From an uncultured bacterium (GTDB taxonomy: Bacteria; Edwardsbacteria; AC1; EtOH8), in NCBI GenBank assembly GCA_937863685.1, contig CALMGM010000005.1, forward strand, positions 124,001 through 188,000: 64,000 nucleotides of DNA. The letters run 5' to 3'. The notes below the pieces were generated by a model. That model did not search any database, was not told where the DNA came from, and saw only the letters and a program-made list of their open reading frames with translations. Positions 1 to 64,000 of the stretch are shown one piece after another. The position numbers were made by a program, and so were the translations under genes. Positions within the stretch are counted from its first letter, which is position 1; the number at the start of each line of letters is the position of its first letter.

Positions 1-1352
1 TCCATGGGAAGCTCGAAACATTCCAGATTCAACAGCCGGAACAGGGCGGCGTTATCATATAAATTGTAAAGCACTTGAATATAAGCAATCAGGTTCCTGA
101 TCGCCTCAAGCTGGTACAGTCCGCGGTTGCCCACCAGCTGGTAAGGAATGCCCCTCTGCTTCAAGGCGGTCACAAAAGGCAGCAGATGATCGTTGTTCCG
201 GGACAATATGGCAAAGTCCGAAGGCCTGCCTTTACCGTCCTGCAAATCCCGCCGGATCTCTTCGGCCACCCAGGAAGCTTCGTCCTCGGATGATTTGAAT
301 GACAGGTACCGGATGTCGTTATCTTTCTTTCCAGCGAAGGACACCAGTTTTTTATCCACCTTCTCCGACGCTTCCAACCGGTCGGGGTTGTTGAATTGTA
401 TCAACCGGTAGGCGGCGTCCAGTATCTTCTGGCCGGAACGGTAATTATCGGTGAGCACCACCGTTTCCGCTTCCGGGTAGTCCCTGCGAAATTGAAGGAT
501 ATTGCTGATGGAGGCCCCTCGGAACTTATATATCGACTGATCATCGTCACCGCAGACGGTTATATTCTTTTCCCGTCCCACCAGCATTTTCAGCATCTGG
601 TTCTGGCTGTAATTGGTGTCCTGATACTCGTCGACCAGGAGGTATCTGAAACGGTCCCGGTATTTCTTTCTCAGGCTGGGTCTTTCCCTGAGAGCCTTCA
701 GACAATAGGTCTGAAGGTCGGCGAAGTCCATAAAGCCCTGCTCCAGCATCAGTCCTTGGTAATCAAGGTAGGCCCGGGCCACCTCCAGCTGCTTGGCGGC
801 GCTCTCCAGGACCGACCCATCCTCGTCTTTGATTTCCGAAGCCTTTTTGTGATTATTCTCGGCCCAGTTCAGATAGCTCTGGGCATCGATATCCTCATCC
901 TTGGCCCGGGAGATGACCCTCAGCAGGGCATGGATGAACTGGGCCGGGTTGGCCAGGGGGCGGTAATGGTCAAGCGTGAATTTGAAAAGATTCTGCCTGA
1001 TGAAAAGCCAGGTCTCGGGCTCGGTCAATATCCGGTAATTTGTGTCCAGGCCGATCTCCAGGCCGTCCTGCCGCAGCAGCCTTTCGCAGAAGGAATGGAA
1101 GGTGGATATCCATATCTCCTCGTGCCCGATGGGCAGACCGGCGTCCACCCGGTCGGACATCTCCCGGGCCGCCTTTTCGGTAAAGGTCAGGGCCAGGATC
1201 TCGGAGGGATTGGCTTTCCCCGATTCAATCAGATACTTTATCCGCTCGGTTATCACCCGGGTCTTGCCGGTGCCGGCCCCAGCAATTATCAGCAGCGGCC
1301 CGGCGCTGTGCCTGACCGCCCTTTCCTGTGATCGGTTCAATTCCATGCTCAT
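1..1352 (-). CDS. UvrD/PcrA-type superfamily 1 DNA helicase, 3' part outside window
   Basis: ATP-dependent 3'-5' DNA helicase of the UvrD/Rep/PcrA family, used in repair and in clearing replication forks. About 450 N-terminal residues are inside the window and the C-terminal half lies beyond base 1. Reading the minus strand from the ATG at 1352 gives the Walker A loop GAGTGKTR near residue 25, the Walker B block LVDEYQDTN (around base 620), motif III GDDDQSIYKFRGA (around base 540) and motif IV NYRSGQKI (around base 440). A second in-frame ATG at 1346 is an alternative start. It sits 40 bases downstream of the end of the protease gene on the same strand, so the two may be cotranscribed. PcrA, UvrD and Rep cannot be told apart without the C-terminus. 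Confidence 0.93.
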   Translation of the reverse strand, partial: MSMELNRSQERAVRHSAGPLLIIAGAGTGKTRVITERIKYLIESGKANPSEILALTFTEKAAREMSDRVDAGLPIGHEEIWISTFHSFCERLLRQDGLEIGLDTNYRILTEPETWLFIRQNLFKFTLDHYRPLANPAQFIHALLRVISRAKDEDIDAQSYLNWAENNHKKASEIKDEDGSVLESAAKQLEVARAYLDYQGLMLEQGFMDFADLQTYCLKALRERPSLRKKYRDRFRYLLVDEYQDTNYSQNQMLKMLVGREKNITVCGDDDQSIYKFRGASISNILQFRRDYPEAETVVLTDNYRSGQKILDAAYRLIQFNNPDRLEASEKVDKKLVSFAGKKDNDIRYLSFKSSEDEASWVAEEIRRDLQDGKGRPSDFAILSRNNDHLLPFVTALKQRGIPYQLVGNRGLYQLEAIRNLIAYIQVLYNLYDNAALFRLLNLECFELPM

Positions 1353-1393
1353 ATCATTTCATTCCCATCGATCCGCAAAGGTTAATTTCCGGT

Positions 1394-3511
1394 TTATTTG
1401 CCGCTCCCAAAAAGACTGATGATAAAGGCATATTCAAAGGCCTCCTCCTTCAGGTAATCAAACCTGCCGGTCAGTCCTCCGTGGCCGGCCCCCATGTTGG
1501 TCTTCAGGATCAGCAGATGCTGATCGGTCTTCAGGGCCCTTAGCTTGGCGGCCCATTTGGCCGGCTCCCAGAAACCCACCCGGGGATCATTAAGACCGGC
1601 GGTGATCAGCATATTCGGATAGGTCTGTCTCTTCACATTATCGTAAGGAGAGTATGATTTCATATAGAAATAGAACGCCGAATCGGCCGGGTCGCCCCAC
1701 TCTTCGTATTCGGCGGTGGTCAGCGGAATGGTCGGGTCCAGCATGGTGTTGATGACATCCACGAACGGGACATTGGCCACCACCCCCTTGAAAAGGTCCG
1801 GCCGCATGTTGGCCACCGCCCCCATCAACAATCCTCCGGCGCTTCCCCCGGTCATGACCAGCCTATCCGCTGATGTATACCCCAGCGAGATCAGGTGCTT
1901 GGCGCAGGAAATGAAATCGGTGAAGGTATTCTTCTTGTTCAGCAATTTTCCATGGTCATACCACCGGCGGCCCATCTCCCCGCCTCCCCTAACATGGGCG
2001 GTGGCATAAATAAAGCCCCGGTCCAACAGGCTCAGGCGGGCGCTGGAGAAATAAGGATCGTCGCTGGAACCGTAGGCTCCGTATCCCTCCAGGACCAGGG
2101 GGTTACCGCCGTCCATCGTCATTCCTTTTTTATATACCAGTGATACCGGTATCAAGGTCCCGTCTTCGGCCCCGGCAAAGATGCGTTGGCAACTGTAGGC
2201 ATCCTGTTCATAGCCGCCCAAAACCTCCTGTCTTTTAAGCTCCACCCTGGTCCGTTCCCTGACATCATAGTCGTAAACTGTGCTGGGAGTTATAAAGGAT
2301 GTGTAGGAGAATCTCAGCTTATATGAATCATATTCCCAGTTCCGGCCCGGCCAGAAACTGTAATCCGGTTCCGGAAAATCCACATAATGAACGGCTCCGG
2401 CTTTAGGATCAATGATCCTGATCTTCTTCAGCCCTTGGTGTCTTTCATAGACCGCCAGGAAACCGTTGAAGCCATCCACCCCCTCAAGCAATACAGAATC
2501 GCTATGGGCTATGAATTCCTGCCATACCCCGTCCCCTTTGACGGAAACTCTCACCACCTTGAAGTTGACCGCTTTCTGATTGGTCAAAATATAAAAATAC
2601 CGGCCCTGATGCTCCAAGTAGTATTCTATTCCCGGCGTTCTGGGCGATAATATTATCAGTCCGCTCCGGGGCTTGTCGGCTTCGATGTAGCGTTCTTCGG
2701 TGGTGGTCTTGCTGGCGATATGGAGCACGATGTATTTCCGGCTGCGGGTCTTGAACAGCTCCAGTGAATATTTCGGATCGTCCTCCTGATAAAGCAGCTC
2801 GTCACTCGATTGGGATGTCCCCAGGATGTGCCGGTAGAGACGATAGGGCCGGTGGGACCCGTCCAGGGTCAGGTAGAACAGGGTTTTGGCGTCGTTGCCC
2901 CATTCCAGGCCGTTATCGATCCGAGTGATGCTGTCTGCCAGGGACCGCCCCTTTCCGATGTTTTTTATATGAAGAGAGTAATATTCCGATCCGGTGGTGT
3001 CCAGGGTGTAGGCCAGCATCTTTTGGTCGGGACTGATCCGATACGAGCCTATATCGAAATATTCGTGCCCTTGGGCAGCGGTATTCTCGTCAAAAACGAT
3101 CTCTTCACTGGAAGACCTTTTATCCTTCTTGCGGCAGAATAAAGAGTATTGCCGGCCCTGCTCGGTTCGGTAATAATAAAGGTAGTCCCCCAGCTTCTCC
3201 GGCACCGTCAGATCGGTCTCCTGTATCCTGCCCCGCATCTCCTGATACAGGCTTTCCTGCAGTGCCTGGGCGGGGGCCATCACCGCTTCGGCATACTGGT
3301 TTTCCAGCGTCAGATACCGGATGACCTCGGGATCGTCCCGCCGGCGCAGCCAGCGATAGTCATCGGTCCGAATATCACCGAACAGGGTGTCCGCCTGGCG
3401 AACAATTCCGGCCTTCGGTGGCGTCGGGGCAGGTGTTTTGGGCTGGGCCAAGGACAGCGGAGCGCAAACGAACGCCGTCAGCAGTGCAGCCGGCCAATAC
3501 TTTTTTGACAT
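1394..3511 (-). CDS. Oligopeptidase B / prolyl oligopeptidase family (S9A) serine protease, exported
   Basis: Serine peptidase that cleaves short peptides; S9A enzymes have a gating beta-propeller followed by an alpha/beta-hydrolase domain. The 705 residues match the usual length. A signal peptide (hydrophobic stretch ending in LSLAQ near residue 23) suggests export, unlike cytoplasmic E. coli PtrB. The propeller covers roughly residues 75-430. The hydrolase domain has GGSAGG with nucleophile Ser557, the acid Asp642 in GLNDPRV and His677 in GAGHGG, so the triad is complete. The GAGHGG context and the LITAGLNDPRV block look more like oligopeptidase B (basic-residue specificity) than prolyl endopeptidase. 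ATG start with AAGGGA upstream. The preceding gene ends in a terminator, so this starts a new unit. Confidence 0.92.
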   Translation of the reverse strand: MSKKYWPAALLTAFVCAPLSLAQPKTPAPTPPKAGIVRQADTLFGDIRTDDYRWLRRRDDPEVIRYLTLENQYAEAVMAPAQALQESLYQEMRGRIQETDLTVPEKLGDYLYYYRTEQGRQYSLFCRKKDKRSSSEEIVFDENTAAQGHEYFDIGSYRISPDQKMLAYTLDTTGSEYYSLHIKNIGKGRSLADSITRIDNGLEWGNDAKTLFYLTLDGSHRPYRLYRHILGTSQSSDELLYQEDDPKYSLELFKTRSRKYIVLHIASKTTTEERYIEADKPRSGLIILSPRTPGIEYYLEHQGRYFYILTNQKAVNFKVVRVSVKGDGVWQEFIAHSDSVLLEGVDGFNGFLAVYERHQGLKKIRIIDPKAGAVHYVDFPEPDYSFWPGRNWEYDSYKLRFSYTSFITPSTVYDYDVRERTRVELKRQEVLGGYEQDAYSCQRIFAGAEDGTLIPVSLVYKKGMTMDGGNPLVLEGYGAYGSSDDPYFSSARLSLLDRGFIYATAHVRGGGEMGRRWYDHGKLLNKKNTFTDFISCAKHLISLGYTSADRLVMTGGSAGGLLMGAVANMRPDLFKGVVANVPFVDVINTMLDPTIPLTTAEYEEWGDPADSAFYFYMKSYSPYDNVKRQTYPNMLITAGLNDPRVGFWEPAKWAAKLRALKTDQHLLILKTNMGAGHGGLTGRFDYLKEEAFEYAFIISLFGSGK

Positions 3512-3535
3512 CAGATATCGTTCCCTTTTAAAATT

Positions 3536-3563
3536 GAAAAACAGGGCGTCGCAAACGCCCTGT
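3536..3563 (-). terminator. Rho-independent terminator after the sua5/phosphatase gene
   Basis: Perfect 9-bp arms (3541-3549 and 3555-3563) with a 5-nt loop. On the minus strand they are followed by a short T run at 3540-3537. The right arm overlaps the stop codon of the upstream gene, so it closes the deoB-to-sua5 operon. Confidence 0.8.
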
Positions 3564-4663
3564 CAAAACAGCTTCTCCCTTATAAACTCCAGTATATCCG
3601 GCATCTCATTCTTGATGAGATCCAGAGTCTTTAAGTAATTCTCCAGGGTTCCCCCGATGGGATCGGGAACGCCGTCGGGAGATAACAGCAAGATCTCGTT
3701 TTCCGGAGCCAGTTTTTTTATGTCCTGGCGGTGCTTCTCTTCCATGGCTACTATCAGATCCGCCTGCCGCACCTTGTCCTGGGTACAGGACGACGACCGG
3801 TGGTGGCCTATGTCAAAACCGCTCCTATGGGAGGCCTGCTGGGAGTTGCCCATGGCCGGCATTCCCGGCATGGCTCCGGTTCCGCAGGAACTAACGGTGA
3901 CCCGCTCCCTCCACTGCCCTGGCAGAATATGTCTCAGGTACCCCTCGGCCATGGGACTGCGACAGGTGTTGCCGGTGCAAACGAACAGCACCTGCACCTT
4001 GCTGAGCTTGACCGGTAGGCCAGTCTCCCGCAGGATCCGGGCCGAAGGGACGGATCCTTTCCGGAGGATGACCGGATGGCTTCCGGTGATGTCCAGCACG
4101 GTTGATGGCTGGCCCCGGTTAATTTCGCCACCGTCAAGCATCAGGTCAACCGGGCCGGTCAGAGATGTCATCGCTTCCTGGGCGGAATATGACTCTCCGG
4201 TGCCGCTGCGGTTGGCGCTGGTGGTCGCCAGCGGCACGCCGGACCTCTTCAATATTTCCTGCAGCAGGGCATGGTCCGGGACCCGGAGCCCGATGGTTCC
4301 GCCCTTGTCAAGTTTCCAGCCAACCACCCGGTCGGAAGCCCGGACCACCAGGGTCAGCGGCCCGGGCCAGAAAGCCCGGACCAGTTTTTCGGCATAGGCC
4401 GGAAGTCCCTTGGAATATCGCTGGATCTCTCCGGCCGAACTGATGAGCAGGATCAGGGGGTTTTTATGGTCCCTTCCCTTCAGTTTATATACGGTCTTGA
4501 CTGCTTTGGCCGAATCGGCCCGGCACCCCAAACCATAGACCGTATCGGTGGGAAAGGCGATGACCCCTTGTTCCTTCAGGATACTGGCCGCCCGTTCAAC
4601 GGGAAAAGAGTCCGGCTGGCCGGACTCCATTCTGATGATCAACCCTTTTTTGCGTCCGAACAT
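3563..4663 (-). CDS. Fusion: threonylcarbamoyl-AMP synthase (Sua5/YrdC) + low-molecular-weight phosphatase, YwlE-like
   Basis: Residues about 15-210 are a YrdC/Sua5 domain, which makes threonylcarbamoyl-AMP from threonine, bicarbonate and ATP for the tRNA t6A37 modification. Visible marks are PTDTVYGLG at 38-46, KGR near 62-64 and TTSANRSG at 147-154. Residues about 222-366 are a complete low-molecular-weight phosphatase: P-loop CTGNTCRS with nucleophile Cys229 and Arg235, and general acid Asp334 in DPIGG. The P-loop has Thr at the position (Thr233) where Bacillus YwlE carries the Thr credited with selectivity for phospho-arginine; tyrosine phosphatases usually have Ile there. In Bacillus, ywlC (Sua5) and ywlE are close neighbours, so a fusion makes sense. 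Last gene of the operon, 9 bases after def. Met12 is an alternative start. Confidence 0.9.
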   Translation of the reverse strand: MFGRKKGLIIRMESGQPDSFPVERAASILKEQGVIAFPTDTVYGLGCRADSAKAVKTVYKLKGRDHKNPLILLISSAGEIQRYSKGLPAYAEKLVRAFWPGPLTLVVRASDRVVGWKLDKGGTIGLRVPDHALLQEILKRSGVPLATTSANRSGTGESYSAQEAMTSLTGPVDLMLDGGEINRGQPSTVLDITGSHPVILRKGSVPSARILRETGLPVKLSKVQVLFVCTGNTCRSPMAEGYLRHILPGQWRERVTVSSCGTGAMPGMPAMGNSQQASHRSGFDIGHHRSSSCTQDKVRQADLIVAMEEKHRQDIKKLAPENEILLLSPDGVPDPIGGTLENYLKTLDLIKNEMPDILEFIREKLF

Positions 4664-4672
4664 GGGTGGCTT

Positions 4673-5194
4673 CTAATCCTGATTCAATTTTTTCAATTTG
4701 CTTTTCAAAAGCTGCCTTTTAATGGTACTCAGATGGTCTATGAACAGCACTCCGTCAAGGTGGTCGGTCTCGTGCAGGAACACCCGGGCCAGGATATCGT
4801 CGGCCTCATATTCCAGTTCATTGCCGTCAAGATCGAAGCCCGTCAGGGCGATCTTTTTGGGGCGGTTTACCTCGGCATAAATGCCGGGAAAGCTCAGACA
4901 CCCCTCCTCGTAATTGACCTCCCCTTCCCTCAGATATATCTTGGGATTGATCACCACCAAAGGCTGTTTGGCCTTCTCGTCCAACAACGGCAGGTTGATG
5001 ATGCATAGTGCTTTGGACTGCCCCACCTGCGGGGCCGCCAGCCCTAGGCCCCTGGCCTGGCTGAGGGATTCCATCATCCCCCTGGCCAGCTGGTCTATCG
5101 AGCCGTCAATATTTTCGATGGCCCGGGCCTTTTTGCGCAGCACCGGATCGCCGAATATCCTGATGGGCAGTATCTTGTTCACCTGGCTGGTCAC
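4673..5194 (-). CDS. def: Peptide deformylase
   Basis: Metalloenzyme that removes the N-formyl group from nascent proteins. At 173 residues it has the usual length. All three family motifs are intact: GLGLAAPQ (residues 49-56), EGCLS with metal ligand Cys99, and HETDH with ligands His141 and His145 and catalytic Glu142. The best start is GTG at 5194, since the protein then begins just ahead of the conserved PIRIFGDPVLR stretch; no ATG fits. The yajC stop is 9 bases upstream. A lysine-rich C-terminal extension of about 15 residues is seen. Confidence 0.96.
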   Translation of the reverse strand: MTSQVNKILPIRIFGDPVLRKKARAIENIDGSIDQLARGMMESLSQARGLGLAAPQVGQSKALCIINLPLLDEKAKQPLVVINPKIYLREGEVNYEEGCLSFPGIYAEVNRPKKIALTGFDLDGNELEYEADDILARVFLHETDHLDGVLFIDHLSTIKRQLLKSKLKKLNQD

Positions 5195-5203
5195 TGGAAA
5201 AAC

Positions 5204-5530
5204 CTACTTGTTTTCGATCTTGGAGGCCACGGTTGACTTTTGAACCTCTATTTTCACGTTTTCGTCGATCTTCAGCACCACGATGTTCCTCTGCTCGTCG
5301 ACCCCGACGATGGTGCCGAAGATTCCGCCGGCCGCCACCACTTTGTCTCCCTTCTGCAGGGTGTTAAGCATTTCCTTATGCTTCTTCTGCTGTTTTTGCT
5401 GGGGGAGTATCAACAGAACGTAGATGATCACGAACATGATGATGATGGGCAGCAGGCCCATCAGGCCCCCGCCCGAGCTGCTCCCGGCCTGTGCTCCGCC
5501 CTGGCCCAATGCAAATGCTACTCCGAACAA
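5204..5530 (-). CDS. yajC: Sec translocase accessory subunit YajC
   Basis: Small inner-membrane protein that associates with SecDF. At 108 residues it has a Gly/Ser-rich N-terminus, one transmembrane helix (about residues 26-43, MGLLPIIIMFVIIYVLLILP), the usual QQKQQKKHKEML linker and a soluble domain with KGDKVVAAGGIFGTIVGV. The start is TTG at 5530: a strong AGGAGGAG lies about 8 bases upstream and no ATG is available. secD and secF are not adjacent in this window. Confidence 0.95.
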   Translation of the reverse strand: MFGVAFALGQGGAQAGSSSGGGLMGLLPIIIMFVIIYVLLILPQQKQQKKHKEMLNTLQKGDKVVAAGGIFGTIVGVDEQRNIVVLKIDENVKIEVQKSTVASKIENK

Positions 5531-5551
5531 TTTTGTCTCCTCCTGTTATAT

Positions 5552-5959
5552 TTATTTTAACGATTTGGGTCCGAATGCCAAAGGCAGTAATTTTTTCAAG
5601 GTCGTTTTGATGGTCTTTTTTCTTCCCGGCATGATGATGTTGATGCCGGGGGCGAATTCATTCAGCACCTGGCGGCAGGCCCCGCAGGGGGCGGTCGGCT
5701 CATTGCTGCTGGACACTATGGCGATGGCCCGGAACTCCCTCTCCCCCTCGGAGAGGGCCCTGAAAACGGCAATCCTTTCGGCGCAGCAGGCCAGGCCGTA
5801 TGAAGCGTTCTCCACATTGCAGCCGGTGTATATCCTGCCGCTCTTTCCCAGCAAGGCAGCGCCTACCTTGAACTTGGAATAAGGCGCATAGGCCTTGGCC
5901 CGGGCTTTTTGGGCTGAATCGATTAAGTCTTTGGTGCTTGGCATGCGGGTTACTGTCAT
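5552..5959 (-). CDS. cdd: Cytidine deaminase
   Basis: Zinc enzyme converting cytidine and deoxycytidine to the uridine forms in pyrimidine salvage. At 135 residues it is the short tetrameric form. The motif CAER supplies the Cys zinc ligand and catalytic Glu (about residues 59-62), and PCGAC supplies the other two Cys ligands (about 92 and 95). NVENASYG, the nucleoside-binding stretch, is intact. I chose the ATG at 5959 over an upstream TTG (5971) because GGAG sits 7 bases before it. It lies between deoB and yajC, so nucleoside salvage genes sit together. Confidence 0.96.
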   Translation of the reverse strand: MTVTRMPSTKDLIDSAQKARAKAYAPYSKFKVGAALLGKSGRIYTGCNVENASYGLACCAERIAVFRALSEGEREFRAIAIVSSSNEPTAPCGACRQVLNEFAPGINIIMPGRKKTIKTTLKKLLPLAFGPKSLK

Positions 5960-6013
5960 TTTTATCTCCAAATTTGATAAACCTGTAAGTATTTTCTTGG
6001 TGGCCTTGGCGTC

Positions 6014-7189
6014 TTAGCGGTTAATTAAACCCAGAAAGCTCCGCCCGTTTTCTAGCCCGATTATCCCAAACATCTCCGCCAGGGTAGCGGCTATATCGGA
6101 AAAGCTTTTCCGGATGCCCAGATCGATCCCGCTTTTTAATCCCGGTCCGTAGACCAACAGTGGCACATATTCCCGGGAATGATCGGTAGATGCCGTGGTG
6201 GGATCGTTGCCATGGTCGGCGGTGATGATCAGGATGTCTTCCCCTGTCATTTTATCTAGCAGGCCGGGCAGCCAGGCATCAAAATCCTGCAGGCCCTTAT
6301 AAAACCCCGGCGCATCGTTGCGGTGGCCCCAGGTCATATCGAACTCCACCAGGTTGGCCATCAGCAGGCCCCGGGAGAGCTTTGGCCAGGCGTCAATGAT
6401 CTTGGCCATGCCGTCATGGTTGTCATCGCTGTGGAGGCTCTGGGTCAGCCCTTGGCCGGAGTACAGGTCGTGGATCTTGCCCACCCCGATCACCTCCAGC
6501 CCGGTTTTTTTAATATGATCCAAAATGGTTGGCCTGGGCGGCTTGAGCGAGAAATCCTGGCGGTGTCCGCCCACCCTTTGGTAACTGCCGGAGGTCCCGA
6601 TAAAAGGCCGGGCTATCACCCGCCCCACCGCATGCTCCCCGGACAGTATCTCCCGGGCCTTCCGGCACCAGTCGTAAAGCTGTTCCAAGGGGACCACCTC
6701 CTCGTGGCAGGCTATCTGAAAGACGCTGTCGGCCGATGTGTAGATTATCGGAAAGCCTGTCCTGACATGCTCGTCGCCCAGTTCCTTGATGATCTCGGTG
6801 CCCGAGGCGGTCTTGTTGGCCAGAATATCCCGGCCGATGGCCTTTTTGAACGGGTCGATGACCTCCGGAGGAAAACCTTGGAGATAGGTGGGAAACGGCT
6901 TTACGGTCACCAGCCCGGCTATCTCCCAGTGCCCGTCGGTGGAGTCCTTGCCCGGCGATCTTTCGGCCATTTTACCGTAATTGCCAGACGGTTTGTCCGG
7001 CGGCTCCATCCCGGCCAGGGGAATGATGTTCCCCAGACCCAGTTTTTGCAGATTGGGCAGCTTAAAGCCCCCCGGTATCGCCCGGGAGAGGTTGCCCAGG
7101 GTATTGCTGCCGCTATCCCCATATTTTGCCGCATCGGACAGTTCGCCCACCCCGCAGCCGTCCAGCACTATCAGCACTGCTTTTTTCAT
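6014..7189 (-). CDS. deoB: Phosphopentomutase
   Basis: Alkaline-phosphatase-fold metalloenzyme that interconverts (deoxy)ribose-1-phosphate and -5-phosphate. The 391 residues match the family. Signature stretches seen are [18 protein letters not shown] with the first metal-binding Asp near residue 10, GSNTLGN, the active-site region [10 protein letters not shown], and the C-terminal metal site [11 protein letters not shown] followed by [16 protein letters not shown]. The ATG at 7189 is preferred over an upstream TTG at 7201; no clear ribosome-binding site precedes either. First gene of the deoB-cdd-yajC-def-sua5 run; deoB and cdd act in the same salvage pathway. Confidence 0.96.
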
Positions 7190-7233
7190 AATCGGTTTCA
7201 ATTATCTCATATTTTTTTAAGATTGTAAATAGC

Positions 7234-7264
7234 AAAAGCCCCCCGTCATAGCGGGGGGCTTTAA
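7234..7264 (-). terminator. Rho-independent terminator of the Big_5 lipoprotein gene
   Basis: Nine-bp G+C-rich arms (7237-7245 and 7252-7260) with a 6-nt loop. On the minus strand a TTTT run follows at 7237-7234. It separates the 7282 gene from the deoB operon. Confidence 0.85.
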
Positions 7265-7281
7265 AAAGTAGTTGCTTTGGA

Positions 7282-9102
7282 TTACCAGGCATATACTCTG
7301 ATGTTATCCAGGTAGAAACCTTCCGACGGATACGCGTTCCCCGCGGCATCAGTATTGAAAGCAAAGGCGAACCTAACAATCTGTCCTATGCCCGGGTTGC
7401 AATTATACCATGTGCCTGTCGTCCAGTTGCTTTGGTTGCCAGAATACACTGCCCCGCCGTTCACAAGGTTCCAATTCGTCCCGTTATCAATGGAGTAGAT
7501 CAAACGGGTGGCATCCGCCGCACCATCGGTGCGTGACCACCAATCGTAAACGATACGAAGGCCATTGGTGTAAGTGATGCAGTTCATGCTCGGCAAGAAT
7601 AGTGTATCATTCACTGCAGTGGTGGCCGGTCCGGGGTATGGTATCGAATAACTTGAGTCGCTAATATCGGCACAATGCCAGCTGTATGAACCTCCCCAGG
7701 TTGCCGAAGCCCGGCGGGTGGAACGATGCCACAGACGCTGGGCCGACCAACCGTTGCTGCCATTCTCGACATTGTCGTCAAAAATGCATCTTACGATACT
7801 GGCGGTATACGGGAAAGCGTAGAGGGTGGTGCCGTTGATGAAGTCATCCGACACATATCCGTTCGCCTCATTGGCCGGCTCTCCGCCAAAGTTATTGCCA
7901 TTCTGGTCAAGCATCAGTCCGCCGGTATCCCTGACGGCACGGCTGACCCATAGATAATCCGTCCCCAGGGGACGAGGCCTATTCTCCAAAGTATAGGACA
8001 CGCCCATGGAATCAGGCAGCACCCTGATGGTGCCGGGTATATAGCCTGTTGCATCATTGTTGTCGTAAAGCTTGATGGTGGTGGCGTTCATGGAGGCCAC
8101 ATTCATTTTACGGGTAAAGTTGATTATCAAAGTATTGTTGTTATCCGTATAATAGGCCTCGCGAACTATAAGATGCAGTCCGGTGGGGTATGGATCAAAA
8201 GTCCTGAATCTGACCACTACTTCATCTTCCGAATCTCTTTCCGACAAATTATCATCATCGCCGTCCAGAGTATTGCCATGAATATCCTTGATGCCGGTTT
8301 TGACGGTAAAGATATAATTGGTGGCCTCGGTCAGACCAAGCGGCCTGAATTTAACCAGATAAACTCTTTGAGGTGTGGTAACTTCCGTAACGCTGATGGT
8401 CGGAAGCGGCACATTTACTCCGGCTTCCGTGGTCAAGGAGAAATTTGAAGCTATCAGGGTAGCGGGATCAATGCTGTCATAGGGCGCAATCTGATCATCC
8501 CATATTGTAATCCTAATGGAATCGGTAAGGGCGAAGGCCAAAGTGTTGTTGGCGGGGTAAACCCCGGCCCTTGGTCCCCTGAAATTATAATACTGCACGG
8601 CAGAAGTGGCGCCCCAGAATTGCTGATGATAACTGTCCTGGGGATCCTTGTTGTTGTCATTGCCGTTGCCGTCAATGGTATTGCCGCGCTTGTCCTTTGC
8701 CCCTGTGGTCACGGTGACCAAATAGCTCTTGCTGTCCTCCCAGACACCGGTAATCTTGATGATGGCCTTTTTTGTTTTTGCGTCATAAGTAACGGTGTAG
8801 GTTATCGGTGCCGTCATGTTTTCGACATTCTGGAGCTTGACCGTGCTGGTGGTTATGGTTGACGGCTCCATGTCCGAATCGAAAACGATCCCGATCTCAT
8901 CATAGGCCGGGGTATGGTATATAACCTGGTTGCCGCTTAAATCGGTGCAGGATACGACTTTCGGTCCCCGGTTTGAAATAAGAGAACCGGAAACGTTGTA
9001 TGAACTGGTGATCGGTTCGAACGGGTTTTCTTTCTTGCCACAGCCCACGATGACGGCCCCGATCAAAAGGATAACAGTCAGAGTATATAAGGCTTTTCTC
9101 AT
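7282..9102 (-). CDS. Lipoprotein with SbsA-type Ig-like (Big_5) repeats and a C-terminal lectin/MAM-like domain
   Basis: Predicted surface or periplasmic lipoprotein of 606 residues. A lipobox (IVGC) ends the N-terminal hydrophobic stretch, and the Cys is about residue 21. Next come about three Ig-like repeats of the Big_5 type, recognisable by 'IGIVFDSDMEPSTITTSTVK', TLAFALTDSIRITIWDD and LIINFTRKMNVASMNATTIK, each with a TVK/GIKDxxGNxxDGxxxN ending. The C-terminal ~150 residues carry the 'DWWSRTDGAADATRL..SIDNGTNW..GFYLDNIRV' pattern seen in immune-inhibitor-A/MAM-like beta-sandwiches. The ATG at 9102 has GGAG 8 bases upstream and is better than the ATG at 9120. It follows the OM protein gene with 19 bases between, so the two are probably one operon. 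Function unknown; adhesion or cell-surface structure is a guess. Confidence 0.82.
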   Translation of the reverse strand: MRKALYTLTVILLIGAVIVGCGKKENPFEPITSSYNVSGSLISNRGPKVVSCTDLSGNQVIYHTPAYDEIGIVFDSDMEPSTITTSTVKLQNVENMTAPITYTVTYDAKTKKAIIKITGVWEDSKSYLVTVTTGAKDKRGNTIDGNGNDNNKDPQDSYHQQFWGATSAVQYYNFRGPRAGVYPANNTLAFALTDSIRITIWDDQIAPYDSIDPATLIASNFSLTTEAGVNVPLPTISVTEVTTPQRVYLVKFRPLGLTEATNYIFTVKTGIKDIHGNTLDGDDDNLSERDSEDEVVVRFRTFDPYPTGLHLIVREAYYTDNNNTLIINFTRKMNVASMNATTIKLYDNNDATGYIPGTIRVLPDSMGVSYTLENRPRPLGTDYLWVSRAVRDTGGLMLDQNGNNFGGEPANEANGYVSDDFINGTTLYAFPYTASIVRCIFDDNVENGSNGWSAQRLWHRSTRRASATWGGSYSWHCADISDSSYSIPYPGPATTAVNDTLFLPSMNCITYTNGLRIVYDWWSRTDGAADATRLIYSIDNGTNWNLVNGGAVYSGNQSNWTTGTWYNCNPGIGQIVRFAFAFNTDAAGNAYPSEGFYLDNIRVYAW

Positions 9103-9121
9103 CTCTTTTGCTCCTCTCATT

Positions 9122-10765
9122 TTAGAATTTAAATACGGCTGAAAGCTTCCAATTGGTCAGGTCGTTCAGCTGGGCGAAGCCCATGAAATCCAACTGCAGG
9201 TTGGGAGTTACCTTCCATCCGGCGCCATAAGTGTATTCGGTATGGCTGGTATTGCTTTTAAATGTCCCCGAGATGCCGGTTATCTCATCCAAGGGGTTGG
9301 GATTGTATGTTATGGTAGTGGTGCCGTCGCCGGTTCTGGTGACCGTAGTGCTGGCATCGCTGCCTCCGGTCAGGGTCTCGTTATAGTTGGCATCTCCATT
9401 GCTGATTTGATGGTCGGCCCCCAGCCGGAAGACGATGTTGTCGGTCAGGTTGAACTCAACGCCCACCGGCAGTGAAAGCAAATAGGATGCCGCGGTGGAT
9501 TTATATTCCCATGCTTCCGCCCAAGTGGTGGTGCTTACAAAACTGTTCGGCAGGGAAGTATTGTTTAATTCGCGGTAATCATATACCTCCCGGTTGGTCC
9601 GGTCATGGGTCTCGGTCAATTCCATGCCGCTGGTGGTGAAGCCCAGCCCGATGGCAAATACAGCCTTTTCCAGCTTGGCGGTGTTGACCACCCGGAAATC
9701 TATGGTGTTCTGGGAGTAATCCCCGGTGACCGCATCGGTATAACCTTCGGTATAATAATCTGAATTTACGGTCACGTTTTGTTCGTGATAGTTTTCTTCC
9801 CAGGTGACTTCATCCGGTTTGTAACCCAGATGGGTGAACTGAAGGTCAAAACGGGTGTTGACATCATCGGTCCATTTGTAGACATAAGCTCCGCCGCCGG
9901 AAAAAGCAAAGCCGGAATATGTGATGTCATAGTTCCAATCCTGGGTCTCATTGTAGCTGTCGCCGCCGGGATAGGCCGAATTGAAAGTATAATCATACTC
10001 ATCGATATTCTCGAAACCGCCCATGCCGATGGCCAGCCGCAGACTTAGGTCCACCTTGTCGTTCATCGGCTTCCAGACAGATGTGCCTATCCATGTCAAA
10101 GTTGTATCCTCGGCATAACTTCCGGTATCGTTCCCCGTTTCGGTATATACGGTCTGCCCGGTGATGATATTCTGCTCCAGCAGGTCATAGGTATTAAAGA
10201 AATCTTCCTTGTATGAATATCCGGTGCGTTTTAAGGCCAGGCCCAGTTTCATATCGTTGACCTGTTTGGCCCATCCCAAAAAGTAATCGGTTTGGCCTTC
10301 CTGGCCTTGCCACTGGTATTCGCCCTTCTCTATCTCCCGGAAGTCGAATCCCGGGTTGACGCCGGGATCGATATCGGTCAGGGTCACGTTGTCAATGGCA
10401 ATGCTGTCGGCCTGCATATCGTAGTTGCGGGAATACAGCAGTCCCAGCTTGCCGTAGCCGAAGATATCCGAGGTTCCGCCCACCACATAGGTACCGGCAT
10501 CGGAGGGATTGAACTGCTCCTCGTTCTTGTTGTAGATATTGGCCAGGTTGGTGTACAGGTATTTGCCGTCGATCAGGTCTATCCGGGCCGGGTCCAGAAA
10601 GCCCCAGCGGCCCAGCATCAGGTCCAGGTTATCCTCCAATAACCCGGCGGTCGACTGGTTGCGGAACGAATTGTACCAGGGGGTGGTTTGCACCACTGGC
10701 GCCTGGGCCAAAGCTGCTGACGCTATCGCTAGCAAAGCCAGGACGGTCAAAACTTTTGCTCTCAT
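9122..10765 (-). CDS. Predicted outer-membrane beta-barrel protein, unknown function
   Basis: 547 residues with a clear signal peptide (cleavage after ALAQA near residue 22). The rest is rich in alternating Tyr/Asn/Thr beta strands, and the chain ends in KLSAVFKF. A terminal Phe fits the C-terminal signal recognised by the BAM machinery. The text contains many acidic turns (for example the D/Y-rich segment near residue 200). I do not recognise a family; size and composition suggest a porin-like or PorV/OmpP1-like barrel. ATG at 10765 has AGGAGG 6 bases upstream. It is first in a two-gene unit with the lipoprotein gene. Confidence 0.7.
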   Translation of the reverse strand: MRAKVLTVLALLAIASAALAQAPVVQTTPWYNSFRNQSTAGLLEDNLDLMLGRWGFLDPARIDLIDGKYLYTNLANIYNKNEEQFNPSDAGTYVVGGTSDIFGYGKLGLLYSRNYDMQADSIAIDNVTLTDIDPGVNPGFDFREIEKGEYQWQGQEGQTDYFLGWAKQVNDMKLGLALKRTGYSYKEDFFNTYDLLEQNIITGQTVYTETGNDTGSYAEDTTLTWIGTSVWKPMNDKVDLSLRLAIGMGGFENIDEYDYTFNSAYPGGDSYNETQDWNYDITYSGFAFSGGGAYVYKWTDDVNTRFDLQFTHLGYKPDEVTWEENYHEQNVTVNSDYYTEGYTDAVTGDYSQNTIDFRVVNTAKLEKAVFAIGLGFTTSGMELTETHDRTNREVYDYRELNNTSLPNSFVSTTTWAEAWEYKSTAASYLLSLPVGVEFNLTDNIVFRLGADHQISNGDANYNETLTGGSDASTTVTRTGDGTTTITYNPNPLDEITGISGTFKSNTSHTEYTYGAGWKVTPNLQLDFMGFAQLNDLTNWKLSAVFKF

Positions 10766-10932
10766 TTTTCCTCCAATTATTAGTTTGGCTTTAGGTTGAT
10801 GATATTAATGAAAATGTTATTGTTCCCTAACCTAAAAATTACAGTGAATTGGAACCTCACCCCCTTTCGTTCTCAACGTTATAATAATACATTTAGATAA
10901 CATTTATGTCAAGGATTAATTTATAAAATTTA

Positions 10933-10960
10933 TTGACTATTTTTGCCCAAATGGTATAAT
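10933..10960 (+). promoter_or_regulatory. Sigma70-type promoter for the transglutaminase operon
   Basis: TTGACT (10933-10938), 16-bp spacer, TATAAT (10955-10960). This predicts a transcript start about 10967, giving a leader of roughly 26 bases before the ATG at 10993. Confidence 0.7.
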
Positions 10961-10992
10961 AACAAATTATAGCGTAAATATTACAAAAGCAT

Positions 10993-12444
10993 ATGAAAAA
11001 AGCTTTACCCCTGATGATCTTCGGCGCCCTGTGGATCGTCTCCTTGGGATGGTTTGGATACCAAAAGGCCGGATGCCAGAGACCGCTGGCCACCTTAAAG
11101 GGCGATACCACCGCCTACACGGAGATCTGGCACGGCATTTATTTCTCCGGGCAGAAGGCCGGCTATTCGGTGACCGTCTCCCAAAGGCTGGATGGCGGAG
11201 GACGCCAGGTCAGCAACCGGGCTTTTTTGAGGATCAACATGATGGACACCCCCCAGCAGATCAAGACCGCCACCAGCTACCAGCTGGACCGGAATTATTT
11301 CCTGCAGGACTTCGATTTTGTGATGGAGGGAGCCGCCGAGATCAATGTCCACGGCCGGGTGAACGGCAAACAATTGGACATTGATGTGGCCACCGGCGGA
11401 CAGAACCAGCGGCAGACCATCAAACTGGACGGCCCGGTCTATCTGCCGGACGCCATCGAGCCGATGATCGCCAATAAAAGCATCCAGCAGGGCAATAAAT
11501 ACAATTTCTCCACCTTCGACCCCGCCTCACTGTCGCTTCAGCCGGCGGTGATCGAGGTCCAGGCCCAGGAGAGCCTTAAGATCGATGACCGGTCACATTG
11601 GGCCACCAGACTGAGCCTGGAGATGGCCGGCACCACCAGCACCATCTGGGTGGATTCCGCCGGAAATACCCTGAAGGAAGAAGGCCCCCTGGGCATAACC
11701 CTGGTCCGCGAGACCAAGGAGTCCGCTTTGAAAATTCCGGACGATGACACCGGGATAGACCTGCTGACCCAGCTTTCCGTCCCGGTCACCGGAATGACAT
11801 TGGACCAGCCCCGTGAGACCAAGATCCTCAGGATAAAAATATCCGGCCTTGATATAAGCCGGATGGACATTGCCGGAGACCGGCAGCAGATCGCAGATGC
11901 CGGTCAACAGATAGTTACCATTTCCCAAGAGCGGATGGACGGATTGAACGACATTCTGCTCGACAGTGTAAAAAAATATCTGGAGCCCACCGCCTTGATC
12001 CAATCGGACGACCCAAGGATAAAGAATACCGCCCGCAACATTATTGGGCCCAAGATCGAACCTTGGGAAAAGGCCCTGGCCATCAGTCAGTGGGTAAACA
12101 AGAATCTGGCCAAGCAGATGACCGTCAGCCTGCCCTCGGCGGTGGAGGTGCTGGGATCGATGCGGGGCGATTGCAACGAGCACGCCACCTTGTTCGCCGC
12201 CCTGGCCCGGGCCTCGGGCATCCCGGCCAAGCTGTGCCTGGGAGTGGTATATATGGACGGACGTTTCTATTACCATGCCTGGAACGCCGTATACTGCGGC
12301 AAATGGATCGAGTTGGATCCCACTTTCGGCCTGAACCCGGCCGATGCCGCCCGGCTGCGGATCATCGAGGGCGATCTGTCCCAGCAGAACCGGCTGCTGC
12401 CGGCTTTGGGGAATTTAAGAATAGAGCTGTTGGAGGCCCGATGA
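10993..12444 (+). CDS. Transglutaminase-like cysteine peptidase-fold protein, exported/anchored
   Basis: 483 residues. The N-terminal hydrophobic helix (residues about 5-22) is a signal or anchor. The middle is a beta-rich domain of unknown role. The C-terminal ~130 residues are a transglutaminase core with the full triad: Cys394 in GDCNEHA, His428 in YYHAWN and Asp442 in ELDPTFG. Bacterial members are usually proteases or peptidoglycan-related hydrolases rather than cross-linkers. It is cotranscribed with the ABC ATPase (4-base ATGA overlap), so it may act on or be regulated with the exported substrate of that transporter. Confidence 0.85.
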   Translation: MKKALPLMIFGALWIVSLGWFGYQKAGCQRPLATLKGDTTAYTEIWHGIYFSGQKAGYSVTVSQRLDGGGRQVSNRAFLRINMMDTPQQIKTATSYQLDRNYFLQDFDFVMEGAAEINVHGRVNGKQLDIDVATGGQNQRQTIKLDGPVYLPDAIEPMIANKSIQQGNKYNFSTFDPASLSLQPAVIEVQAQESLKIDDRSHWATRLSLEMAGTTSTIWVDSAGNTLKEEGPLGITLVRETKESALKIPDDDTGIDLLTQLSVPVTGMTLDQPRETKILRIKISGLDISRMDIAGDRQQIADAGQQIVTISQERMDGLNDILLDSVKKYLEPTALIQSDDPRIKNTARNIIGPKIEPWEKALAISQWVNKNLAKQMTVSLPSAVEVLGSMRGDCNEHATLFAALARASGIPAKLCLGVVYMDGRFYYHAWNAVYCGKWIELDPTFGLNPADAARLRIIEGDLSQQNRLLPALGNLRIELLEAR

Positions 12445-13169
12445 CCGCCGGAATACAATTGTCCCAGGCCGTCAAAAAATTCGGGGACAAGGTCGCGGTG
12501 GACGGTCTCAGCATCAGCGTGGCCCCGGGCGAGATATTCGGCCTGCTGGGACCCAACGGAGCCGGCAAGACCACATCCTTGAAGATGCTGGCCGGTTTGA
12601 TGAAGCCCGACCAGGGCAGCGCCTCCATCTGCGGGGTGGACATCCACCGGGAACCCGAAAATGCCAAGATGCAGCTGGGCTACATTCCGGATGATCCTTT
12701 TATTTACGAACTGCTGACCGGCCGGGAGTTTTTAAGGCTGGTGGCCCATATTTATAAGATCCCGAATGAGGATATCGAGCCCCAAATAAACCGTCTGGCC
12801 GGGGAATTCGACGCCGTGGCCTGGCTGGACCAGCGCACCGAGGGCTACTCCCACGGCATGCGCCAGAAGGTGGTGATCGCCGCAGCCATGCTGCACGACC
12901 CTCTGGTCTATCTGATAGACGAACCGATGGTCGGCCTGGACCCGGCCAGCATGATCACGGTGCGCAATATTTTTAAACGGGAGGCCGCCAAAGGCAAGGC
13001 CCTGCTGATCTCCACCCATGTCCTGTCGCTGGCCGAGGCGGTCTGCCACCGGATAGGGATCATAGCCCAGGGCAGGCTGGTGGCCCTGGGAACCCTGGAC
13101 GAACTGCGGGAGCTCTCCCAGAAGAAGCACCAGGGTCTGGAGGACCTTTACCTGGAATTCACGGCCTAA
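12441..13169 (+). CDS. ABC transporter ATP-binding protein
   Basis: Nucleotide-binding subunit of 242 residues, exporter type (ABC-2/DrrA-like). Walker A GPNGAGKT (37-44), a degenerate signature YSHGMRQK (136-143) in place of LSGGQ, Walker B LVYLIDEP (155-162) and switch His193 are seen. The start is fixed by the ATGA overlap with the transglutaminase gene; an in-frame upstream extension of 126 codons would run through that gene and is not real. Its most likely partner is the large permease at 15250, the only transporter membrane protein nearby. Confidence 0.92.
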   Translation: MTAGIQLSQAVKKFGDKVAVDGLSISVAPGEIFGLLGPNGAGKTTSLKMLAGLMKPDQGSASICGVDIHREPENAKMQLGYIPDDPFIYELLTGREFLRLVAHIYKIPNEDIEPQINRLAGEFDAVAWLDQRTEGYSHGMRQKVVIAAAMLHDPLVYLIDEPMVGLDPASMITVRNIFKREAAKGKALLISTHVLSLAEAVCHRIGIIAQGRLVALGTLDELRELSQKKHQGLEDLYLEFTA

Positions 13170-13194
13170 AATTAAATTTTTTAATATTTGATTT

Positions 13195-13537
13195 ATGTCA
13201 TATTGGTTATCAACAAAAGACAGGGCTGGATCAAAACGTATAGTTTTGTTTGATATCCCTCCGTTCATTCTGGTTATTTGTACGGGGATATTCACAGCCA
13301 TAACAATACCCAATATCTTTGCCCATCCCAAAAGGTTCTTTCATTATCATTTGGACAGTGATAATTACCGGACACATCCTGTTTATAATCACTAAAATCT
13401 CGGTTTTCAAAAAAGGTCTCTTGATGTCTTTTGGTACTAAAGCTATGACCACTTTTTATCGCAAGTTATATTATATAGGCTATACATTGATTGTTTTGGG
13501 GTGTTTGGCGTTGCTTTTATATATTAAATTTGCGTAA
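13195..13537 (+). pseudogene. Small three-helix membrane protein, interrupted by a one-base frameshift
   Basis: Two short frames join into one protein if one A is removed from the AAAA run at 13330-13333. The ATG at 13195 reads 45 codons to ...NIFAHPK, then the next frame continues GSFIIIWTVIITGHILFI to a stop at 13535-13537. The joined product would be 113 residues with three or four hydrophobic helices and no recognised family. The region is more A+T-rich than its neighbours. Either the gene is broken or there is a homopolymer error in the assembly. It lies between the ABC ATPase and the DUF4388 gene on the same strand. Confidence 0.5.
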
Positions 13538-13545
13538 CATTTATC

Positions 13546-13608
13546 TGTCATTCCCGCGCAGGCGGGAATCCAGCAAGAATATGGATCCCTGCTTCCGCAG
13601 GAATGACG
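13546..13608. repeat. REP-like palindromic intergenic repeat
   Basis: About 60-bp unit containing TCATTCCCGC / GCGGGAATCC and ending in GGAATGACGA, so its ends are inverted (TCATTCC at 13548-13554, GGAATGA at 13601-13607). The same CATTCCCGC...GCGGGAATG theme recurs near 17295-17340, 46222-46246 and 46308-46332. This is a well-known type of dispersed bacterial extragenic palindrome. Confidence 0.7.
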
Positions 13609-13669
13609 AAACCTGGTTTGCAACCAAATCCAAATTACCAAATTTCTGAATCAATAAATAAATTATTAA

Positions 13670-15253
13670 ATGGCTCTTGAAGGCAACATATCGGAATTCA
13701 GCCTGCCGGAGATACTGCAGCTGCTGTCCAGCCAGCGCAAGACCGGCGTGCTCCATCTGGAGCAGGAGGGAGACACCGCCGCCTTCGACTTCGATGAAGG
13801 AAAGATCACCGGCGGGTTCTACCGCAAGAAGGACCGCCAGGAATTTCTGGGCGGCTACCTGTTCAAGACCGGGCTGATCACCGAGAGCGCCCTGGCCCAG
13901 GCCGAGGCCGAACAGGAACGCTTGAACATCCCCCTGGAGGAGGTGTTGATCGAGAAGGGCTTCATCTCGGAGGAGGATTTCACCGAGGTCATTCGCTTCA
14001 AGATCCAGGAGATCATGGACGAGGTCTTCATCTGGGTGGAGGGGCATTATACTTTCGACCTGAAGACCCGGCTGTACACCCAGAGCAAATACCCGGTCAA
14101 GCTGGACACCGACGGCTTCCTGCTGGAGGGCATGCGACGGCTGGACGAATGGATGAGGATCAGAACCCTGATACCGTCATCGGAGACAGTGATTCACCTC
14201 AAGCCGGGTTTTCGTCCGGAGGGGCTCAACCCCGAACAGGAAAAGATCCTGGAATTTCTGGGCTCCCGGCATCTGGCGGCCGGCAAGCTGGTGGAGATCA
14301 GCGGCCTGGGCAAGTTCGTCACCTGCCAGACCCTCACCGAGCTGGCCGAGATGGGCGCCGTCAAGATCACCCAGACCCAGCCGGAGCAGGTCAAAACAGG
14401 GGTTCCGGGGTTCAACGCCGTCGCCCAATCCAGCGTCATCAGCCTGATGCTCACGCATCTGGGCTCGCTGATCCGGCGCCTGTCCATCTACCCCTTCAAC
14501 AATCCCCGGGTATTGTCGGCCCTGGAGGAGTTCTTTTATCTGTTCAACGGTTTGGGACTTTATGAGGACGGCTTGTCCATCGCCCCCGGCCTTGACGGAG
14601 CCAAAATCAACGGACAGGCCATAGACCCCAAACACAACCTGATAACCCAATTCGGTCTGTATTTAAACCAGCGCAAGATAGAAAAGCTGGATTTCCTGCC
14701 CCAGCTGAAGAGCGACGAGCTCCGGACCTTCGCCTACCTGCTGTCCATGCCCTCCGACCTGGCGCAGATGCTGGACGGGCTGGAAACGCTGGTCAGGGGG
14801 CACCACCTCCCGCATATCAGGATGGAGTACTCCCGGCAGCGCCATGAGCCGATGATGCATAGCGAACGGATATTCGTGATCCCCAGCCGTTTCATGGAAC
14901 TGCTGGACGACCAGGACAACGAGGCCATCCGGCAGAAGAACAGTCAGCACCTGTTCCAGAGCCTACAGCAGGTGATAAAATACCCGGCTCCTCCCCTGAC
15001 CCCGGAAGAAATATTGATGCTGGAGGAGGCCGAACACTCGGCCGAGAAGGCTTTTGGGGTATACAGCCGGGGCGGCCGGGAGAAATATATCGAGAAGACC
15101 GTCCAGGTGCTGATGCGCCTGCCGCCCGCCCCCCGTCTGGCATTTTTGAAGCGCAAGGTCAACGACGTCCGCTGGCTGTTCCAGCTGGACAACGTGACGG
15201 CCATCTCCCGGGACCAGTTCGACCGCATCTTTGCCGGCCCCGGGATAAAATGA
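13670..15253 (+). CDS. DUF4388 (PATAN-type) domain protein
   Basis: 527 residues. Residues 1-~105 fit the DUF4388/PATAN domain: MALEGNISEFSLPEILQLL..., followed by the TGVLHLE..G..AAFDFDEGKITGG pattern. A second module (about 60-160) resembles the helical part often attached to it (LIEKGFISEEDFTEVIRFKIQEIMDEVF). The remainder has no domain that I recognise. DUF4388 proteins occur with two-component and type IV pilus signalling in delta-proteobacteria and cyanobacteria. Here the gene overlaps the permease gene by 4 bases (ATGA), so translation is probably coupled and a regulatory link to the exporter is possible. Confidence 0.8.
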   Translation: MALEGNISEFSLPEILQLLSSQRKTGVLHLEQEGDTAAFDFDEGKITGGFYRKKDRQEFLGGYLFKTGLITESALAQAEAEQERLNIPLEEVLIEKGFISEEDFTEVIRFKIQEIMDEVFIWVEGHYTFDLKTRLYTQSKYPVKLDTDGFLLEGMRRLDEWMRIRTLIPSSETVIHLKPGFRPEGLNPEQEKILEFLGSRHLAAGKLVEISGLGKFVTCQTLTELAEMGAVKITQTQPEQVKTGVPGFNAVAQSSVISLMLTHLGSLIRRLSIYPFNNPRVLSALEEFFYLFNGLGLYEDGLSIAPGLDGAKINGQAIDPKHNLITQFGLYLNQRKIEKLDFLPQLKSDELRTFAYLLSMPSDLAQMLDGLETLVRGHHLPHIRMEYSRQRHEPMMHSERIFVIPSRFMELLDDQDNEAIRQKNSQHLFQSLQQVIKYPAPPLTPEEILMLEEAEHSAEKAFGVYSRGGREKYIEKTVQVLMRLPPAPRLAFLKRKVNDVRWLFQLDNVTAISRDQFDRIFAGPGIK

Positions 15254-16914
15254 ACCTGCCGCTGTATATCAACCGGCAGAACCTGCGGGCCTCCTTCGGG
15301 AAACTGCTGGAGCCCCGGCCGGGCCGGTTCATCCAGTTGGCGTCGTATCTGTTCGCTTTGAGCATGTTCCTGGCCGGCGGATACCTGTTGTTCCACCGGC
15401 TTTTCATCTACCTGCTGGGTCTGGAGGATATCGGGCGGTCCCTGCTGTTCCGCCTGCTGTCCTCGTCGTTTCTGACCTTTTTCATCATGCTTTTTTTAAG
15501 CAATCTGATAACTTCGCTCTCAACCCTGTTCCGCTCCCGGGAGGTGGATTTCCTGCTGTCCACCCCCCTGCCCTCCAGGGCGCTTTTTGAATACAGTTTT
15601 TACAAGACCTTCTTCTACAGTTCCTGGGCCACTTTGATCCTGGGGCTTCCGCTGATCGTGGCCCTGCTGGTGACGCTAAAGGCCAACCTCTGGGGCATCC
15701 TGCTGGGCCTGGCCTTGCTGCCGCCTTTCGTGGCCATCCCGGCCGCCCTGGCGGTCTCTCTGCTGCTGGTGGCGGTGAGGATATTTCCCCGGTTGAGCCT
15801 GCGGCATCTGCTGGCCGGGCTGCTGGCTTTTCTGGCCATCGCCTCTTGGGCCTTCTTCGTCTTCGCCCGGCCCCAGGGGATGTCCATCGCCCATATAAAC
15901 ACCATGCCCGAGCTGGAGAGCTATATGTCGTCCCTGGCGGTGGTCAATTCGCCCCTGATGCCCAGCACCTGGATCACCGAGGGATTGATGGCCGGGGTGC
16001 GGGGCGGTTTTTCGACGGCCCTGGGCCGGCTGTGGCTGCTGGCCATCACCGCCCTGTTTTTGACCTCGCTGTGCTATTACCTGAGCCAAAGATTCTATCT
16101 TAACAGCCTGACCACCCGGGTGACCGGCTCACCCATGGAGAGCTACGGCTCCAACCTCCGGCTGACCTCCTGGTGGGCCAGAAAATTTCCCATCGCCGCC
16201 AAGGACAGCCTGCTGTTCCTGCGCGATCCCACCCAATGGGCCCAGGGGTTGATCTTCATCTCCCTGCTGATCATCTACCTGGGCAGTCTGCACCGCTACC
16301 CCATGTTCTTCACCTTTCCCATGTGGAAGGTGGTGATCACCTTCATCAATTTCGCCTTTGCCGGGTATATTCTGGCCACCTTGTCGGTGCGCTTCGTCTT
16401 TCCGGTGATAAGTTTGGAAGGCCCCACCCTGTGGTTCATCAAATCCTCCCCCATCAAGGGGTATAGATTGTTCGCCGAAAAGGCTTTCGTCAGCATCATC
16501 GTGGCCCTGGTGTTGACCGAGACCCTGAGCCTGATATCCAACCAATTGCTGCACACCATGCCGGGATTGAAGGTGATCAGCCATATCAGCCTGGGGCTGA
16601 TGTGCCTGGTGCTGACCAGCCTGACCATCGGGCTGGGGGCCATGATGCCCGATTTCAAGGAGCGCAACCCCAGCAAGATCGCCTCCGGGCTGGGCGGCCT
16701 GCTGGCGGCTTTGGCGGGCCTGGCCTATGTGGCCCTGTCCATTGTGGTGTTGGCCTGGCCGGCCTATTTATATGCCATGAACCAATGGAGAAGCCGGGTG
16801 CATTACGGCCAGGCGTTGGTGATATCCTTCGGGATATTTTTGTTATTATCGGGAATAGCCATGTATCTGCCGCTAAGGTTTGGGCTGAAGAGGATAAAAG
16901 AGATGCAGGTGTGA
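15250..16914 (+). CDS. Large ABC exporter permease (putative)
   Basis: 554-residue polytopic membrane protein with about 12 hydrophobic segments (for example residues 33-55, 75-100, 120-165, 190-210, 255-275, 330-350, 365-385, 410-430, 440-470, 480-510 and 520-545). The stretch 'SLSTLFRSREVDFLLSTPLPSRALFEYSFYKTFFYSSW' is typical of the putative ABC exporter family (ABC-2-like), in which half-transporter cores are fused. It pairs with the ATPase at 12441. The substrate is unknown. The gene starts inside the end of the DUF4388 gene and ends the operon. Confidence 0.8.
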   Translation: MNLPLYINRQNLRASFGKLLEPRPGRFIQLASYLFALSMFLAGGYLLFHRLFIYLLGLEDIGRSLLFRLLSSSFLTFFIMLFLSNLITSLSTLFRSREVDFLLSTPLPSRALFEYSFYKTFFYSSWATLILGLPLIVALLVTLKANLWGILLGLALLPPFVAIPAALAVSLLLVAVRIFPRLSLRHLLAGLLAFLAIASWAFFVFARPQGMSIAHINTMPELESYMSSLAVVNSPLMPSTWITEGLMAGVRGGFSTALGRLWLLAITALFLTSLCYYLSQRFYLNSLTTRVTGSPMESYGSNLRLTSWWARKFPIAAKDSLLFLRDPTQWAQGLIFISLLIIYLGSLHRYPMFFTFPMWKVVITFINFAFAGYILATLSVRFVFPVISLEGPTLWFIKSSPIKGYRLFAEKAFVSIIVALVLTETLSLISNQLLHTMPGLKVISHISLGLMCLVLTSLTIGLGAMMPDFKERNPSKIASGLGGLLAALAGLAYVALSIVVLAWPAYLYAMNQWRSRVHYGQALVISFGIFLLLSGIAMYLPLRFGLKRIKEMQV

Positions 16915-17653
16915 TTGATAGAACCAAAAGGCCGCCCCTGCGGCCTTGATGACATGCCAGCGATGTCCTTCAGGGCATCGCTGAAATATATTGAACACAC
17001 AAAGCGGCTGGAAAAAATCCAGCCGCTTCTTAATTTATCCCCCTCCGCATTTAGCCTACGTAGCCTATTTTACAGAGGCTGCTTCGGCGAAGTATGCTCG
17101 GAGGGGGGTCATCCCTGGATTGCTTCGCTTGTCAACCCTCGTTGTCCCCTCGCAATGACCCTTCCCTCTCCCACCGGGGGAGGGATCAAGGGAGGGGTCG
17201 CCCCGGCGGCGGCGGTCAACCCTGCCGGGCAGGCATGTAGGGACACGGCACGCCGTGTCCCTACGATAATTTGCCACAAAAAACACGGGCGTGGATTCCC
17301 GTTGGAATTTATCCCGCACTTGATGCGGGACGGGAATGACACGTTGGGGGGGCATGCAGGTAGGGGCAATTCATGAATTACCCCTACGGTAATTTGGCAT
17401 ACAATACGGGTCTGGTTTCCCGACCTCACCACTTCGCAAGTCTATAAGGTTGTTCCCTCAGTGCAGGCTCTACCCTCTCCTAACGCATTAGGAGAGGGAA
17501 TATAAAAACCCCTCTCCCACCGGGGGAGGGTTGGGAGGGGTCAAGCCCGCCTGGGACACCCCTCTATATCTCCCCTTATTAGGGGAGACTAAATACCCCT
17601 CTCCAGATTTATCTGGAGAGGGGCAGGGGTGAGGTCAAAAAAGGTTAGGTCTC
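16915..17653. repeat. Non-coding 740-base block of palindromes and dispersed repeats
   Basis: No gene seen. From left to right: a perfect 8-bp hairpin (16928-16947); a terminator-like hairpin (17002-17028); a CTCCCxCCGGGGGAGGG repeat near 17164; palindrome GTAGGGACACGGC/GCCGTGTCCCTAC (17237-17264); a REP-like CGGGAATGAC unit (17285-17343); palindrome GTAGGGGCAATTC...CCCCTAC (17360-17387); and several CCCCTCTCC/GGAGAGGGG hairpins (17470-17640). These are families of short non-autonomous intergenic elements, several of them nested side by side. Confidence 0.8.
17002..17035 (+). terminator. Rho-independent terminator after the ABC exporter operon
   Basis: Perfect 10-bp arms AAGCGGCTGG / CCAGCCGCTT (17002-17011 and 17019-17028) with a 7-base A-rich loop and a T-rich tail (CTTAATTTA). 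It lies about 90 bases after the permease stop. Confidence 0.7.
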
Positions 17654-18973
17654 CTATTTCCCCGCTATATTCACATCCTTGAACATCACCGCCGGGGTGA
17701 CAAAACTCCCCCGCGACACCACCAGCTCCTGGTCGTCGGACAGCTCCACCATCTGGTCCCTTAGCATGTCATAGACATTGCCCGAGATCATCACATCCTT
17801 CACCCGTCCGGCGATCTTCCCGTTCTCTATCTTGTAGCCCAAAGCGATATTGGCCGAAAAATCCCCGGCCAACAGGTTGCTCTGCCCGGCCCCCAGAAAA
17901 TCGTAGACGATGATGCCGGATTTGATGTCCTTTATCATCCCGGCCAGTTTGGCTGTTCCCGGCTTGATCACCAAATTGCTGGCCCCCGGCGACGGCAGGC
18001 TGCTGAAATCGCGGCTGCCGTGCCCGGTGCTTTTTTCACCCATCATTCCGGCGGTCTGCAGGTCATAGACGAAATTCTTCAGCACTCCTTTATCGAACAG
18101 CTTCAACTTGGCGGTGCACACCCCCTCGTCGTCGTAGGGCGAGGAGCCCACGGCATATTCGTAGCCCGGGTCGTCGGTGATGGTGATCTTTTTGTTAAGG
18201 ATTTGCTGGCCGATCTTGCCGGTCAATGGCGAGGCCTTCTTCTGTACCTGTTTGCCGTTGACCCCCATCCCGATGGCCATCCACAGCAGATAGGCGGCGT
18301 CGGTGGAGAAGATCACCGGCATCTTTCCGGTGGCGACCGTAGCCGGCTTCTGGGCGTCCCGATAGAGTTTGGCTATCTTGCCGGTTATTTTGGCGCCTTC
18401 CCGGGTCAATTGACAGCCGCTTCTTCCGTCGCCCACGTACAGCAGACCGTTGGGGGTGACCGCCATCCCGGAGATGCTGTGGGAGAAGCCGCTCTTTTGA
18501 TAGGCGACATCCAGCCCCTTGCTGTTGGCGATGTAGACCTCTGTCAGGCCCTTGCGCAGGGTGACATCCAGTTTGAGCTTGGGGGCCTTTTGTTTGAGCG
18601 TTCCGATGTTCTTCTTCCCCTCGGCGATGGCCTGATCGGAAGTATATTTTTCCAGCTTGGGATCATAAACTTTGGCCCGGCGGACGGCGCACTTGCCCGG
18701 AAATTCAAAGAAGGCCTTCTGGCCGAACCCGGCGCTGGCCACGGCATTGTCCACCAGCTGATCTAATTTCGACAGATCGGTGGTCGATGAGAATCCTATC
18801 CGTCCCTCTTTTATGACCCGCAGACCCAGCCCGGTGCTCTCTTTGTGTTCAACGGAATGCAGTTTGCCGGTCCTGAACTCCACCGGCATCGACTGCCCGT
18901 GAAAGGCTATCACCTCGGCCGACTGGACCCTGCCCCGGCACTTGGACAGTACTGTATCTATAAAATTCTTCAT
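17654..18973 (-). CDS. pmbA: TldE/PmbA-type metalloprotease partner subunit
   Basis: 439 residues, TldD/PmbA fold. TldE lacks the HExxxH zinc site and forms a heterodimer with TldD; the pair degrades unfolded peptides and in some bacteria cleaves leader peptides of modified microcins. Typical stretches: FRTGKLHSVEHKESTGLGLRV near the N-terminus, GGYAVGSSPYDDEGV-like 'YAVGSSPYDDEGVCT' and a glycine-rich C-terminal half. No HExxxH is found. The ATG at 18973 has GGAGG upstream and follows the tldD stop with no gap, so the two are cotranscribed. Assignment as TldE rests on the missing metal site and the neighbouring TldD. Confidence 0.92.
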   Translation of the reverse strand: MKNFIDTVLSKCRGRVQSAEVIAFHGQSMPVEFRTGKLHSVEHKESTGLGLRVIKEGRIGFSSTTDLSKLDQLVDNAVASAGFGQKAFFEFPGKCAVRRAKVYDPKLEKYTSDQAIAEGKKNIGTLKQKAPKLKLDVTLRKGLTEVYIANSKGLDVAYQKSGFSHSISGMAVTPNGLLYVGDGRSGCQLTREGAKITGKIAKLYRDAQKPATVATGKMPVIFSTDAAYLLWMAIGMGVNGKQVQKKASPLTGKIGQQILNKKITITDDPGYEYAVGSSPYDDEGVCTAKLKLFDKGVLKNFVYDLQTAGMMGEKSTGHGSRDFSSLPSPGASNLVIKPGTAKLAGMIKDIKSGIIVYDFLGAGQSNLLAGDFSANIALGYKIENGKIAGRVKDVMISGNVYDMLRDQMVELSDDQELVVSRGSFVTPAVMFKDVNIAGK

Positions 18974-20335
18974 CTATTTGCCTCCGATCACAACGTCTTT
19001 TATTCTGATATGCGGCCCGCCGTCCGACACCGGCAGGGGCATCTGGCCGCCCTTGCCGCAGCCCCCCAGGCCTCCGTGCAGCTGCAGGTCGTTGCCGATG
19101 GCGTCGATGTTCTTGAGGGTGACAAAGACGTTACCTGTCAGGATGACGTCCCGCACCATGGGCCCTATCTTGCCCTTCTGTATCTTATAGGCCTTCATGG
19201 CCGAGAAGGTGAACATCTCGGTCTCGGTCATTCCCCCCAGGGCCGACACCACGTACAGCCCGTCCTCTATCTCGCCGATCATCCGCTCGAAGTCATATCC
19301 CCGGGGCTCGATGTAGGTGCAGCCCATCCGGATGATGGGCTTGAACTGGTAGCTGATGGCCCGGGAGCTTCCGGTGGGCTTCTCGCCCATGATCCCGGCG
19401 GTCTCCCGGGAGTGCAGCCGCCCCACCAAAAGCCCGTCCCTCACCAGGTAGTTCTTCCCCGAGGGCACGCCTTCCTCGTCGTAGGCGTAAAACCCTCTCT
19501 GGCCGACAATGGTGGCGTCGTCCAAAATGGTCAGGTCGTTGTTGCCGAAGCGGGTGCCCAACTTCATCAGCTTCTGCAGTTCCTTGTTCTGGTAGATCTC
19601 GTCGGCCTCCGACAGGTGCCCGAAGGCCTCGTGAGCAAACACCCCGCACATGATGGGATCTATCACCACGGTATATTTGCCGGAGGAGACCTTTTCCGCC
19701 TGGACCAGTCCCAGGGCGTCCCGCACCGCCTGCTCGGCCTTGTGCTCCTGGCCCAGGGCCGTATTATATCCCCGGGTGTCGCCCACCGAGGCATGGGCCC
19801 GCTGGACATTGGCCCCCTCCTTGGCCACCGCGGCAAAGGCCGCCCCGCAGTAGATCCGCTCCTGGGTGATCAGGCTGCCCTCGCTGTTGGCGTAGGTCTG
19901 CTTCTTGAAGACATCCTCGTACCGGGTGTTGGAGCTGATGATGCCCGGCGAGTCCATGATCAGGCCGTTGTAGCGCTCGGTCAGTTCCTTTTTCTGGGCC
20001 AGCGATATTTTGCGGGGATCGTCCGGCAGGCTGACCCGGACATGGTCTTGCACCGGCTTGACCTTGGCCAGCTGGGACCGGCCCTTGCCCACCTGCCTGG
20101 CAGCCTTACAGGCCTGGGCCACCTTTTGGTCCAGCTGTTCCAGGGAATTGAACGAGGAGAATCCCCAGCCGCCCTTGTGCAGGGCCCGGACGTTCCCGCC
20201 GAAGGAGTTGTTGACCCCGATATTCTCCAGCTCCCGCCCCACGTAGTTGACCGAGGTGACGGCCTTCTCCTCCAGCCGTATCTCCAGGTAGTCCACCGTC
20301 CCCAACCCCAGGGCCTTTTTGATCACATTTTCCAT
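18974..20335 (-). CDS. tldD: TldD zinc metalloprotease subunit
   Basis: 453 residues. The catalytic HEAFGH (HExxxH, His235, Glu236, His240) lies in GVFAHEAFGHLSEAD. The glycine-rich C-terminal GGCGKGGQMPLPVSDGGPHIRI holds the Cys that serves as third zinc ligand. With the adjacent TldE it forms the active heterodimer. TldD/E can mature some ribosomally made peptides, which is worth noting because this window also encodes a leader-peptide-like small protein at 53592, though 33 kb away. ATG at 20335 with AAGGAG 5-6 bases upstream. Confidence 0.95.
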   Translation of the reverse strand: MENVIKKALGLGTVDYLEIRLEEKAVTSVNYVGRELENIGVNNSFGGNVRALHKGGWGFSSFNSLEQLDQKVAQACKAARQVGKGRSQLAKVKPVQDHVRVSLPDDPRKISLAQKKELTERYNGLIMDSPGIISSNTRYEDVFKKQTYANSEGSLITQERIYCGAAFAAVAKEGANVQRAHASVGDTRGYNTALGQEHKAEQAVRDALGLVQAEKVSSGKYTVVIDPIMCGVFAHEAFGHLSEADEIYQNKELQKLMKLGTRFGNNDLTILDDATIVGQRGFYAYDEEGVPSGKNYLVRDGLLVGRLHSRETAGIMGEKPTGSSRAISYQFKPIIRMGCTYIEPRGYDFERMIGEIEDGLYVVSALGGMTETEMFTFSAMKAYKIQKGKIGPMVRDVILTGNVFVTLKNIDAIGNDLQLHGGLGGCGKGGQMPLPVSDGGPHIRIKDVVIGGK

Positions 20336-20390
20336 GAAGCTCCTTTTTCAGACACTTATATTTAAATTTGCATTTTGCATTTTGAGTTAA

Positions 20391-20909
20391 TTAAAATTCT
20401 ATCCCCTTCCTGGCCAGCACCCCCTGCTGGTAATAGTGCTTGACCTCCTTGACCTCCGAGACCAGGTCGGCCAGCTTGATGACCTTGGGATTGGCATAGC
20501 GCCCGGTGATCACCAGCTCCATCTTCTCTGGCTTTGTGGCTATCAGGTTCAGCACATCTTTGAGGGGAACCAGATGGAAATCCAGGGCTACGTTCAGTTC
20601 GTCCAGGATGATCATGTCATATTTACCGGAACCGATGGCCTTGGCCGCAAAGGCCAGTCCCTCCCGGGCGCCCTTGATGTCGGCCGGGGCCGGGTTCTTC
20701 TTGTCCACAAAGCTGGGCCGGCCGAACTGTTTGATGGTGAAGCCCGGCAGCTTTTTGGCAGAACTAAGCTCCCCGTAGTTGACCTTGCCCTTCATGAACT
20801 GGATCATCAGAACCTTTTTCTTCTGCCCGGAGGCCCGACAGGCCAGCCCCAGGGCCGCGGTGGTCTTGCCCTTTCCGTTGCCGGTGTAAACCTGGATCAT
20901 GCCCTTCAT
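20391..20909 (-). CDS. cobO: Cob(I)alamin / cob(I)yrinic acid a,c-diamide adenosyltransferase (CobA/CobO/BtuR type)
   Basis: 172 residues. Transfers the adenosyl group from ATP to cob(I)alamin or its precursor, giving adenosylcobamide. The P-loop is GNGKGKTT (residues 10-17), followed by QFMKGK near 37-42 and the conserved ILDELN block (about 100-105). Starts are possible at Met1 or Met4; neither has a clear ribosome-binding site. No other corrin gene is in the window, but metH at 61922 needs cobalamin. It lies between tldD and a surface protein gene, all on the minus strand. Confidence 0.94.
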   Translation of the reverse strand: MKGMIQVYTGNGKGKTTAALGLACRASGQKKKVLMIQFMKGKVNYGELSSAKKLPGFTIKQFGRPSFVDKKNPAPADIKGAREGLAFAAKAIGSGKYDMIILDELNVALDFHLVPLKDVLNLIATKPEKMELVITGRYANPKVIKLADLVSEVKEVKHYYQQGVLARKGIEF

Positions 20910-20935
20910 TTGATAATATCCTTATATTAATAATA

Positions 20936-22657
20936 TCATAATTTGCCAGCCAACGCCACCGTGGTTTTTGCCTTGATGGTGCCGCTCCCGGAGTCCTCTT
21001 TGGCCTCCAGCAGGATCACGTAGATCCCCATGGGACATTTCCTTCTGTCCTCATCCCGGCCATCCCAGGCATAACAGCCGTCTTTGGCCGAATGATAATT
21101 ATTCAGCAGGTTTCGCACCCGGCGGCCCAGCCGGTCATAGATCATGATGTTGACCACGGCATCATCCCAGGGCAACCGGTAATTGAGGATGGTGTGGTCT
21201 TCCAGCCCGTCGCCGTCCGGCGAGAAGGGGTTGGGGCCGGCCGAGATCTCGGCATCGCCGGAAACATTTTCCGCATAAATGCTGTTCTCCTTGCCGGGAG
21301 TGGACCCGAAGGGATCCTTTGACAGGCCCCAGCTGGCGGCGGTATTGGATATCAGGAGCGGGTTGATCCTCTCCAGGGTTTTTCCTTGTCCCTTGCCCCA
21401 ATCGGGGAGGTACTGGACCATATCCTCCTGGCATCTCCGCAGATCCCTGAGCCTGATCAGGTCTCCGTAATCGTTAAGCGCAGGCCAGCCGCCGGTTGGG
21501 ACCATCCGGAGACAGCTTGCCAGGGGCTGGTTGTCGATGGAGGTCAGTATCAGGTAGCTCCCGGGCGTCATCATCTGGCTGGATGATGTGATCAAATGCG
21601 GGGTGCCCAGCGCATCCTCCACCGTCCAGCCTTTGATGTCCGCCGGCCTGGCTGAGCGGTTGTAAAGCTCCATCCACTCGGCGGTGCCGCTGTTGGGATA
21701 ATACATGATCTCGTTGACCACCACCGGGCTGCCAACGGTCAAAACGATGCTGGCGGAATTATTGGCCGTATAATTCTCGCTGCTGCAGCCGGCCGAGACC
21801 GCCAGGTTATATTGTCCCTCTTCCAAGCCGTATATCCGGGCCAGGGCGGTCCTTTGGTCGTTTAAATAATCCCATGCTATCACGGCATGTCTCTTTTCCC
21901 CGGCATCCCAGACGGAATCACGATCGGAATCTTCGAACACGTTGATGACCGGCAGAAAGGCCGTATCCAGCCCCATGTTGGTTATCACCGCATTCAGGGT
22001 GATGGTCCGGCCCGGCGGCAGGCTGTCGGGTGAGATGCTGATGCCGGTGACCGCAATATCGACCGGGTAGGGCTGGTTGGTGTAGCCCGGGGTGGGCCGC
22101 ACCAGTTCCTTCCAGTCTCCGGGGCGGTTGGAATCCAGGCCGTCGCATGTCAGTCCCAGGGAGTGGCCGCACAAGGCGGTATCCAGGAAAACCCCCCGGG
22201 TCCAGATGCCGGCAGCGGCGGCGGTTGCCTCGTAGGTCATGCTGTCGTCGCCGTACTCGACGAAATCAATGATGCTGTCCTTGTTGCTGTTGGTAAAAAG
22301 GGCTATGGAGCCCTTGGTGTTGGTCATATTGCTGGATACGCCGGCGGTCCCCTCGTAGATCTCGGCGGCCGTATTGATGCCATCCTTGCGCAGGTATATC
22401 AGCACAAAAGATTGTGGACCGATTTTGGTCCCGGTTGGAAGTATAAAATGCGGGCTGCGCGAAGGGTAAAGGTCCCAGCCGGAAATGTCGCGGGCGGTGG
22501 AATCGGGATTGTACAGCTCTATCCATTCCTTCCCGGTGTCCCCGCTGGGATCGGCATGATAGCAGAATTCGTTGACCGTCACTCCGGCCAGGGCCTGGGA
22601 GACAAATAAGATTGACAACCACAGGCCCGGTGCCGCAGTCATTGTTTTTCTATACAT
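20936..22657 (-). CDS. Secreted surface protein with two lamin-tail domains and a CHU/FlgD-type C-terminus
   Basis: 573 residues from the ATG at 22657, which has AGGGTGG upstream. A TTG further out (22699) would start inside the preceding terminator and is rejected. After the signal peptide (ending ...SQALAG) is a lamin-tail domain (VTVNEFCYHADPSGDTGKEWIELYNPD, residues about 25-165), then a CARDB-like stretch (about 185-300), a second lamin-tail domain (VVNEIMYYPNSGTAEWMELYNRSA, about 305-420) and a C-terminal FlgD/CHU-like module (FSPDGDGLEDHTILNYRLP...WDGRDEDRRKCPMGIYVILLEA). Such C-termini mark proteins secreted to the surface in FCB-related bacteria. Lamin-tail domains in bacteria often sit beside nucleases or bind surfaces; no enzyme is fused here. 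Role unknown. Confidence 0.82.
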   Translation of the reverse strand: MYRKTMTAAPGLWLSILFVSQALAGVTVNEFCYHADPSGDTGKEWIELYNPDSTARDISGWDLYPSRSPHFILPTGTKIGPQSFVLIYLRKDGINTAAEIYEGTAGVSSNMTNTKGSIALFTNSNKDSIIDFVEYGDDSMTYEATAAAAGIWTRGVFLDTALCGHSLGLTCDGLDSNRPGDWKELVRPTPGYTNQPYPVDIAVTGISISPDSLPPGRTITLNAVITNMGLDTAFLPVINVFEDSDRDSVWDAGEKRHAVIAWDYLNDQRTALARIYGLEEGQYNLAVSAGCSSENYTANNSASIVLTVGSPVVVNEIMYYPNSGTAEWMELYNRSARPADIKGWTVEDALGTPHLITSSSQMMTPGSYLILTSIDNQPLASCLRMVPTGGWPALNDYGDLIRLRDLRRCQEDMVQYLPDWGKGQGKTLERINPLLISNTAASWGLSKDPFGSTPGKENSIYAENVSGDAEISAGPNPFSPDGDGLEDHTILNYRLPWDDAVVNIMIYDRLGRRVRNLLNNYHSAKDGCYAWDGRDEDRRKCPMGIYVILLEAKEDSGSGTIKAKTTVALAGKL

Positions 22658-22673
22658 AACCACCCTGATATGC

Positions 22674-22700
22674 AAAAACTTGTGGCCTGACAGCCACAAG
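22674..22700 (-). terminator. Rho-independent terminator of the signalling operon
   Basis: Arms CTTGTGGC / GCCACAAG (22679-22686 and 22693-22700) with a 6-nt loop, followed on the minus strand by five T (22678-22674). It lies 30 bases after the stop of the PAS kinase gene. Confidence 0.85.
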
Positions 22701-22730
22701 CAGTATTGTGAATACCTGTTGAAAAAACTC

Positions 22731-24059
22731 CTAATCCGACATTGGCAGGCTCACCGAGAAATGGCTGCCCTTGCCCACGATACTCTCCACCGCCACCCTG
22801 CCTCCGTTGGTCTCGATGATCTCCTTGCACAGGGAGAGGCCTATTCCGGTCCCCTGCAGAGTGTGCACCTTCTGGTCGGTGCGGTAGAATTTTTCAAAGA
22901 TATGCGGCAGGTCCTGGGCGGAGATGCCCACTCCGGTGTCGATGAAGTTTATCTCCATTTTCCACAGCCCCTCCTCCAGCCGCCAACCGCCGGTCTCGAT
23001 GGTTATCGACCCGCCCTCGTTGGTGAATTTCACCGCGTTGTCCAGGATCTGGCTGAAAGCGAACCGTAGGGCGTTGAAATCCCCCTTGGCCGGAGAGACG
23101 CTCTCCGGGAACTTTTTGACTATGTTGACCCCCTTTTTGCTGGCTTTATGGCTCAGGTCGTTGACCACCGCATTCAGCAACTGCAGAATATCCACCTTTT
23201 CTTTCTTGAGGCCTATCTGTCCGGAACTGGCATAGCGGAAGTTCAGGATGGAGTCCAGGATGTTCGCCAGCCGTTCGCTTTCGTCCAGCACCACCTTCAC
23301 CAGCTCGGCATTCTGCTGGTCAACCTTCCGGGCCTCGTCATACAGGATCTCGGCGTAGCCCTTTATCACCGTCAGCGGAGTCCTCAGTTCGTGGGAGATA
23401 TTGGTGACAAATTCGTCCCTCAGCTTGTTATAATCGACCGCCGGGCTGGCCGGCATGAAGACCCAACCCAGCTTTTTTCCCGAATCGTATTTCCATAACC
23501 GGGAATTGACGGTGACGCTCCGCCCGTCCTTGGCAATGATGGTCTCCTGCTCCTTTTCGGCCCGATCCTGCCCGGCCAGGCATCCTTCTATCCTGGCGCT
23601 GTTATCGTTGCCGGAGTTCTTGAAGACCTGGTTCCAATCCTTTCCGGAGATATCCTTGAAGGCCCAGCCGGTTATGTTCTCGGTGCCGGGATTGGCGTAG
23701 AACACCTTCCCCTGATAATCCGACAGCACCAGGCCCACCGGCTGATCGTTCACTATCGTCTGGAATTTTCCGGCTTCATCCAGCTGTTTTCTGGAGGCTT
23801 CGATCAGTTCTTTAAGCCGGCTATTCTCCTGGCTGTTTATCCGCAGCTGATTCTGGCCGCCCTCCTTGAGGGTTGAATTGTCCCGTTGCATCCGCTGGAT
23901 GTCATCCAGCAGTTTTTTCTGGCGGCTGGCAAGAGCGCCTCCCCAGACGGACAGCAGCAATGTCGAGAGGAGACCGGCCAGCTTGATGAACAGGCTTCCC
24001 GGCAGGAACAGCATCACCGCCAAAAACGGCAGGGCCAACAGCCAAAGCAGGTGCAACAT
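22731..24059 (-). CDS. Membrane sensor histidine kinase with PAS domain
   Basis: 442 residues. Two N-terminal hydrophobic helices (about 3-20 and 23-42) are separated by almost no loop, so sensing is probably inside the cell or membrane. A coiled coil follows (46-98), then PAS (about 98-200), HisKA with phospho-accepting His223 in NISHELRTPL, and HATPase_c with N-box Asn341 (ILDNAVKF), DTGVGIS (374-380) and GTGIGLSL (403-410). The gene is separated by 2 bases from the single-domain response regulator upstream, so that receiver is its likely partner. Last gene of a four-gene signalling operon. Confidence 0.93.
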   Translation of the reverse strand: MLHLLWLLALPFLAVMLFLPGSLFIKLAGLLSTLLLSVWGGALASRQKKLLDDIQRMQRDNSTLKEGGQNQLRINSQENSRLKELIEASRKQLDEAGKFQTIVNDQPVGLVLSDYQGKVFYANPGTENITGWAFKDISGKDWNQVFKNSGNDNSARIEGCLAGQDRAEKEQETIIAKDGRSVTVNSRLWKYDSGKKLGWVFMPASPAVDYNKLRDEFVTNISHELRTPLTVIKGYAEILYDEARKVDQQNAELVKVVLDESERLANILDSILNFRYASSGQIGLKKEKVDILQLLNAVVNDLSHKASKKGVNIVKKFPESVSPAKGDFNALRFAFSQILDNAVKFTNEGGSITIETGGWRLEEGLWKMEINFIDTGVGISAQDLPHIFEKFYRTDQKVHTLQGTGIGLSLCKEIIETNGGRVAVESIVGKGSHFSVSLPMSD

Positions 24060-24061
24060 CG

Positions 24062-24436
24062 TTATTTTGCTTCCCCTATCATGCTTTTCACCAGTTCCAA
24101 AAGGCGGTTGGGGCTGAATGGTTTGGTGATATAATCGCTGGCCCCCATGGTCAACCCCTGCTCCCGGTCGCGCTCCTGGCCCTTGGCGGTCAGTATCACC
24201 ACCGGGATGCCAGCCAATTCGGCATCCTCCTTGATCTTCTGGCAGACCTCATATCCGGACAGTCCCGGCATCATCACATCCAGCAGCACCATGTCCGGCT
24301 TCTCCTCCTTGATCTTCTGCAGCCCGCTCTGGCCGTCATTGGCCGCGATGACGGTATATCCCTCCTGTTCCAGTTTGAATTTGATCACCCTGGCAATGTA
24401 GGGCTCATCATCAACCACCATGATTTTTTTGGCCAT
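24062..24436 (-). CDS. Single-domain response regulator (CheY-like receiver)
   Basis: 124 residues, receiver domain only. Phosphorylation site Asp53, acidic pair Asp9/Asp10, Thr83 and Lys105 are all present, so it should be phosphorylatable. There is no output domain, and the effect must come from protein contacts or phosphorelay. It lies between two kinase genes. ATG at 24436 has GAGGTGAGG just upstream. Confidence 0.95.
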   Translation of the reverse strand: MAKKIMVVDDEPYIARVIKFKLEQEGYTVIAANDGQSGLQKIKEEKPDMVLLDVMMPGLSGYEVCQKIKEDAELAGIPVVILTAKGQERDREQGLTMGASDYITKPFSPNRLLELVKSMIGEAK

Positions 24437-24479
24437 AACCTCACCTCTATGCTTATATTTCGGAGTTTCTTTTTGTCAT

Positions 24480-27400
24480 TCATTTGGGCAGGTTGAATAT
24501 GAAAGTGCTGCCATTGCCGCCCCGGCTTTTCACCCATATCCTGCCGCCATGGGCCTCTACCAGCTTTTTGCACAGCGGCAGGCCCAGACCGGTGCCGGTC
24601 TTGCGCCCGTGACGGCGCTTCTCCACCTGGTAGAATTTTTCGAAGACCTTCTCCTGATCCTCGGTTGCAATGCCTTCGCCGGTATCGCTCACAGCTATCT
24701 CAATGTCGCCCGTCCGGTCCAGGCCCTTTACGATCACGGTCCCGCCCTTGGGGGTGAATTTCAGGGCATTGGAAAGCAGGTTGGATATCACCCTGGCCAG
24801 TTTGCCTTCGTCGGCAGCAATGAAGATGTTCGGGGGGGTCTCCTGCAACAGCTCGATCTTGCGTTCTCTGGCCAGAGGAGAGAAATCGGCCACAAGCTTG
24901 GCCACCAGCTGGGCAATATCGAAATTGGTTTTTTCCAGCTTGATCTCAACAGCGTCGTATTTATAGCCGTCCAGAAAATCATTGAGCATCTCCAGCATCC
25001 TGCGGCTGTCATTCATGGCGTTGCCCAAGAACTGATGCTGATTTTCGTTCAATTCCCCAAGGCTTCCGTCCAGGGCCAGCTCCAGGGTGGCAATTATGGC
25101 GGCCAGGGGGTTCCGCAGGTCATGGGACAGCATTCCTACGAATTCCTGCCTCAACTCGGCGATCTGGTGTTCGGTGGTTATATCCTGGCTCAGAATGACC
25201 AGGCCGGTCCGGGGACGGTCCGTTTCTTCGACCGGAAAAGAACTGATCCTGAGGTGCTTGCCGTTCTTCAGTTCCAGCTCCACCGGCACCAACACTCCGG
25301 TGGTGGAAACTGCGCAATTTTGGAAGAAATCGATCAGGGCCCTGGGGTTGACCAGGCTGCCGGTCAACAGAGACAAAATCCCTTCCTGCAGATCTGTCCC
25401 CGGCCTCACCGGCTGTTTCAGCCCCCACAGGCGCTCAAAGCCCTCGTTGCTCATAATGATCCTGAAGTGCGAATCCATCATCAGCAGGCCCTCGGGCATG
25501 GAGTTTATTATGGCTCCCACCCGGCTGCCCTCCCGGCGGATCTCTTCGTACAGGATGGCGCTCCGTAGTGCGAAGGTCACCAGGGGAGAAAGTTCCTGGA
25601 GCAACGCCAGGTCATCATGGCCGAAATAGCCTATCTGCTTGGATAGCGCGCTCATGGCCCCGATGGGCTTGTCCTTCAGCTTCAGCGGCAGCCACAACCC
25701 CGACCGCAAATCGCCATACTGGCCGGCAGTTAAAAACCTGGGGTCGGTTTTCATATCGGGCACGATCTCGGGCTCCCCCCGGAAGATTACCGAGGCCGTT
25801 ATTTCCTTGATCTCCGAAAGCCTTTCATAATCCAGCTTGATTCCGGAGGTTTTCATCAGCTCCAGGAACCCTCCGTTCCGTCCTTGGTTTTGTATGGCTT
25901 TGCCGTTCCATTCTCCCAACACCTCATCGTAAAAGTAGATACCCATCTCTTCTATCTTCAGTTCCTTGGCGATGGTCCGGATCATAAGGTTCAGAAGGCT
26001 GCCCACCTGCAGCACCGAGCCGGAGGCAAATCCTATCTCATAAAGCTTGGCTCGCAGGGCATTTTCTTGTTTCAGCTTGCCGGCTACACCGATCTGCCAC
26101 AATATCTTGGCCAGGCCGGTGCTGAGCTCGTCGATCATGGCTACATTGGTCTCGGGATAGGGAGCCCGGTCCTTTTTGGCCAATATCATCAGGCCGGTGT
26201 TCTGTCCTTGAAAGAACAGCGGGGTGACCACCAGGGAACCTGTCCCGGACAAAGGTTTTTCCATGCCGGTGATGCCCAGCCCCTCTGCCAGTGATCCCAC
26301 CTCCCCCGAGATGCTCAGGGTGCGGCCCTCGTTGATGGCAGCCTCGGCCAGACCGGTGACCAGCCGTAAGGCTGTATCGGGAGCATGGTCGATCATAGCT
26401 CCCTGGCTGGCTAAAAACCTGAAGCCGTCTCCCCGGCCACGCAGCAGAATGGAACCGGCGTCGAACTCCACAAAATGTTTGACCGCCTTAAGCATCAATT
26501 GGGGCAGCAGTTCCACATCCTCCAAAGCTGACACTATTCCGGCCAGTTCCTTGAACCGGTCCAGACCCTCCTGCTTCAAGCTGTGGACAATGATGATCGA
26601 TCCGGTGTATTTCTTTTTTTCAAAGAGTCCCCTGATCCTGACCGAACAGTAGCTGTCGTTCAGAACGACCTTTTTGGCGACCTCCTTGGAAGTTCCGTCG
26701 GCGATATCTTCCAGGCTCGAGGTCAGCCATTTTTTATCGTCCTGGATCAGTGACAGGTCCTCGACGTTTTCCGGCTGGGATCCCGCCAGGATTCGGGTGT
26801 GGGGATTGGTGAATATGATCCGGTTGACCGAATCCACTATCATCACCGCATCGTCCAGGTTCTCGAGGTAGGAATCCAGCACCTCCTTGCGCGATGCCCA
26901 ATCGTCGACCGATCGTATTCGATGCAGGGCCAGGGCCAGCTGGGTGGCCAACATTCCCAGGAAATCGGCAGAGGGGCGGTCCATCTCTCCGGAGCCAAGG
27001 CTGGTGACTGTTAAAACACCCAGGATCTTTTTTTCCACCTCCAGGGGCCAGCCCATTTTTATAACGGCCGGTTTATCGGGATGGATGGTGACCAGCTCGG
27101 TCTGGGGCCCCTGTTTGGCCACCCTGTCCAACCATTCATCATCAAACGCCACCAGGCCGTCCAGCTGTTTTCCTTCCTTCAGCACCAGGGGATGGACGAA
27201 ATAGCCCCCCCCCTGGCTGGCTATGGAGACCACCAGTTCGTATTTTTTAAGTGACGATCCAACATTCTCGGCTATGGTCTTCCAGAATTGCCCGGGGTCG
27301 CTGTTCTTCTCAAGTTTTTCTACGGTCCGGATAAGTGTCCGGTTGAAATTGCTGCTCTCCTCCCTCTGCAGGTACAGCAGGCCCCTCTCCATGGCACAAC

Positions 27401-27926
27401 TGGCCAACCGGGAAAAGTAGCAGAGGTATTTCAGGTGGTCGTCTCCGGTTTCTCCGGCATCCTTGTCAATCACCGTTATCAGGCCGATGGTGTTATTTCC
27501 CGAGGCAACGATCGGTCTCAGGATGACATCGCCGGGGCCGGACAGCGTCTTCTCTCCCAGACCCGGCAGGAAACGGGACGATTTCATCCCTTCCCATACC
27601 GAGTGATCGGCCTTGATGATGTAGCTTCCGTCTTTAAGAAAATCGTCCACCAGCAGCTGGGTCCGTATCAGGGGATTGGGATTGGCCGTCAGTTCGGTTG
27701 TTTTGTCGTTGTCCACCCCTTCGCTCCATAGCGGCTTGAAGGCCCCTATTTCATTGTCGTACACCCAGAGGACCACCACTCGATATCCCAGGGCATCCTT
27801 GATGGACCTCCCTATCTCCTGCAGTATCTTGGCCGGTCCGGGTTCTCCCGCCAGGGCCTGGGATAATCTCAGGGACTCGCTCAGCATCTTGCCAGGCAGG
27901 GACCCGCCTTTTAAAGCCTCAGACAT
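24480..27926 (-). CDS. Large cytoplasmic sensor histidine kinase with several GAF domains and PAS
   Basis: 1148 residues without a membrane helix. In order: GAF-like (about 15-190), GAF-like (about 195-330), PAS (about 345-450), GAF-like (about 450-620), GAF-like (about 625-795), PAS (about 805-915), HisKA with His935 in MLSHDLRNPL, and HATPase_c with NLLSNALKF, DTGEGIA and GTGLGLPL. Several small-molecule or redox inputs may be integrated. ATG at 27926 (one codon after a TTG at 27929) overlaps the end of the HD-GYP gene by 8 bases. Ligands of the GAF domains cannot be read from the sequence. Confidence 0.9.
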   Translation of the reverse strand: MSEALKGGSLPGKMLSESLRLSQALAGEPGPAKILQEIGRSIKDALGYRVVVLWVYDNEIGAFKPLWSEGVDNDKTTELTANPNPLIRTQLLVDDFLKDGSYIIKADHSVWEGMKSSRFLPGLGEKTLSGPGDVILRPIVASGNNTIGLITVIDKDAGETGDDHLKYLCYFSRLASCAMERGLLYLQREESSNFNRTLIRTVEKLEKNSDPGQFWKTIAENVGSSLKKYELVVSIASQGGGYFVHPLVLKEGKQLDGLVAFDDEWLDRVAKQGPQTELVTIHPDKPAVIKMGWPLEVEKKILGVLTVTSLGSGEMDRPSADFLGMLATQLALALHRIRSVDDWASRKEVLDSYLENLDDAVMIVDSVNRIIFTNPHTRILAGSQPENVEDLSLIQDDKKWLTSSLEDIADGTSKEVAKKVVLNDSYCSVRIRGLFEKKKYTGSIIIVHSLKQEGLDRFKELAGIVSALEDVELLPQLMLKAVKHFVEFDAGSILLRGRGDGFRFLASQGAMIDHAPDTALRLVTGLAEAAINEGRTLSISGEVGSLAEGLGITGMEKPLSGTGSLVVTPLFFQGQNTGLMILAKKDRAPYPETNVAMIDELSTGLAKILWQIGVAGKLKQENALRAKLYEIGFASGSVLQVGSLLNLMIRTIAKELKIEEMGIYFYDEVLGEWNGKAIQNQGRNGGFLELMKTSGIKLDYERLSEIKEITASVIFRGEPEIVPDMKTDPRFLTAGQYGDLRSGLWLPLKLKDKPIGAMSALSKQIGYFGHDDLALLQELSPLVTFALRSAILYEEIRREGSRVGAIINSMPEGLLMMDSHFRIIMSNEGFERLWGLKQPVRPGTDLQEGILSLLTGSLVNPRALIDFFQNCAVSTTGVLVPVELELKNGKHLRISSFPVEETDRPRTGLVILSQDITTEHQIAELRQEFVGMLSHDLRNPLAAIIATLELALDGSLGELNENQHQFLGNAMNDSRRMLEMLNDFLDGYKYDAVEIKLEKTNFDIAQLVAKLVADFSPLARERKIELLQETPPNIFIAADEGKLARVISNLLSNALKFTPKGGTVIVKGLDRTGDIEIAVSDTGEGIATEDQEKVFEKFYQVEKRRHGRKTGTGLGLPLCKKLVEAHGGRIWVKSRGGNGSTFIFNLPK

Positions 27927-29217
27927 CAAGCATGATCTCCGTCTTGTTTATGTTGGCTATGAACAGGTTCACCAGCTGGGGGTCGAACTGGCTGCCCGAG
28001 TTCTGACTCAGTTCGCTCAGGGCCTTGTCCAGCGAGAACCGGCTACGGTAGGTGCGATTCATGGTCATGGCGTCGAAGGAATCGGCCACTGCGATGATCC
28101 TGGCAAAAAGGGTGATGTTCTCTCCGTCTATTCCGTTGGGATAGCCCTGTCCGTCGAATCTCTCGTGGTGCTGACCGATGGCCGGCAGAATGGATTTGAG
28201 TTGGGCCACGTGCGAAAGTATGGCCACCCCGATCTCGGGGTGCATCCGGACCAGCTCCCACTGGTTTTCGGACAGGTATTCTTTTTCGTTGTTGAGAATG
28301 ATGTCCGGCAGGCCGATCTTGCCCACATCATGAAGCAGAGCCGCCAGCTCCAGGCTTTTCAACTCATCCGGCTTGAAACCCAGTCCCTCTCCTATTATGT
28401 GGGAATACCGGCGGACCCGCTCGGAATGTCCCCGGGTGCTGGGGTCCTTGGCATCGACCGCCTCGATCATGCTCTTGATGGTGCTGAAGAAAAGCGATTC
28501 CAGGTCCTCGTAAAGCCGCCCGCTCTCCAGCAGCAACGCGGCATAGGCCACCAGCGTGGACAGGATCTTGATGTCGCCCGAACGGTAGACGGCCTTGGTT
28601 TTGGGCCCCAGCACCAGCGAGCCGATGGTATTGCCCAGGCTGACAGTCAGCGGCAGGGCGCAATGTCTGTTTTCCTCGACGGAGTGCTTGCGGTGATCCA
28701 TGGTCTTGGATGCCAGCCGGGCCAGCTTTTCTGATTCCAGTTTCTCTCGGTTGATCCAGCACCACTGCTCCTGGCTGCCCTTTATCATCAGGCAGCCTCC
28801 CTCCGCCCCCACCGCATCGATGGCTGTCTCCAGAATGGCCTTCATCCGGCTCTGGTTGTCCCGGGCCGCCCCCAGCCGGTCGCTCATGTCGAACAGCAAC
28901 GAGAGCTGTTGGTACCTTTCCACTATCTCCTCGGTCAGGGAGAGGTTCTCCCTCTCCTGTTCGGAAATGGTGTCGGCCAGCTGGACGATGGAATCGGCCA
29001 TCCGGTCCATCAGGTCGGCCGGGCCGGTCAGGGATATGCTCTGCCCGAATCTATCCAGCTCGATGACCCTGGTGGATTTTCCCAGCGGAAGTTTTCCCCG
29101 GCGGTCCGCGGCATCATTAAAACCTATCTCAAATCCCCAACTGCCGGCCATGGCATACAGTATTTTGCGCAACCGGTCGGCTGGTATCAATACGCTTTCG
29201 TTTATCGACTTTCCCAT
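27919..29217 (-). CDS. GAF + HD-GYP domain protein, predicted cyclic-di-GMP phosphodiesterase
   Basis: 432 residues. The N-terminal ~95 residues are unassigned, a GAF domain spans about 105-235, and HD-GYP spans about 245-430. Metal-binding and catalytic residues are intact: His264 (RGHSERV), His296-Asp297 (LLHDVGK), His326 (MHPEIG), His350-His351 and the GYP tripeptide at 358-360. HD-GYP proteins hydrolyse c-di-GMP to pGpG or GMP. First gene of the signalling operon, and divergent from the two pilT-like genes, which suggests that it controls surface motility. Confidence 0.93.
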   Translation of the reverse strand: MGKSINESVLIPADRLRKILYAMAGSWGFEIGFNDAADRRGKLPLGKSTRVIELDRFGQSISLTGPADLMDRMADSIVQLADTISEQERENLSLTEEIVERYQQLSLLFDMSDRLGAARDNQSRMKAILETAIDAVGAEGGCLMIKGSQEQWCWINREKLESEKLARLASKTMDHRKHSVEENRHCALPLTVSLGNTIGSLVLGPKTKAVYRSGDIKILSTLVAYAALLLESGRLYEDLESLFFSTIKSMIEAVDAKDPSTRGHSERVRRYSHIIGEGLGFKPDELKSLELAALLHDVGKIGLPDIILNNEKEYLSENQWELVRMHPEIGVAILSHVAQLKSILPAIGQHHERFDGQGYPNGIDGENITLFARIIAVADSFDAMTMNRTYRSRFSLDKALSELSQNSGSQFDPQLVNLFIANINKTEIMLDV

Positions 29218-29225
29218 ATCTATTA

Positions 29226-29253
29226 ACTATACCAAATTTATGATAAAAGTCAA
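29226..29253 (-). promoter_or_regulatory. Sigma70-type promoter of the HD-GYP operon, close to the start codon
   Basis: On the minus strand: TTGACT (29253-29248), 16-bp spacer, TATAGT (29231-29226). Only 8 bases separate the -10 box from the ATG at 29217, so the transcript would start at or next to the start codon. Confidence 0.6.
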
Positions 29254-29263
29254 TAAGTTTTTC

Positions 29264-29292
29264 TTGACTTTGCCAAATCAGTCTGTTAAACT
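29264..29292 (+). promoter_or_regulatory. Possible promoter for the pilT-like pair
   Basis: TTGACT (29264-29269), 17-bp spacer, TAAACT (29287-29292). It is divergent from, and 10 bases beyond, the HD-GYP promoter. The -10 is weak. Confidence 0.45.
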
Positions 29293-29357
29293 AACCATGA
29301 TTTGGCGCCCTGATAACGGCCCCGGGAGCTTAAGCCGATAAACCACCTTGGGGGAAA

Positions 29358-30422
29358 ATGCCCAAAATAGACGAATTGTTGAGATTGCTGGTCACCCAGC
29401 AGGGCTCCGATCTGCACATCAAATCCGGGGAGCCCCCGGTCTATCGGATCCACGGCCAGCTGGTCCGTTCCAGCCTTCCGGTGATGACCCCCGGCGACAC
29501 CCAGGAGCTGCTCTACGAGATCATGAATGAGGAGCGCCGCGAGCGTTTCGAAAAGACCCATCAGCTCGACATGTCCTACTCAATCCCCGGCGTCTCCCGC
29601 TTCCGGGTGAACGTCTTCCGCCAGAAACAATCACTGGGCGCTGTTCTCCGTGTCATCCCCCTGCTGATAAAAAGCATCGACGATCTGGGGCTTCCCCAGA
29701 ACATGAAGAAGATCTGCATGCTGCCACGCGGGCTGATCCTGGTGACCGGGCCCACCGGCAGCGGAAAATCCACCAGCCTGGCGGCCATGATAGATTACAT
29801 CAACGAGAACCGCTCCTGCCATATCATGACGGTGGAGGACCCCATCGAATTCCTGCACCGCGATAAGAAGGCCTGCATCAACCAGCGGGAGGTGGGCATC
29901 GACACCCACTCCTTTGCCAGCGCCCTCAAGCACGTGATGCGGCAGAACCCCGATATCATTCTGGTGGGCGAGATGCGTGACCTGGAGACCATCTCCCTGG
30001 CCATCACCGCGGCCGAGACCGGCCACCTGGTGATGGCCACTTTGCATACCGCCGATGCCGCCCAGACCATCGACCGGATCATCGACGTCTTTCCCCCGGG
30101 CCAGCAGCAGCAGGTCAGGCTGCAGCTTTCCACCACCCTGCAGGCCATTTACTCCCAGACCCTGCTGCCCCGGCTGGACGGCAAGGGGCGGGTGGTGGGC
30201 TATGAGGTGCTGGTCTGCATCCCGGCCATCCGCAGCATCGTCCGGGAGGGCAAGACCCACCAGATATTCAGCGTCCTCCAGAGCGGCGGAAAATTCGGCA
30301 TGAATACCCTGGACTCCTGCCTCAAGGAACTGTACCAAAAGGGGATTGTGACCATCGAGGAGGCCATGGCCAAATCCTCCAATCCCCAGGAGTTCGAAAA
30401 ATTAGCTATGAAGGCATTTTGA
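29358..30422 (+). CDS. PilT/PilU-type type IV pilus retraction ATPase, copy 1
   Basis: 354 residues, hexameric ATPase that drives pilus retraction. PAS-like N-terminal domain (about 1-100), Walker A GPTGSGKST (131-139), Asp box with ITVEDPIEF-like MTVEDPIEFLH, Walker B ILVGEMRDLETI and the PilT AITAAETGHLVMATLHTADAAQTIDRIIDVFP block. The AIRNLI(R)E-like motif shows as AIRSIVREGK. ATG at 29358 with GGGGGA upstream. It is followed after 3 bases by a paralogue. No other pilus gene is in the window. Confidence 0.93.
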   Translation: MPKIDELLRLLVTQQGSDLHIKSGEPPVYRIHGQLVRSSLPVMTPGDTQELLYEIMNEERRERFEKTHQLDMSYSIPGVSRFRVNVFRQKQSLGAVLRVIPLLIKSIDDLGLPQNMKKICMLPRGLILVTGPTGSGKSTSLAAMIDYINENRSCHIMTVEDPIEFLHRDKKACINQREVGIDTHSFASALKHVMRQNPDIILVGEMRDLETISLAITAAETGHLVMATLHTADAAQTIDRIIDVFPPGQQQQVRLQLSTTLQAIYSQTLLPRLDGKGRVVGYEVLVCIPAIRSIVREGKTHQIFSVLQSGGKFGMNTLDSCLKELYQKGIVTIEEAMAKSSNPQEFEKLAMKAF

Positions 30423-30425
30423 GAC

Positions 30426-31490
30426 ATGGAAATCGCCGAACTGTTAAAATTGATGGCCGAACGAGGGGCCTCCGATCTTCAGGTGAAGGTGGGCAGCCCC
30501 CCCCTGCTGAGGATCAACGGCGATCTTTTCCCCAGCCAGTTGCCGCCCGTCACCCCTGACGACGTTAAAAAATATTTGACGACCATCATCACCCCGGCCC
30601 AGGCCCAGAAATTCGGCCGTGAGCTGGAGCTGGATTTTGCCTATAACCTTACCGGCACCGGGCGCTTCCGGGTCAACCTCTTCCAGCAGCGCAACTCCCT
30701 GGGGATCGTCTTCCGGTTGATCCCCGAGAAGATCCCCACCATAGATGAACTGGGATTCCCCCCCATCGTAAAAGAGGTCTCCCTGCGGCCCCGCGGTCTG
30801 GTGCTGATAACCGGGCCGGCCGGTTGCGGGAAATCGACTACCCAGGCTGCTATGATTGATTACCGCAACGCCCACGACCCATGTCATATCATGACGGTGG
30901 AAGATCCCATAGAGTTCATCCACGGGGACAAAAAGGCCATCGTCAACCAACGGGAACTGGGGCGTGATACCCTGACCTTTGCCGATGCCTTGAAGTATGT
31001 GCTGCGGCAGGACCCCGATGTGATCCTGATCGGAGAGATGCGGGACCTGGAGACCATCGCCCTGGCCATCACCGCGGCCGAGACCGGGCATCTGGTGCTG
31101 GCCACTCTTCATACTACCGATGCCGTTCAGACGGTGGATCGTATCATCGACGTTTTTCCCATGCACCAGCAGGAACAGATAAGGATGCAGGTGGCTGTCA
31201 ATTTCGTGGCGGTGATCTCCCAGATACTGGTCAAACGGGCCGACGGGAAGGGCCGGGTGGCCTCTTTCGAGGTGATGACCGGCACCGGCGCGGTGCGCAA
31301 CCTGATCCGGGAGGGCAAGACCTACCAGCTACAGAGCCTGATCCAGACCAATATCAAACAGGGAATGACCACCCTCAACATGTCGTTGGCCAACCTGTGC
31401 CGCAAGAATATCATCACTTTGGACGAGGCCATGAGCAAATCCCCTGATCCTGACAACCTTCAGCAGGTTATGAAAAGCCATGCAATGTGA
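30426..31490 (+). CDS. PilT/PilU-type ATPase, copy 2, with variant Walker A
   Basis: 354 residues, same length as its upstream neighbour and homologous over its full length. Walker A reads GPAGCGKST (130-138), with Cys replacing Ser before the Gly-Lys-Ser-Thr. Walker B ILIGEMRDLETIALAITAAETGHLVLATLHTTDAVQTVDRIIDVFP is intact, as is AVRNLIREGK, which is the canonical PilT C-terminal motif (copy 1 deviates there). The pair may correspond to PilT and PilU, which act together. Terminator follows at 31503. Confidence 0.92.
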   Translation: MEIAELLKLMAERGASDLQVKVGSPPLLRINGDLFPSQLPPVTPDDVKKYLTTIITPAQAQKFGRELELDFAYNLTGTGRFRVNLFQQRNSLGIVFRLIPEKIPTIDELGFPPIVKEVSLRPRGLVLITGPAGCGKSTTQAAMIDYRNAHDPCHIMTVEDPIEFIHGDKKAIVNQRELGRDTLTFADALKYVLRQDPDVILIGEMRDLETIALAITAAETGHLVLATLHTTDAVQTVDRIIDVFPMHQQEQIRMQVAVNFVAVISQILVKRADGKGRVASFEVMTGTGAVRNLIREGKTYQLQSLIQTNIKQGMTTLNMSLANLCRKNIITLDEAMSKSPDPDNLQQVMKSHAM

Positions 31491-31502
31491 CCAATAAACA
31501 AC

Positions 31503-31531
31503 AAAAGGGCACCGCCGAGGTGCCCTTTTGT
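31503..31531. terminator. Bidirectional terminator between convergent genes
   Basis: Arms AAAAGGGCACC / GGTGCCCTTTT (31503-31513 and 31519-31529), 5-nt loop. A and T runs on either side serve both the pilT pair (plus) and the J-domain gene (minus). Confidence 0.85.
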
Positions 31532-31534
31532 ATA

Positions 31535-33346
31535 TCATTTTTTCTTCTTTTTCTTTTTCTTCAGCTTTTCCCTCTCCTGTTTTAATCGCTCTAGCTCCTC
31601 GGCCATCTTCCGCTCCATCTCCTCTAGCTTCTTCAATTCCTCCAGATCATCATGTTCCGGCTCCGCTTCGGTATCGTCAGGTTCGGACCGCTCACTGGCA
31701 TCAGTCGGCGGGGCTTCCTCCTTTAAACTATCCTGGCCCGCTTCCTCATTTTCACCCGAAGCATACTCAGAGGGATTCAGTCCCAGCTCCCGCAAAAGGC
31801 TCAAGGCTTCGTCTTCCAGATCATCCAGGCTGATGCTTTCCTGCTCCTCGGTTTTTTCTGATGTTCCCTGCGGCATGTCTGATGTCGTGATCCCGTCGGA
31901 AGAATATTCAGCAATATCCTGCTGCCCCCTCATCTCCAAAAGAAGCCCGTTATCCCCGGAACCGATGCCGGAGGAAGCATCCACCTCGGCCAGGTCCGCT
32001 TCCAGAGATGCCAGATCTTTAAGGATATCGTCATCCTGTCCGTCATCCGGCATCGCCATGGCCGGGGTGGAAACAACATCCCCGGCATCAGCCCGTTCCA
32101 CGGCTTGACGGGGTTCTATCTCCGCCGCCTTGGGTTCCATCAGCTCCGGGCCCGAGGGCTCAACAGCATCGGCGGTTACTTCCGGTTCCGGCCGGGAATG
32201 GATATCAGGTTCAGCCGGGGCTCCAGTCCCGGCTTCAAAGGTCCCCTGCTTGTCATATTCCTCTGTTTCGGCCCCCAGCTCATTGTCGATTATATGAGCC
32301 ATGACTACCTGGTCCCCCGATTCGATCGCTTCGGTTTCTCTCGGCTCCGAAATCGCTTCCGGCTCAGGCTGCATCTTTTCCGCAAAGCTGGCGGCGGGGC
32401 CCTCCAAAACAAAATTTTCTTTGACCCTTTCGATTGCAGCTTCCTCAGCCGCTTCAATATCAGGCATACCCCAGGAAACAGCATCGCTGTTTAATATGAT
32501 CTGCTCGCCAAAATCTTCGGATACCTCTGTTTCTTCCGGTTCGGGCTGGGCGGTTTCTATGGTTCCCCCCCCTTCATCCTTTACCGGCTCGGTCTTTTCC
32601 GGGTGATCCTCAGCAACGGAAGTGCTTAACTGTTCAACATCGGGGATCTCCGGTTCGGCCAGTTCCAGGTGATCTTCGGAAACAGGAGACTCCATTTGCT
32701 CATCATCAAAGTGCGCCGGTTCATTTGCCGGGATATCCTCCTGGTCGATATTCTGCAATTCGATCACAGCACTGCTTTGATTGAAGACATTCTCCCAGCG
32801 GGTCTGCTCGGCTTGCTGGGCCTGTAAAAAAGCCTGCTGGGCGGCATCCACCAGATTGTGTCTCTGATAGAGGAATCCCAGGTTGTAGCACATCTCCGGA
32901 TTATCGGGCTCCAGTTCGATGGCTTTCTTGCAATATCTTTCGGCCTCGGCCAACCGGCCGTTGAACATGCCCAGAGCCATGCCCAGTTGGCTGTAAAAAT
33001 GGCTCCTCTCCGGCTCCAGTTTTATAGCTTGGGTAAAAAAATCGACCGCCACCTGAAAATTCTTCTGATCCATGGCATTCAGCCCGGATTGAAACTTCTT
33101 TTCGGCCGGGGTCGGATTATTGGGGTTCTGCACTATGTATTTGCCCACCACTTTTTGCAGCAGCAGGTCGTAGCTCTTGCGCTTTTCGGGGTTGGAAAGC
33201 GTCCGATAAGCTTGGGTGACATCGGTAAAAAGAAAACTGTAGCCAGCCTCCTGGAATTTTTCTTTCAGGATGCGGCGGTAGGTTACGGCTATTTCGGAAG
33301 CGCTGGCCTCGCGGCGGACCCCCAGCAGAGAATAATAGTCGTTCAT
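31535..33346 (-). CDS. Degenerate J-domain + TPR protein with long acidic region and polylysine end
   Basis: 603 residues. Residues 1-65 have the DnaJ fold pattern (DYYSLLGVRREASASEIAVTYRR...TQAYRTLSNPEKRKSYD), but the HPD tripeptide that activates Hsp70 ATPase is absent: the loop reads KEKFQEAGYSFLF. TPR repeats follow (about 86-200). Residues about 200-550 are acidic, rich in Glu/Asp/Pro/Ser and of low complexity. The C-terminal 40 residues form a charged helix ending in eight or more Lys. Translation overlaps that of the upstream coiled-coil gene (ATGA), implying joint function. The protein probably is a scaffold rather than a DnaK co-chaperone. No partner is known. Confidence 0.82.
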   Translation of the reverse strand: MNDYYSLLGVRREASASEIAVTYRRILKEKFQEAGYSFLFTDVTQAYRTLSNPEKRKSYDLLLQKVVGKYIVQNPNNPTPAEKKFQSGLNAMDQKNFQVAVDFFTQAIKLEPERSHFYSQLGMALGMFNGRLAEAERYCKKAIELEPDNPEMCYNLGFLYQRHNLVDAAQQAFLQAQQAEQTRWENVFNQSSAVIELQNIDQEDIPANEPAHFDDEQMESPVSEDHLELAEPEIPDVEQLSTSVAEDHPEKTEPVKDEGGGTIETAQPEPEETEVSEDFGEQIILNSDAVSWGMPDIEAAEEAAIERVKENFVLEGPAASFAEKMQPEPEAISEPRETEAIESGDQVVMAHIIDNELGAETEEYDKQGTFEAGTGAPAEPDIHSRPEPEVTADAVEPSGPELMEPKAAEIEPRQAVERADAGDVVSTPAMAMPDDGQDDDILKDLASLEADLAEVDASSGIGSGDNGLLLEMRGQQDIAEYSSDGITTSDMPQGTSEKTEEQESISLDDLEDEALSLLRELGLNPSEYASGENEEAGQDSLKEEAPPTDASERSEPDDTEAEPEHDDLEELKKLEEMERKMAEELERLKQEREKLKKKKKKKK

Positions 33347-34668
33347 TGGGAAGAGACTCCCGATTCTTGTTTCTGAAGTTTTTCCAGCCTGGTCCGTGAT
33401 CCCTCCAACAGCTGCATGATGGCCGTCAGGTTCTGCTGTTTCTCGGAGATCTCACCGGAGAGCCTTTCGTGCTCTGCACTCCATTGTTCGCAGACATTGG
33501 CCAGTTCCGCGATCTGCGACTGAAGCTGCTGTCCCCTTTCCTCCAGCTCGGCATTGAGCCGCTGGCGCTCTTCTATGGTCTGCTCCAGTTCGCTCTCCTC
33601 CACCCGTTTCTCAGCGATGAACTGCACCAGGTTTTGCACTTCGGTCTTGGATTGTTTGAGCCACTGGGCTAGGTTCTCTTCGCCCTTCTTTAGCTCCACC
33701 ATCCGCTGGTTGAGCTCGGCCTCCTGATGCTGGATCCGGTCCAGTCTTTTGTCAAGTTCGATCCCCTCCTGGATCCGTTCCGACAGGTGGTTGCTGATCT
33801 CCTCCAGCTTGGTCTGCTTGTCCCGCAACAGGGTCTCGAACTCTATCAGCTGCTTGCGTCCCTCATCCAGCTGGCCATCCAGCTGCCCCCGTTCCTCGCG
33901 CAGTTTTTTTACCTGGCTGGCCAGGTCGTTCTCCTCGGAGCGGAACATCTCCAGCCAGCGGTTATGGTCGGCCGCCTCGGCCTCCACTTTTTTCAGGTCC
34001 TTGCGCTTGTTCTCCAGGTCCTTCTCGATGTCCTTCTTCTTTTGCTCCAGCTTGTCGAAGGCCTCGGTGGAGACCTCGGCCGCCTTGGACCTGGGACCGA
34101 AGATCATCAAAATGATCATCAAAACCAGTGCAGCGGCCTGTCCGGCCAGGATATAGATCGACTGCGGCGGTTTGACCGCCCCTGCCGTCTTGGCCTTGCC
34201 TTTAAGCTGAATGTAGATGCTGCCGATCCTCTCCTGCCCTAGCAATATCGGGGCGGCGGCCCAGTACACCTTGTCGGCAGATTTGGGATTCCCCGCAGTT
34301 TGAATCAATACCGATTCCCCGGCCAGCTTTTTTATGCCGACCGGAAGCGATATGCTCTGCCCCGCCAGGTCTTCATTGTTCGTCGCTGCTATGGCATCCT
34401 TAAGGTTAACCAGGTAGATATCCGATACCTCGGAATAATCCTGCTTGGTCTGGGCGATGATCTCGGATAAGACCAGGTCATCCTGATTGGCAAAGGGGTC
34501 AGAGACCACCCGGGCCAGATTCTTGGCCACCAGTTCGGAGCGGATCTTCAATTCATCTGGCTGGCCGGCGCCAGGCTTCTTTCCGGCAGGCATATTTGCC
34601 CAATAGGAAAGGCCCAATACGGCGGCGGTCAATACCAGCCCGATTGTTATTCTTAGGGTATTATTCAT
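33343..34668 (-). CDS. Membrane-anchored protein with periplasmic sensor-like domain and long cytoplasmic coiled coil
   Basis: 441 residues. Helix 1 (about 7-25), a periplasmic region of about 145 residues (26-172) with a Cache-like look (EIIAQTKQDYSEVSDIYLVNLKDAIAAT, APILLGQERIGSIYIQL), helix 2 (about 173-191), then roughly 240 residues of almost unbroken coiled coil rich in Leu/Glu/Gln/Lys. There is no kinase, HAMP or methyl-accepting signature, so signal output is not obvious. It is in an operon with the J-domain/TPR gene. Family not recognised; function unknown. A good promoter precedes it (34704-34732). Confidence 0.75.
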   Translation of the reverse strand: MNNTLRITIGLVLTAAVLGLSYWANMPAGKKPGAGQPDELKIRSELVAKNLARVVSDPFANQDDLVLSEIIAQTKQDYSEVSDIYLVNLKDAIAATNNEDLAGQSISLPVGIKKLAGESVLIQTAGNPKSADKVYWAAAPILLGQERIGSIYIQLKGKAKTAGAVKPPQSIYILAGQAAALVLMIILMIFGPRSKAAEVSTEAFDKLEQKKKDIEKDLENKRKDLKKVEAEAADHNRWLEMFRSEENDLASQVKKLREERGQLDGQLDEGRKQLIEFETLLRDKQTKLEEISNHLSERIQEGIELDKRLDRIQHQEAELNQRMVELKKGEENLAQWLKQSKTEVQNLVQFIAEKRVEESELEQTIEERQRLNAELEERGQQLQSQIAELANVCEQWSAEHERLSGEISEKQQNLTAIMQLLEGSRTRLEKLQKQESGVSSQ

Positions 34669-34703
34669 TATATGTTTATTTAATAAGGCTTTATACCATT
34701 TAT

Positions 34704-34732
34704 AGTATAGACAAATATCGTGAAACTGTCAA
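34704..34732 (-). promoter_or_regulatory. Strong sigma70-type promoter for the coiled-coil/J-domain operon
   Basis: Minus strand: perfect TTGACA (34732-34727), 17-bp spacer, TATACT (34709-34704). The predicted start near 34697 gives a leader of about 29 bases before the ATG at 34668. Confidence 0.75.
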
Positions 34733-34747
34733 GTAAAATTATACAAT

Positions 34748-34778
34748 AAAAGACCCCGATTGTACATCGGGGTCTTTT
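34748..34778 (-). terminator. Rho-independent terminator of the secreted MBL gene
   Basis: Perfect 13-bp arms (34748-34760 and 34766-34778) with a 5-nt loop, flanked by A/T runs. It follows the stop of the 34791 gene by 12 bases. Confidence 0.88.
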
Positions 34779-34790
34779 GACAAACCTGAA

Positions 34791-37376
34791 TTATCTTATC
34801 AGCATCACCTTTTTTATGGCGCTGGCACCTCCCGCCGACAGTCGGAACAGGTAGACCCCGTTGGGCACTGCATTCCCCGAACGATCCCGGCCATCCCACA
34901 AAACTTCGTATCGCCCCGCTTCCCTATTTTCACTGACCAAGGCTTTCACCAGCCGGCCGGCCACATTGTATATCGCCAGATTGACCGGCCCGGAAGCCGG
35001 CAGCTGATAGCTGAAAGAGGTCGTTCGATTGAACGGGTTTGGCCGGCTCTGGCTCAGTTTTAGGCCGGTCGGCATCAAGTTGCCTTCAGTTATCCGGAGG
35101 CTGGCCGGACCATAAAAGGTTTTATTGTCATTGAAGTCAAACTGGGCGATCCTGTAGTAATATGTGCCGGAGGGCAGCCTTTGGGGATCCGTAAAGGCAT
35201 ACTCCGATGGCTGATTGGTGGTCCCGTTTCCGGCCACCTCTCCGATCTTGACATACCCGGCAGCGGGATCATCGGTCCGTTCGATCTCCCATCTGTCGCA
35301 CTCCTTCTCGCTTTCGGTGCGCCATTTGATCTCGGCCCGGCCCTGGGCATCGGTACTTGCGGTTAAAAATGAAAACTGTACCGGATTGGGATATTTGTCG
35401 CTGCTGTTGACGGTAAAGGTGTCGGCCGTCACCTCTATCCAGATGTTGCTGCCCACCACTTCTCCCCGGCCCGGCGGAATGGTCCCGCCCGATCCCAGCT
35501 CCGTCTGGTAGATATAATTATTTGCCCCGGGATCGTTGCACAGCCGGTCCAGTGCCAGCTGGGTGGGATGCCCGTAGCCATTGTTCCCCACCGAGATGAC
35601 CGAGACCTTGGGATCCAGGGTGGATACCCAGTAGGGATTGCTGCTGTATTGCGAGCCGTGATGGTTGACATGCAGCACCGAAACCTTGCCCAGATCCGGG
35701 GCCAGGATTGATTCCACGTCCTTGTACCCGCCCGAATTATATCCCCCCAGATCGCCGGACACGATCATCTTGAACCCGCCGTATTGTACCAGCAGGGCCA
35801 CCCCGAAATCGTTCTCATCGGAGGGGGAAATATTGTCGCCGTAGGTCTGGCCGTTGATCGCCACGCATTTGGCGCTTACCCCGGCTCCCAGGTCTATCAC
35901 CTGACTCAGTCCGATGGTCTTCCGTTTGGCCCCCAGAACTGCTGCGTAATCGGTAAATGCCGTTGAGGCATAAGTTCCGCCCCGGTCATATCCCCAGCTT
36001 AAGATGGAATCCCGTCCTCCCAGGCTGTCTATCACTTCATCCATTCCGCCGATATGGTCCTCGTGATAATGATTGACCGCCGTATATTCCAGATGGTGGA
36101 GATTTACGCTGTCCCTCAGGAAAGGCCAGATCTTTCCGTATCCCTTGCCGGTCTCGCCGGCATCGAACAGCAGTGACTTTCCGGAGGGGGAAAGCACCAG
36201 GGTGGCATCGCCCTGCCCAACATCCAGGCAGATGATCTTCAGGGGAATGGTGGCCGGATCCGGTTGGGTGGCAAAACGGAAAGGATTGGGCTTGGGTCCC
36301 GGGACCAGGTCGTTGTTGGAAAGATCCTTGGCCGCGGTCACCTGGAATTTGTAGGCGGTCACATAGCTGAAATTATCGTGGGCCAGAGTGACCGTGTCGC
36401 CGGTGCCGTTCCAGGAGACAGACCAGCCGGCAGTTCCGGTGGAACAGCTGTAGGCAAAACTGGAAGGGTTGATGGCCTTGTTGAACCCGATCCTCACCGG
36501 GGAATTTATCGCGACATTGGCGGCATTGTTGGCCGGGGAAGTATAGATGATGGTAGGAACATTGGGCAGGATGTCGAAATTCACAGTATCGCCGGCGGTG
36601 ATGGTCCAGGGCGGAGTGCTTTTAACATAGAAGTTAACCGGATTGTCGGACATGTCCCGCACCTTGAAGGAGTCGATGGTCCCGGCCGGGGCCGTGAACA
36701 TCACATAGCCGGGATCGCCGGGATCATATCCTTCGACCACATCGTTGTTCTCGGTGATATAGGAGCAGACGATGGTGTCCGCCCGGTAGGCCAATACCAC
36801 ATGATTTGACAGCGGCGTGGAATATGACGGATCGACGTAGATATGGCCTTCCACCCAGGCCCCTTGTGTGGCCATGTCCATCACCGTAACAATTTGACGG
36901 GGCGAATCGCGGTTTGAACCGGTGGTCATGGTGTCTGCCAGTCTTCGGATCCTGGCCAGGATATATTGCGCCTGGGGGGTGGTATCGCACTTGGTGATGA
37001 ACCAGACCTTGGTGGTCTCTCCGGAATCGGCGGCGGCAATATGCCTGGAATTATAATATGCCGTCAGATCTCCGCCCCAAGTATTGCGTACTCCCGCATC
37101 CCAGGCGGTGCTGTCCTGCCAGTGAAAGTGGTTGTTCCCGGCAGTGGTGATGGAGCTCCCGATGCGGCATCTCCCCACAAAATTCTCACCAGTGGTGTCG
37201 GGCACTATCCCCACCAATACGGCAAAGGGATTCCCGGTTCCGGACGTTGCCTGGCCGGATATATAGGCAGGATATTTAAGAACGACAGCATTATCCGCGG
37301 CCAGAATTTGTCTGGCAAAGAATATCTGGGCAAAAAATATCATTAAAAGCGTTACCCTTTTCATAAACACCCGCAT
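34791..37376 (-). CDS. Secreted ComEC-type metallo-beta-lactamase with Ig-like domain and FlgD/T9SS-like C-terminus
   Basis: 861 residues. Signal peptide (cleavage after ILAA), N-terminal beta-rich region (28-270), a Big_5 Ig-like domain (about 275-370) and a metallo-beta-lactamase domain of the ComEC/Rec2 C-terminal type (about 380-650). That domain starts LDVGQGDATLV and has NHYHEDHIGG (His436, His438, Asp440, His441), SGDLGG (540-545), NHHGS (571-575) and GHPT (602-605). A fibronectin-like stretch (about 668-760) and a C-terminal sorting-type module (about 770-861, YNVAGRLVKAL...WDGRDRSGNAVPNGVYLFRL) follow. ComEC-type MBL domains are nucleases or phosphodiesterases; here no ComEC membrane part is present and the enzyme should act outside. 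Start is Met1 or Met5 (37364). Confidence 0.88.
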   Translation of the reverse strand: MRVFMKRVTLLMIFFAQIFFARQILAADNAVVLKYPAYISGQATSGTGNPFAVLVGIVPDTTGENFVGRCRIGSSITTAGNNHFHWQDSTAWDAGVRNTWGGDLTAYYNSRHIAAADSGETTKVWFITKCDTTPQAQYILARIRRLADTMTTGSNRDSPRQIVTVMDMATQGAWVEGHIYVDPSYSTPLSNHVVLAYRADTIVCSYITENNDVVEGYDPGDPGYVMFTAPAGTIDSFKVRDMSDNPVNFYVKSTPPWTITAGDTVNFDILPNVPTIIYTSPANNAANVAINSPVRIGFNKAINPSSFAYSCSTGTAGWSVSWNGTGDTVTLAHDNFSYVTAYKFQVTAAKDLSNNDLVPGPKPNPFRFATQPDPATIPLKIICLDVGQGDATLVLSPSGKSLLFDAGETGKGYGKIWPFLRDSVNLHHLEYTAVNHYHEDHIGGMDEVIDSLGGRDSILSWGYDRGGTYASTAFTDYAAVLGAKRKTIGLSQVIDLGAGVSAKCVAINGQTYGDNISPSDENDFGVALLVQYGGFKMIVSGDLGGYNSGGYKDVESILAPDLGKVSVLHVNHHGSQYSSNPYWVSTLDPKVSVISVGNNGYGHPTQLALDRLCNDPGANNYIYQTELGSGGTIPPGRGEVVGSNIWIEVTADTFTVNSSDKYPNPVQFSFLTASTDAQGRAEIKWRTESEKECDRWEIERTDDPAAGYVKIGEVAGNGTTNQPSEYAFTDPQRLPSGTYYYRIAQFDFNDNKTFYGPASLRITEGNLMPTGLKLSQSRPNPFNRTTSFSYQLPASGPVNLAIYNVAGRLVKALVSENREAGRYEVLWDGRDRSGNAVPNGVYLFRLSAGGASAIKKVMLIR

Positions 37377-37584
37377 TAATTTTTATACTAAACCATAAAT
37401 CATACAAATTCCATACCTATGAGAAACATTTTACTGTTATCAATTTAACGCTATGGAGAGGTTATAGTTATAATATACCAATAAAACTTTTATAGTAATG
37501 CCTTGTTGAATACCAAAATTAAAATGCAAAAACTACACACATGGATATGATATTTTGCAATTTTTATTAAAATTTTGCATATAA

Positions 37585-37618
37585 AAAAGCGACTCTATCT
37601 TCAGATAGAGTCGCTTTT
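37585..37618 (-). terminator. Rho-independent terminator of the chaperone/barrel operon
   Basis: Perfect 16-bp arms (37585-37600 and 37603-37618) around a 2-nt loop, flanked by A runs that give U on the minus strand. It lies 12 bases after the stop of the barrel gene. Confidence 0.9.
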
Positions 37619-37630
37619 GTTAAGCAGTTT

Positions 37631-40072
37631 TTATCCTTTTGCTTTTTTCAATGCTTCGATTTTTTGCCGGGTTTTCTCTAAATTTCTTTTAGCTTGGCTA
37701 TGTCCGGGATCGGCTGTCAATATTTTCTGCCAGATCCTTAAAGCTCCTTGATAATCCCCCAGGCTATAAAGTTTCGTGCCTTCTTTGTACAGTACATCTA
37801 TCTCGGGTTGGGATAATTTTAGGGTGGGCGGCTCCTTGGCCTTTATGGTCACCCTATCCTGCTGTTGGGAGGTCTTCCCTATCTGTCTTTCGCTTCCGGC
37901 GGACCTCGGTTTGGCTTCTGCTCTTGGGGCGGTATCTATTTTTACCGTACTGACTCCGCCGAACACCACTTTCTTTACCGGCCGGACCTTTTTTACCACG
38001 GCAAATTCGAGGTGGTTCGATATTTCCCCTTGCTTGATGTTTATCAGCCTGGCAGGTTCGCTTTTTAGCTCATAATCCGGTGGGATGCTATTGATGTCTA
38101 TATTCAAGGTCTGCTGGCCGGTGGGAGCATTTGTGATGCGGAACATACCGCCGCCGTTGGAAATTGCAGCAGTATTGGAGGGCTGTATTATAACCATAAC
38201 CCCGGACATTCCGTAATCGTCCCCGTCAAAAACCCCGTTATTGTTGTTGTCCACAAATACCCGCCCTTTAATGCCGCCCAAGGCCGAAACTGCAAAATTG
38301 ACCAAGGTGGAACGCCAGCCTCCCAAAGAAGCCTGCTTCTCCCCGGTGCCTATGATGTTGTATTCGGCCGAAAGGGTGGCCAGGTCTATTTTAACGGTTG
38401 GGGTGTTGCTGCTGATATTGGTAAAGAAATATTTCCCCTTGGCGTCGGTGATGGTCTTCCTGCCATTGGATAGATTCAAGATTACCCCTGGCAATCCAAA
38501 TTCACCGGCATCCTGAACGCCATTCTTGTTTGCATCCAGAAACACCATTCCTTCGATATCATTGCCGGAAATATCGATTCTTCTGGTTACGAACAGGCCC
38601 ATCCGGGACCTGTCACGCAGGTAGAAGAAGCCGGTATCCTGAGCGATATTGTTCTCGTTCCACCAGGAGAGATCCAGTAAATACTTTTTCGAAAGATTGA
38701 ATTTTAATTGCAAGCTGGCTATCAGGCTTCCATTTTTTATATCGCGCTGATCGCCCCGCTGATCGAAACCTATTTCAGCAATAGCCCGGCTTCCTCCCCA
38801 AAGCCCTGCATTGGTTCCGGCCCGGTATCGGTTGTAATATCCGGAGGTCGTCTTCTGGTTATCGCTCCACCGGTCGAATTCGCTGCTCAGCCAGAAAGTA
38901 ACCAGTTGTGACTGATATTGTGGCTTTATCGTCCAAAGATGTCTGGTGGCATCCATTGATCGGTAGATTATTTCTTCCCGGCTGTCAGCTTGATATTTTA
39001 ATCCCATTTCAAATTGGTTAAATTTTTGGGCCAACTCTATCGTTTGCCCGTCGGAAACATAGCGTCGAGCATTAGGCCCGCCCCAGTTAATTTTATTATC
39101 TCTATTAGTATAGCCGATCTTCAGCGAAGGAAGGTTCGATAATTTAAAGCTGGAACCCGCCCCCCAGGTGTTGGTGATCATGGGATAGAGGGTGTCACCG
39201 TCTGCATTGTAGTTGGTAAATCTTCCGTCCATCCTGATGATCTCATTGGGCCGCCAACTGGCGTAAATCCTGGGGCCATAATAATTCTTGGTCTGCAGAG
39301 GACGGAAATTGGCCCCCAGAAAGTCCAGGCCCCCCGAGAGACTGTATTTTTTCCCAGTCCAGGCGATATTGGCAGAAACCCAGGGAGCCGATCTGGAAAT
39401 GATAACTCCGGCCCTATCCTCTTGACGTTTCTTCCATGCAGTGGCCATCATTATATTGAAGCCCCAGGGCATTGTTACATCCATCTGCTGGCCGAATCCG
39501 GTTGCTTTCCGATAAAGGGAGTCGGCAGACACACTGCTGGATTCCTTATAGATGAATATCTTTTCAGAAAACCAATTGGCTGGTTTATAACCCAAGTATG
39601 AACCAAGCACATTGCGGCTGCTTACCGAAAGGCTTTTCCGGTAAAGGTCTGACGGGGTTCCTCCGAATATTCCGGCAGTCAAATTATCATGCTGATAATC
39701 GACATTGGCGCCCCGTATGCGGTTATTCCAGAGACCGGCATTGTAGGGTACGTTAACATTATTGTCTCCAATGCCTATATTAAGCAGGCTGTGGCCGAAA
39801 GCTATCTGGTTGAAACCAAGCTTGATGGTCTGAAGGTGTGTCTGGTCCAGACTGCTATAATACATCGAAAATTCGGAAAAAAGCTTAAAGTTGCCCATTT
39901 TCTTTTCCAAGGCACTTTTCAGGGTATGGCGGTATTCCTGTTGGCCGTAGTATTGCCCAACCAAGCTATTGCCCTCCTCAAAACCATAGGTAAAATAAAG
40001 CTGGTCCGCAGCCCAAATCAAGGCAGGGCCGGATATCAGCAGTATAAATATGATTTTAAGAAAGTTGCGCAT
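37631..40072 (-). CDS. Outer-membrane barrel protein with two SdrD-B-like domains and a C-terminal TPR tail (usher-like by context)
   Basis: 813 residues with signal peptide (to about residue 21). Residues about 22-500 are strand-rich, Tyr/Trp/Asn-rich and look like a large beta-barrel. Two prealbumin-like domains follow: IEGMVFLDANKNGVQDAGEFGLPGV (506-590) and IKGRVFVDNNNNGVFDGDDYGMSGV (600-690). Then a Lys/Pro-rich linker and a 57-residue TPR tail (757-813, LYSLGDYQGALRIWQKIL..DPGHSQAKRNLEKT). The tail is matched in the upstream chaperone-like protein (31 of 57 identical by eye). The order pilin-like - chaperone-like - barrel recalls chaperone-usher loci, but no classical usher plug or N-terminal domain is recognised, so 'usher' is an inference. 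Starts right after the chaperone stop. Confidence 0.75.
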   Translation of the reverse strand: MRNFLKIIFILLISGPALIWAADQLYFTYGFEEGNSLVGQYYGQQEYRHTLKSALEKKMGNFKLFSEFSMYYSSLDQTHLQTIKLGFNQIAFGHSLLNIGIGDNNVNVPYNAGLWNNRIRGANVDYQHDNLTAGIFGGTPSDLYRKSLSVSSRNVLGSYLGYKPANWFSEKIFIYKESSSVSADSLYRKATGFGQQMDVTMPWGFNIMMATAWKKRQEDRAGVIISRSAPWVSANIAWTGKKYSLSGGLDFLGANFRPLQTKNYYGPRIYASWRPNEIIRMDGRFTNYNADGDTLYPMITNTWGAGSSFKLSNLPSLKIGYTNRDNKINWGGPNARRYVSDGQTIELAQKFNQFEMGLKYQADSREEIIYRSMDATRHLWTIKPQYQSQLVTFWLSSEFDRWSDNQKTTSGYYNRYRAGTNAGLWGGSRAIAEIGFDQRGDQRDIKNGSLIASLQLKFNLSKKYLLDLSWWNENNIAQDTGFFYLRDRSRMGLFVTRRIDISGNDIEGMVFLDANKNGVQDAGEFGLPGVILNLSNGRKTITDAKGKYFFTNISSNTPTVKIDLATLSAEYNIIGTGEKQASLGGWRSTLVNFAVSALGGIKGRVFVDNNNNGVFDGDDYGMSGVMVIIQPSNTAAISNGGGMFRITNAPTGQQTLNIDINSIPPDYELKSEPARLINIKQGEISNHLEFAVVKKVRPVKKVVFGGVSTVKIDTAPRAEAKPRSAGSERQIGKTSQQQDRVTIKAKEPPTLKLSQPEIDVLYKEGTKLYSLGDYQGALRIWQKILTADPGHSQAKRNLEKTRQKIEALKKAKG

Positions 40073-41146
40073 CTAACCTTTTATCTTTTTTAACGCGTCA
40101 AGTTTGGCCTTGGTCCTTTCCATGTTTTTTCTGGCGGAGGTATTTCCGGGGTCGGCCTTCAAAAGTTTCTGCCAGGTGGACAACGAAGATTGATAATCTC
40201 CCACCGTATATTGCTTGGTGGCCAGACTATAGAGGCTCTTTATCTCTTCTGGAGATAGTTTGACAACCGGCTCTATCGGTTTAGAGACTTTGCCTGATGT
40301 TTTAATTGGATTTTTGGGCTGCGGGATCGGCCAATCGTGTCTGGGAACTTCTGCCGCCACCAGATTGACCATGGTCTCTCCAGACAAAATCTCAGCTCCT
40401 CCGTAATCGACCATGGCAACCAAGTTGTAGCTGCCGGGTTTTATGTTGGCAAGTTGGATCCGAAAGATCCGTTCGGAATTTGGCAGAACCGCTTGATTCT
40501 CTTCATTGATGGCCAATTTATCAACCGTCCAGCCATCAACAGTTTGTATTTCCACCGTACCACTAGGGCGGGTCAAAATGTTTCCTTTATTTAAAAATCC
40601 CAGTTCTATCTGGGCAGTGTTGGCTTTACTTGTATTGTTCAATGATAGCGAACTCAGTTCTCCGTCCTTGTACCCAGTGCCGGTAATGTTGATAACGAAC
40701 AGGGTTCCTACCCTGACAGTCAGCCTGCTTCCGCTTCCTCTGGTGGCATCCTGGGGCTTGGTATGAAAAAATATCGCAGCCAGATGTGTCCCTAAAACAT
40801 TGTCCGGAACTTTGAGAGTGTAGCGGACCTTTTGTCCTGCCCCTTGAGAAAGGAAAAAATTCTCAGGATTAATTAATATCCATGATTCGCATGAAGTAGG
40901 TAGTGTCCCCCCTTCCGGGAAAAGCAATTCCCCGTATTTATCCATGTTTATATCGGTAATATAGCCATAAACCTGGATTTTTTCTCTTCCCTTGTTATCA
41001 ACATTAATAACTCCAGTACGGCTTTCACCGGGCACAACATTCAAGTCAACTTTGGGAGGCCAAACATTGAGTGAAATGACCCCTTGGCCCCAGGCTCCAG
41101 TGGCAATATATAAGGCTAATGTTATAGAAAAAGTGGTCTTTTTCAT
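40073..41146 (-). CDS. PapD-like periplasmic chaperone with C-terminal TPR tail
   Basis: 357 residues. Signal peptide (about 1-20), then two Ig-like halves in the style of fimbrial chaperones: VWPPKVDLNVVPGESRTGVINVDNKG...INPENFFLSQGAGQKVRYTLKVPDN...LAAIFFHTKP (21-~150), and a second half to about 270. The strand GQKVRYTLKVP is the place where pilus chaperones hold the subunit. Unlike those chaperones it has a Pro-rich linker and a 57-residue TPR tail (301-357) like that of the barrel protein. It lies between the pilin-like gene and the barrel gene, with a leaky terminator-like hairpin upstream. Assignment to COG3121-like chaperones is from pattern only. Confidence 0.75.
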   Translation of the reverse strand: MKKTTFSITLALYIATGAWGQGVISLNVWPPKVDLNVVPGESRTGVINVDNKGREKIQVYGYITDINMDKYGELLFPEGGTLPTSCESWILINPENFFLSQGAGQKVRYTLKVPDNVLGTHLAAIFFHTKPQDATRGSGSRLTVRVGTLFVINITGTGYKDGELSSLSLNNTSKANTAQIELGFLNKGNILTRPSGTVEIQTVDGWTVDKLAINEENQAVLPNSERIFRIQLANIKPGSYNLVAMVDYGGAEILSGETMVNLVAAEVPRHDWPIPQPKNPIKTSGKVSKPIEPVVKLSPEEIKSLYSLATKQYTVGDYQSSLSTWQKLLKADPGNTSARKNMERTKAKLDALKKIKG

Positions 41147-41172
41147 GTTATCAAGTAATTGTTATTAAAGCC

Positions 41173-41208
41173 AAAAACGGGGCACCGCTTTAATAAGTGA
41201 TGCCCCGC
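41173..41208 (-). terminator. Imperfect terminator/attenuator between pilin-like and chaperone genes
   Basis: On the minus strand a stem CGGGGCA-C...G-TGCCCCG (arms about 41199-41208 and 41177-41186, one mismatch) is followed by five T (41177-41173). It lies 18 bases after the pilin-like stop. Partial read-through would give more subunit than assembly protein. Confidence 0.6.
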
Positions 41209-41225
41209 ATTGCAAAGCAAAATGC

Positions 41226-41738
41226 TTACGGAGTTGCAGTCAATGTGTAGGTGATGGTATTGGTGTAAACGCCAGCGACAGCAGGAGCAGGAACAGTAAG
41301 GCTTAAGGTAGTGGTCAGGGCTGTTCCGGCACCCAGGTTCTTGTATTCAGCAGCATCCGCGGTATACGCTGTGGTCGGAAGCAAATTGAAAGTGCCATTT
41401 GCCCAGACACCGGCTCCTCCGCTACCAGCATACGTAAAGTTGGCTGACGGGAATACTTCGCCGGGAATGGTCGTGTTGGTCAGATCTTGATCCTTGTTGA
41501 GTTTCAAATACCAAGCGATCTTTTGGTTGGTCCTGACTGTAGCGACTATGTCTGCTGGCGTAGCAACATCACCCGGTTCCAAGATGCCAAAATCGACGGC
41601 GTTGTTATCTAACGTTAATGTCCAAACACCGTTGACTGTGACCTGAACATCAACATTACTGGTTACGTCTGCAGGTTGAGCTATTGCAAAACCCGCAAAT
41701 AGTGCGACTACTAAGCTGGCAAGTAACAGTTTTTTCAT
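41226..41738 (-). CDS. Secreted pilin-like / surface subunit protein
   Basis: 170 residues from the ATG at 41738, which has a near-perfect AAGGAGG 5 bases upstream; a longer frame further out is not needed. Signal peptide MKKLLLASLVVALFAGFAIA, then a strand-rich, Thr/Ala/Asn-rich chain without Cys or Lys-rich patches. The ending GVYTNTITYTLTATP is like the last strand of DUF4402/spore-coat-U-type subunits handled by chaperone-usher systems. A strong ribosome-binding site and the downstream hairpin suggest abundant production. The upstream 490 bases have no gene. Confidence 0.72.
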   Translation of the reverse strand: MKKLLLASLVVALFAGFAIAQPADVTSNVDVQVTVNGVWTLTLDNNAVDFGILEPGDVATPADIVATVRTNQKIAWYLKLNKDQDLTNTTIPGEVFPSANFTYAGSGGAGVWANGTFNLLPTTAYTADAAEYKNLGAGTALTTTLSLTVPAPAVAGVYTNTITYTLTATP

Positions 41739-42230
41739 TTTACCTCCTTGTTTGTTTAGTTGATAATTATTTTTAATTTGATGCCTTGACAATAATTGCA
41801 TGCAATTTTTATTCCCATTTGACCGCAACATCCGTTCTACAATATTTTGTAATCCCTTTATGAAAATACACCATATTTAGATCTCTGAAAATCATTCCCT
41901 TTTATATGTGCAAATTCTTCTCTTGCGTTTTGCATATCTATAATTTACAGATTATTAATAATGATACATAAAGATAATTTTTCATAAATTGAAATAGTCA
42001 TTATCCATTGAATACTTAATGGGCTGGAATTCCAGTAAACCGAAGTAGCTGGCAAGCTACATCTTTTATGATGTGCCTTGATTTGTTTTACTATCGAGAT
42101 TGCATCAAGTTATACTGGCCCTCATGGCGGGCAAAAGCACTGGGTAGATCAGGGCGACCTCCTGCGTTAATTATTATGAGCGCCCCGATTGCTTTGCTAT
42201 TGGAGCTTACAACAAACTATGGAGCCTATA
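41739..42230. other. Gene-free A+T-rich stretch upstream of the pilin-like gene
   Basis: No credible gene. It holds the long 5' region of the pilin-like gene, including palindrome TTGCATGCAA (about 41795-41804), a GTAGCTGGCAAGCTAC inverted repeat near 42047, and a 13-base copy (42155-42167) of an internal piece of the neighbouring tRNA-Val. Short open frames here run into the tRNA and are not believed. Confidence 0.6.
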
Positions 42231-42308
42231 TGGTGGGCGATGAGGGGATCGAACCCCCGACCTCCTGCGTGTAAAGCAGGCGCTCTAACCAAGCTGAGCT
42301 AATCGCCC
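42231..42308 (-). tRNA. tRNA-Val (anticodon TAC)
   Basis: Minus strand: acceptor stem GGGCGAT / ATCGCCC (42308-42302 and 42241-42235), D arm TAGCTCAGCTTGGTTAGAGC, anticodon stem CCTGC/GCAGG with loop TTTACAC (anticodon TAC), T arm with GGTTCGATCCC, discriminator A and an encoded CCA (42233-42231). It decodes GUA. No tRNA neighbours. Confidence 0.97.
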
Positions 42309-42395
42309 AATGATAAATAAAAGCCTTTGTGTAATTGTAGTATATATCATTTGGTGCCGATTTGTCAAGCAAAGTCCAGCCTGGAAATATAAACC

Positions 42396-42427
42396 AATAG
42401 CTAAGGATCTATCTTTCCTTAGCTATT
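42396..42427 (-). terminator. Probable terminator after the small secreted protein gene
   Basis: Perfect 12-bp arms AATAGCTAAGGA / TCCTTAGCTATT (42396-42407 and 42416-42427), 8-nt loop, with GGTTTATATTT following on the minus strand. The T run is weak. Confidence 0.6.
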
Positions 42428-42493
42428 TCATAACCTCTCCTTACTGCTTTATGGTTTACACTTATATGTAAAACATGGAAACAATAATCCTGA

Positions 42494-42991
42494 TCATTTC
42501 GGTTCTGCCACAAATGAGGCTTCAAACTGATAATCCCCAATCGGCGCGCTTTCGGCAAGCATATATCTTACATCCAGAGATACTTTGGTGCCTCTCTCGA
42601 CCTTATAACTTTCGTATATGTCGTGCAAACTCCCATTGGCTTCACAAAAATCCTTTTCTCCTGACAACCTATACAGTATTTTGCCTTTTATCTCATTGTT
42701 CGGAGGTTCTATCTGACCCATTATCCTTGCCCCATCGACACTATTGCACCACACTTTAAGAACAATAGCTCTAGGCAGGTCAACATAACCTCTGGCCTTG
42801 TCCTCATTGCTGATATTTAACGCATTTGATGCGCTTAGAACTTCAATCCTGGCCTTTTTGGCTATGCTTACCGATATATTAACTGTCCGGGATACATCGC
42901 TGGGGGTCAACAAAGCAACAGTTTGGCTGTATCCCAACTTTGCGCTTATCATCAGAACCATGATTGATATTATTTTGACATGCTTTTTCAT
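42494..42991 (-). CDS. Small secreted protein, possible second pilin-like subunit
   Basis: 165 residues. Signal peptide to about residue 22 (ending LGYSQ), then a strand-rich domain with two Cys (in KVWCNS and KDFCEAN), which could form a disulfide. The end SAPIGDYQFEASFVAEP resembles the end of the pilin-like protein at 41226 (PAPAVAGVYTNTITYTL) in spacing and pattern, and the N-terminal VSRTVNISVSIAKKARIEV fits subunits of the DUF4402/coat-U kind. ATG with GGAG 6-7 bases upstream. It is separated from the chaperone locus by the tRNA-Val and its own terminator, so it is transcribed apart. Role is inferred from pattern and position only. Confidence 0.6.
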   Translation of the reverse strand: MKKHVKIISIMVLMISAKLGYSQTVALLTPSDVSRTVNISVSIAKKARIEVLSASNALNISNEDKARGYVDLPRAIVLKVWCNSVDGARIMGQIEPPNNEIKGKILYRLSGEKDFCEANGSLHDIYESYKVERGTKVSLDVRYMLAESAPIGDYQFEASFVAEPK

Positions 42992-43150
42992 TTTTTCTCC
43001 TAACAGTAATTAAAGCATAGAGCATGCCACTATAAACCAATTTTTATATCATATTGATTCCCTTTGTGTTACATGTTTGATCTTGAAAGTATATGATCTA
43101 TTATTTCAATTATTTGTCATATATTTTTGACAAAAGAATCCTGCAAATGA

Positions 43151-43183
43151 CAAAGCCCCGGCGTATAAAACGCCGGGGCTTTG
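43151..43183 (-). terminator. Rho-independent terminator of the M23 peptidase gene
   Basis: Perfect 13-bp G+C-rich arms (43151-43163 and 43171-43183), 7-nt A/T loop. It starts 12 bases after the peptidase stop. Confidence 0.85.
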
Positions 43184-43194
43184 ATGTTCTTTAG

Positions 43195-44178
43195 TTATTT
43201 TCCCAGATCCCCCATGTAGCCTATGGGATCTACCGGAGTGCCGTTCATCCGCACTTCATAATGCAAATGCGGCCCGGTGGATCGCCCGGTGGAGCCCACA
43301 AAACCTATTATCTGGCCTTTTTTGACCCGGTCGCCTATCTCCACGTTGAACCTGGAAAGGTGCCCGAATCTGGTAGTATAGCCTGTACCGTGGTCCAGTT
43401 CTATCAGGTTGCCGTAATCCCCCACCCGAGCCCTGATGGTAACCACCCCCTCGGCCGGGGCGCTTACCGGAGTGCCTCGGGGCACCGCGATGTCCATTCC
43501 GTAATGGTTTTCCGAGTGTCCGCTCCGCCTCCACCGGCGGACCCCGAAAGTGGAGGTCATTTTCCCGAACAGAGGCGCCAGCTCCGGCGTGGCCGAAAGC
43601 AGGCATTCCTTGGTCTCCAGATAGCTGTCCACTTTTTTGAGCTCTTCAATCTGTTGAAAAATATCGGGACTGACCCTGGTTTCCAACTGGGCTGTCTGGA
43701 TCGGCAGATTGGTATCGTATTTGCCAAGACTGATCGGTGATCCCGGGCCGCCGGCGGCCTCGCCCTCCTCCACTATGTTGGCGGTCTTGAACCCTGCCTG
43801 GATCTTGACCTTGACCGCCAGCTTGCGCAGGTTGTCCACCTGCCTGGCAAGGTTCCCCACCGAGGCCAGGTAATTGCTGCGCTCCTTTCTCAGCTGGGCC
43901 TGAAGAGATGTGATGTCGCTGGCCAGGGAATCCTTGACGTGGTCGTAGCTTTTCCGCTCCACTTTTAAAACCTCGTTCTCCTTGAAGGTGGGCTCGAAGG
44001 CCGTCTTCAGCTTGTAGTGGAACAGGTAGTGCCTGGCGATGAAAAAGCCGGAGATACCGATCGTCACCACAGTCAGCAGCAAAATGGCATTCAGCCACCA
44101 AGAGTGGAAGAATACAGACTTCCCGTGCTCGCCGTGATGCGGCAGAATGATGAAGGAATAGGACTTTTTAAATATCAT
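43195..44178 (-). CDS. Membrane-anchored M23 (LytM) metallopeptidase
   Basis: 327 residues. One N-terminal helix (about 29-50) after a short cytoplasmic part, a coiled coil (about 65-120) and a C-terminal peptidase-M23 domain (about 215-320). Zinc and active-site residues are present: HYGMD (HxxxD) and HLHYE (HxH), so it should be an active endopeptidase on peptidoglycan cross-links rather than a degenerate EnvC/NlpD activator. The layout (helix - coiled coil - M23) is that of cell-division and shape-related hydrolases. ATG at 44178 with AAGGAG upstream. Confidence 0.92.
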   Translation of the reverse strand: MIFKKSYSFIILPHHGEHGKSVFFHSWWLNAILLLTVVTIGISGFFIARHYLFHYKLKTAFEPTFKENEVLKVERKSYDHVKDSLASDITSLQAQLRKERSNYLASVGNLARQVDNLRKLAVKVKIQAGFKTANIVEEGEAAGGPGSPISLGKYDTNLPIQTAQLETRVSPDIFQQIEELKKVDSYLETKECLLSATPELAPLFGKMTSTFGVRRWRRSGHSENHYGMDIAVPRGTPVSAPAEGVVTIRARVGDYGNLIELDHGTGYTTRFGHLSRFNVEIGDRVKKGQIIGFVGSTGRSTGPHLHYEVRMNGTPVDPIGYMGDLGK

Positions 44179-44256
44179 TGATCTCCTTTCGCCACTGAGA
44201 CACTAAGCCAAATCGTGAATCGTAAATTGTGAATAGTGATATTTGTGTCTCTGTGG

Positions 44257-45474
44257 TCAATTGGTTTTCAGCACCCCCAGTTTCTTGCCGACTTTTGTAA
44301 AAGCTTCGATGGCCTTGTCCAAATGTTCCCGCTCATGGGCCGCCGATATCTGCACCCTGATCCGGGCCTTGCCCCGCGGCACCACCGGATAGAAGAATCC
44401 TATCACATATATGCCCTCGTCGTAAAGCATCCGGGACATCTGCTGGACGGTCTCGGCCTGGTGTAGAATGATAGGCACTATGGGGTGTATCCCCTCCCGG
44501 ATGGCAAACCCGGCCTCGGTCATCTTCTGCCGAAAGTACAGGGCGTTGCTCATCACCTTGTCACGGAGGGCGGTGGAGCCCTGCATCATTTCAATCGCCT
44601 TGATGGTGGCGGCTACTACTGACGGGCTGATGGTGTTGGAGAACAGGTAGGGCCGGGAACGCTGGCGCAGGATATCCACGATCTCCTTGCTGGACGACAC
44701 GCAGCCGCCGGAGGCCCCGCCCAGGGCCTTGCCAAAGGTGGTGGTGATGATGTCCACCCGGCCCATCACGTCAAAGTGCTGGTGGGTTCCGCGGCCGGTG
44801 GGACCCACGAACCCGCTGGCGTGGCTCTCGTCCACCAGCACCATGGCCTCGTATTCTTCCGCCAGGTTGCAGATCTGTTCTAAAGGAGCCAGATCGCCGT
44901 CCATGGAAAAGACCCCGTCGGTGACGATCATCCTAAAGCGCTTGTTCATGGTCTGCTTCAGGTGATTTTCGAGATCGTGCATGTCCATGTGCTTGAAGCG
45001 GCGGCGCTCGGCCTTGCATAGGCGGATGCCGTCGATGATGGAGGCGTGGTTCAGCTCGTCCGAGATCAGGGCGTCCTCCTCGCCCAGCAGGGCCTCGAAC
45101 ACGCCCAGGTTGGCGTCGAAGCAGGAGGAATACAGGATGGCGTCCTCCATCCCCAGGAATTTTGAGATCTTCTGTTCCAACTCCTTGTGCTTGTCCTGGG
45201 TGCCGCAGATGAACCGGACCGATGACAGCCCGAAACCCCGCTCCTCCAGGCCCTTCTGGGCCGCGGCCACTATGGCCGGGTGGCTGGAGAGTCCCAGGTA
45301 ATTGTTGGCGCAGAAGTTGATGACCTCCTTCTGGGGCGAGTTGGGCGGGTATTCCACCTTGATGCTGGCCGCCTGGGGCGTGTGAATGTAGCGCTCCTCC
45401 TTGAAAAGATCGGCGTTTTTGAGTTCCACCAGTTCCTGACGGTAAAATTCCTTTACCTTGATGTGAAGTGCCAT
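44257..45474 (-). CDS. kbl: Glycine C-acetyltransferase (2-amino-3-ketobutyrate CoA ligase)
   Basis: 405 residues, PLP-dependent alpha-oxoamine synthase. It converts 2-amino-3-ketobutyrate and CoA into glycine and acetyl-CoA, or the reverse. The sequence follows E. coli Kbl closely, with INFCANNYLGLSSHP, SVRFICGTQD, YSSCFDAN, SDELNHASIIDG (Asn142-His143), VDESHASGF (Asp215, His218) and the PLP lysine Lys249 in TTFGKALGG. It should work with the threonine dehydrogenase at 52249. A second, diverged copy is at 46918 and a third family member at 59236. The next gene upstream is an A+T-rich membrane ORF not related in function. Confidence 0.94.
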   Translation of the reverse strand: MALHIKVKEFYRQELVELKNADLFKEERYIHTPQAASIKVEYPPNSPQKEVINFCANNYLGLSSHPAIVAAAQKGLEERGFGLSSVRFICGTQDKHKELEQKISKFLGMEDAILYSSCFDANLGVFEALLGEEDALISDELNHASIIDGIRLCKAERRRFKHMDMHDLENHLKQTMNKRFRMIVTDGVFSMDGDLAPLEQICNLAEEYEAMVLVDESHASGFVGPTGRGTHQHFDVMGRVDIITTTFGKALGGASGGCVSSSKEIVDILRQRSRPYLFSNTISPSVVAATIKAIEMMQGSTALRDKVMSNALYFRQKMTEAGFAIREGIHPIVPIILHQAETVQQMSRMLYDEGIYVIGFFYPVVPRGKARIRVQISAAHEREHLDKAIEAFTKVGKKLGVLKTN

Positions 45475-45540
45475 GATGTGTTGGTGATTACCCCTTGTGT
45501 TATATTTGAAAGATAAAGTTAACTTCGTTAGAACCCCGTC

Positions 45541-45948
45541 CTATGTTCTATAAGAAAAATAGGGCAGGATTAATAAATGTAAAAGAGCAATAAAGAATAA
45601 GAATACAATCACATTAATAGGTATTACTTTATAAAAATCCTTTTTTAGTAATATTCTATTGATAATTGTCAATATAAAAAGATAACTAATTGCGAATATG
45701 GAATAATGAGTAACATAGGAAAGAAAATCGGAAAAAACATTTATGCGTAGATAATCTAAAAATCCTAATACTAAAATAAAAATCGGGCAGCTTAAAAAGC
45801 CACATAATAAACTTTTAAATATCTGCCATCTCTTTAAAATGATTTTTATACCAAAAAAGTAAAGAACCATAGGTATTATGAAAATACCCAACAACAAGAT
45901 TGTTGTATAAATTGGTGCGTGTGGTGATGTTAAACCAGAACCTGGCAT
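45541..45948 (-). CDS. Small A+T-rich four-helix membrane protein, unknown
   Basis: 135 residues with about four hydrophobic helices (about 15-37, 45-65, 78-100, 110-130) and short charged loops. No family recognised. Base composition is clearly more A+T-rich than the flanking kbl genes, which suggests recent acquisition or relaxed selection. The following repeat cluster (45949-46384) also points to an unstable spot. Coding is supported mainly by the consistent transmembrane pattern. Confidence 0.5.
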   Translation of the reverse strand: MPGSGLTSPHAPIYTTILLLGIFIIPMVLYFFGIKIILKRWQIFKSLLCGFLSCPIFILVLGFLDYLRINVFSDFLSYVTHYSIFAISYLFILTIINRILLKKDFYKVIPINVIVFLFFIALLHLLILPYFSYRT

Positions 45949-46384
45949 AATACATCCCTTTTTAATTTATATTAGGTAGAGTGCATCCAGAAATAAATAA
46001 AAGTAATACAAAAACAAGCACAAACGGCGGGACGGGAGTTAAATCCCTTCCCGCCGCATTATCACTCTCTAAATTACGGCTTGCATAAAACAGATTGCTT
46101 CGTTTGTCCGGCACATGGGTCTTCTCGCAATGACACGTCAGCCCATATGCAGGCCCGCACGCAACGACGCTCCCTCTCCAAATTTATTTGGAGAGGGTCG
46201 GGGTGAGGTCAAGACGGTCTGGATTCCCGCCTACGCGGGAATGACAAGTAAGCCCAGTATTAAAACCTCTGTGCCTCAGTGTCTCTGTGGTTTGATCCCG
46301 TTCCTGGATTCCCGCTTGCGCGGGAATGACAAGCAAGCCCGAATAATTGAAAACCCTTGGTGTCTTAGTGGCAAATCATTCCCG
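45949..46384. repeat. Intergenic repeat cluster
   Basis: No gene. It contains an imperfect CGGCGGGA...TCCCGCCG hairpin (about 46026-46057), a CTCTCCAAATTTATTTGGAGAG palindrome (about 46174-46195), two GGATTCCCGC...GCGGGAATGACAAG units (about 46219-46247 and 46306-46334) and two short phrases built on 'GTGTCTTAGTGG/CTCAGTGTCTCTGTGG' (about 46278 and 46358). Similar phrases stand near 6000 and 44200, so these are dispersed intergenic sequence families. Confidence 0.7.
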
Positions 46385-46660
46385 TTAAGCCACGCTTACC
46401 AACGGATACTTGTCCGGATCCTTGATCCGTTTTAAATCCAGGTCAACATCAATTTCCGGCCAGTGAAGCACGCTTAATCCCTGAACCACCACATTGGCTA
46501 TCTGCGCCATGGTGGCCTTTTTGAACCAGGGAAATGCCTTGAATGAAAGGAAATACTCGTTCTCCCCGGCCAGCAGCCATAAACCATGCTGGGTGACTGC
46601 CGTCACTTCAACCAGGGAAGTGGCTTTTCCAGGCCTTTTCGATTTCATCGCGGTGTTCAT
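46385..46660 (-). CDS. DUF2442 domain protein
   Basis: 91 residues. The pattern GENEYFLSFKAFPWFKKATMAQIANV..GLSVLHWPEIDVDLDLKRI is that of DUF2442 (often ending with a basic stretch). DUF2442 proteins are regularly encoded next to DUF4160 proteins and are proposed, without much experiment, to be antitoxin-like. The frame overlaps the end of the DUF4160 gene by 53 bases. Confidence 0.85.
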   Translation of the reverse strand: MNTAMKSKRPGKATSLVEVTAVTQHGLWLLAGENEYFLSFKAFPWFKKATMAQIANVVVQGLSVLHWPEIDVDLDLKRIKDPDKYPLVSVA

Positions 46661-46847
46661 TTACCGTCCTTTCAATTTCAATTAATTCCCTGGTTGAATA
46701 CCCGGCATAATCGGCCAGCGAAACAAGCGGTTGCAGCCAGAACTTTGCCTCACCCCGTTCAGACACCACATGAATATGCATCCTTGTCTCTTCCCGGCTG
46801 AAGAAAAAATATCTCCGGCCTTTGCTGTAAAAAACAGTAGGGCTCAT
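46608..46847 (-). CDS. DUF4160 domain protein
   Basis: 79 residues. MSPTVFYSKGRRYFFFSREETRMHIHV is the DUF4160 signature (R-[FY]-[FY]-F-x-S-x-E-x-x-x-x-H-[IV]-H-V). Translationally coupled to the DUF2442 gene downstream. The pair is commonly predicted as a toxin-antitoxin-like module. It sits next to a repeat cluster, a usual place for mobile gene pairs. Confidence 0.85.
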   Translation of the reverse strand: MSPTVFYSKGRRYFFFSREETRMHIHVVSERGEAKFWLQPLVSLADYAGYSTRELIEIERTVNEHRDEIEKAWKSHFPG

Positions 46848-46917
46848 TAAATGCCTGTTTTGTTAAGATTTAAAAATTAATCTGCGTAAATCTGCGCAAT
46901 CTGCGGATAGCGTGCCC

Positions 46918-48165
46918 CTATAACCCGTACTTGGCTATGATCTCGTCCTTCTTCAGCCCCAGTATCCCGTACTTCTGGCCGATCTTGGTGAAGGCCGCCA
47001 GGGCCTTGTCCAAATGCTCCATCTCATGGCCGGCCGAGATCTGGGTCCTTATCCGGGCCTGCCCCTGGGCCACCACCGGGAAGAAGAAGCCCGTCACGTA
47101 GATGCCCTCGTGGTACAGGTCGCGGGCGATGTCCTGGGCCAGCTTGGCGTTGTACAGCATCACCGGGACGATGGGGGTGTCGCCCTGCTTAAGGTCGAAA
47201 CCGGCCTTGGTCAGGCCTGCCCTCCAGTAGGTGGTGTTCTTCTCCAGCTTGTCCCTGCGGTCGGTGGATTTGGAGAGGATCTCCAGCACCTTTAGCGATC
47301 CGGCCACCACCGCCGGGGGCATGGTGTTGGAGAACAGGTAGGGACGGGCCCGCTGCCGGCACATCTCGGCGATCTCCTTGGGACCGCTGACCGATCCGCC
47401 GGTGGCGCCGCCCAAACCCTTGCCGAAGGTGGTGGTGATGATGTCCACCCGCTTCATCACGTTATGGTACTCGTGGGTGCCCCGGCCGGTCTTGCCGATG
47501 AAGCCGGTGGCGTGGGAGTCGTCCACCATTACCATGGCGTCATATTTGTCGGCCAGGTCGCAGATCTTATCTAATGGCGCGATGTCGCCGTCCATGGAGA
47601 ACACCCCGTCGGTGATGATCATCCGCAGACGGCAGCTCTGGGCCTCCTGCAGTTTCTCCTCCAGGTGGGACATGCTGTTGTGCTTGTAGTTGAACATCTG
47701 GGCCTTGCACAGCTTCAGCCCGTCGACGATGGAGGCGTGGACCAGCCGGTCGGAGATCATGGCATCCTCCGGGGTCAGCACCACGTCGAACAGCCCGGCG
47801 TTGGCTTCCATGCAGGAGGGGAACAGGCAGGTGCCCTCCATGCCCAGGAATTCGCTCATCTTGATCTCCAGCTCGTTGTGAATGTCCTGGGTGCCGCAGA
47901 TGAAGCGGACCGAGGACAGCCCGTAGCCCCTCGAATCCAGGGCTTCGTGGGCCGCCTTGACCACCTCGGGGTGGCTGGACAGACCCAGGTAATTATTGGC
48001 GCAGAAGTTCAGCACCTGCTTGGGCTCGGCCCCCTTGGGGAACTCCACCTTGATGCTGGCGGCCTGGGGCGACTGGATGAAACGCTCTTCCTTGAAGATC
48101 CCCTTGTCCTTCATCCCCTGCAGTTCGCCGGCATAGAAATCCTTGGCTTTGGAACTATAGGCCAT
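46918..48165 (-). CDS. Kbl-like alpha-oxoamine synthase, diverged paralogue beside ACP
   Basis: 415 residues. PLP-dependent, homologous to the kbl product at 44257 over its full length. Lys249 (TTFGKGLGG), Asp215 and His218 are kept. Differences near the active site: LNHAS becomes LVHAS (Val142 for Asn142), and YSSCFDAN becomes FPSCMEAN. A 10-residue C-terminal extension (KKDEIIAKYGL) is added. These changes, together with the adjacent acyl carrier protein, ligase and AcpS genes, suggest that it uses a different acyl donor (perhaps acyl-ACP) rather than repeating Kbl. ATG with GGAGGAAG upstream. Activity is inferred, not shown. Confidence 0.85.
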   Translation of the reverse strand: MAYSSKAKDFYAGELQGMKDKGIFKEERFIQSPQAASIKVEFPKGAEPKQVLNFCANNYLGLSSHPEVVKAAHEALDSRGYGLSSVRFICGTQDIHNELEIKMSEFLGMEGTCLFPSCMEANAGLFDVVLTPEDAMISDRLVHASIVDGLKLCKAQMFNYKHNSMSHLEEKLQEAQSCRLRMIITDGVFSMDGDIAPLDKICDLADKYDAMVMVDDSHATGFIGKTGRGTHEYHNVMKRVDIITTTFGKGLGGATGGSVSGPKEIAEMCRQRARPYLFSNTMPPAVVAGSLKVLEILSKSTDRRDKLEKNTTYWRAGLTKAGFDLKQGDTPIVPVMLYNAKLAQDIARDLYHEGIYVTGFFFPVVAQGQARIRTQISAGHEMEHLDKALAAFTKIGQKYGILGLKKDEIIAKYGL

Positions 48166-48177
48166 ACTTCCTCCGTT

Positions 48178-48308
48178 AAGTTCTAAATTCTAAACCCTAA
48201 ACTCTAAACAATTTCCAAAGACCAAAACCCAAATACCAATATTTTGGAATTAGAAATTTGGATTTTAGATTTGTTTAGGATTTCGTAATTAGTAATTCGT
48301 ATTTTGGT
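48178..48308. repeat. A+T-rich TCTAAA/TTTAGA intergenic repeat
   Basis: Low-complexity block of repeated TTCTAAA-, CCAAA- and AATACCAA-like words on the left and ATTTGGATTTTAGATTTG, GTAATTAGTAATTCGTATTTTGG on the right, so the two halves are loosely inverted. Such 'ctaaattctaaa / gaatttgg' spacers recur in environmental genomes. No gene inside. Confidence 0.55.
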
Positions 48309-48566
48309 TTAGACCTTGGCTCCGAATTTCCTGATCAGCTCGATGATGTTGTTGACCGAGTCGAAGGCCTCGGGGGTGGCGTCCTCGTCCGGCAGCTTGA
48401 TGCTGAATTTCTTCTCCAGATAGGTCTTTAAGGAGACCATGGAGAACGAGTCCACGATGCCGCTGGAGATCAGCTTGGTGTCCTCTTTGACCTCCATGTC
48501 TGAATCCTCGTCCAGGTATTCTTTTTTCACGTATTCGATGATCATTTTCTTGATGTCGTCGGACAT
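48309..48566 (-). CDS. Acyl carrier protein, specialised
   Basis: 85 residues, four-helix ACP. The phosphopantetheine attachment site is Ser40 in GIVDSFSMVSL (DSF, not the DSL of fatty-acid ACPs). Flanked by the Kbl-like enzyme and the acyl-CoA ligase, and within 2.3 kb of a holo-ACP synthase. It therefore looks like a dedicated carrier for this pathway and not the housekeeping AcpP (no fab genes nearby). ATG at 48566 with AAGGAG upstream. Confidence 0.93.
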   Translation of the reverse strand: MSDDIKKMIIEYVKKEYLDEDSDMEVKEDTKLISSGIVDSFSMVSLKTYLEKKFSIKLPDEDATPEAFDSVNNIIELIRKFGAKV

Positions 48567-48804
48567 TTTAGTCTCCTTAGTTTTGGGCGGTTGTTATCTT
48601 TATCCGCAGATTTCACAGATTAACACAGATTTTATCCCGGCAATGATTTCCATCTGCTGTCATCTGCATTGATCTGCGGATTATTTCGTTTTTCGTTTTA
48701 CTCTTACGTTTGTAACCTCTATCCCCAGTTTTCACAGACAAATCCTATTTAAAAATAAAAGTAATCTGCGGCAATCTGCGTAATCTGCGGATGGTACCCC
48801 GGTC
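48567..48804. repeat. ATCTGCGG-type intergenic repeat
   Basis: Multiple short copies of ATCTGCGG/CCGCAGAT and a CACAGATTAACACAGATT phrase (near 48600-48680 and 48760-48795). The same words occur at 46868-46915 and, in a variant form (AATCCGTGAAAATCCGTG), at 51600. No gene seen. Confidence 0.6.
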
Positions 48805-50505
48805 CTAGTCGTTTTCCAAGGTGCTGATGTCTCCGATCTCCTCGCCCCACTCCTTGGCCCGCAGCATCCGGCGCATGATCTTTCCGCTCCGGGTCTTGGG
48901 CATCGAGGCCATGAACTCGATCTCCTGGGGCATGGCCAGCGGCGACAGCTTCTTGCGGATGAAGTTCATGATCTCCATCTCCAGGTCGCTGGAAGGCTCG
49001 AAGCCCGGCTTGAGGGCGATGAAGGCCTTGACCACCTCCATGTTGAGGGGGTCGGGCTTGCCCACCGCGGCCGACTCGGCCACCGCCGGGTGTTCCAGCA
49101 AGGCCGACTCGATCTCGAACGGCCCCACCAGGTGTCCTGCGGTGTTGATGACATCGTCATCGCGCCCCACGAACCAGTAGTAGCCGTCGGCGTCGATGCT
49201 GGAGCGGTCGCCCGAGAGGTACCAGCCGTTCTTGAACTTGCCATCGTAGGTCTCCTGGTTGTTCCAATAGGCCCGCATCATCGAGGGCCAGCCGGGCCGG
49301 AAGGCGATCAGGCCCACTGTGCCGGGCTTGTCCACCGGCTCGAAGGTCTTGGGGTTGACCACGGTGGCGGTGATGCCGGGAAACGGCTTGCCCATGGAGC
49401 CGGGCTTGACCTTCATGCCGGGGTAGTTGCAGATCATCATGGCCCCGGTCTCGGTCTGCCAGAAGGTGTCGTAGAACGGCTGGCCGAATGCCTTTTCCGA
49501 CCAGAGCACGGCCTCGGCGTTGAGCGGCTCGCCCACGCTGGCCAAGTGCCGCAGGCTGGAGAGGTCGTGCTTCTTGACCGCGTCGAATCCCTCCTTCATC
49601 AACATCCGGATGGCGGTGGGGGCCGAGTACCACATGGTGACCTTCATTCTTTCAATGAAGGCGTACCAGTTCTGGGCGCTGAAGCCGGCGTCCAGCACCA
49701 CCTGGGTGACCCCGTTGGACCAGGGCCCGATGATGCCGTAGGAGGTTCCGGTCACCCAGCCGGGATCGGCGGTGCACCAGTAGATGTCGTCGGCTTTAAG
49801 GTCCAGCACCCACTTGGAGGTCAGGTACTGGCCGACCAGCGAGTTGTGGACGTGCTGGGCGCCCTTGGGCTTTCCGGTGGTGCCGGAAGTATAGTGCAGG
49901 ACCGACGGGGTCTCCCGCTCGGCCTTAAAGATATCGAACTTCTCCACCCGGGGCAGTTTTTCCATACCGAAGGCTACTTCGCCGGGATTGAGCGGCTTGT
50001 CATCGGCGTCCACTATGATTATGGTGGCCAGCTCCGGCAGGTCCTTTCGGATCCGGCGGACCTTGCCCGCATGTTTTCGGGTGGTCAGCACCGCTTTGGT
50101 CTTGGCGTCGTCCAGCCTGGTGATCAACGATTCCTCGCCGAAGGCCGAGAACAGCGGCTGGGCGATCCCGCCCATCTTGAGGATCCCCAGGAAGCAGATG
50201 TACAGCTCGGGGATCTTGTCCATGAACAGGCAGACCCGCTCCCCCGGCTTGACCCCCTGGTCCTGGAGGAATTTGGCGGTGGTGTTGCTGTAGGCCCGGA
50301 CGTCGTCGTAGGTGTACTTCTTGACCTCGCCGGTGAATCCTTCCCAGATCAGGGCCAGCTTGGAGCCCAGGCCCTTTTCGCAGATCCGGTCGCTGCAGTA
50401 GTACCCGATGTTGTGCTGGCCGTTCTTGCCGAACTCCAGCTCCTGCTCCGATATCTTCCAATCGAAATTCTTATAGCGCTCCTCGTATGACCCTATGTTG
50501 CTCAT
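48805..50505 (-). CDS. AMP-forming acyl/acetyl-CoA synthetase-like ligase
   Basis: 566 residues, ANL superfamily. Activates a carboxylic acid as the acyl-AMP, then transfers it to CoA (or to an ACP thiol). Seen are the P-loop YTSGTTGKPKGA, WCTADPGWVTGTSYGIIGPW, the A5-type motif WQTETG and the C-terminal SGDRSSIDADGYYWFVGRDDDVINTAGHLVGPFEIES and PKTRSGKIMRR with the catalytic Lys. It resembles the acetyl-/medium-chain group (Acs/ACSM). The neighbours satP (acetate uptake), ACP and acpS suggest acetate or a short acid as substrate. ATG 50505 has GGAG 10 bases upstream; a TTG at 50535 would lie closer to acpS and is less likely. Confidence 0.9.
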   Translation of the reverse strand: MSNIGSYEERYKNFDWKISEQELEFGKNGQHNIGYYCSDRICEKGLGSKLALIWEGFTGEVKKYTYDDVRAYSNTTAKFLQDQGVKPGERVCLFMDKIPELYICFLGILKMGGIAQPLFSAFGEESLITRLDDAKTKAVLTTRKHAGKVRRIRKDLPELATIIIVDADDKPLNPGEVAFGMEKLPRVEKFDIFKAERETPSVLHYTSGTTGKPKGAQHVHNSLVGQYLTSKWVLDLKADDIYWCTADPGWVTGTSYGIIGPWSNGVTQVVLDAGFSAQNWYAFIERMKVTMWYSAPTAIRMLMKEGFDAVKKHDLSSLRHLASVGEPLNAEAVLWSEKAFGQPFYDTFWQTETGAMMICNYPGMKVKPGSMGKPFPGITATVVNPKTFEPVDKPGTVGLIAFRPGWPSMMRAYWNNQETYDGKFKNGWYLSGDRSSIDADGYYWFVGRDDDVINTAGHLVGPFEIESALLEHPAVAESAAVGKPDPLNMEVVKAFIALKPGFEPSSDLEMEIMNFIRKKLSPLAMPQEIEFMASMPKTRSGKIMRRMLRAKEWGEEIGDISTLEND

Positions 50506-50524
50506 GCCGGTTTCTCCTACTTGT

Positions 50525-50881
50525 TTATATTTCAATTATTACATAGGCTATGGCAAATTCGCCGGCCCCCGAAAGGGAGACCCTGATGCTGGGAGTGGAT
50601 CCTTGGGGGATCATTTCCAGCAAAGGGCCGGAGAGGCTGATTTGGTTGTCTTTTAATATCCTGATATGGTGCCAGAACGAACCCTGGCTCAGGCCGCAGC
50701 CCAGGGCTTTAAGCACCGATTCTTTGGCCGCAAACATAGAGGCATAGAACATATCGCCATTGATCCTGGGCGCCCGGGCCAGTTCGTCGGTCAAAAAGAC
50801 CTGCGCCAGGAATTCCTGCTTATCCTTCAGCTTTTTGAACCGCTCCACGGCCACTATATCAGTCCCGATGCCAAGGATCAT
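50525..50881 (-). CDS. acpS: Holo-[acyl carrier protein] synthase
   Basis: 118 residues. Transfers 4'-phosphopantetheine from CoA to the ACP serine. Motifs GIGTDIVAVERF with the Mg-binding Asp8 and FAAKESVLKALG (Glu near residue 53) are present. In this position it could serve both the fatty-acid ACP and the dedicated ACP at 48309. Separated by 19 bases from the ligase gene. Confidence 0.95.
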   Translation of the reverse strand: MILGIGTDIVAVERFKKLKDKQEFLAQVFLTDELARAPRINGDMFYASMFAAKESVLKALGCGLSQGSFWHHIRILKDNQISLSGPLLEMIPQGSTPSIRVSLSGAGEFAIAYVIIEI

Positions 50882-50931
50882 TTCAAATCCGGATCAAAAA
50901 TTATAGCATCTATGAATTTCAAAGTCAACGA

Positions 50932-51519
50932 TTAAGAGACCTTCACCGGGCCCAGCGGCAGCACCACTTTCCCGTGCATCTCGTTATATACCTGGGCGAT
51001 GGCGGCGTACATGGCCGAAGCGCCGCAGACGATGCCCTCGTACCCGGCCAGGGTCATGATGGTCGCGCTGCCGGTGGCCTTGCCCGCCGCCAGCAGGAAG
51101 AACAAGATGACCAGCGTTCCGAACACGAACTGCAGGGCCTTGTTGAGCCTTAAGGTGCCGATGAACAGCAGCAGCGAGAAGAATCCCCAGATGAAGAGAT
51201 AGCTGGCCCATGAGGCCGGGGTCGGCCCTTCGGTCCAGCCCAGCTTGGGCATCACCACCAGGCCCACCAGGGTGATCCAGAAGGCGCCGTACGAGGTGAA
51301 GGCCACCGTGCCGAAAGTGTTGCCCTTCTTCCATTCCATGATGCCCACTATCAGCTGGGCGATGCCTCCGTAGAAAAGCCCCATGGCCAGTATGGCGCTG
51401 TCCAGGCCGAAGAACCCGGCATTGTGAAGGTTCAAAAGGATGGTGGTCATGCCGAAACCCATCAGGCCCAGCGGTGCGGGATTGGCGGTGGTATCCTGGA
51501 TCTTGGTGGCGTTGTCCAT
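50932..51519 (-). CDS. satP: Acetate/succinate uptake transporter (SatP/GPR1/FUN34/YaaH family)
   Basis: 195 residues, six transmembrane helices. The family signature [11 protein letters not shown] (about residues 13-23) is intact. Imports acetate with protons. It is the first gene of the run satP-acpS-ligase-ACP-kbl2, and so probably feeds the ligase. ATG at 51519 with GGAG upstream. Confidence 0.94.
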
Positions 51520-51822
51520 GCAGTGTCTCCTCGAAGGTTATGTTTTGGTTTGGGACACGGATAAACACTGATATATTTTAAGGAAGTACAAGTTAAAAAA
51601 TAAATCCGTGAAAATCCGTGTTCTATTAAAGCCTCTGCCTATTTTAATGTGAACCATGTTTTAAAAACCCGCTTAACACGCGAAAACCCCCAGACCATGG
51701 GTGGATCGAATATGCCGTTTTCGTGTATCCAGCGGGGCAGAATTATCCGGTTTAATGGACTAATGATACCAAAATTTACCTGCTTTATGCAATACGAAAA
51801 GAACCTTTCTTTTACATTGTTG
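51520..51822. other. Gene-free intergenic stretch
   Basis: No gene supported. Left part has a loose inverted pair ACACGGATAAACACTGAT (about 51553-51570) and AAATCCGTGAAAATCCGTGTT (about 51602-51622), another dispersed intergenic phrase. The rest shows no clear promoter, hairpin or reading frame with a ribosome-binding site. Confidence 0.5.
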
Positions 51823-52191
51823 TTATTTAGATGTGCCCCCGGCTGACCGGCAGGTGACGCAGTTGCAGAAACCGTGGTAGATGGCGCAGATCCCTCCGAA
51901 CAGGCAGAACAGCCCCCAGAACAGCGGCAGACCGAAGATATGGGCCAGGTCCGGCTTGGCGTAGGGCAGCAGGTAGATGCCGTAGGTGATCAGGAAGCAC
52001 CCGCTGGTGACGATGATATGTCCCATTATTATCGTGGCCGTTCGTCCGCCCCGCCAGCCCAGGTAGATCAGTGACAATCCGATGACCAGGGGGATGAACT
52101 TGGCCGGGTTATTGCTGGCCATGATGCCCCAGCCCCCGAACGCGGCCAGCAAAATGCCCAGGATAAAGCTGACCGGTGATTTGATCTTCAT
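51823..52191 (-). CDS. Small four-helix membrane protein, unknown
   Basis: 122 residues with four hydrophobic helices (about 7-25, 30-46, 52-75, 86-108) and a Cys-containing C-terminal tail (GFCNCVTCRSAGG), with three Cys within six residues. This cluster might bind a metal. No family recognised. Stands between tdh and satP on the same strand. Confidence 0.65.
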   Translation of the reverse strand: MKIKSPVSFILGILLAAFGGWGIMASNNPAKFIPLVIGLSLIYLGWRGGRTATIIMGHIIVTSGCFLITYGIYLLPYAKPDLAHIFGLPLFWGLFCLFGGICAIYHGFCNCVTCRSAGGTSK

Positions 52192-52218
52192 TAGATTCCC
52201 TTCCTACTGCAAATTAAA

Positions 52219-52241
52219 TGACCCCTCGCCTTGAGGGGTCA
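52219..52241 (-). terminator. Hairpin terminator after tdh
   Basis: Arms TGACCCCTC / GAGGGGTCA (52219-52227 and 52233-52241), 5-nt loop, followed on the minus strand by ATTTAATTT. It starts 8 bases after the stop codon. Confidence 0.65.
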
Positions 52242-52248
52242 ACCTAAT

Positions 52249-53364
52249 TTATTTTATTCCCATCCTCTTTTTCGCCTCTTCCAGTTCCTTGGGATCAGGG
52301 AACAGCACCGCCTTGCCGCACTGCCGAGGGTTGCCCATGGCCGCGGCAAAACCCTTTTCGTAATCCTTGAGCTCGAACAGATGGGTGACGATGGGCTTGA
52401 TGTCTATCCTGCCCGAGGCCAAAAGATTCCTGACCCGGTACCAGGTGTCGAACATCTTGCGGCCGGAGATGCCGTTGATGGTGATGCCCCGGAAGACGAT
52501 CCCGTTGGTGTAGTCCACCGGCACCGGGGTGGTGTTGGGCACCCCGAAGGCGCTGTAGCGGCCGCCCTTGCGGATGACCTTCATCCCCTCCTCGATGGCC
52601 GAAGGGGCGCCCACCATGTCCAGCACCAGGTCGGTGCCGTAGCCGCCGGTGTGGTCCCGAATGAACTCCAGACGGTTGATCGATTTGTCGGAGATGTTCA
52701 GGGTGTGGTCGGCCCCCATCTTCTTGGCGATGTTCAAAGCGAAGTCCGACATGCCGATGATGAATATCTGGGACAGCCCGCAGGCCCGGGCCAGCCCGGC
52801 GGCGAATAGCGCGGTGGGCCCGTCCCCGTAGATGGCAACAGACTTGCCGGCCACGTCGGCGTCCTCGCCCAGCAGGGTGTAGCAGGCGTTGCCCATCGGC
52901 TCCTGGACCGTGGCCAGCTCCGGCGGGATGCTCTTGTCGTTGACCCAGCACACCGACTCCGGCAGGGTGAAGTACTCGGCGAAACAGCCGTTGTGGTCAA
53001 CGCCCACGATCTTCATCCGCTCGCCGATGTGCAGCTGGCCCAGCATGGCCTGCAGGTCGCCGGGATCGTAGATGTGGGTCTCGGCCGAGATGTAGTCGCC
53101 CACCTTGATCCGCTTGCAGTGCGGCCCGATCTCGATGACCTCGCCGGCCACCTCGTGGCCCAGGATCTGGGGCAGCTTTTTGGCCCCGATCCGGTCATCG
53201 GCCCACTTGTTCCACTCGTAGATGTGAACGTCAGTTCCGCAGATGGAGGTGGCCAGAACCTTGACCTTCACCCAGTCCGGCTTGGGTTCCGGAATGTCGA
53301 CCTCCAGCCACTCGGCACCCAGCTGGGGCTTGGTCTTGACCACCGCCTTCATTTTTTGAGTCAT
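52249..53364 (-). CDS. tdh: L-threonine 3-dehydrogenase-like zinc/NAD enzyme lacking structural-zinc cysteines
   Basis: 371 residues, medium-chain dehydrogenase. Oxidises threonine to 2-amino-3-ketobutyrate with NAD. Catalytic zinc ligands are kept: Cys42 in SICGTDVHIYEW and His70-Glu71 in GHE. The loop at 91-126 that in Tdh normally carries four Cys for a structural zinc reads AETHIYDPGDL... and has none. The cofactor loop is GDGPTA instead of GxGPxG. The SICGTDVHIYEW and EWLEVDIPEP stretches strongly suggest Tdh; sorbitol-type or other substrates are possible. Partner of kbl at 44257. ATG with GGAG upstream. Confidence 0.88.
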   Translation of the reverse strand: MTQKMKAVVKTKPQLGAEWLEVDIPEPKPDWVKVKVLATSICGTDVHIYEWNKWADDRIGAKKLPQILGHEVAGEVIEIGPHCKRIKVGDYISAETHIYDPGDLQAMLGQLHIGERMKIVGVDHNGCFAEYFTLPESVCWVNDKSIPPELATVQEPMGNACYTLLGEDADVAGKSVAIYGDGPTALFAAGLARACGLSQIFIIGMSDFALNIAKKMGADHTLNISDKSINRLEFIRDHTGGYGTDLVLDMVGAPSAIEEGMKVIRKGGRYSAFGVPNTTPVPVDYTNGIVFRGITINGISGRKMFDTWYRVRNLLASGRIDIKPIVTHLFELKDYEKGFAAAMGNPRQCGKAVLFPDPKELEEAKKRMGIK

Positions 53365-53486
53365 TGCTTGAGCTCCTTGAAAATATATTTAAATGTATCT
53401 TCATTTTGCATAAATCCGCATTGAATAATTATTTTAGAAAATTATAGCGTCATGTATGCCAAATGAAAATAATTACCTCTTAATCC

Positions 53487-53516
53487 TTGACAACAAAGAT
53501 ATATTTATACTATAAT
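53487..53516 (+). promoter_or_regulatory. Consensus sigma70 promoter for the GG-leader peptide
   Basis: Perfect TTGACA (53487-53492), 18-bp A/T spacer, perfect TATAAT (53511-53516). This is the best promoter in the window; the leader to the ATG at 53592 would be about 70 bases. Confidence 0.85.
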
Positions 53517-53591
53517 AACAGAAGTGATTTTCCTAAATATGAACTATTATTTAGGAAGTAGACGTTAATAATCATTATCAAAGGAGCATCC

Positions 53592-53765
53592 ATGAAAAAA
53601 CTGGGCTTTGAGGAACTATCCGCAATTCGCGGCGGCGAAGAGGAAGGCTACTGTAATTGCTATGGACAACAAGATGATCCAGATTATACAGGCCATTTTA
53701 AAGGCGTTGATGGGTTAGATTCAGAAACCGGTCATTTTATGGGAGTTGATGGCCTTTCAACATAG
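53592..53765 (+). CDS. 57-residue double-glycine leader peptide with repeated core (candidate RiPP/bacteriocin precursor)
   Basis: Starts at ATG 53592 with AGGAG 7 bases upstream. The N-terminus MKKLGFEELSAIRGG has the leader pattern of peptides cleaved after Gly-Gly by C39-peptidase transporters (Leu-Ser...Ile-x-Gly-Gly, GG at 14-15). The predicted 42-residue core begins EEEGYCNCYG (Cys21, Cys23) and holds two tandem repeats, TGHFKGVDGL (33-42) and TGHFMGVDGL (46-55). The repeats differ at 8 bases but in only one residue, so selection keeps the protein. The core is acidic (10 Asp/Glu) with two His. Own consensus promoter and strong terminator. No maturation or export gene adjoins it; tdh is divergent and dtd follows. 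Function is inferred from pattern only. Confidence 0.8.
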   Translation: MKKLGFEELSAIRGGEEEGYCNCYGQQDDPDYTGHFKGVDGLDSETGHFMGVDGLST

Positions 53766-53791
53766 GATTTCATAAGCACATTTTAATCTTG

Positions 53792-53825
53792 ATAAGGGCT
53801 GCATATAGCAGCCCTTTATTATTTT
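53792..53825 (+). terminator. Terminator of the GG-leader peptide gene
   Basis: Perfect 11-bp arms ATAAGGGCTGC / GCAGCCCTTAT (53792-53802 and 53808-53818), 5-nt loop and a TATTTTATAT tail. It lies 27 bases after the stop, so the peptide is transcribed alone. Confidence 0.9.
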
Positions 53826-53904
53826 ATATTAATATTTATAATATTAATAATTAGGCTGATTTTCAAATAAGAAGCTATGTGATTATTTAGCTAATCAACA
53901 AACG

Positions 53905-54342
53905 TTATCCGTCCAACATGATGGTCACCGGGCCGTCATTATTGATCTCCACCAGCATTTTAGCCCCGAACACTCCGGTCTGAACCTCTACTCCGTAAGA
54001 CCTGAAAGCCGTGATAAGTTTATGATACAGCATTTGAGCCTTTTCCGGATCAGCAGCATCGGTGAAGGAGGGTCGCCTCCCTTTGCGGCAATCGGCATAC
54101 AGGGTGAACTGCGATACTAAAAGAACAGCACCCTTCACATCCAGCAGGGAAAGATTCATCTTGCCTTCGGCATCCTCGAATATCCGCAGGTTGACCGCCT
54201 TTTCGGCCAGCCGGGAGATGACCGTCTCGTCGTCCTGATGTGAAAATCCGGCCAGGATAACAAGACCCTGGCCGATCTTCCCGGTAAGATCATTTTCGAC
54301 GGTTACCGAAGCCGAAGAAACGCGCTGAAGGATCAGTCGCAT
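53905..54342 (-). CDS. dtd: D-aminoacyl-tRNA deacylase
   Basis: 145 residues. Hydrolyses D-amino acids (and Gly misacylated onto tRNA-Ala) from tRNA. Both active-site motifs are intact: SQFTLYADCRKGRRPSF (SQFTL) and the C-terminal NNDGPVTIMLDG (GPVT with the cross-subunit cis Gly-Pro). Length is typical. Last in the minus-strand run after the AOR gene. Confidence 0.95.
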   Translation of the reverse strand: MRLILQRVSSASVTVENDLTGKIGQGLVILAGFSHQDDETVISRLAEKAVNLRIFEDAEGKMNLSLLDVKGAVLLVSQFTLYADCRKGRRPSFTDAADPEKAQMLYHKLITAFRSYGVEVQTGVFGAKMLVEINNDGPVTIMLDG

Positions 54343-54405
54343 GATTTCACAAACTTAAATATAAAAAATCAAATACAAAAACCCAAGTCGGTTGATTAAA
54401 GCTCA

Positions 54406-56958
54406 CTACTTCTTCTTGGGCTTTTTCACCGGCTTCTTGGCGGCTGCTTTTTTAACTGTCCTTTTTGCTTTAGGTTTGATTTTTTTAACAAGCTTCTGGA
54501 CCGTTTTTTTCTTGACAATCACCTTTTTAGCCGGCTTCTTTTTCGCCGGAATCTTTTTTATCGTTTTGCCCTTTTTGGGGGTGGGCTTGGCCTTTTTGAC
54601 CGCCGGCTTCTTATCTTTTATTTTTGGTTTATTCTTTTTATCCTGTTTGACTGTCTTTTTAGAAGCCGGTTTTTTATCTTTGGTTTTAGATATTTTATTT
54701 TTTATTTCTTTCTTGTCGACAGTATAAGCGGCCCGCACCTCCCTGACCTCCGATTCCGACAGGTGAGGCAGCACCGTGGCCACCACCTCCGGGAAATCGA
54801 TGCCGTTACGCTTCAAGGTCTCCAGGGTGGGGATCCCGTTGGAGGTCCAGCCCCGCCGCCGGTAGACAGCATCCACCAGCTTCTGGTAACGGTCCTCCCG
54901 GTACTTGCGGTGCAGGGCCATCTTCTCCTCGGTGGATTTTCCGGCCGGGTCTATCTGCATCCAGTCCATCAGCTGCTTGTCGTAGCGCTCCTGGCGGGAC
55001 TCGTATTCCTCTTTGGTGACCGGACCCATGGCCCTATAGGGCGGCTGGTCGTATTTCCGGGTCCCCTTGCCCATCCGCAGGTCGAACACCCTCTGGAACT
55101 GGTAGACCCGCTCGGACATCTTGATGATCTCCTCCTTGGTGATCTCCCGGCCGGTGACCCCGGAGAACAAGTCTACGTAGTTCTGGACATGCTCCGGCAC
55201 CTTGGCCGCGTCCATGGGGGCGTTCTTGGTGCGGTTGTCGCCGGGTTCGATGTCGTTCCAGGGCAGCTTGCAGAGGCCGTTCAGCCCGAACCAGGTCCGG
55301 AACATGGGGAAATAGTACAGGGCCTCGGCCTTGTCCTCGAAAGTGGGGATCTGGTTGTTGACCATGTCCATGAAGATCACCCAGGCCTCGTCGTGCTGGG
55401 GGCCCTTGTTGGTCAGGTAGTAGCCGCCCTGCTGGGCCAGCGATTCCTTGGACATGTATTCCGACTGCTCCAGCCCCTTGCCCTCCAGCCCGATGTCGTT
55501 GAGGAAGGCGTAGTCCCCCCAGCCCTGGTCGGAAAATATCTTCTTCATCCGCTGCACCCCCTGGCCGGCGATCAGCCCAAAACCCTCGCCCCGGGCCATC
55601 TGGTGCATCAGCTCCAGCTGCGATTCCCCCTTGCCCCAGCTCATGTCCAGCCCGCCGGTGCGCTCGGCATTGAGGATCCCCCTCTGCCAGCACTCCATGA
55701 TGAAGCCGGTGATGGTGCCGAAGCTGATGGTGTCTATGCCGTAGGTGTCGCAGTAGAAGTTGCATTCGATCACCCATAACGGATCGAAGATCCCGCAATT
55801 GGAGCCGCAGCCGGCCGCAGTCTCGTATTCCGGCCCGTCCACTATCACCTTATGGCCTTTGTAGGGCCCGGTGCGCAGGGCGAACTCGTCCACCCCGTGG
55901 GCGCAGGCCATGGAACAGCCGTACCAGCAGCCGTCCGGGATGCCCTGGGTGAATTGTTGGACCCACATGGTCTTGTCTATGTTCTTGGTGTCGGGATGGC
56001 TGCCGTATTGAAAGTTCATCACCGGCAGCAGATCGTAGGCGTCCATCACGCTGACGATGTTGGTGGTGCCCACCTTGCGCATGGTGCACATCTTGTCGTC
56101 GAAATCGTGCATCTCCTTGTGCAGTTTGACCCCGGCCCGCTGGATCCGCCCCAGGTCGGCCGGGTGGTTCATGTCCCCTTTCACCTGCGGCCCGTGAACC
56201 ACCAGGGCCTTGATCTTCTTGTCGCGGAACACCGTGCCGATCCCTCCCCGTCCGGCCTGCTTCAGGCGGGTCACCTTGCGCCGCACATCGTAGTAGGAGA
56301 AGTTCAGGCAGCCGATCAGGCTGTGGGCCGCGGCGGCCCCGGCGCTGACCACCGAGACGTTGCGCAGGTCGGCCTCGTCCGTGGCGTACTGGTGGGTGAA
56401 CTGCTCGGCCGCCACGTGGGAGTCCAGGGATTCCTGGGGGGCGGTCTCGATGGTGACCTTCCCCTTGACCCCGTCGATCACCACGATCACGTCCGCCTTG
56501 GCCTTGCCCTGGATCTCCAGGGCGTCAAAGCCGGAGAATTTTAACAGCGGGCCGAAATAGGCGCCGACGTTGGAGTCGATGGGGATGTTGGTGATAGGCG
56601 ACAGGGCCACCACCAGGGACTTGCCGGCCCCCGGGTACTGGGTGATGCCGCAGATCGGGCCGGGCGAGATGATGATGTCGTTCTCCGGGTCGTTCCACCT
56701 GGTGGTGGGCTTGATGGCGTCCCACAGGTATTTCAGACCGAAGCCCCGCCCGCCGGTGAAGGTTTTTTTCATGTCCTCGCCGATCTTCTTCTCGGTGAAC
56801 TTCAAGGTGCCGAGGTCGATGTGTAGGGAGCGGTTGTTGTAGCCCTTCTGGGGCAGGCTGGGGGTGAAAGCATACTCGGCCAGCACTTTATGAGCAGCTT
56901 TCATTGTTTCGATGCCTTCGGTGTATCTGGTATATTCAAAGACCTTGTTCTCGTCCAT
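54406..56958 (-). CDS. Aldehyde:ferredoxin oxidoreductase-family tungsten/molybdenum enzyme with histone-H1-like lysine tail
   Basis: 850 residues; AOR-family proteins are usually about 600-700. Residues about 40-745 are the AOR: bis-pterin site near GGRGFGLKYLWDAI and GPICG, then QAGRGGIGTVFRDKKIKAL. The cluster cysteines are spaced Cys344-x3-Cys348-x3-Cys352 (classical AOR has x2 then x3) with Cys563 as the likely fourth. Residues 749-850 are an added tail with 49 Lys in 102 (KK, KKP, AKK repeats), like histone H1. The operon partner is the polyferredoxin at 57076. The class is nearest the benzoyl-CoA-reductase BamB-like or W-dependent acid/aldehyde group, but substrate is unknown. ATG at 56958 with GGAGAGG upstream. 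Confidence 0.9.
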   Translation of the reverse strand: MDENKVFEYTRYTEGIETMKAAHKVLAEYAFTPSLPQKGYNNRSLHIDLGTLKFTEKKIGEDMKKTFTGGRGFGLKYLWDAIKPTTRWNDPENDIIISPGPICGITQYPGAGKSLVVALSPITNIPIDSNVGAYFGPLLKFSGFDALEIQGKAKADVIVVIDGVKGKVTIETAPQESLDSHVAAEQFTHQYATDEADLRNVSVVSAGAAAAHSLIGCLNFSYYDVRRKVTRLKQAGRGGIGTVFRDKKIKALVVHGPQVKGDMNHPADLGRIQRAGVKLHKEMHDFDDKMCTMRKVGTTNIVSVMDAYDLLPVMNFQYGSHPDTKNIDKTMWVQQFTQGIPDGCWYGCSMACAHGVDEFALRTGPYKGHKVIVDGPEYETAAGCGSNCGIFDPLWVIECNFYCDTYGIDTISFGTITGFIMECWQRGILNAERTGGLDMSWGKGESQLELMHQMARGEGFGLIAGQGVQRMKKIFSDQGWGDYAFLNDIGLEGKGLEQSEYMSKESLAQQGGYYLTNKGPQHDEAWVIFMDMVNNQIPTFEDKAEALYYFPMFRTWFGLNGLCKLPWNDIEPGDNRTKNAPMDAAKVPEHVQNYVDLFSGVTGREITKEEIIKMSERVYQFQRVFDLRMGKGTRKYDQPPYRAMGPVTKEEYESRQERYDKQLMDWMQIDPAGKSTEEKMALHRKYREDRYQKLVDAVYRRRGWTSNGIPTLETLKRNGIDFPEVVATVLPHLSESEVREVRAAYTVDKKEIKNKISKTKDKKPASKKTVKQDKKNKPKIKDKKPAVKKAKPTPKKGKTIKKIPAKKKPAKKVIVKKKTVQKLVKKIKPKAKRTVKKAAAKKPVKKPKKK

Positions 56959-56979
56959 TTTTCCTCTCCTTTATCGTCG

Positions 56980-56999
56980 GGACACGGCATGCCGTGTCC
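56980..56999. repeat. 20-base perfect palindrome inside the ferredoxin-AOR operon
   Basis: GGACACGGCA/TGCCGTGTCC, fully self-complementary. It is the same family as the palindrome at 17237-17264. Sits between the ferredoxin stop (57076) and the AOR start, so the mRNA would carry a hairpin just before the AOR ribosome-binding site. Confidence 0.85.
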
Positions 57000-57075
57000 T
57001 TACCTTCTTGGGGCCGAGACATCGGCCCTTGCTGTTTATGGGGTTCCCGGCTGTCATCCTCGCCGGGATATCAGA

Positions 57076-57459
57076 TTACTTCTCCGCTATCTCCAGCGCC
57101 TTCTCCGGGCAGGCCCTGGCGCAGATCCCGCAGGCCACGCACTTGAAGGGCTCGCGCAGGTCGGGATGGGTGCGCATGGACAGGGTGGGGCAGTAGCCCA
57201 CGCACATCAGACAGCCCACGCACAGCTTTTTGTCCAGCATCACCACCCCCTGCTTGTTGCGGGAAAGGGCCTTGACCGGGCAGATCGGAATGCACTCGCC
57301 GCACTGGTTGCAGACGTTGATCTCGAAGCCGCTGTCGGTTTGTTTGACCCTGATGGCCGATTTCTCCGGGTCCTCCACCTTGAAGAAGGCTTTGGAACAG
57401 GTCTTTTCGCAGGCCTTGATCCCCTTGCACAGGGAGGGATTGGTCTTCAGATACTTCAT
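57076..57459 (-). CDS. Polyferredoxin (three to four [4Fe-4S] clusters), AOR partner
   Basis: 127 residues. Three full CxxCxxCxxxC sets at Cys50/53/56/60, Cys80/83/86/90 and Cys107/110/113/117. An extra N-terminal set, Cys11-x5-Cys17-x3-Cys21, is atypical and would need a fourth ligand from elsewhere. This pattern fits the electron-transfer subunit encoded next to AOR enzymes. Cytoplasmic. Transcribed before the AOR gene with 117 bases between, occupied by the palindrome. Confidence 0.9.
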   Translation of the reverse strand: MKYLKTNPSLCKGIKACEKTCSKAFFKVEDPEKSAIRVKQTDSGFEINVCNQCGECIPICPVKALSRNKQGVVMLDKKLCVGCLMCVGYCPTLSMRTHPDLREPFKCVACGICARACPEKALEIAEK

Positions 57460-57552
57460 ACCCGCATCCTTTATATTTTAATGCTTTATTATTGGCACGA
57501 GGGGTAATTTTAGCACCTATAAAAGCCAAAATCAAGGATAAAAAGAACAACA

Positions 57553-57578
57553 AAAAAAATGGAGCGGATGAACGCTCC
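57553..57578 (-). terminator. Rho-independent terminator of the TonB-like gene
   Basis: Arms GGAGCG / CGCTCC (57561-57566 and 57573-57578), 6-nt loop, followed on the minus strand by eight T (57560-57553). Confidence 0.85.
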
Positions 57579-57613
57579 TTCTAATGGATTGGCCCACTTT
57601 GTTTTTCGTGTAT

Positions 57614-58480
57614 TCAGGGAAACGAATAGGGCATCGTTATTGTTTTTTCCGCCGGAAGTCCTTTTATTGTGCCGGGCTTGAACATCGAACCCATGGCCGC
57701 CTCCCTGGCGGCCTCGTCACATCCCGAACCTATGCCCTTGATGACTTTGGCCGATTTAGGAATCCCATCCGCGCCGACCACGACACTTACGTACACTTTC
57801 CCGGCTACGCCCGCCATCCTGGCCAATTCTGGGTAATCGGCTTTGGCCACCGAAATCGGTTCAGGATCGGTGCCGATGGCCCGGCTCTTTTCCAGCTGCT
57901 TAGACACCGCCTTTTCCATCTCCTCAGATTGACGCCGCAGCTTTTCGGACTCCCAGCGCTTCTTCTCTTCTTTTTTTATATCTCCGCCCATGATTTGACG
58001 GATCATCATTATCTTCCCCTCACGGGTGCTGTCCGCCAATCTGTATTTATCGTCCCTGCCCGCCAGTCCGCCGGAAATGCCGCCTATTAAAGTGCCGCCT
58101 ATGGCAAAAGCCGAGGCCGCCGCGATAACAGCAAGGGCTGGACCGATGTTTTGCATGCCATTGTCCGAATTGCTTGGTGCGATGGCGCTGCCTATCGCCC
58201 CACCCAGGATGGCGCCGATCAGCATTCCAGTACCCGCGCCCGCCAAGACCCGGCTCTTCTTGAGCCGGATTAGGACTGCCACCGAGTCGACTGGCAGGGA
58301 CATGCTTTCGCTTAAGCGGTCGAAGTACAAGAGACTGTCATCGACCTCCCGAAGCCGGCATTCTGGTAGGGTATCGCTTGATGATAAGATGATTCGCCAC
58401 CCGTCCTCCCCGGCCTCGGCAGATCGAGCCATGAACGAAAACATGCACAGCACCGCCAGAGCAAATCTAACGTGCTTCAT
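57614..58480 (-). CDS. Exported protein with glycine-zipper and TonB C-terminal domain
   Basis: 288 residues. Signal peptide (to about 23), a hydrophobic glycine-zipper pair (about 78-150, GAGTGMLIGAILGGAIGSAIA and FAIGGTLIGGISGGLAG), a charged helical segment (about 165-200) and a TonB_C-like domain (about 215-286, VAGKVYVSVVVGADGIPKSAKVIKGIGSGCDEAAREAAMGSMFKPG). The usual N-terminal transmembrane anchor and Pro-rich stretch of TonB are absent, so it may be a stand-alone periplasmic TonB-like protein. Next to another glycine-zipper protein, 31 bases away. Confidence 0.8.
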   Translation of the reverse strand: MKHVRFALAVLCMFSFMARSAEAGEDGWRIILSSSDTLPECRLREVDDSLLYFDRLSESMSLPVDSVAVLIRLKKSRVLAGAGTGMLIGAILGGAIGSAIAPSNSDNGMQNIGPALAVIAAASAFAIGGTLIGGISGGLAGRDDKYRLADSTREGKIMMIRQIMGGDIKKEEKKRWESEKLRRQSEEMEKAVSKQLEKSRAIGTDPEPISVAKADYPELARMAGVAGKVYVSVVVGADGIPKSAKVIKGIGSGCDEAAREAAMGSMFKPGTIKGLPAEKTITMPYSFP

Positions 58481-58511
58481 CTTTCCTTCTTATAAATCGT
58501 TCCCTTGAATA

Positions 58512-59087
58512 TTATCTTGCCGTATCCGGTAGTTCTTCCGAAAACATATAATAAGCCGCTGTTGAGGTTATGGGAGCGAAGGCAAATGTGATCAGGGTTG
58601 GATTTTCATTGAATCTGGAACTATTAGAAAATAACACTGTGGCCCCAGCCACTGTCAATACCGGTAAAACCGTTCCAGCCAAAGCATGCCAATACGAACC
58701 CTTTCGATATTTACTGCCGACAATATAGGTACCCATACTACAACCCAAAATGGCACCAGAACCACCACCAATAATAACAGCAACTATGGGATCCCCCGAT
58801 AGTGCCCCAATACCCAGACCTGCAAGAAATCCGCCGCCACTACATAATGCACTACTAAGTGTGGTTTTAAATATCGATGACTTTTTAAGTCGACTTTTTC
58901 TATGTGCCGGATTTTCGCTGTTAAACATTTTGCTTGGGCTAATCTGCGAATCAATGGCCGTATCCGCCTGCACATACTGCCGGCTGAACAGCTCGGCGTT
59001 GCTCAAGGTGGTCACCGGCTGGGCCTGGGCGGGCAGTAAGACAACTGCGAAAAGCAAGCCGCATAAAACGGAAACCGATATTCTCAT
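58512..59087 (-). CDS. Exported glycine-zipper protein, unknown
   Basis: 191 residues. Signal peptide (MRISVSVLCGLLFAVVLLPAQAQ), then a Ser/Lys-rich stretch and a hydrophobic glycine-zipper region (about 80-150: LCSGGGFLAGLGIGALSGDPIVAVIIGGGSGAILG). Short basic segment SKYRKGS. Shows the same arrangement as the N-terminal half of its neighbour at 57614, but without the TonB-like domain. Has its own promoter (59120-59148). Role unknown; membrane insertion is likely. Confidence 0.7.
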   Translation of the reverse strand: MRISVSVLCGLLFAVVLLPAQAQPVTTLSNAELFSRQYVQADTAIDSQISPSKMFNSENPAHRKSRLKKSSIFKTTLSSALCSGGGFLAGLGIGALSGDPIVAVIIGGGSGAILGCSMGTYIVGSKYRKGSYWHALAGTVLPVLTVAGATVLFSNSSRFNENPTLITFAFAPITSTAAYYMFSEELPDTAR

Positions 59088-59119
59088 GGATTCATCCTCA
59101 TTATCATCTTATAGTCTAC

Positions 59120-59148
59120 ATGATAATTTATCGCTATACTTTTGTCAA
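59120..59148 (-). promoter_or_regulatory. Sigma70-type promoter for the glycine-zipper pair
   Basis: Minus strand: perfect TTGACA (59148-59143), 17-bp spacer, TATCAT (59125-59120). The ATG is at 59087. Confidence 0.65.
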
Positions 59149-59173
59149 TACTTTATAACCTGCGTTAAATTTC

Positions 59174-59203
59174 TTGCCATAACAATGCCGTTTCGTGTAT
59201 AAT
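59174..59203 (+). promoter_or_regulatory. Sigma70-type promoter for the SPT-like gene
   Basis: TTGCCA (59174-59179), 18-bp spacer, perfect TATAAT (59198-59203). Predicted start near 59210 gives a short leader with AAGGAA before the ATG at 59236. Confidence 0.65.
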
Positions 59204-59235
59204 TGAGCGTCATTAAAATTACTCAAGGAAGCAAA

Positions 59236-60417
59236 ATGGACATATTCAAAAAATGTTACGATTTTAAGGAGGCCCAGCTGGCCCGCCAGGCCGGGCTGTA
59301 CCCCTATTTCCATCCGCTGTCGTCGGCCCAGGAGCCGGAGGTGATAATAGACGGCCAGAAGATGATCATGATCGGCTCCAACAACTATCTGGGCCTGACC
59401 ACCCATCCCCGGGTCAAAGAGGCAGCTATTAAAGCCATCGAAAAATTCGGCACCGGCTGCACCGGCTCCCGTTTTCTCACCGGCACCCTGGACATGCACA
59501 ACCAGCTGGAGGCCAAGCTGGCCAAGTTCCTTAATAAGAAGGCGGCCCTGGTGTTCTCCACCGGCATGCAGACCAACCTGGGCGTCATTTCCTGCCTGGG
59601 GACCAAGGACGACATCCTGATCACCGACAAGTTCGACCACGCCTCGATTCTGGACGGCTGCCGGCTGTCCTACTCCATGATGCGCCGCTTCCAGCACAAC
59701 GATATGGATAGCCTGGAAAGACTGCTGAAGGGGCTGGACCACAACAAGGGCAAGATGATCATCGTGGACGGCATCTACAGCATGGAGGGCGACATTGCCA
59801 ATCTGCCGGAATTGGTTCGCCTGGGCAAAAAATACAACGCCCGGGTGCTGGTGGACGACGCCCATGGCCTGGGGGTGCTGGGAAAGCACGGCCGTGGCAC
59901 CGCCGAGCATTTCGGCCTGGAGCAGGAGACCGACCTGATGATGGGCACCTTCTCCAAGAGCTTCGCCGCCATCGGCGGCGTGGTGGCCGGCGACTTTGAG
60001 GTGATAGACTATATCAAGCACTTCGCCCGCAGCATGATCTTTTCGGCCGCCCTGCCCCCGGCCCTCACCGCCGCCGTCTCGGCCGCGGTGGATGTCCTGC
60101 AGGACGAACCGGAACTGCTGACCAAGCTGTGGCACAATGCCGACAGGATGCTGAAGGGCTTCAGGGAGATGGGCTACGACACCGGGGTGGCCTGCACCCC
60201 CATCATCCCGCTGATGATCGGCTCCCGGGAGAAGGCCTTCGCCCTGTGGAAGCACCTGATGGCCCACGGAGTCTTCGCCAACCCGGTGATGTCCCCGGCG
60301 GTGCCCGAGGGCCGGGAGATGATCCGCACCAGCTTCTCGGCCGCCCACACCGAGGCCCAGCTGGACAAGGTGCTGGAGGAATTCCGCACGGCAGGAAAGG
60401 AACTGGGGCTGATCTGA
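59236..60417 (+). CDS. Alpha-oxoamine synthase, serine palmitoyltransferase-like
   Basis: 393 residues from the ATG at 59236, which has AAGGAA upstream; a TTG at 59203 lies in the -10 box and is rejected. PLP lysine Lys241 in GTFSKSFAAIGG, His135 (DHAS), Asp207 and His210 (VDDAHGLGVLG). The patterns CTGSRFLTGTLDMHNQLEAKLAKFL, LVFSTGMQTNLG and TFSKSFAAIGG agree better with bacterial serine palmitoyltransferases (serine + acyl donor to 3-ketosphinganine) than with Kbl or BioF. BioF (7-keto-8-aminopelargonate synthase) stays possible since no bio genes or sphingolipid genes are nearby. Monocistronic: promoter and terminator on both sides. Third member of its family in the window. Confidence 0.85.
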   Translation: MDIFKKCYDFKEAQLARQAGLYPYFHPLSSAQEPEVIIDGQKMIMIGSNNYLGLTTHPRVKEAAIKAIEKFGTGCTGSRFLTGTLDMHNQLEAKLAKFLNKKAALVFSTGMQTNLGVISCLGTKDDILITDKFDHASILDGCRLSYSMMRRFQHNDMDSLERLLKGLDHNKGKMIIVDGIYSMEGDIANLPELVRLGKKYNARVLVDDAHGLGVLGKHGRGTAEHFGLEQETDLMMGTFSKSFAAIGGVVAGDFEVIDYIKHFARSMIFSAALPPALTAAVSAAVDVLQDEPELLTKLWHNADRMLKGFREMGYDTGVACTPIIPLMIGSREKAFALWKHLMAHGVFANPVMSPAVPEGREMIRTSFSAAHTEAQLDKVLEEFRTAGKELGLI

Positions 60418-60435
60418 GATCTTTTAACTTTTTTG

Positions 60436-60461
60436 GAGGGCGCTAACCGGCGCCCTCTTTT
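60436..60461 (+). terminator. Terminator of the SPT-like gene
   Basis: Perfect 8-bp arms GAGGGCGC / GCGCCCTC (60436-60443 and 60450-60457), 6-nt loop, TTTT tail at 60458-60461. Confidence 0.88.
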
Positions 60462-60470
60462 GCTTTAGGC

Positions 60471-60499
60471 TTGACAAACAAAATTATTTTTGATAATAT
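60471..60499 (+). promoter_or_regulatory. Sigma70-type promoter of the metF-metH transcript
   Basis: Perfect TTGACA (60471-60476), 17-bp spacer, TAATAT (60494-60499). It lies immediately before the SAM-I aptamer. Confidence 0.65.
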
Positions 60500-60510
60500 C
60501 AATTTAACAT

Positions 60511-60630
60511 TATCATCAAGAGAGGTGGAGGGACAGGCCCGGTGAAGCCTCAGCAACCTGCGGATGAAAGATTCCACAAGGTGCTAATTCCTGGAGTGAT
60601 GCTCAATCACTGAAGATGAAACAGAGGTTT
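60511..60630 (+). ncRNA. SAM-I (S-box) riboswitch aptamer
   Basis: Conserved S-box core is readable: ATCAAGAGAGGTGGAGGGAC, GGCCCGGTGAAGCCTCAGCAACC and AAGGTGCTAATTCC. P1 pairs TCATC (60513-60517) with GATGA (60615-60619). An intrinsic terminator follows at 60631. It should turn off metF-metH when S-adenosylmethionine is plentiful. Confidence 0.94.
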
Positions 60631-60680
60631 AAAGACCCTTTTCTGAAGTGCATTCGCTCCGGAAAAGGGTCTTTATATTT
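60631..60680 (+). terminator. Riboswitch expression-platform terminator
   Basis: Perfect 12-bp arms AAAGACCCTTTT / AAAAGGGTCTTT (60631-60642 and 60663-60674) around a 20-nt loop, followed by ATATTT. Directly after the SAM-I aptamer, so this is the ligand-controlled terminator. Confidence 0.9.
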
Positions 60681-60699
60681 AAAACATTGTTCGGAACAC

Positions 60700-60912
60700 G
60701 GCGTAACTTTTTCAGTAAACCTGAAAAAGTTACGAGTGGGGCTTGGGGTGCAGTAGCGTTCTATGGCATGGCCGAAAGCGGCAGCGAAGGCCGAACTGTA
60801 TGATTGTTGAGAAATAGAAGAGATATCGAGTGCAATATTTTATCTTTCCCGTTAGCCCTGCACCCCAAGAGTTCTTTTGTTACTTTTCTGTCGGCACAGA
60901 AAAGTAAGGCAA
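60700..60912. repeat. Structured repeat element between riboswitch and metF
   Basis: Three perfect inverted pairs: GTAACTTTTTCAG / CTGAAAAAGTTAC (60703-60715, 60721-60733), CTTGGGGTGCAG / CTGCACCCCAAG (60742-60753, 60858-60869) and TTACTTTTCTGT / ACAGAAAAGTAA (60880-60891, 60896-60907). The outer two hairpins frame the middle long-range stem, giving a cruciform-like fold of about 205 bases. No reading frame. It looks like an inserted non-autonomous element. Confidence 0.75.
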
Positions 60913-60962
60913 CTTTTGATCACAATTCACAGGATATTGTAATAATTTGAGAGAGCATACCC

Positions 60963-61925
60963 ATGCACGTAACCAAACATCTGGAACAAAGAAAAAAGAC
61001 CCTGGTCTCCCTGGAGATCACCCCGCCCGAGAAGGGTCACAGCATCCAGGTCATCTACGATGCCATCGACCGGCTGATGCCCTACAACCCCTCCTTCATC
61101 AACGTCACCTACCATCAGCAGCGGATCGTCTACGAGGAGGTGAACGGCGTGATCGTCAAGATCCCCAAGCGCAAGAAACCGGGCACGGTGGGCATCTGCA
61201 CCGCCCTGGCCAACCGCTACCGGGTGGAGACAGTGCCGCACCTTATCTGCGGGGGATTCAACCGTTATGAGACCGAGGATGCCCTGATCGATCTGCAGTA
61301 CCTGGGCTTCGAGAACCTGTTCGTCATCCGGGGCGACCCCCCGCCCGACTACAAAGGATTTCTTCCCGAACCGGACGGCCATCACAACGCCTGGCAGTTG
61401 GTGGAGCAGATATCACAGTTGAACCGCGGCCAGTATCTGGAGAATCTGGATGACGCCATTCCCACCAATTTTTGTGTGGGCGTGGCCGGGTATCCCGAAA
61501 AGCATTATGAGGCCCCCAACCTGGCCGAGGATATAAGGAACCTTAAGGCCAAGGTGGACAAGGGCGCTTCATATATATTGACCCAGATGGTCTTTTCGGC
61601 CGAACTGTTCGAGTCGTTCGTCAAAAAAGCCAGGGAAGCCGGAATAACCGTGCCCATTATCCCCGGCATCAAGGTTATCGTCAACCAGGACCAGCTGACC
61701 AGCATCCCGCGGGATTTCTACGTCTCTTTGCCGGAAAAACTAGTGGACGAGATCAAATGTCATAGCGACAAGGCCGCGGCCCGCCAGGCCGGGATCGATT
61801 TTACCGCCCGGCTCTGTCAGGATCTGATCGATCTGGATGTCCCCTGTCTGCACTTTTACACCCTGGGCAAGACCTCTGCCACCGCTGAGGTGATGAAACA
61901 GCTCAAGGAGAAGGGACTGATATGA
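60963..61925 (+). CDS. metF: Methylenetetrahydrofolate reductase
   Basis: 320 residues, TIM-barrel flavoenzyme that reduces 5,10-methylene- to 5-methyl-tetrahydrofolate. It starts with VSLEITPPEKG (catalytic Glu18) and has VIRGDPPP, NFCVGVAGYPEKHYEAPN (flavin/folate part) and ILTQMVFSAELFESFV. ATG at 60963 with GAGAG upstream. It overlaps metH by 4 bases (ATGA), so its product is passed directly to MetH. Controlled by the upstream SAM-I riboswitch. Confidence 0.96.
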   Translation: MHVTKHLEQRKKTLVSLEITPPEKGHSIQVIYDAIDRLMPYNPSFINVTYHQQRIVYEEVNGVIVKIPKRKKPGTVGICTALANRYRVETVPHLICGGFNRYETEDALIDLQYLGFENLFVIRGDPPPDYKGFLPEPDGHHNAWQLVEQISQLNRGQYLENLDDAIPTNFCVGVAGYPEKHYEAPNLAEDIRNLKAKVDKGASYILTQMVFSAELFESFVKKAREAGITVPIIPGIKVIVNQDQLTSIPRDFYVSLPEKLVDEIKCHSDKAAARQAGIDFTARLCQDLIDLDVPCLHFYTLGKTSATAEVMKQLKEKGLI

Positions 61926-64000
61926 GCGCCAGGCCGGATATTCTGCAACAGGCCCGGCGGCGGGTATTGATATTCGACGGGGCCATGGGAACATATCTTA
62001 AGGAGTTGGGCCTTAAAAATGAGGACTACGAAAGGCATCCCGGCTGCAACGAATATCTGGTGATCACCCGGCCTGATCTGATTTCCCGGGTTCACCGGGA
62101 TTATCTCCAGGCAGGTGCCGATATTGTGGAGACAGATTCCTTCGGCGGGGCTCCGCATATTTTGGCGAAGCATGGATTGGAGGCCGACGCCTTTGAGATC
62201 AATAAGATTGCCGCATCGCTGGCCCGAAAGGCCGCTGATGAATTTTCTGATCATCTAAAGCCGAGATTCGTGTCCGGCTCCATGGGTCCGGGCTCCAAGA
62301 TCCCCAGCCTGGGGCAGGTAAGCTTTGATGAATTAAAGAAAAGCTATTCCGTCCAGGCCGAGGGCCTGTTGGCCGGGAGGGTCGATTGTTTTCTGGTGGA
62401 GACCTGCCAAGACATCCTGCAGGCCAAGGCTGCCGTTTCCGCAGTAAGAGATGTTTTGTCAAAAAATACTATGGTTAAACCGATCCTGGTGCAGTTCACT
62501 ATCGACCAGAGCGGGCGCACCCTCACCGGCAGCGATATCTCCGCCATACTGGCTTCGATGGAGACCTGGGAGATCGATGCCATCGGACTCAATTGCAGCC
62601 TGGGACCCGAAGGCCTGGCTGAAGCGGTTTATTATCTGGGCCATAACTCGTCGAAGATGCTCTCACTGCTCCCCAATGCCGGACTGCCCAGGATGAGGAA
62701 CGGACAGCTGTATTATGACCTGGGGCCGGAGCAGTTCACCCGCAGTATGGAGGCCTTTGCCCGGAATCCCGGCCTGAATTTCGCCGGAGGCTGCTGCGGC
62801 ACCGATCCAAAATATATAAAAATGCTGGTTGAAAAACTCAAAGATATTCCGCCCCGCCGGCCGGCACAAAGGACCGCCCGCATCTCTTCGTTATATCAGT
62901 CGCAGGATATCGCGGTGTCGCCCAAGCCCCTGCTGATCGGCGAACGCACCAATGCCTCGGGGAGCAAGGTCTTCCGCGAACTTTTGGAAAAGAATGATTT
63001 TCAGGGGATGACTGATCTGGCCTGCTCGCAGGAGCATGAAGGGGCCCATGCCATAGACCTTTCATTGGCCCGGTCCGGCCGGAACGAAGCGGACGATTAT
63101 GCCAGAATATGCAGCCTTCTTAACACCCGATGCCGTCTGCCGGTGATGATAGACTCCACCGATCCGGAGGCCATTGAGGCGGCCCTTAAAAATCTCTCCG
63201 GGCGGTCCATTATAAATTCCATCAATTTTGAGGATGGCGGCATAAAGGCCAAAAAGATCCTGGCCTTGTGCCGGCAATATGGGGCAGCAGTGGTCTGCCT
63301 GACCATCGACGAAGAAGGCATGGCCCAAACTGCCGACCGGAAAGTGGCCATCGCCAGACGACTGGCGACCTTGGCCATGGAGCAAGGCCTTTCCCATGAG
63401 GATATTTTCTTCGACACCCTTACCTTTACCCTGGGCAGCGGCGATCGGTCGTTGACCCGGGCCGGGCTGGAATCCCTGGAGGCCATCAGGGAATTGAATC
63501 AGATATTCCCAGATTCCTTCACCGTCCTGGGTGTCAGCAATATATCCTACGGTCTGCCGCCGGAGGCCCGAAAGGTCCTGAACTCGGTGTTCCTGCAGCG
63601 GGCCATAACCGCCGGATTGGATGCCGCCATCATCCATCCGGGGAAAATAATGCCACTTAATCAGATATCCCACCAGGTAGTGGAGTTATGCGATGACCTT
63701 ATCTTTGACCGCAGCACAAGAAATTCAACCCCGCTGGAACTGGTATTGAATTATTTTTCCGGCCAGCCGGAAACAGCTCCTATCAAGGCTTGTCTCCGAA
63801 AGTTGCCGCCCCAGAAACAGATTCAGCAAAGCATAATCCGGGGCGAAGAAAAGGATCTCGATGATAATGTCCGCCTTCTGCTGGAGGATCACGATCCGGT
63901 GATGATCATCGACCGGATATTACTTCCGGCCATGGACCGGGTGGGAAAGCTTTTCGGCCGGGGCGAGATGCAGCTGCCATTCGTGCTCCGCTCGGCCGAA
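61922..64000 (+). CDS. metH: Cobalamin-dependent methionine synthase, N-terminal part (runs off window)
   Basis: 693 codons are inside the window. Homocysteine-binding domain (1-~305) with zinc ligands Cys225 (GLNCSLGP), Cys291 and Cys292 (GGCCG). Pterin-binding domain (about 325-600) with LIGERTNASGSKVF, and the HPGK region. The cap of the B12 domain begins near the end (DRVGKLFGRGEMQLPFVLRSAE). B12-binding His and the reactivation domain are beyond base 64000. Forms methionine from homocysteine and methyl-THF supplied by MetF. The cobalamin cofactor links it to cobO at 20391. Confidence 0.95.
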   Translation, partial: MSARPDILQQARRRVLIFDGAMGTYLKELGLKNEDYERHPGCNEYLVITRPDLISRVHRDYLQAGADIVETDSFGGAPHILAKHGLEADAFEINKIAASLARKAADEFSDHLKPRFVSGSMGPGSKIPSLGQVSFDELKKSYSVQAEGLLAGRVDCFLVETCQDILQAKAAVSAVRDVLSKNTMVKPILVQFTIDQSGRTLTGSDISAILASMETWEIDAIGLNCSLGPEGLAEAVYYLGHNSSKMLSLLPNAGLPRMRNGQLYYDLGPEQFTRSMEAFARNPGLNFAGGCCGTDPKYIKMLVEKLKDIPPRRPAQRTARISSLYQSQDIAVSPKPLLIGERTNASGSKVFRELLEKNDFQGMTDLACSQEHEGAHAIDLSLARSGRNEADDYARICSLLNTRCRLPVMIDSTDPEAIEAALKNLSGRSIINSINFEDGGIKAKKILALCRQYGAAVVCLTIDEEGMAQTADRKVAIARRLATLAMEQGLSHEDIFFDTLTFTLGSGDRSLTRAGLESLEAIRELNQIFPDSFTVLGVSNISYGLPPEARKVLNSVFLQRAITAGLDAAIIHPGKIMPLNQISHQVVELCDDLIFDRSTRNSTPLELVLNYFSGQPETAPIKACLRKLPPQKQIQQSIIRGEEKDLDDNVRLLLEDHDPVMIIDRILLPAMDRVGKLFGRGEMQLPFVLRSAE

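Follow-up and report, generated by a model that had tools for sequence, protein, structure and literature searches.

Gene order and features of the locus

The window analysed here is a 64,000-nucleotide stretch of contig CALMGM010000005.1 from an uncultured member of the Edwardsbacteria with a genome size of 2.72 Mb. The locus lies on the minus strand and consists, in the order of transcription, of a gene for a 165-aa exported protein, a tRNA-Val, a gene for a 170-aa exported protein, a chaperone gene and a gene for a large outer-membrane barrel protein. The open reading frames, strand and coordinates given in an earlier, sequence-only reading of this DNA agree with the ORF listing. The features are as follows.

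42494..42991, minus strand: second small exported protein, 165 aa (ORF; upstream of tRNA-Val)
42231-42308: tRNA-Val, between the two small exported-protein genes
41226..41738, minus strand: small exported pilin-like protein, 170 aa (family alignment; start ATG at 41738, preceded by an AGGAGG site)
40073..41146, minus strand: WxLIP/PapD-like periplasmic chaperone, 357 aa (ORF; gapless junction with the barrel gene)
40358..41077, minus strand: two predicted Ig-like domains of the chaperone, residues 24-263 (model, pLDDT 88)
40076..40261, minus strand: C-terminal TPR tail of the chaperone, residues 296-357, three predicted helices
37631..40072, minus strand: usher-like outer-membrane barrel protein, 813 aa (ORF; AF2 model; Foldseek)
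38573..40003, minus strand: predicted beta-barrel region, residues 24-500, plug-less, starting directly behind the signal peptide
37991..38551, minus strand: two predicted periplasmic SdrD_B/CarboxypepD-type beta-sandwich domains, residues 508-694 (PF17210, PF13715; model)
37634..37819, minus strand: C-terminal TPR tail of the barrel, residues 752-813, three predicted helices, behind a low-confidence linker (698-751)

The two small exported proteins are the pilin-like proteins that the sequence-only reading had placed upstream, one close by and one beyond the tRNA; the former is indeed encoded 79 bases from the chaperone gene and the latter past tRNA-Val. The 170-aa protein ends in AGVYTNTITYTLTATP, and the 165-aa protein is kept at the same place in the three other g1 genomes. 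Against the WxL domain PF13731, the 170-aa protein gave a weak match (E 0.09), the one match among 20 rows, and the pilin profile showed no significant match to a known pilin or WxL domain in the PDB and Pfam. Several small subunits are encoded in many loci of this kind. PADLOC returned no match. The nearest named relatives are Candidatus Edwardsbacteria DeMMO3_1 (76% identity) and Prado126 (29%), and UBP2 UBA4780 (53%).

A chaperone with kinship to WxLIP and to PapD-type proteins

The AF2 model of the chaperone, built with 31 sequences (pLDDT 88), contains two Ig domains (residues 24-263) followed by three helices (residues 299-356). The two-domain Ig chaperone fold is present in this model, with Foldseek and VIA matches to CfaA, CsuC, Caf1M and PapD. 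Specifically, Foldseek returned WxLIP (3e-13), CfaA (1.8e-11), CsuC (3.7e-10), DraB (2.4e-9) and PapD-PapH (9.4e-9), with SafB ranked between DraB and PapD, while VIA gave Z-scores of 17.2 for WxLIP (rmsd 5.6, 230 aligned), 13.3 for CfaA (5.6, 197) and 13.2 for Caf1M (5.5, 184). PapD is ruled out as the nearest relative, since Foldseek ranks WxLIP first.

The same double affinity appears at the profile level. The 31-row chaperone profile matched EfmWxLIP1 (9i25) in the PDB at E 2.4e-12, in an alignment covering both domains, and EcpB at 0.02, and its hhalign comparison with five E. coli K-12 chaperones gave Prob 94.4 and E 9.4e-8. The DUF916-DUF3324 domain pair is matched by the profile of the 31 family rows; the window chaperone alone has no PF06030 match in Pfam, and one relative matches PF06030 at 33.6 bits (cut-off 27.3). 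No PapD-type family was matched in the Pfam search. A C-terminal membrane helix is absent from the chaperone, and by model and sequence a Lys-rich three-helix TPR module takes its place. The earlier description of a PapD-like chaperone holds for the chaperone character, in both fold and hhalign comparison, with the correction that the nearest solved relative is WxLIP rather than PapD. By sequence and model, the chaperone is kin to WxLIP and PapD-type chaperones alike.

An outer-membrane barrel with usher-like architecture

The AF2 model of the barrel, built with 11 sequences (pLDDT 78), shows 26 strands between residues 24 and 500, two beta domains, the linker at 698-751 and a helical tail. 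The two SdrD-B-like domains recognised earlier from the letters were recovered by PF17210 as two stretches (E 1.8e-16), and the C-terminal domains also match PF13715 (2e-8). When the model was searched against the PDB with Foldseek, the best 16 matches were all FimD/PapC ushers (E 1.3e-17 to 1.3e-6), the longest alignments running over ~790 columns and spanning the barrel and both C-terminal domains, with low TM-scores throughout (0.20-0.46, rmsd 11-25 Å). The best non-usher match, MtrB (1.7e-6), lies ~11 orders of magnitude behind the top usher. VIA, which judges geometry, placed MtrB first (Z 19.7, rmsd 5.3, 441 aligned), followed by FimD and PapC at 16.9 and many porins at 14-16. At the sequence level, no PF00577 usher domain was matched by Pfam in the window barrel, and a profile of 18 rows including the plug-bearing L067 reached only Prob 2.8 against four E. 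coli ushers, compared with 0.3 and 0.2 for the LptD and BtuB controls.

Considering the parts of an usher one by one, the two periplasmic C-terminal beta-sandwich domains are present and fall inside the stretch that aligns to full-length ushers. The N-terminal chaperone-recruiting domain is absent, the modelled strands starting at residue 24, and none of the 11 Edwardsbacteria barrel sequences has a plug. A GD...RG motif that precedes the plug site (motif residues 102-103 and 120-121 in the window protein) is invariant in these 11 barrels, and is complete in 10 of the 21 family-wide barrel rows and in two of the four E. coli ushers (FimD and YehB). Directly behind this site, the barrels of three relatives with the same operon in other lineages (L067, L145 and L146) carry an insertion, and hhalign of the insertion stretch against the usher plug and following strands gave Prob 89.6 and E 1.9e-6 (LptD control, 0.1). 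Searched against 177,635 PDB sequences, the plug-like stretch had FimD in all top five places, but at E 0.23. Further plug-bearing barrels were sought in the phylum of genome G036, where 1 of 17 was positive, namely G036 itself.

A profile search against usher families, proposed with the sequence-only reading, turned out both ways: the barrel has no PF00577 match and its mostly plug-less profile did not find ushers, whereas the plug stretch of three relatives did. From these profiles and models, we take the barrel family to be a divergent usher relative that lacks both plug and N-terminal domain in Edwardsbacteria.

TPR tails on chaperone and barrel

The sequence-only reading had counted, by eye, 31 identical positions between 57-residue tails of the two proteins, and the figure is exact: the last 57 residues of chaperone and barrel align without a gap and share 31 of them. 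This alignment scores 194 with BLOSUM62 (1000 shuffles: mean 24.6, maximum 45), and a whole-genome search with the chaperone tail found the barrel tail at E 1.1e-17 and 52% identity. The KLS-P/Q linkers described earlier are likewise present, opening the tails at chaperone residue 296 and barrel residue 752. Far from being missing in relatives, the tails occur on both proteins in all ten family genomes examined (G000-G009). Counted by protein, every one of the 11 barrels whose C-terminus is complete has the tail, as do 11 chaperones, G009 having two systems and a twelfth barrel (L063), truncated by a contig end, standing outside the count. The tails persist even where overall identity has dropped to 20-35%, and W, DP and further tail positions are conserved in them. 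Four of the ten genomes (G004, G006, G007 and G008) have an extra, tail-less chaperone, in the gene order tail-less chaperone, barrel, tailed chaperone.

The tails are not unique to the chaperone-pore pair, an idea ruled out by their presence at the ends of other outer-membrane barrels. Elsewhere in the window's own genome (G000), next to an SLBB protein, lie two adjacent small barrels (G000:C5 848757-850699) that are paralogous to one another, have CarboxypepD and PEGA domains and finish in the same tail; such tailed paralogues were found in 10 of 10 family genomes, and those of G000 have no chaperone neighbour. Additionally, a barrel protein of G004, G005 and G007, judged PorV-like by eye, has about six TPRs, the last of which resembles the tail. 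Because paralogous barrels and the PorV-like protein bear it as well, the tail is a module of outer-membrane proteins in the Edwardsbacteria lineage, of which the chaperone-barrel pair is the closest-knit part: mean identity between chaperone and barrel tails is 50-52%, and that of either to the other barrels' tails is 38-41%, or 38-46% over the paralogues and the PorV-like repeat together.

In trees of the protein bodies, chaperones and barrels split alike into type I (G000-G003, G005, G009) and type II (G004, G006-G008). In the tail tree, type I chaperone tails (G000-G003) group with type II barrel tails (support 95/99), and type I barrel tails group with the chaperone tails of G006 and G008 (91/99). 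A single clade of all chaperone tails was rejected at p-AU 0.024, on 62 columns only. The crosswise partition into 'a' and 'b' tails had p 0.60 in the tree test, a fit that is descriptive only, because the partition was named after the first tree had been seen. The tree used for topology tests excludes the long-branched G009b tails, which the first tail tree includes. The first tail tree also has the G005 chaperone tail at an unexpected position. The crosswise grouping would be the pattern expected from exchange within a matched pair; gene conversion would look alike.

Distribution beyond the family

A contig scan with the single chaperone sequence as query matched no relative; a profile of five close rows identified the phylum. 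With a two-domain chaperone profile (A4), 66 of 389 genomes were positive at E 1e-6, eight in the family and 58 of the 381 outside it. Among 24 outgroup loci (L066-L069 and L103-L122), 16 have an SdrD-pair barrel on the same strand directly downstream of the chaperone, at a spacing of 0-655 bases or with slight overlap; the diverged downstream barrel of L117 fell below the threshold and is uncounted, and L145 and L146, fetched through barrel matches, stand outside this count. Row set A6 excludes tandem double-domain proteins, L106, L107, L120 and L122, and row set A10 excludes L116-L119, L066 and L122. The barrel does not, on this evidence, belong to an unrelated family that stands without a chaperone neighbour in relatives.

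None of the outgroup chaperones examined bears the Edwardsbacteria tail, and among outgroup barrels the tail segment of the barrel profile had no significant match. Other modules occupy the chaperone C-terminus there, namely SPOR (L104, E 1.9e-10; L106, 0.005) and Dockerin_1 (L118, L119 and L122, E 2e-6 to 1e-7). In two outgroup barrels, L108 and L111, the opposite end bears TPR-like and T2SS-T3SS_pil_N stretches, with matches that are weak or close to the cut-off. The TPR tails are, as far as their sequence distribution tells, an Edwardsbacteria addition to the assembly system, and the system itself is not confined to tailed forms, as versions without tails occur across other lineages. Nor can the tails generally replace the usher N-terminal domain, a role ruled out by L103, which has neither. 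The PF00577 usher was found in 0 of 29 carrier genomes, with a positive E. coli control. Together with the missing Pfam usher and PapD matches, this agrees with the earlier suggestion of an unrecognised assembly system, here one that standard annotation misses.

A probable divergent chaperone-usher-type operon and its alternatives

We read the locus as a divergent chaperone-usher-type assembly operon bridging the WxLIP and PapD chaperones, with a probability of about 0.7. The reading draws on gene order, modelled folds, homologies and tail conservation, and its chaperone-usher character, already suggested from the letters, is backed by the Foldseek matches of both proteins, the chaperone hhalign comparison and the plug-bearing relatives. 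Strand complementation of subunits, their handover at the C-terminal domains and export through the barrel would follow established chaperone-usher biology. By analogy with the WxLIP-WxL complex (9i25) and with PapD-type chaperones, the chaperone would complete each subunit with an edge strand, and the loaded chaperone would hand the subunit to the barrel on its periplasmic side, at the C-terminal domains. The barrel, without N-terminal recruiting domain or plug, would then pass subunits outward by strand exchange, as in the known pathway, giving a fibre on the cell surface. The TPR tails of Edwardsbacteria may concentrate loaded chaperone locally around the barrel C-terminal domains, whether by pairing with each other or through a shared envelope partner. 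Tail-to-tail docking of chaperone and pore is plausible, a grade set no higher because outer-membrane barrels without a chaperone bear the same tail, and that the tails act by pairing with each other is a possibility we hold somewhat below an even chance.

The tails may instead not bind each other at all, being a general Edwardsbacteria module that fixes the periplasmic parts of outer-membrane proteins to one common envelope partner, which we hold to be nearly an even bet. The tailed small barrels of all ten genomes, including those of G000 that stand apart from a chaperone, the PorV-like protein and the tail-less chaperones coexisting in four genomes are consistent with such a shared partner; the closer mutual identity of chaperone and barrel tails, and the two tail types that appear crosswise exchanged as for a matched pair, argue for docking instead. 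The tail data lean strongly to neither. That the likeness of the tails is a functionless by-product of recombination between neighbouring genes seems very improbable: chaperone and barrel tails do interleave in the tree, as they would under gene conversion, but both are retained in every family genome at low overall identity, with W and DP kept.

Two further alternatives touch the system as a whole, and we consider both unlikely. The locus could be the WxL/WxLIP system in diderm form, in which the Ig protein stays bound as the structural anchor of small surface proteins, and the barrel does no more than display or export these proteins, without polymerisation of a fibre. The nearest solved chaperone relative, WxLIP, bound to a long WxL protein in 9i25, the weak PF13731 match of the window pilin and the anchoring-type SPOR and Dockerin_1 C-termini in other lineages point that way, as does the membrane helix in which WxLIP itself ends, according to PMC10599100; against it, the adjoining usher-like barrel, the several small subunits in many loci and the FimD-like plug-bearing relatives suggest a subunit-export pore. 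A little less probable still is a barrel unrelated to ushers, MtrB-like or porin-like, for which beta-barrel geometry and the SdrD domains would be all that is held in common. The VIA ranking and the sequence profiles without usher match fit this, but the Foldseek lead of the ushers over MtrB, extending over barrel and C-terminal domains, the conserved chaperone neighbour and the plug insertion in three relatives speak for usher kinship.

Beyond the operon reading, we propose tentatively, and with more doubt than confidence, a widespread diderm pathway, overlooked by present family models, in which WxLIP-type chaperones would supply pilin-like subunits to either of two kinds of outer-membrane pore: a mostly plug-less SdrD usher relative or, in certain lineages, a small secretin. 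L112 represents the secretin-linked variant. The WxL system and the chaperone-usher pathway would then be linked by common descent, and in Edwardsbacteria complementary 'a' and 'b' TPR tails, exchanged during evolution, would dock chaperone to pore.

Comparison with known systems

Archaic chaperone-usher systems extend to Cyanobacteria and Deinococcus-Thermus, as PMC4654587 reports, and therefore the broad spread of chaperone-usher pathways as such is already known. What appears to be new is a branch that has no PF00577 usher, employs chaperones of the WxLIP type and, in a single phylum, bears paired TPR tails; no description of this combination was found in titles and abstract openings, a scope that leaves aside most subscription journals and bioRxiv preprints. 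Catalogues of chaperone-usher systems rely on the PF00577 usher and PapD models, and the 29 tested carrier genomes are without PF00577. If the reading is true, fibre assembly of this type would be far commoner than annotated, given the chaperone profile in 58 of 381 sampled non-family genomes, and monoderm WxLIP proteins and diderm PapD chaperones would be two ends of one family. The tails would also make the targeting of loaded chaperones to a pore without N-terminal recruiting domain directly testable.

Among known proteins, WxLIP (DUF916/DUF3324; PDB 9i25, 9i1y; PMC10599100) is the best profile and fold match, with the same succession of two Ig-like domains, and like the chaperone here it is encoded with small exported proteins. 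9i25 shows WxLIP bound to WxL, and for WxLIP the abstract of PMC10599100 gives a predicted strand insertion into WxL; the words 'chaperone', 'usher' and 'PapD' are absent from the text of that paper. WxLIP is a surface protein of monoderms that ends in a membrane helix and has WxL partners, whereas the protein here is from a diderm, has a TPR tail and an outer-membrane barrel as putative partner, and comes with no significant WxL domain. PapD/FimC-type chaperones, including class 5 CfaA, archaic CsuC and EcpB, share the boomerang two-Ig fold and a gene adjoining pore and subunits, and differ in that the present chaperone has no PapD Pfam match and, in Edwardsbacteria, carries the TPR tail. FimD/PapC ushers (PF00577) likewise combine a large outer-membrane barrel with two beta-sandwich domains that come after it in the periplasm, and have a plug that three relatives seem to share; the barrel here differs by the lack of PF00577 and of the N-terminal domain, by being plug-less in Edwardsbacteria, by 26 modelled strands where usher barrels have 24, by SdrD/CarboxypepD-type C-terminal domains and by the TPR tail. 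MtrB-type 26-strand porins resemble it in barrel size and give the best VIA score; to our knowledge, they have neither SdrD domains nor a chaperone neighbour.

Neighbouring genes in the window

The following genes flank the chaperone-barrel locus in the window:
30030-31490, two PilT-type ATPase-like genes
34791-37376, metallo-beta-lactamase-like protein with a Big_5 domain
44257-45474 and 46918-48165, a pair of genes resembling acyltransferases/synthases of the pyridoxal-phosphate type

The genes at 30030-31490, which adjoin the locus, look by eye like PilT-type ATPases, and the family genome G001 has the same neighbours. The metallo-beta-lactamase-like gene lies directly downstream of the barrel gene, and its product carries a C-terminal sorting domain of the FlgD_ig / type IX-like kind. 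Such a C-terminus is also found on a 974-aa beta-helix protein (L060 3325-6249, G006), which precedes the pilin-like genes of this type II locus. The two genes of 405 and 415 aa are highly alike and a short distance apart; their acyltransferase/synthase-like assignment was made by eye from sequence.

Related modules and loci elsewhere

The window's genome additionally encodes two paralogous small outer-membrane barrels (G000:C5 848757-850699; L009 8171-12248), which bear CarboxypepD/PEGA domains and the TPR tail of the chaperone/barrel pair and are adjoined by an SLBB-domain protein. In other lineages, the chaperone C-terminus bears a dockerin type I domain (L118, L119, and L122) or a SPOR domain (L104 and L106).

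Outside the family, the chaperone family occurs with a secretin at two loci:
L112 5057-6304 and 6943-10895 (G320)
L068 6494-13271 (G055)

Here the chaperones take the form of one single and one tandem double-domain protein, accompanied by small exported proteins. They adjoin a small secretin, matching PF00263 at E 5e-47 and 1e-37, in place of an SdrD barrel. This arrangement possibly represents a chaperone-secretin variant.

Follow-up and report, generated by a model that had tools for sequence, protein, structure and literature searches.

The window analysed here is a 64,000-nucleotide stretch (G000:C5:124001-188000) of an Edwardsbacteria genome, G000, whose 2.72-Mb assembly was read in stretches. 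Between genes for a zinc-type dehydrogenase and a dtd-like protein, in intergenic DNA rich in AT (GC 33-36%), it carries a small gene whose ORF translation, divided into leader and core, is MKKLGFEELSAIRGG|EEEGYCNCYGQQDDPDYTGHFKGVDGLDSETGHFMGVDGLST. A preliminary description of this DNA had claimed a 57-residue gene with a consensus promoter, an AGGAG and a terminator, all of which were confirmed at 53487-53816 (Table 1). Its statement that no C39 transporter or modification enzyme lies beside the gene was likewise borne out by inspection of the neighbouring ORFs.

Table 1. Features of the peptide gene and its surroundings (window coordinates).
Feature	Position	Strand	Basis
Sigma-70 promoter, TTGACA-N18-TATAAT, 12/12 consensus	53487..53516	+	motif scan
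Perfect 10-bp inverted repeat TTCCTAAATA-8-TATTTAGGAA, 5' UTR	53530..53557	.	repeat search
Shine-Dalgarno AAAGGAG, just 5' of ATG	53579..53585	+	read from sequence
GG-leader peptide gene, 57 aa	53592..53765	+	ORF and family profile, E 1.4e-11
Leader MKKLGFEELSAIRGG	53592..53636	+	hydrophobic -15, -12, -7, -4 and GG
Predicted mature acidic 42-mer	53637..53762	+	predicted cleavage after GG
Motif copy 1, TGHFKGVDGL	53688..53717	+	repeat search and codon comparison
Motif copy 2, TGHFMGVDGL	53727..53756	+	repeat search and codon comparison
Intrinsic terminator, 9-pair stem and T tail	53794..53816	+	hairpin analysis

The -35 (53487-53492) and -10 (53511-53516) hexamers are separated by an 18-nt spacer. 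This exact spaced pair occurs only once in the window, and there are four matches to it with at most one mismatch, against 0.15 expected. Across the 2.72-Mb genome, 43 exact TTGACA/TATAAT pairs with N17 or N18 spacers were counted, and one of them precedes each of the GG-peptide transcription units (4/4). The inverted repeat directly after the promoter is a candidate operator or 5' UTR RNA hairpin; it matched no Rfam family at threshold. A known RNA element in the gene was rejected, the sole Rfam match being sub-threshold and lying over the terminator, and so was a Fur box in the 5' UTR, where the 19-mer had no match at ≤3 mismatches.

Leader, doubled motif and distribution of the gene

PCAT peptidases recognise leader positions -15, -12, -7 and -4 together with the Gly-Gly pair (PMC7018657). 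The leader described earlier as a Gly-Gly leader fills all of them (M-15, L-12, L-7, I-4, GG). Exactly one ORF of the window has a canonical leader of this kind, and none was found in each of 12 dinucleotide shuffles. The core contains two Cys residues (CNC) and ten acidic residues, as had been noted, and its net charge is -9.

The doubled motif is encoded by DNA repeats at 53688-53713 and 53727-53752. The two TGHFxGVDGL copies differ at eight bases with a single amino-acid change (K/M; pS 0.79 versus pN 0.11). The form (A/T)GHFxGVDGL is also found in a single peptide of G004 and a single peptide of G007, two genomes of a genus other than that of G000, where the variable residue x is Q or R. 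Across genera, synonymous differences amount to 0.6-1.1 per site versus 0.05-0.12 for non-synonymous ones, the latter essentially at x only; over these few sites, the comparison argues strongly, if not exactly, for purifying selection on the motif. The earlier claim that the motif sequence is maintained by selection was thus supported both by the repeats within the gene and by the two relatives of the other genus.

The site itself is variable. Three further sampled species of the genus have the dehydrogenase and dtd genes on either side of this place and lack the peptide gene there. The site holds about 70 bp in one of these species, about 500 bp with no recognised gene in another, and a TPR gene without a peptide in the third (G002). 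Because it is missing between the same flanks in three congeners, the gene is, judged by this comparison of genomic sites, an accessory cassette. The preliminary description had named absence of the peptide or of any C39 transporter from close relatives as evidence against its reading: both the motif and the transporter are present in the two relatives of the other genus, whereas the gene itself is missing at the site in the three congeners, and absence from relatives as a whole was not what we found. A phage or plasmid origin of the peptide was considered and dropped when the homolog search came back empty, and a peptide search against the genome contig database gave no confirmed match.

The short length of the ORF, its AT-rich intergenic setting and its absence at the site in three relatives would also be expected of a chance or decaying reading frame. 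Such an origin is nevertheless very improbable given the family-profile match (Table 1), the complete set of expression signals and the apparent purifying selection across genera.

A multigene peptide family and its probable transporter

The gene had been called isolated, which does not hold at the genome level, as it belongs to a multigene family. We collected 29 GG peptides from four genomes. Their leaders are nearly uniform, and nearly all of the other 28 fill the PCAT recognition positions. The family shares the leader and an acidic linker and differs in short C-terminal motifs; every core carries a net negative charge, between -2 and -9, and most are 16-30 aa long and contain no Cys. Most of these peptides are short enough for length cut-offs to miss. 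The family profile matched 4 of 290 genomes, namely the four Edwardsbacteria with a full-length PCAT, and none of the 280 genomes outside the phylum. Within the phylum, peptides are present in 4/4 genomes with a full-length PCAT and in 0/6 without one (Fisher P 0.0048, with genome relatedness ignored).

The preliminary description had placed the processing genes elsewhere and proposed a search of the rest of the genome for a C39 transporter and further GG-leader ORFs; both were found. The start of a PCAT gene encoding 729 aa is at C5:311516, at a distance of 134 kb from the gene in the window; a gene for an HlyD-like protein comes after it. Just upstream, on the opposite strand, lie three GG-peptide genes, and two more solo GG-peptide genes are present in G000 besides this trio and the gene in the window. 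The PCAT consists of C39, membrane and ATPase domains (domain search), aligns end to end with PCAT1 (4ry2) and ComA, and is the only full-length C39 PCAT in G000. A stand-alone C39-like protein of 159 aa is also encoded in this genome (L002, G000:C5:249964-250317); it has an N-terminal hydrophobic segment, and its gene is preceded by a perfect consensus promoter (L109).

The closest named relatives of the PCAT outside the phylum are mostly from Bacteroidota, with up to about 62% identity, which suggests that the transporter was gained laterally. These relatives bear on the possibility that the peptide is a RiPP precursor, in which an enzyme encoded elsewhere would modify core residues (CNC, Tyr, Asp) ahead of cleavage by the PCAT. 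Bacteroidota transporters related to the PCAT adjoin Cys-rich GG precursors (TIGR04149 type), and a radical-SAM-linked precursor family gave a weak match, below its cut-off, to one of the sister peptides. In contrast to those precursors, the Edwardsbacteria cores are not Cys-rich, most of them having no Cys at all, and the peptide studied here has no TIGR04149 match. In addition, no modification gene was recognised in the peptide loci read, and TldD/TldE and SPASM genes are also found in genomes that have no peptides. TldD/TldE, which had been proposed as a maturase, are present in all ten Edwardsbacteria, including the six without peptides, which argues against this role; a SPASM radical-SAM maturase was rejected in the same way, its genes being present in all ten genomes and not peptide-specific. 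Overall, we regard a RiPP precursor as rather unlikely.

A class II bacteriocin or microcin would typically have just such a GG leader and PCAT export, and among the sisters two have weak, sub-threshold Bacteriocin_IIc matches and one passes the generic leader model TIGR01847. We consider this function improbable, as every core in the family is net acidic and the peptide in the window matches no bacteriocin family in NCBIfam or Pfam. No immunity gene was recognised either, including beside the peptide gene, although such proteins are hard to recognise.

Probable export of, and possible signalling by, the peptide

Taken together, these observations point to a GG peptide that is exported by the PCAT and acts as a signal, a reading to which we assign a probability of about 0.5. 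The PCAT would bind the leader, cut after Gly-Gly and export an acidic 42-mer in which GHFxGVDGL is present twice. Serving as a peptide signal, the motif would then most likely be recognised outside the cell or inside a neighbouring one. Further trimming of the mature peptide to a motif-sized product is conceivable but doubtful. Cleavage and export by the PCAT are highly probable from sequence comparison, because the leader positions, the PCAT and its HlyD partner, the three adjacent GG peptides and the co-occurrence across genomes all agree. Extracellular signalling is the most likely function, if a tentative one; the internal duplication of the motif, and of VYKPPVxP in a sister peptide, is a feature frequent in RRNPP propeptides (PMC10075063) and points in this direction. 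Of the earlier suggestion of a RiPP, signal peptide or bacteriocin, GG-leader export is supported, whereas the three functions are not separable by sequence; the uniform acidity of the cores speaks against a pore-forming bacteriocin. A candidate phylum represented here only by metagenome assemblies thereby gains a secreted-peptide family and an export machine that can be tested.

We compared this arrangement with known systems. The PCAT systems of Streptococcus (ComAB-ComC, BlpAB, RtgAB) and PCAT1 share the -15/-12/-7/-4 and GG leader and the full-length C39-membrane-ATPase transporter. The Edwardsbacteria differ in being didermic-type, in having an HlyD partner and peptide genes far from the transporter, and in the acidity of all cores; compared with the Streptococcus systems, no histidine kinase or immunity gene lies beside the gene studied here. 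RRNPP systems (Rap-Phr, NprR, PlcR), described for gram-positive bacteria, have in common with it a short propeptide with a C-terminal motif, internal duplication and some TPR neighbours, and the 57 aa fall within the RRNPP propeptide size of 10-100 aa. In contrast to RRNPP, the gene lacks a directly adjacent TPR receptor of 250-500 aa, TPR neighbours being found at only some sister loci, and the peptide has a PCAT-type GG leader, where RRNPP propeptides use Sec or PptAB export. If the peptides are signals, peptide communication would extend to a didermic-type lineage.

By description rather than by sequence, the family also resembles EbfG1-4 and PteB of Synechococcus elongatus, where several small GG proteins are served by a C39 transporter and, with it, enable biofilm formation (PMC4997328). 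By analogy with this direct precedent in a Gram-negative-type envelope, the peptides could be secreted structural or biofilm components of the matrix or cell surface. The strong promoters, the acidic, repetitive cores and the matches of some sisters' C-terminal motifs to secreted-protein segments would suit such a role. We nonetheless consider it unlikely, since most cores, at 16-30 aa, are short for a matrix protein and the motifs are precisely kept across genera. For its part, the Edwardsbacteria family shows motif modules and an in-frame link to a secreted-protein gene.

Secreted-protein segments and TPR neighbours

C-terminal motifs found elsewhere in the family correspond, beyond the level of shuffles, to segments of larger proteins that are secreted or lipid-anchored. 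In G003, which belongs to the same genus as G000, the frame of the third PCAT-adjacent peptide runs on beyond the stop into what is left of a secreted-protein gene, a 49% match that begins inside the peptide and extends over 210 aa; this arrangement has the appearance of a fusion origin. An intact 1211-aa homolog of these gene remains, in G000, contains IIYGRATTYGDYY, which is close to sister peptides, and lipoprotein-like proteins of G004 terminate in the motif of those sisters. The run-on of peptide and secreted gene spans L027 10150-10860 (G003:C23).

In the window itself, a lipoprotein with a Big_5 domain (7285-9102, minus strand) has GKKENPFEPIT directly after the lipobox Cys. A GG peptide from G003 ends in exactly this sequence, and the two coding segments agree at 29/33 bases. 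For GHFxGVDGL, no donor was found in G000 at E up to 1 or in the DNA stretches read. The matches may go back to gene birth or to mimicry, or may represent a recognition tag common to peptides and larger proteins. They offer, together with the in-frame fusion, a route to studying how secreted peptides arise.

TPR_12 genes, detected with a profile seeded from peptide-free genomes, occur no more than 1 kb away from 5 of the 14 peptide units, versus 0.9 expected (P about 0.001, in a test chosen after looking). One neighbour combines AAA and TPR domains and a second cyclase, AAA and TPR domains; a third is a kinase-GAF-sigma54 regulator. The gene in the window has no TPR neighbour, and each of the ten Edwardsbacteria genomes contains TPR genes in abundance. 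The enrichment may reflect only shared variable sites, because TPR genes occupy two such sites without peptides: G002 has one at the site of the gene studied here, and species that have neither peptide nor PCAT carry, at the site of the C5:408 peptide, diverged relatives of the TPR gene that adjoins it. The link between TPR genes and peptides is thus suggestive only. The predicted structure of one TPR neighbour, of moderate confidence (pLDDT 72), had its best matches to LGN, with RapI ranked only 34th; it is a generic TPR fold and not diagnostic.

As a broader speculation, to which we give little credence, GG cassettes of Edwardsbacteria might capture segments of the cell's own secreted proteins and lipoproteins as new signals, which one PCAT would export and intracellular TPR/STAND proteins would read, a Gram-negative-type counterpart of RRNPP.

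One sister GG peptide of G000 (L063 5849-6010, G000:C5:408848-409009) has a doubled motif of its own, VYKPPVxP. Between this sister and a TPR gene lies an ORF of about 85 aa (L063 6216-6473, minus strand), followed by its own terminator-like hairpin.
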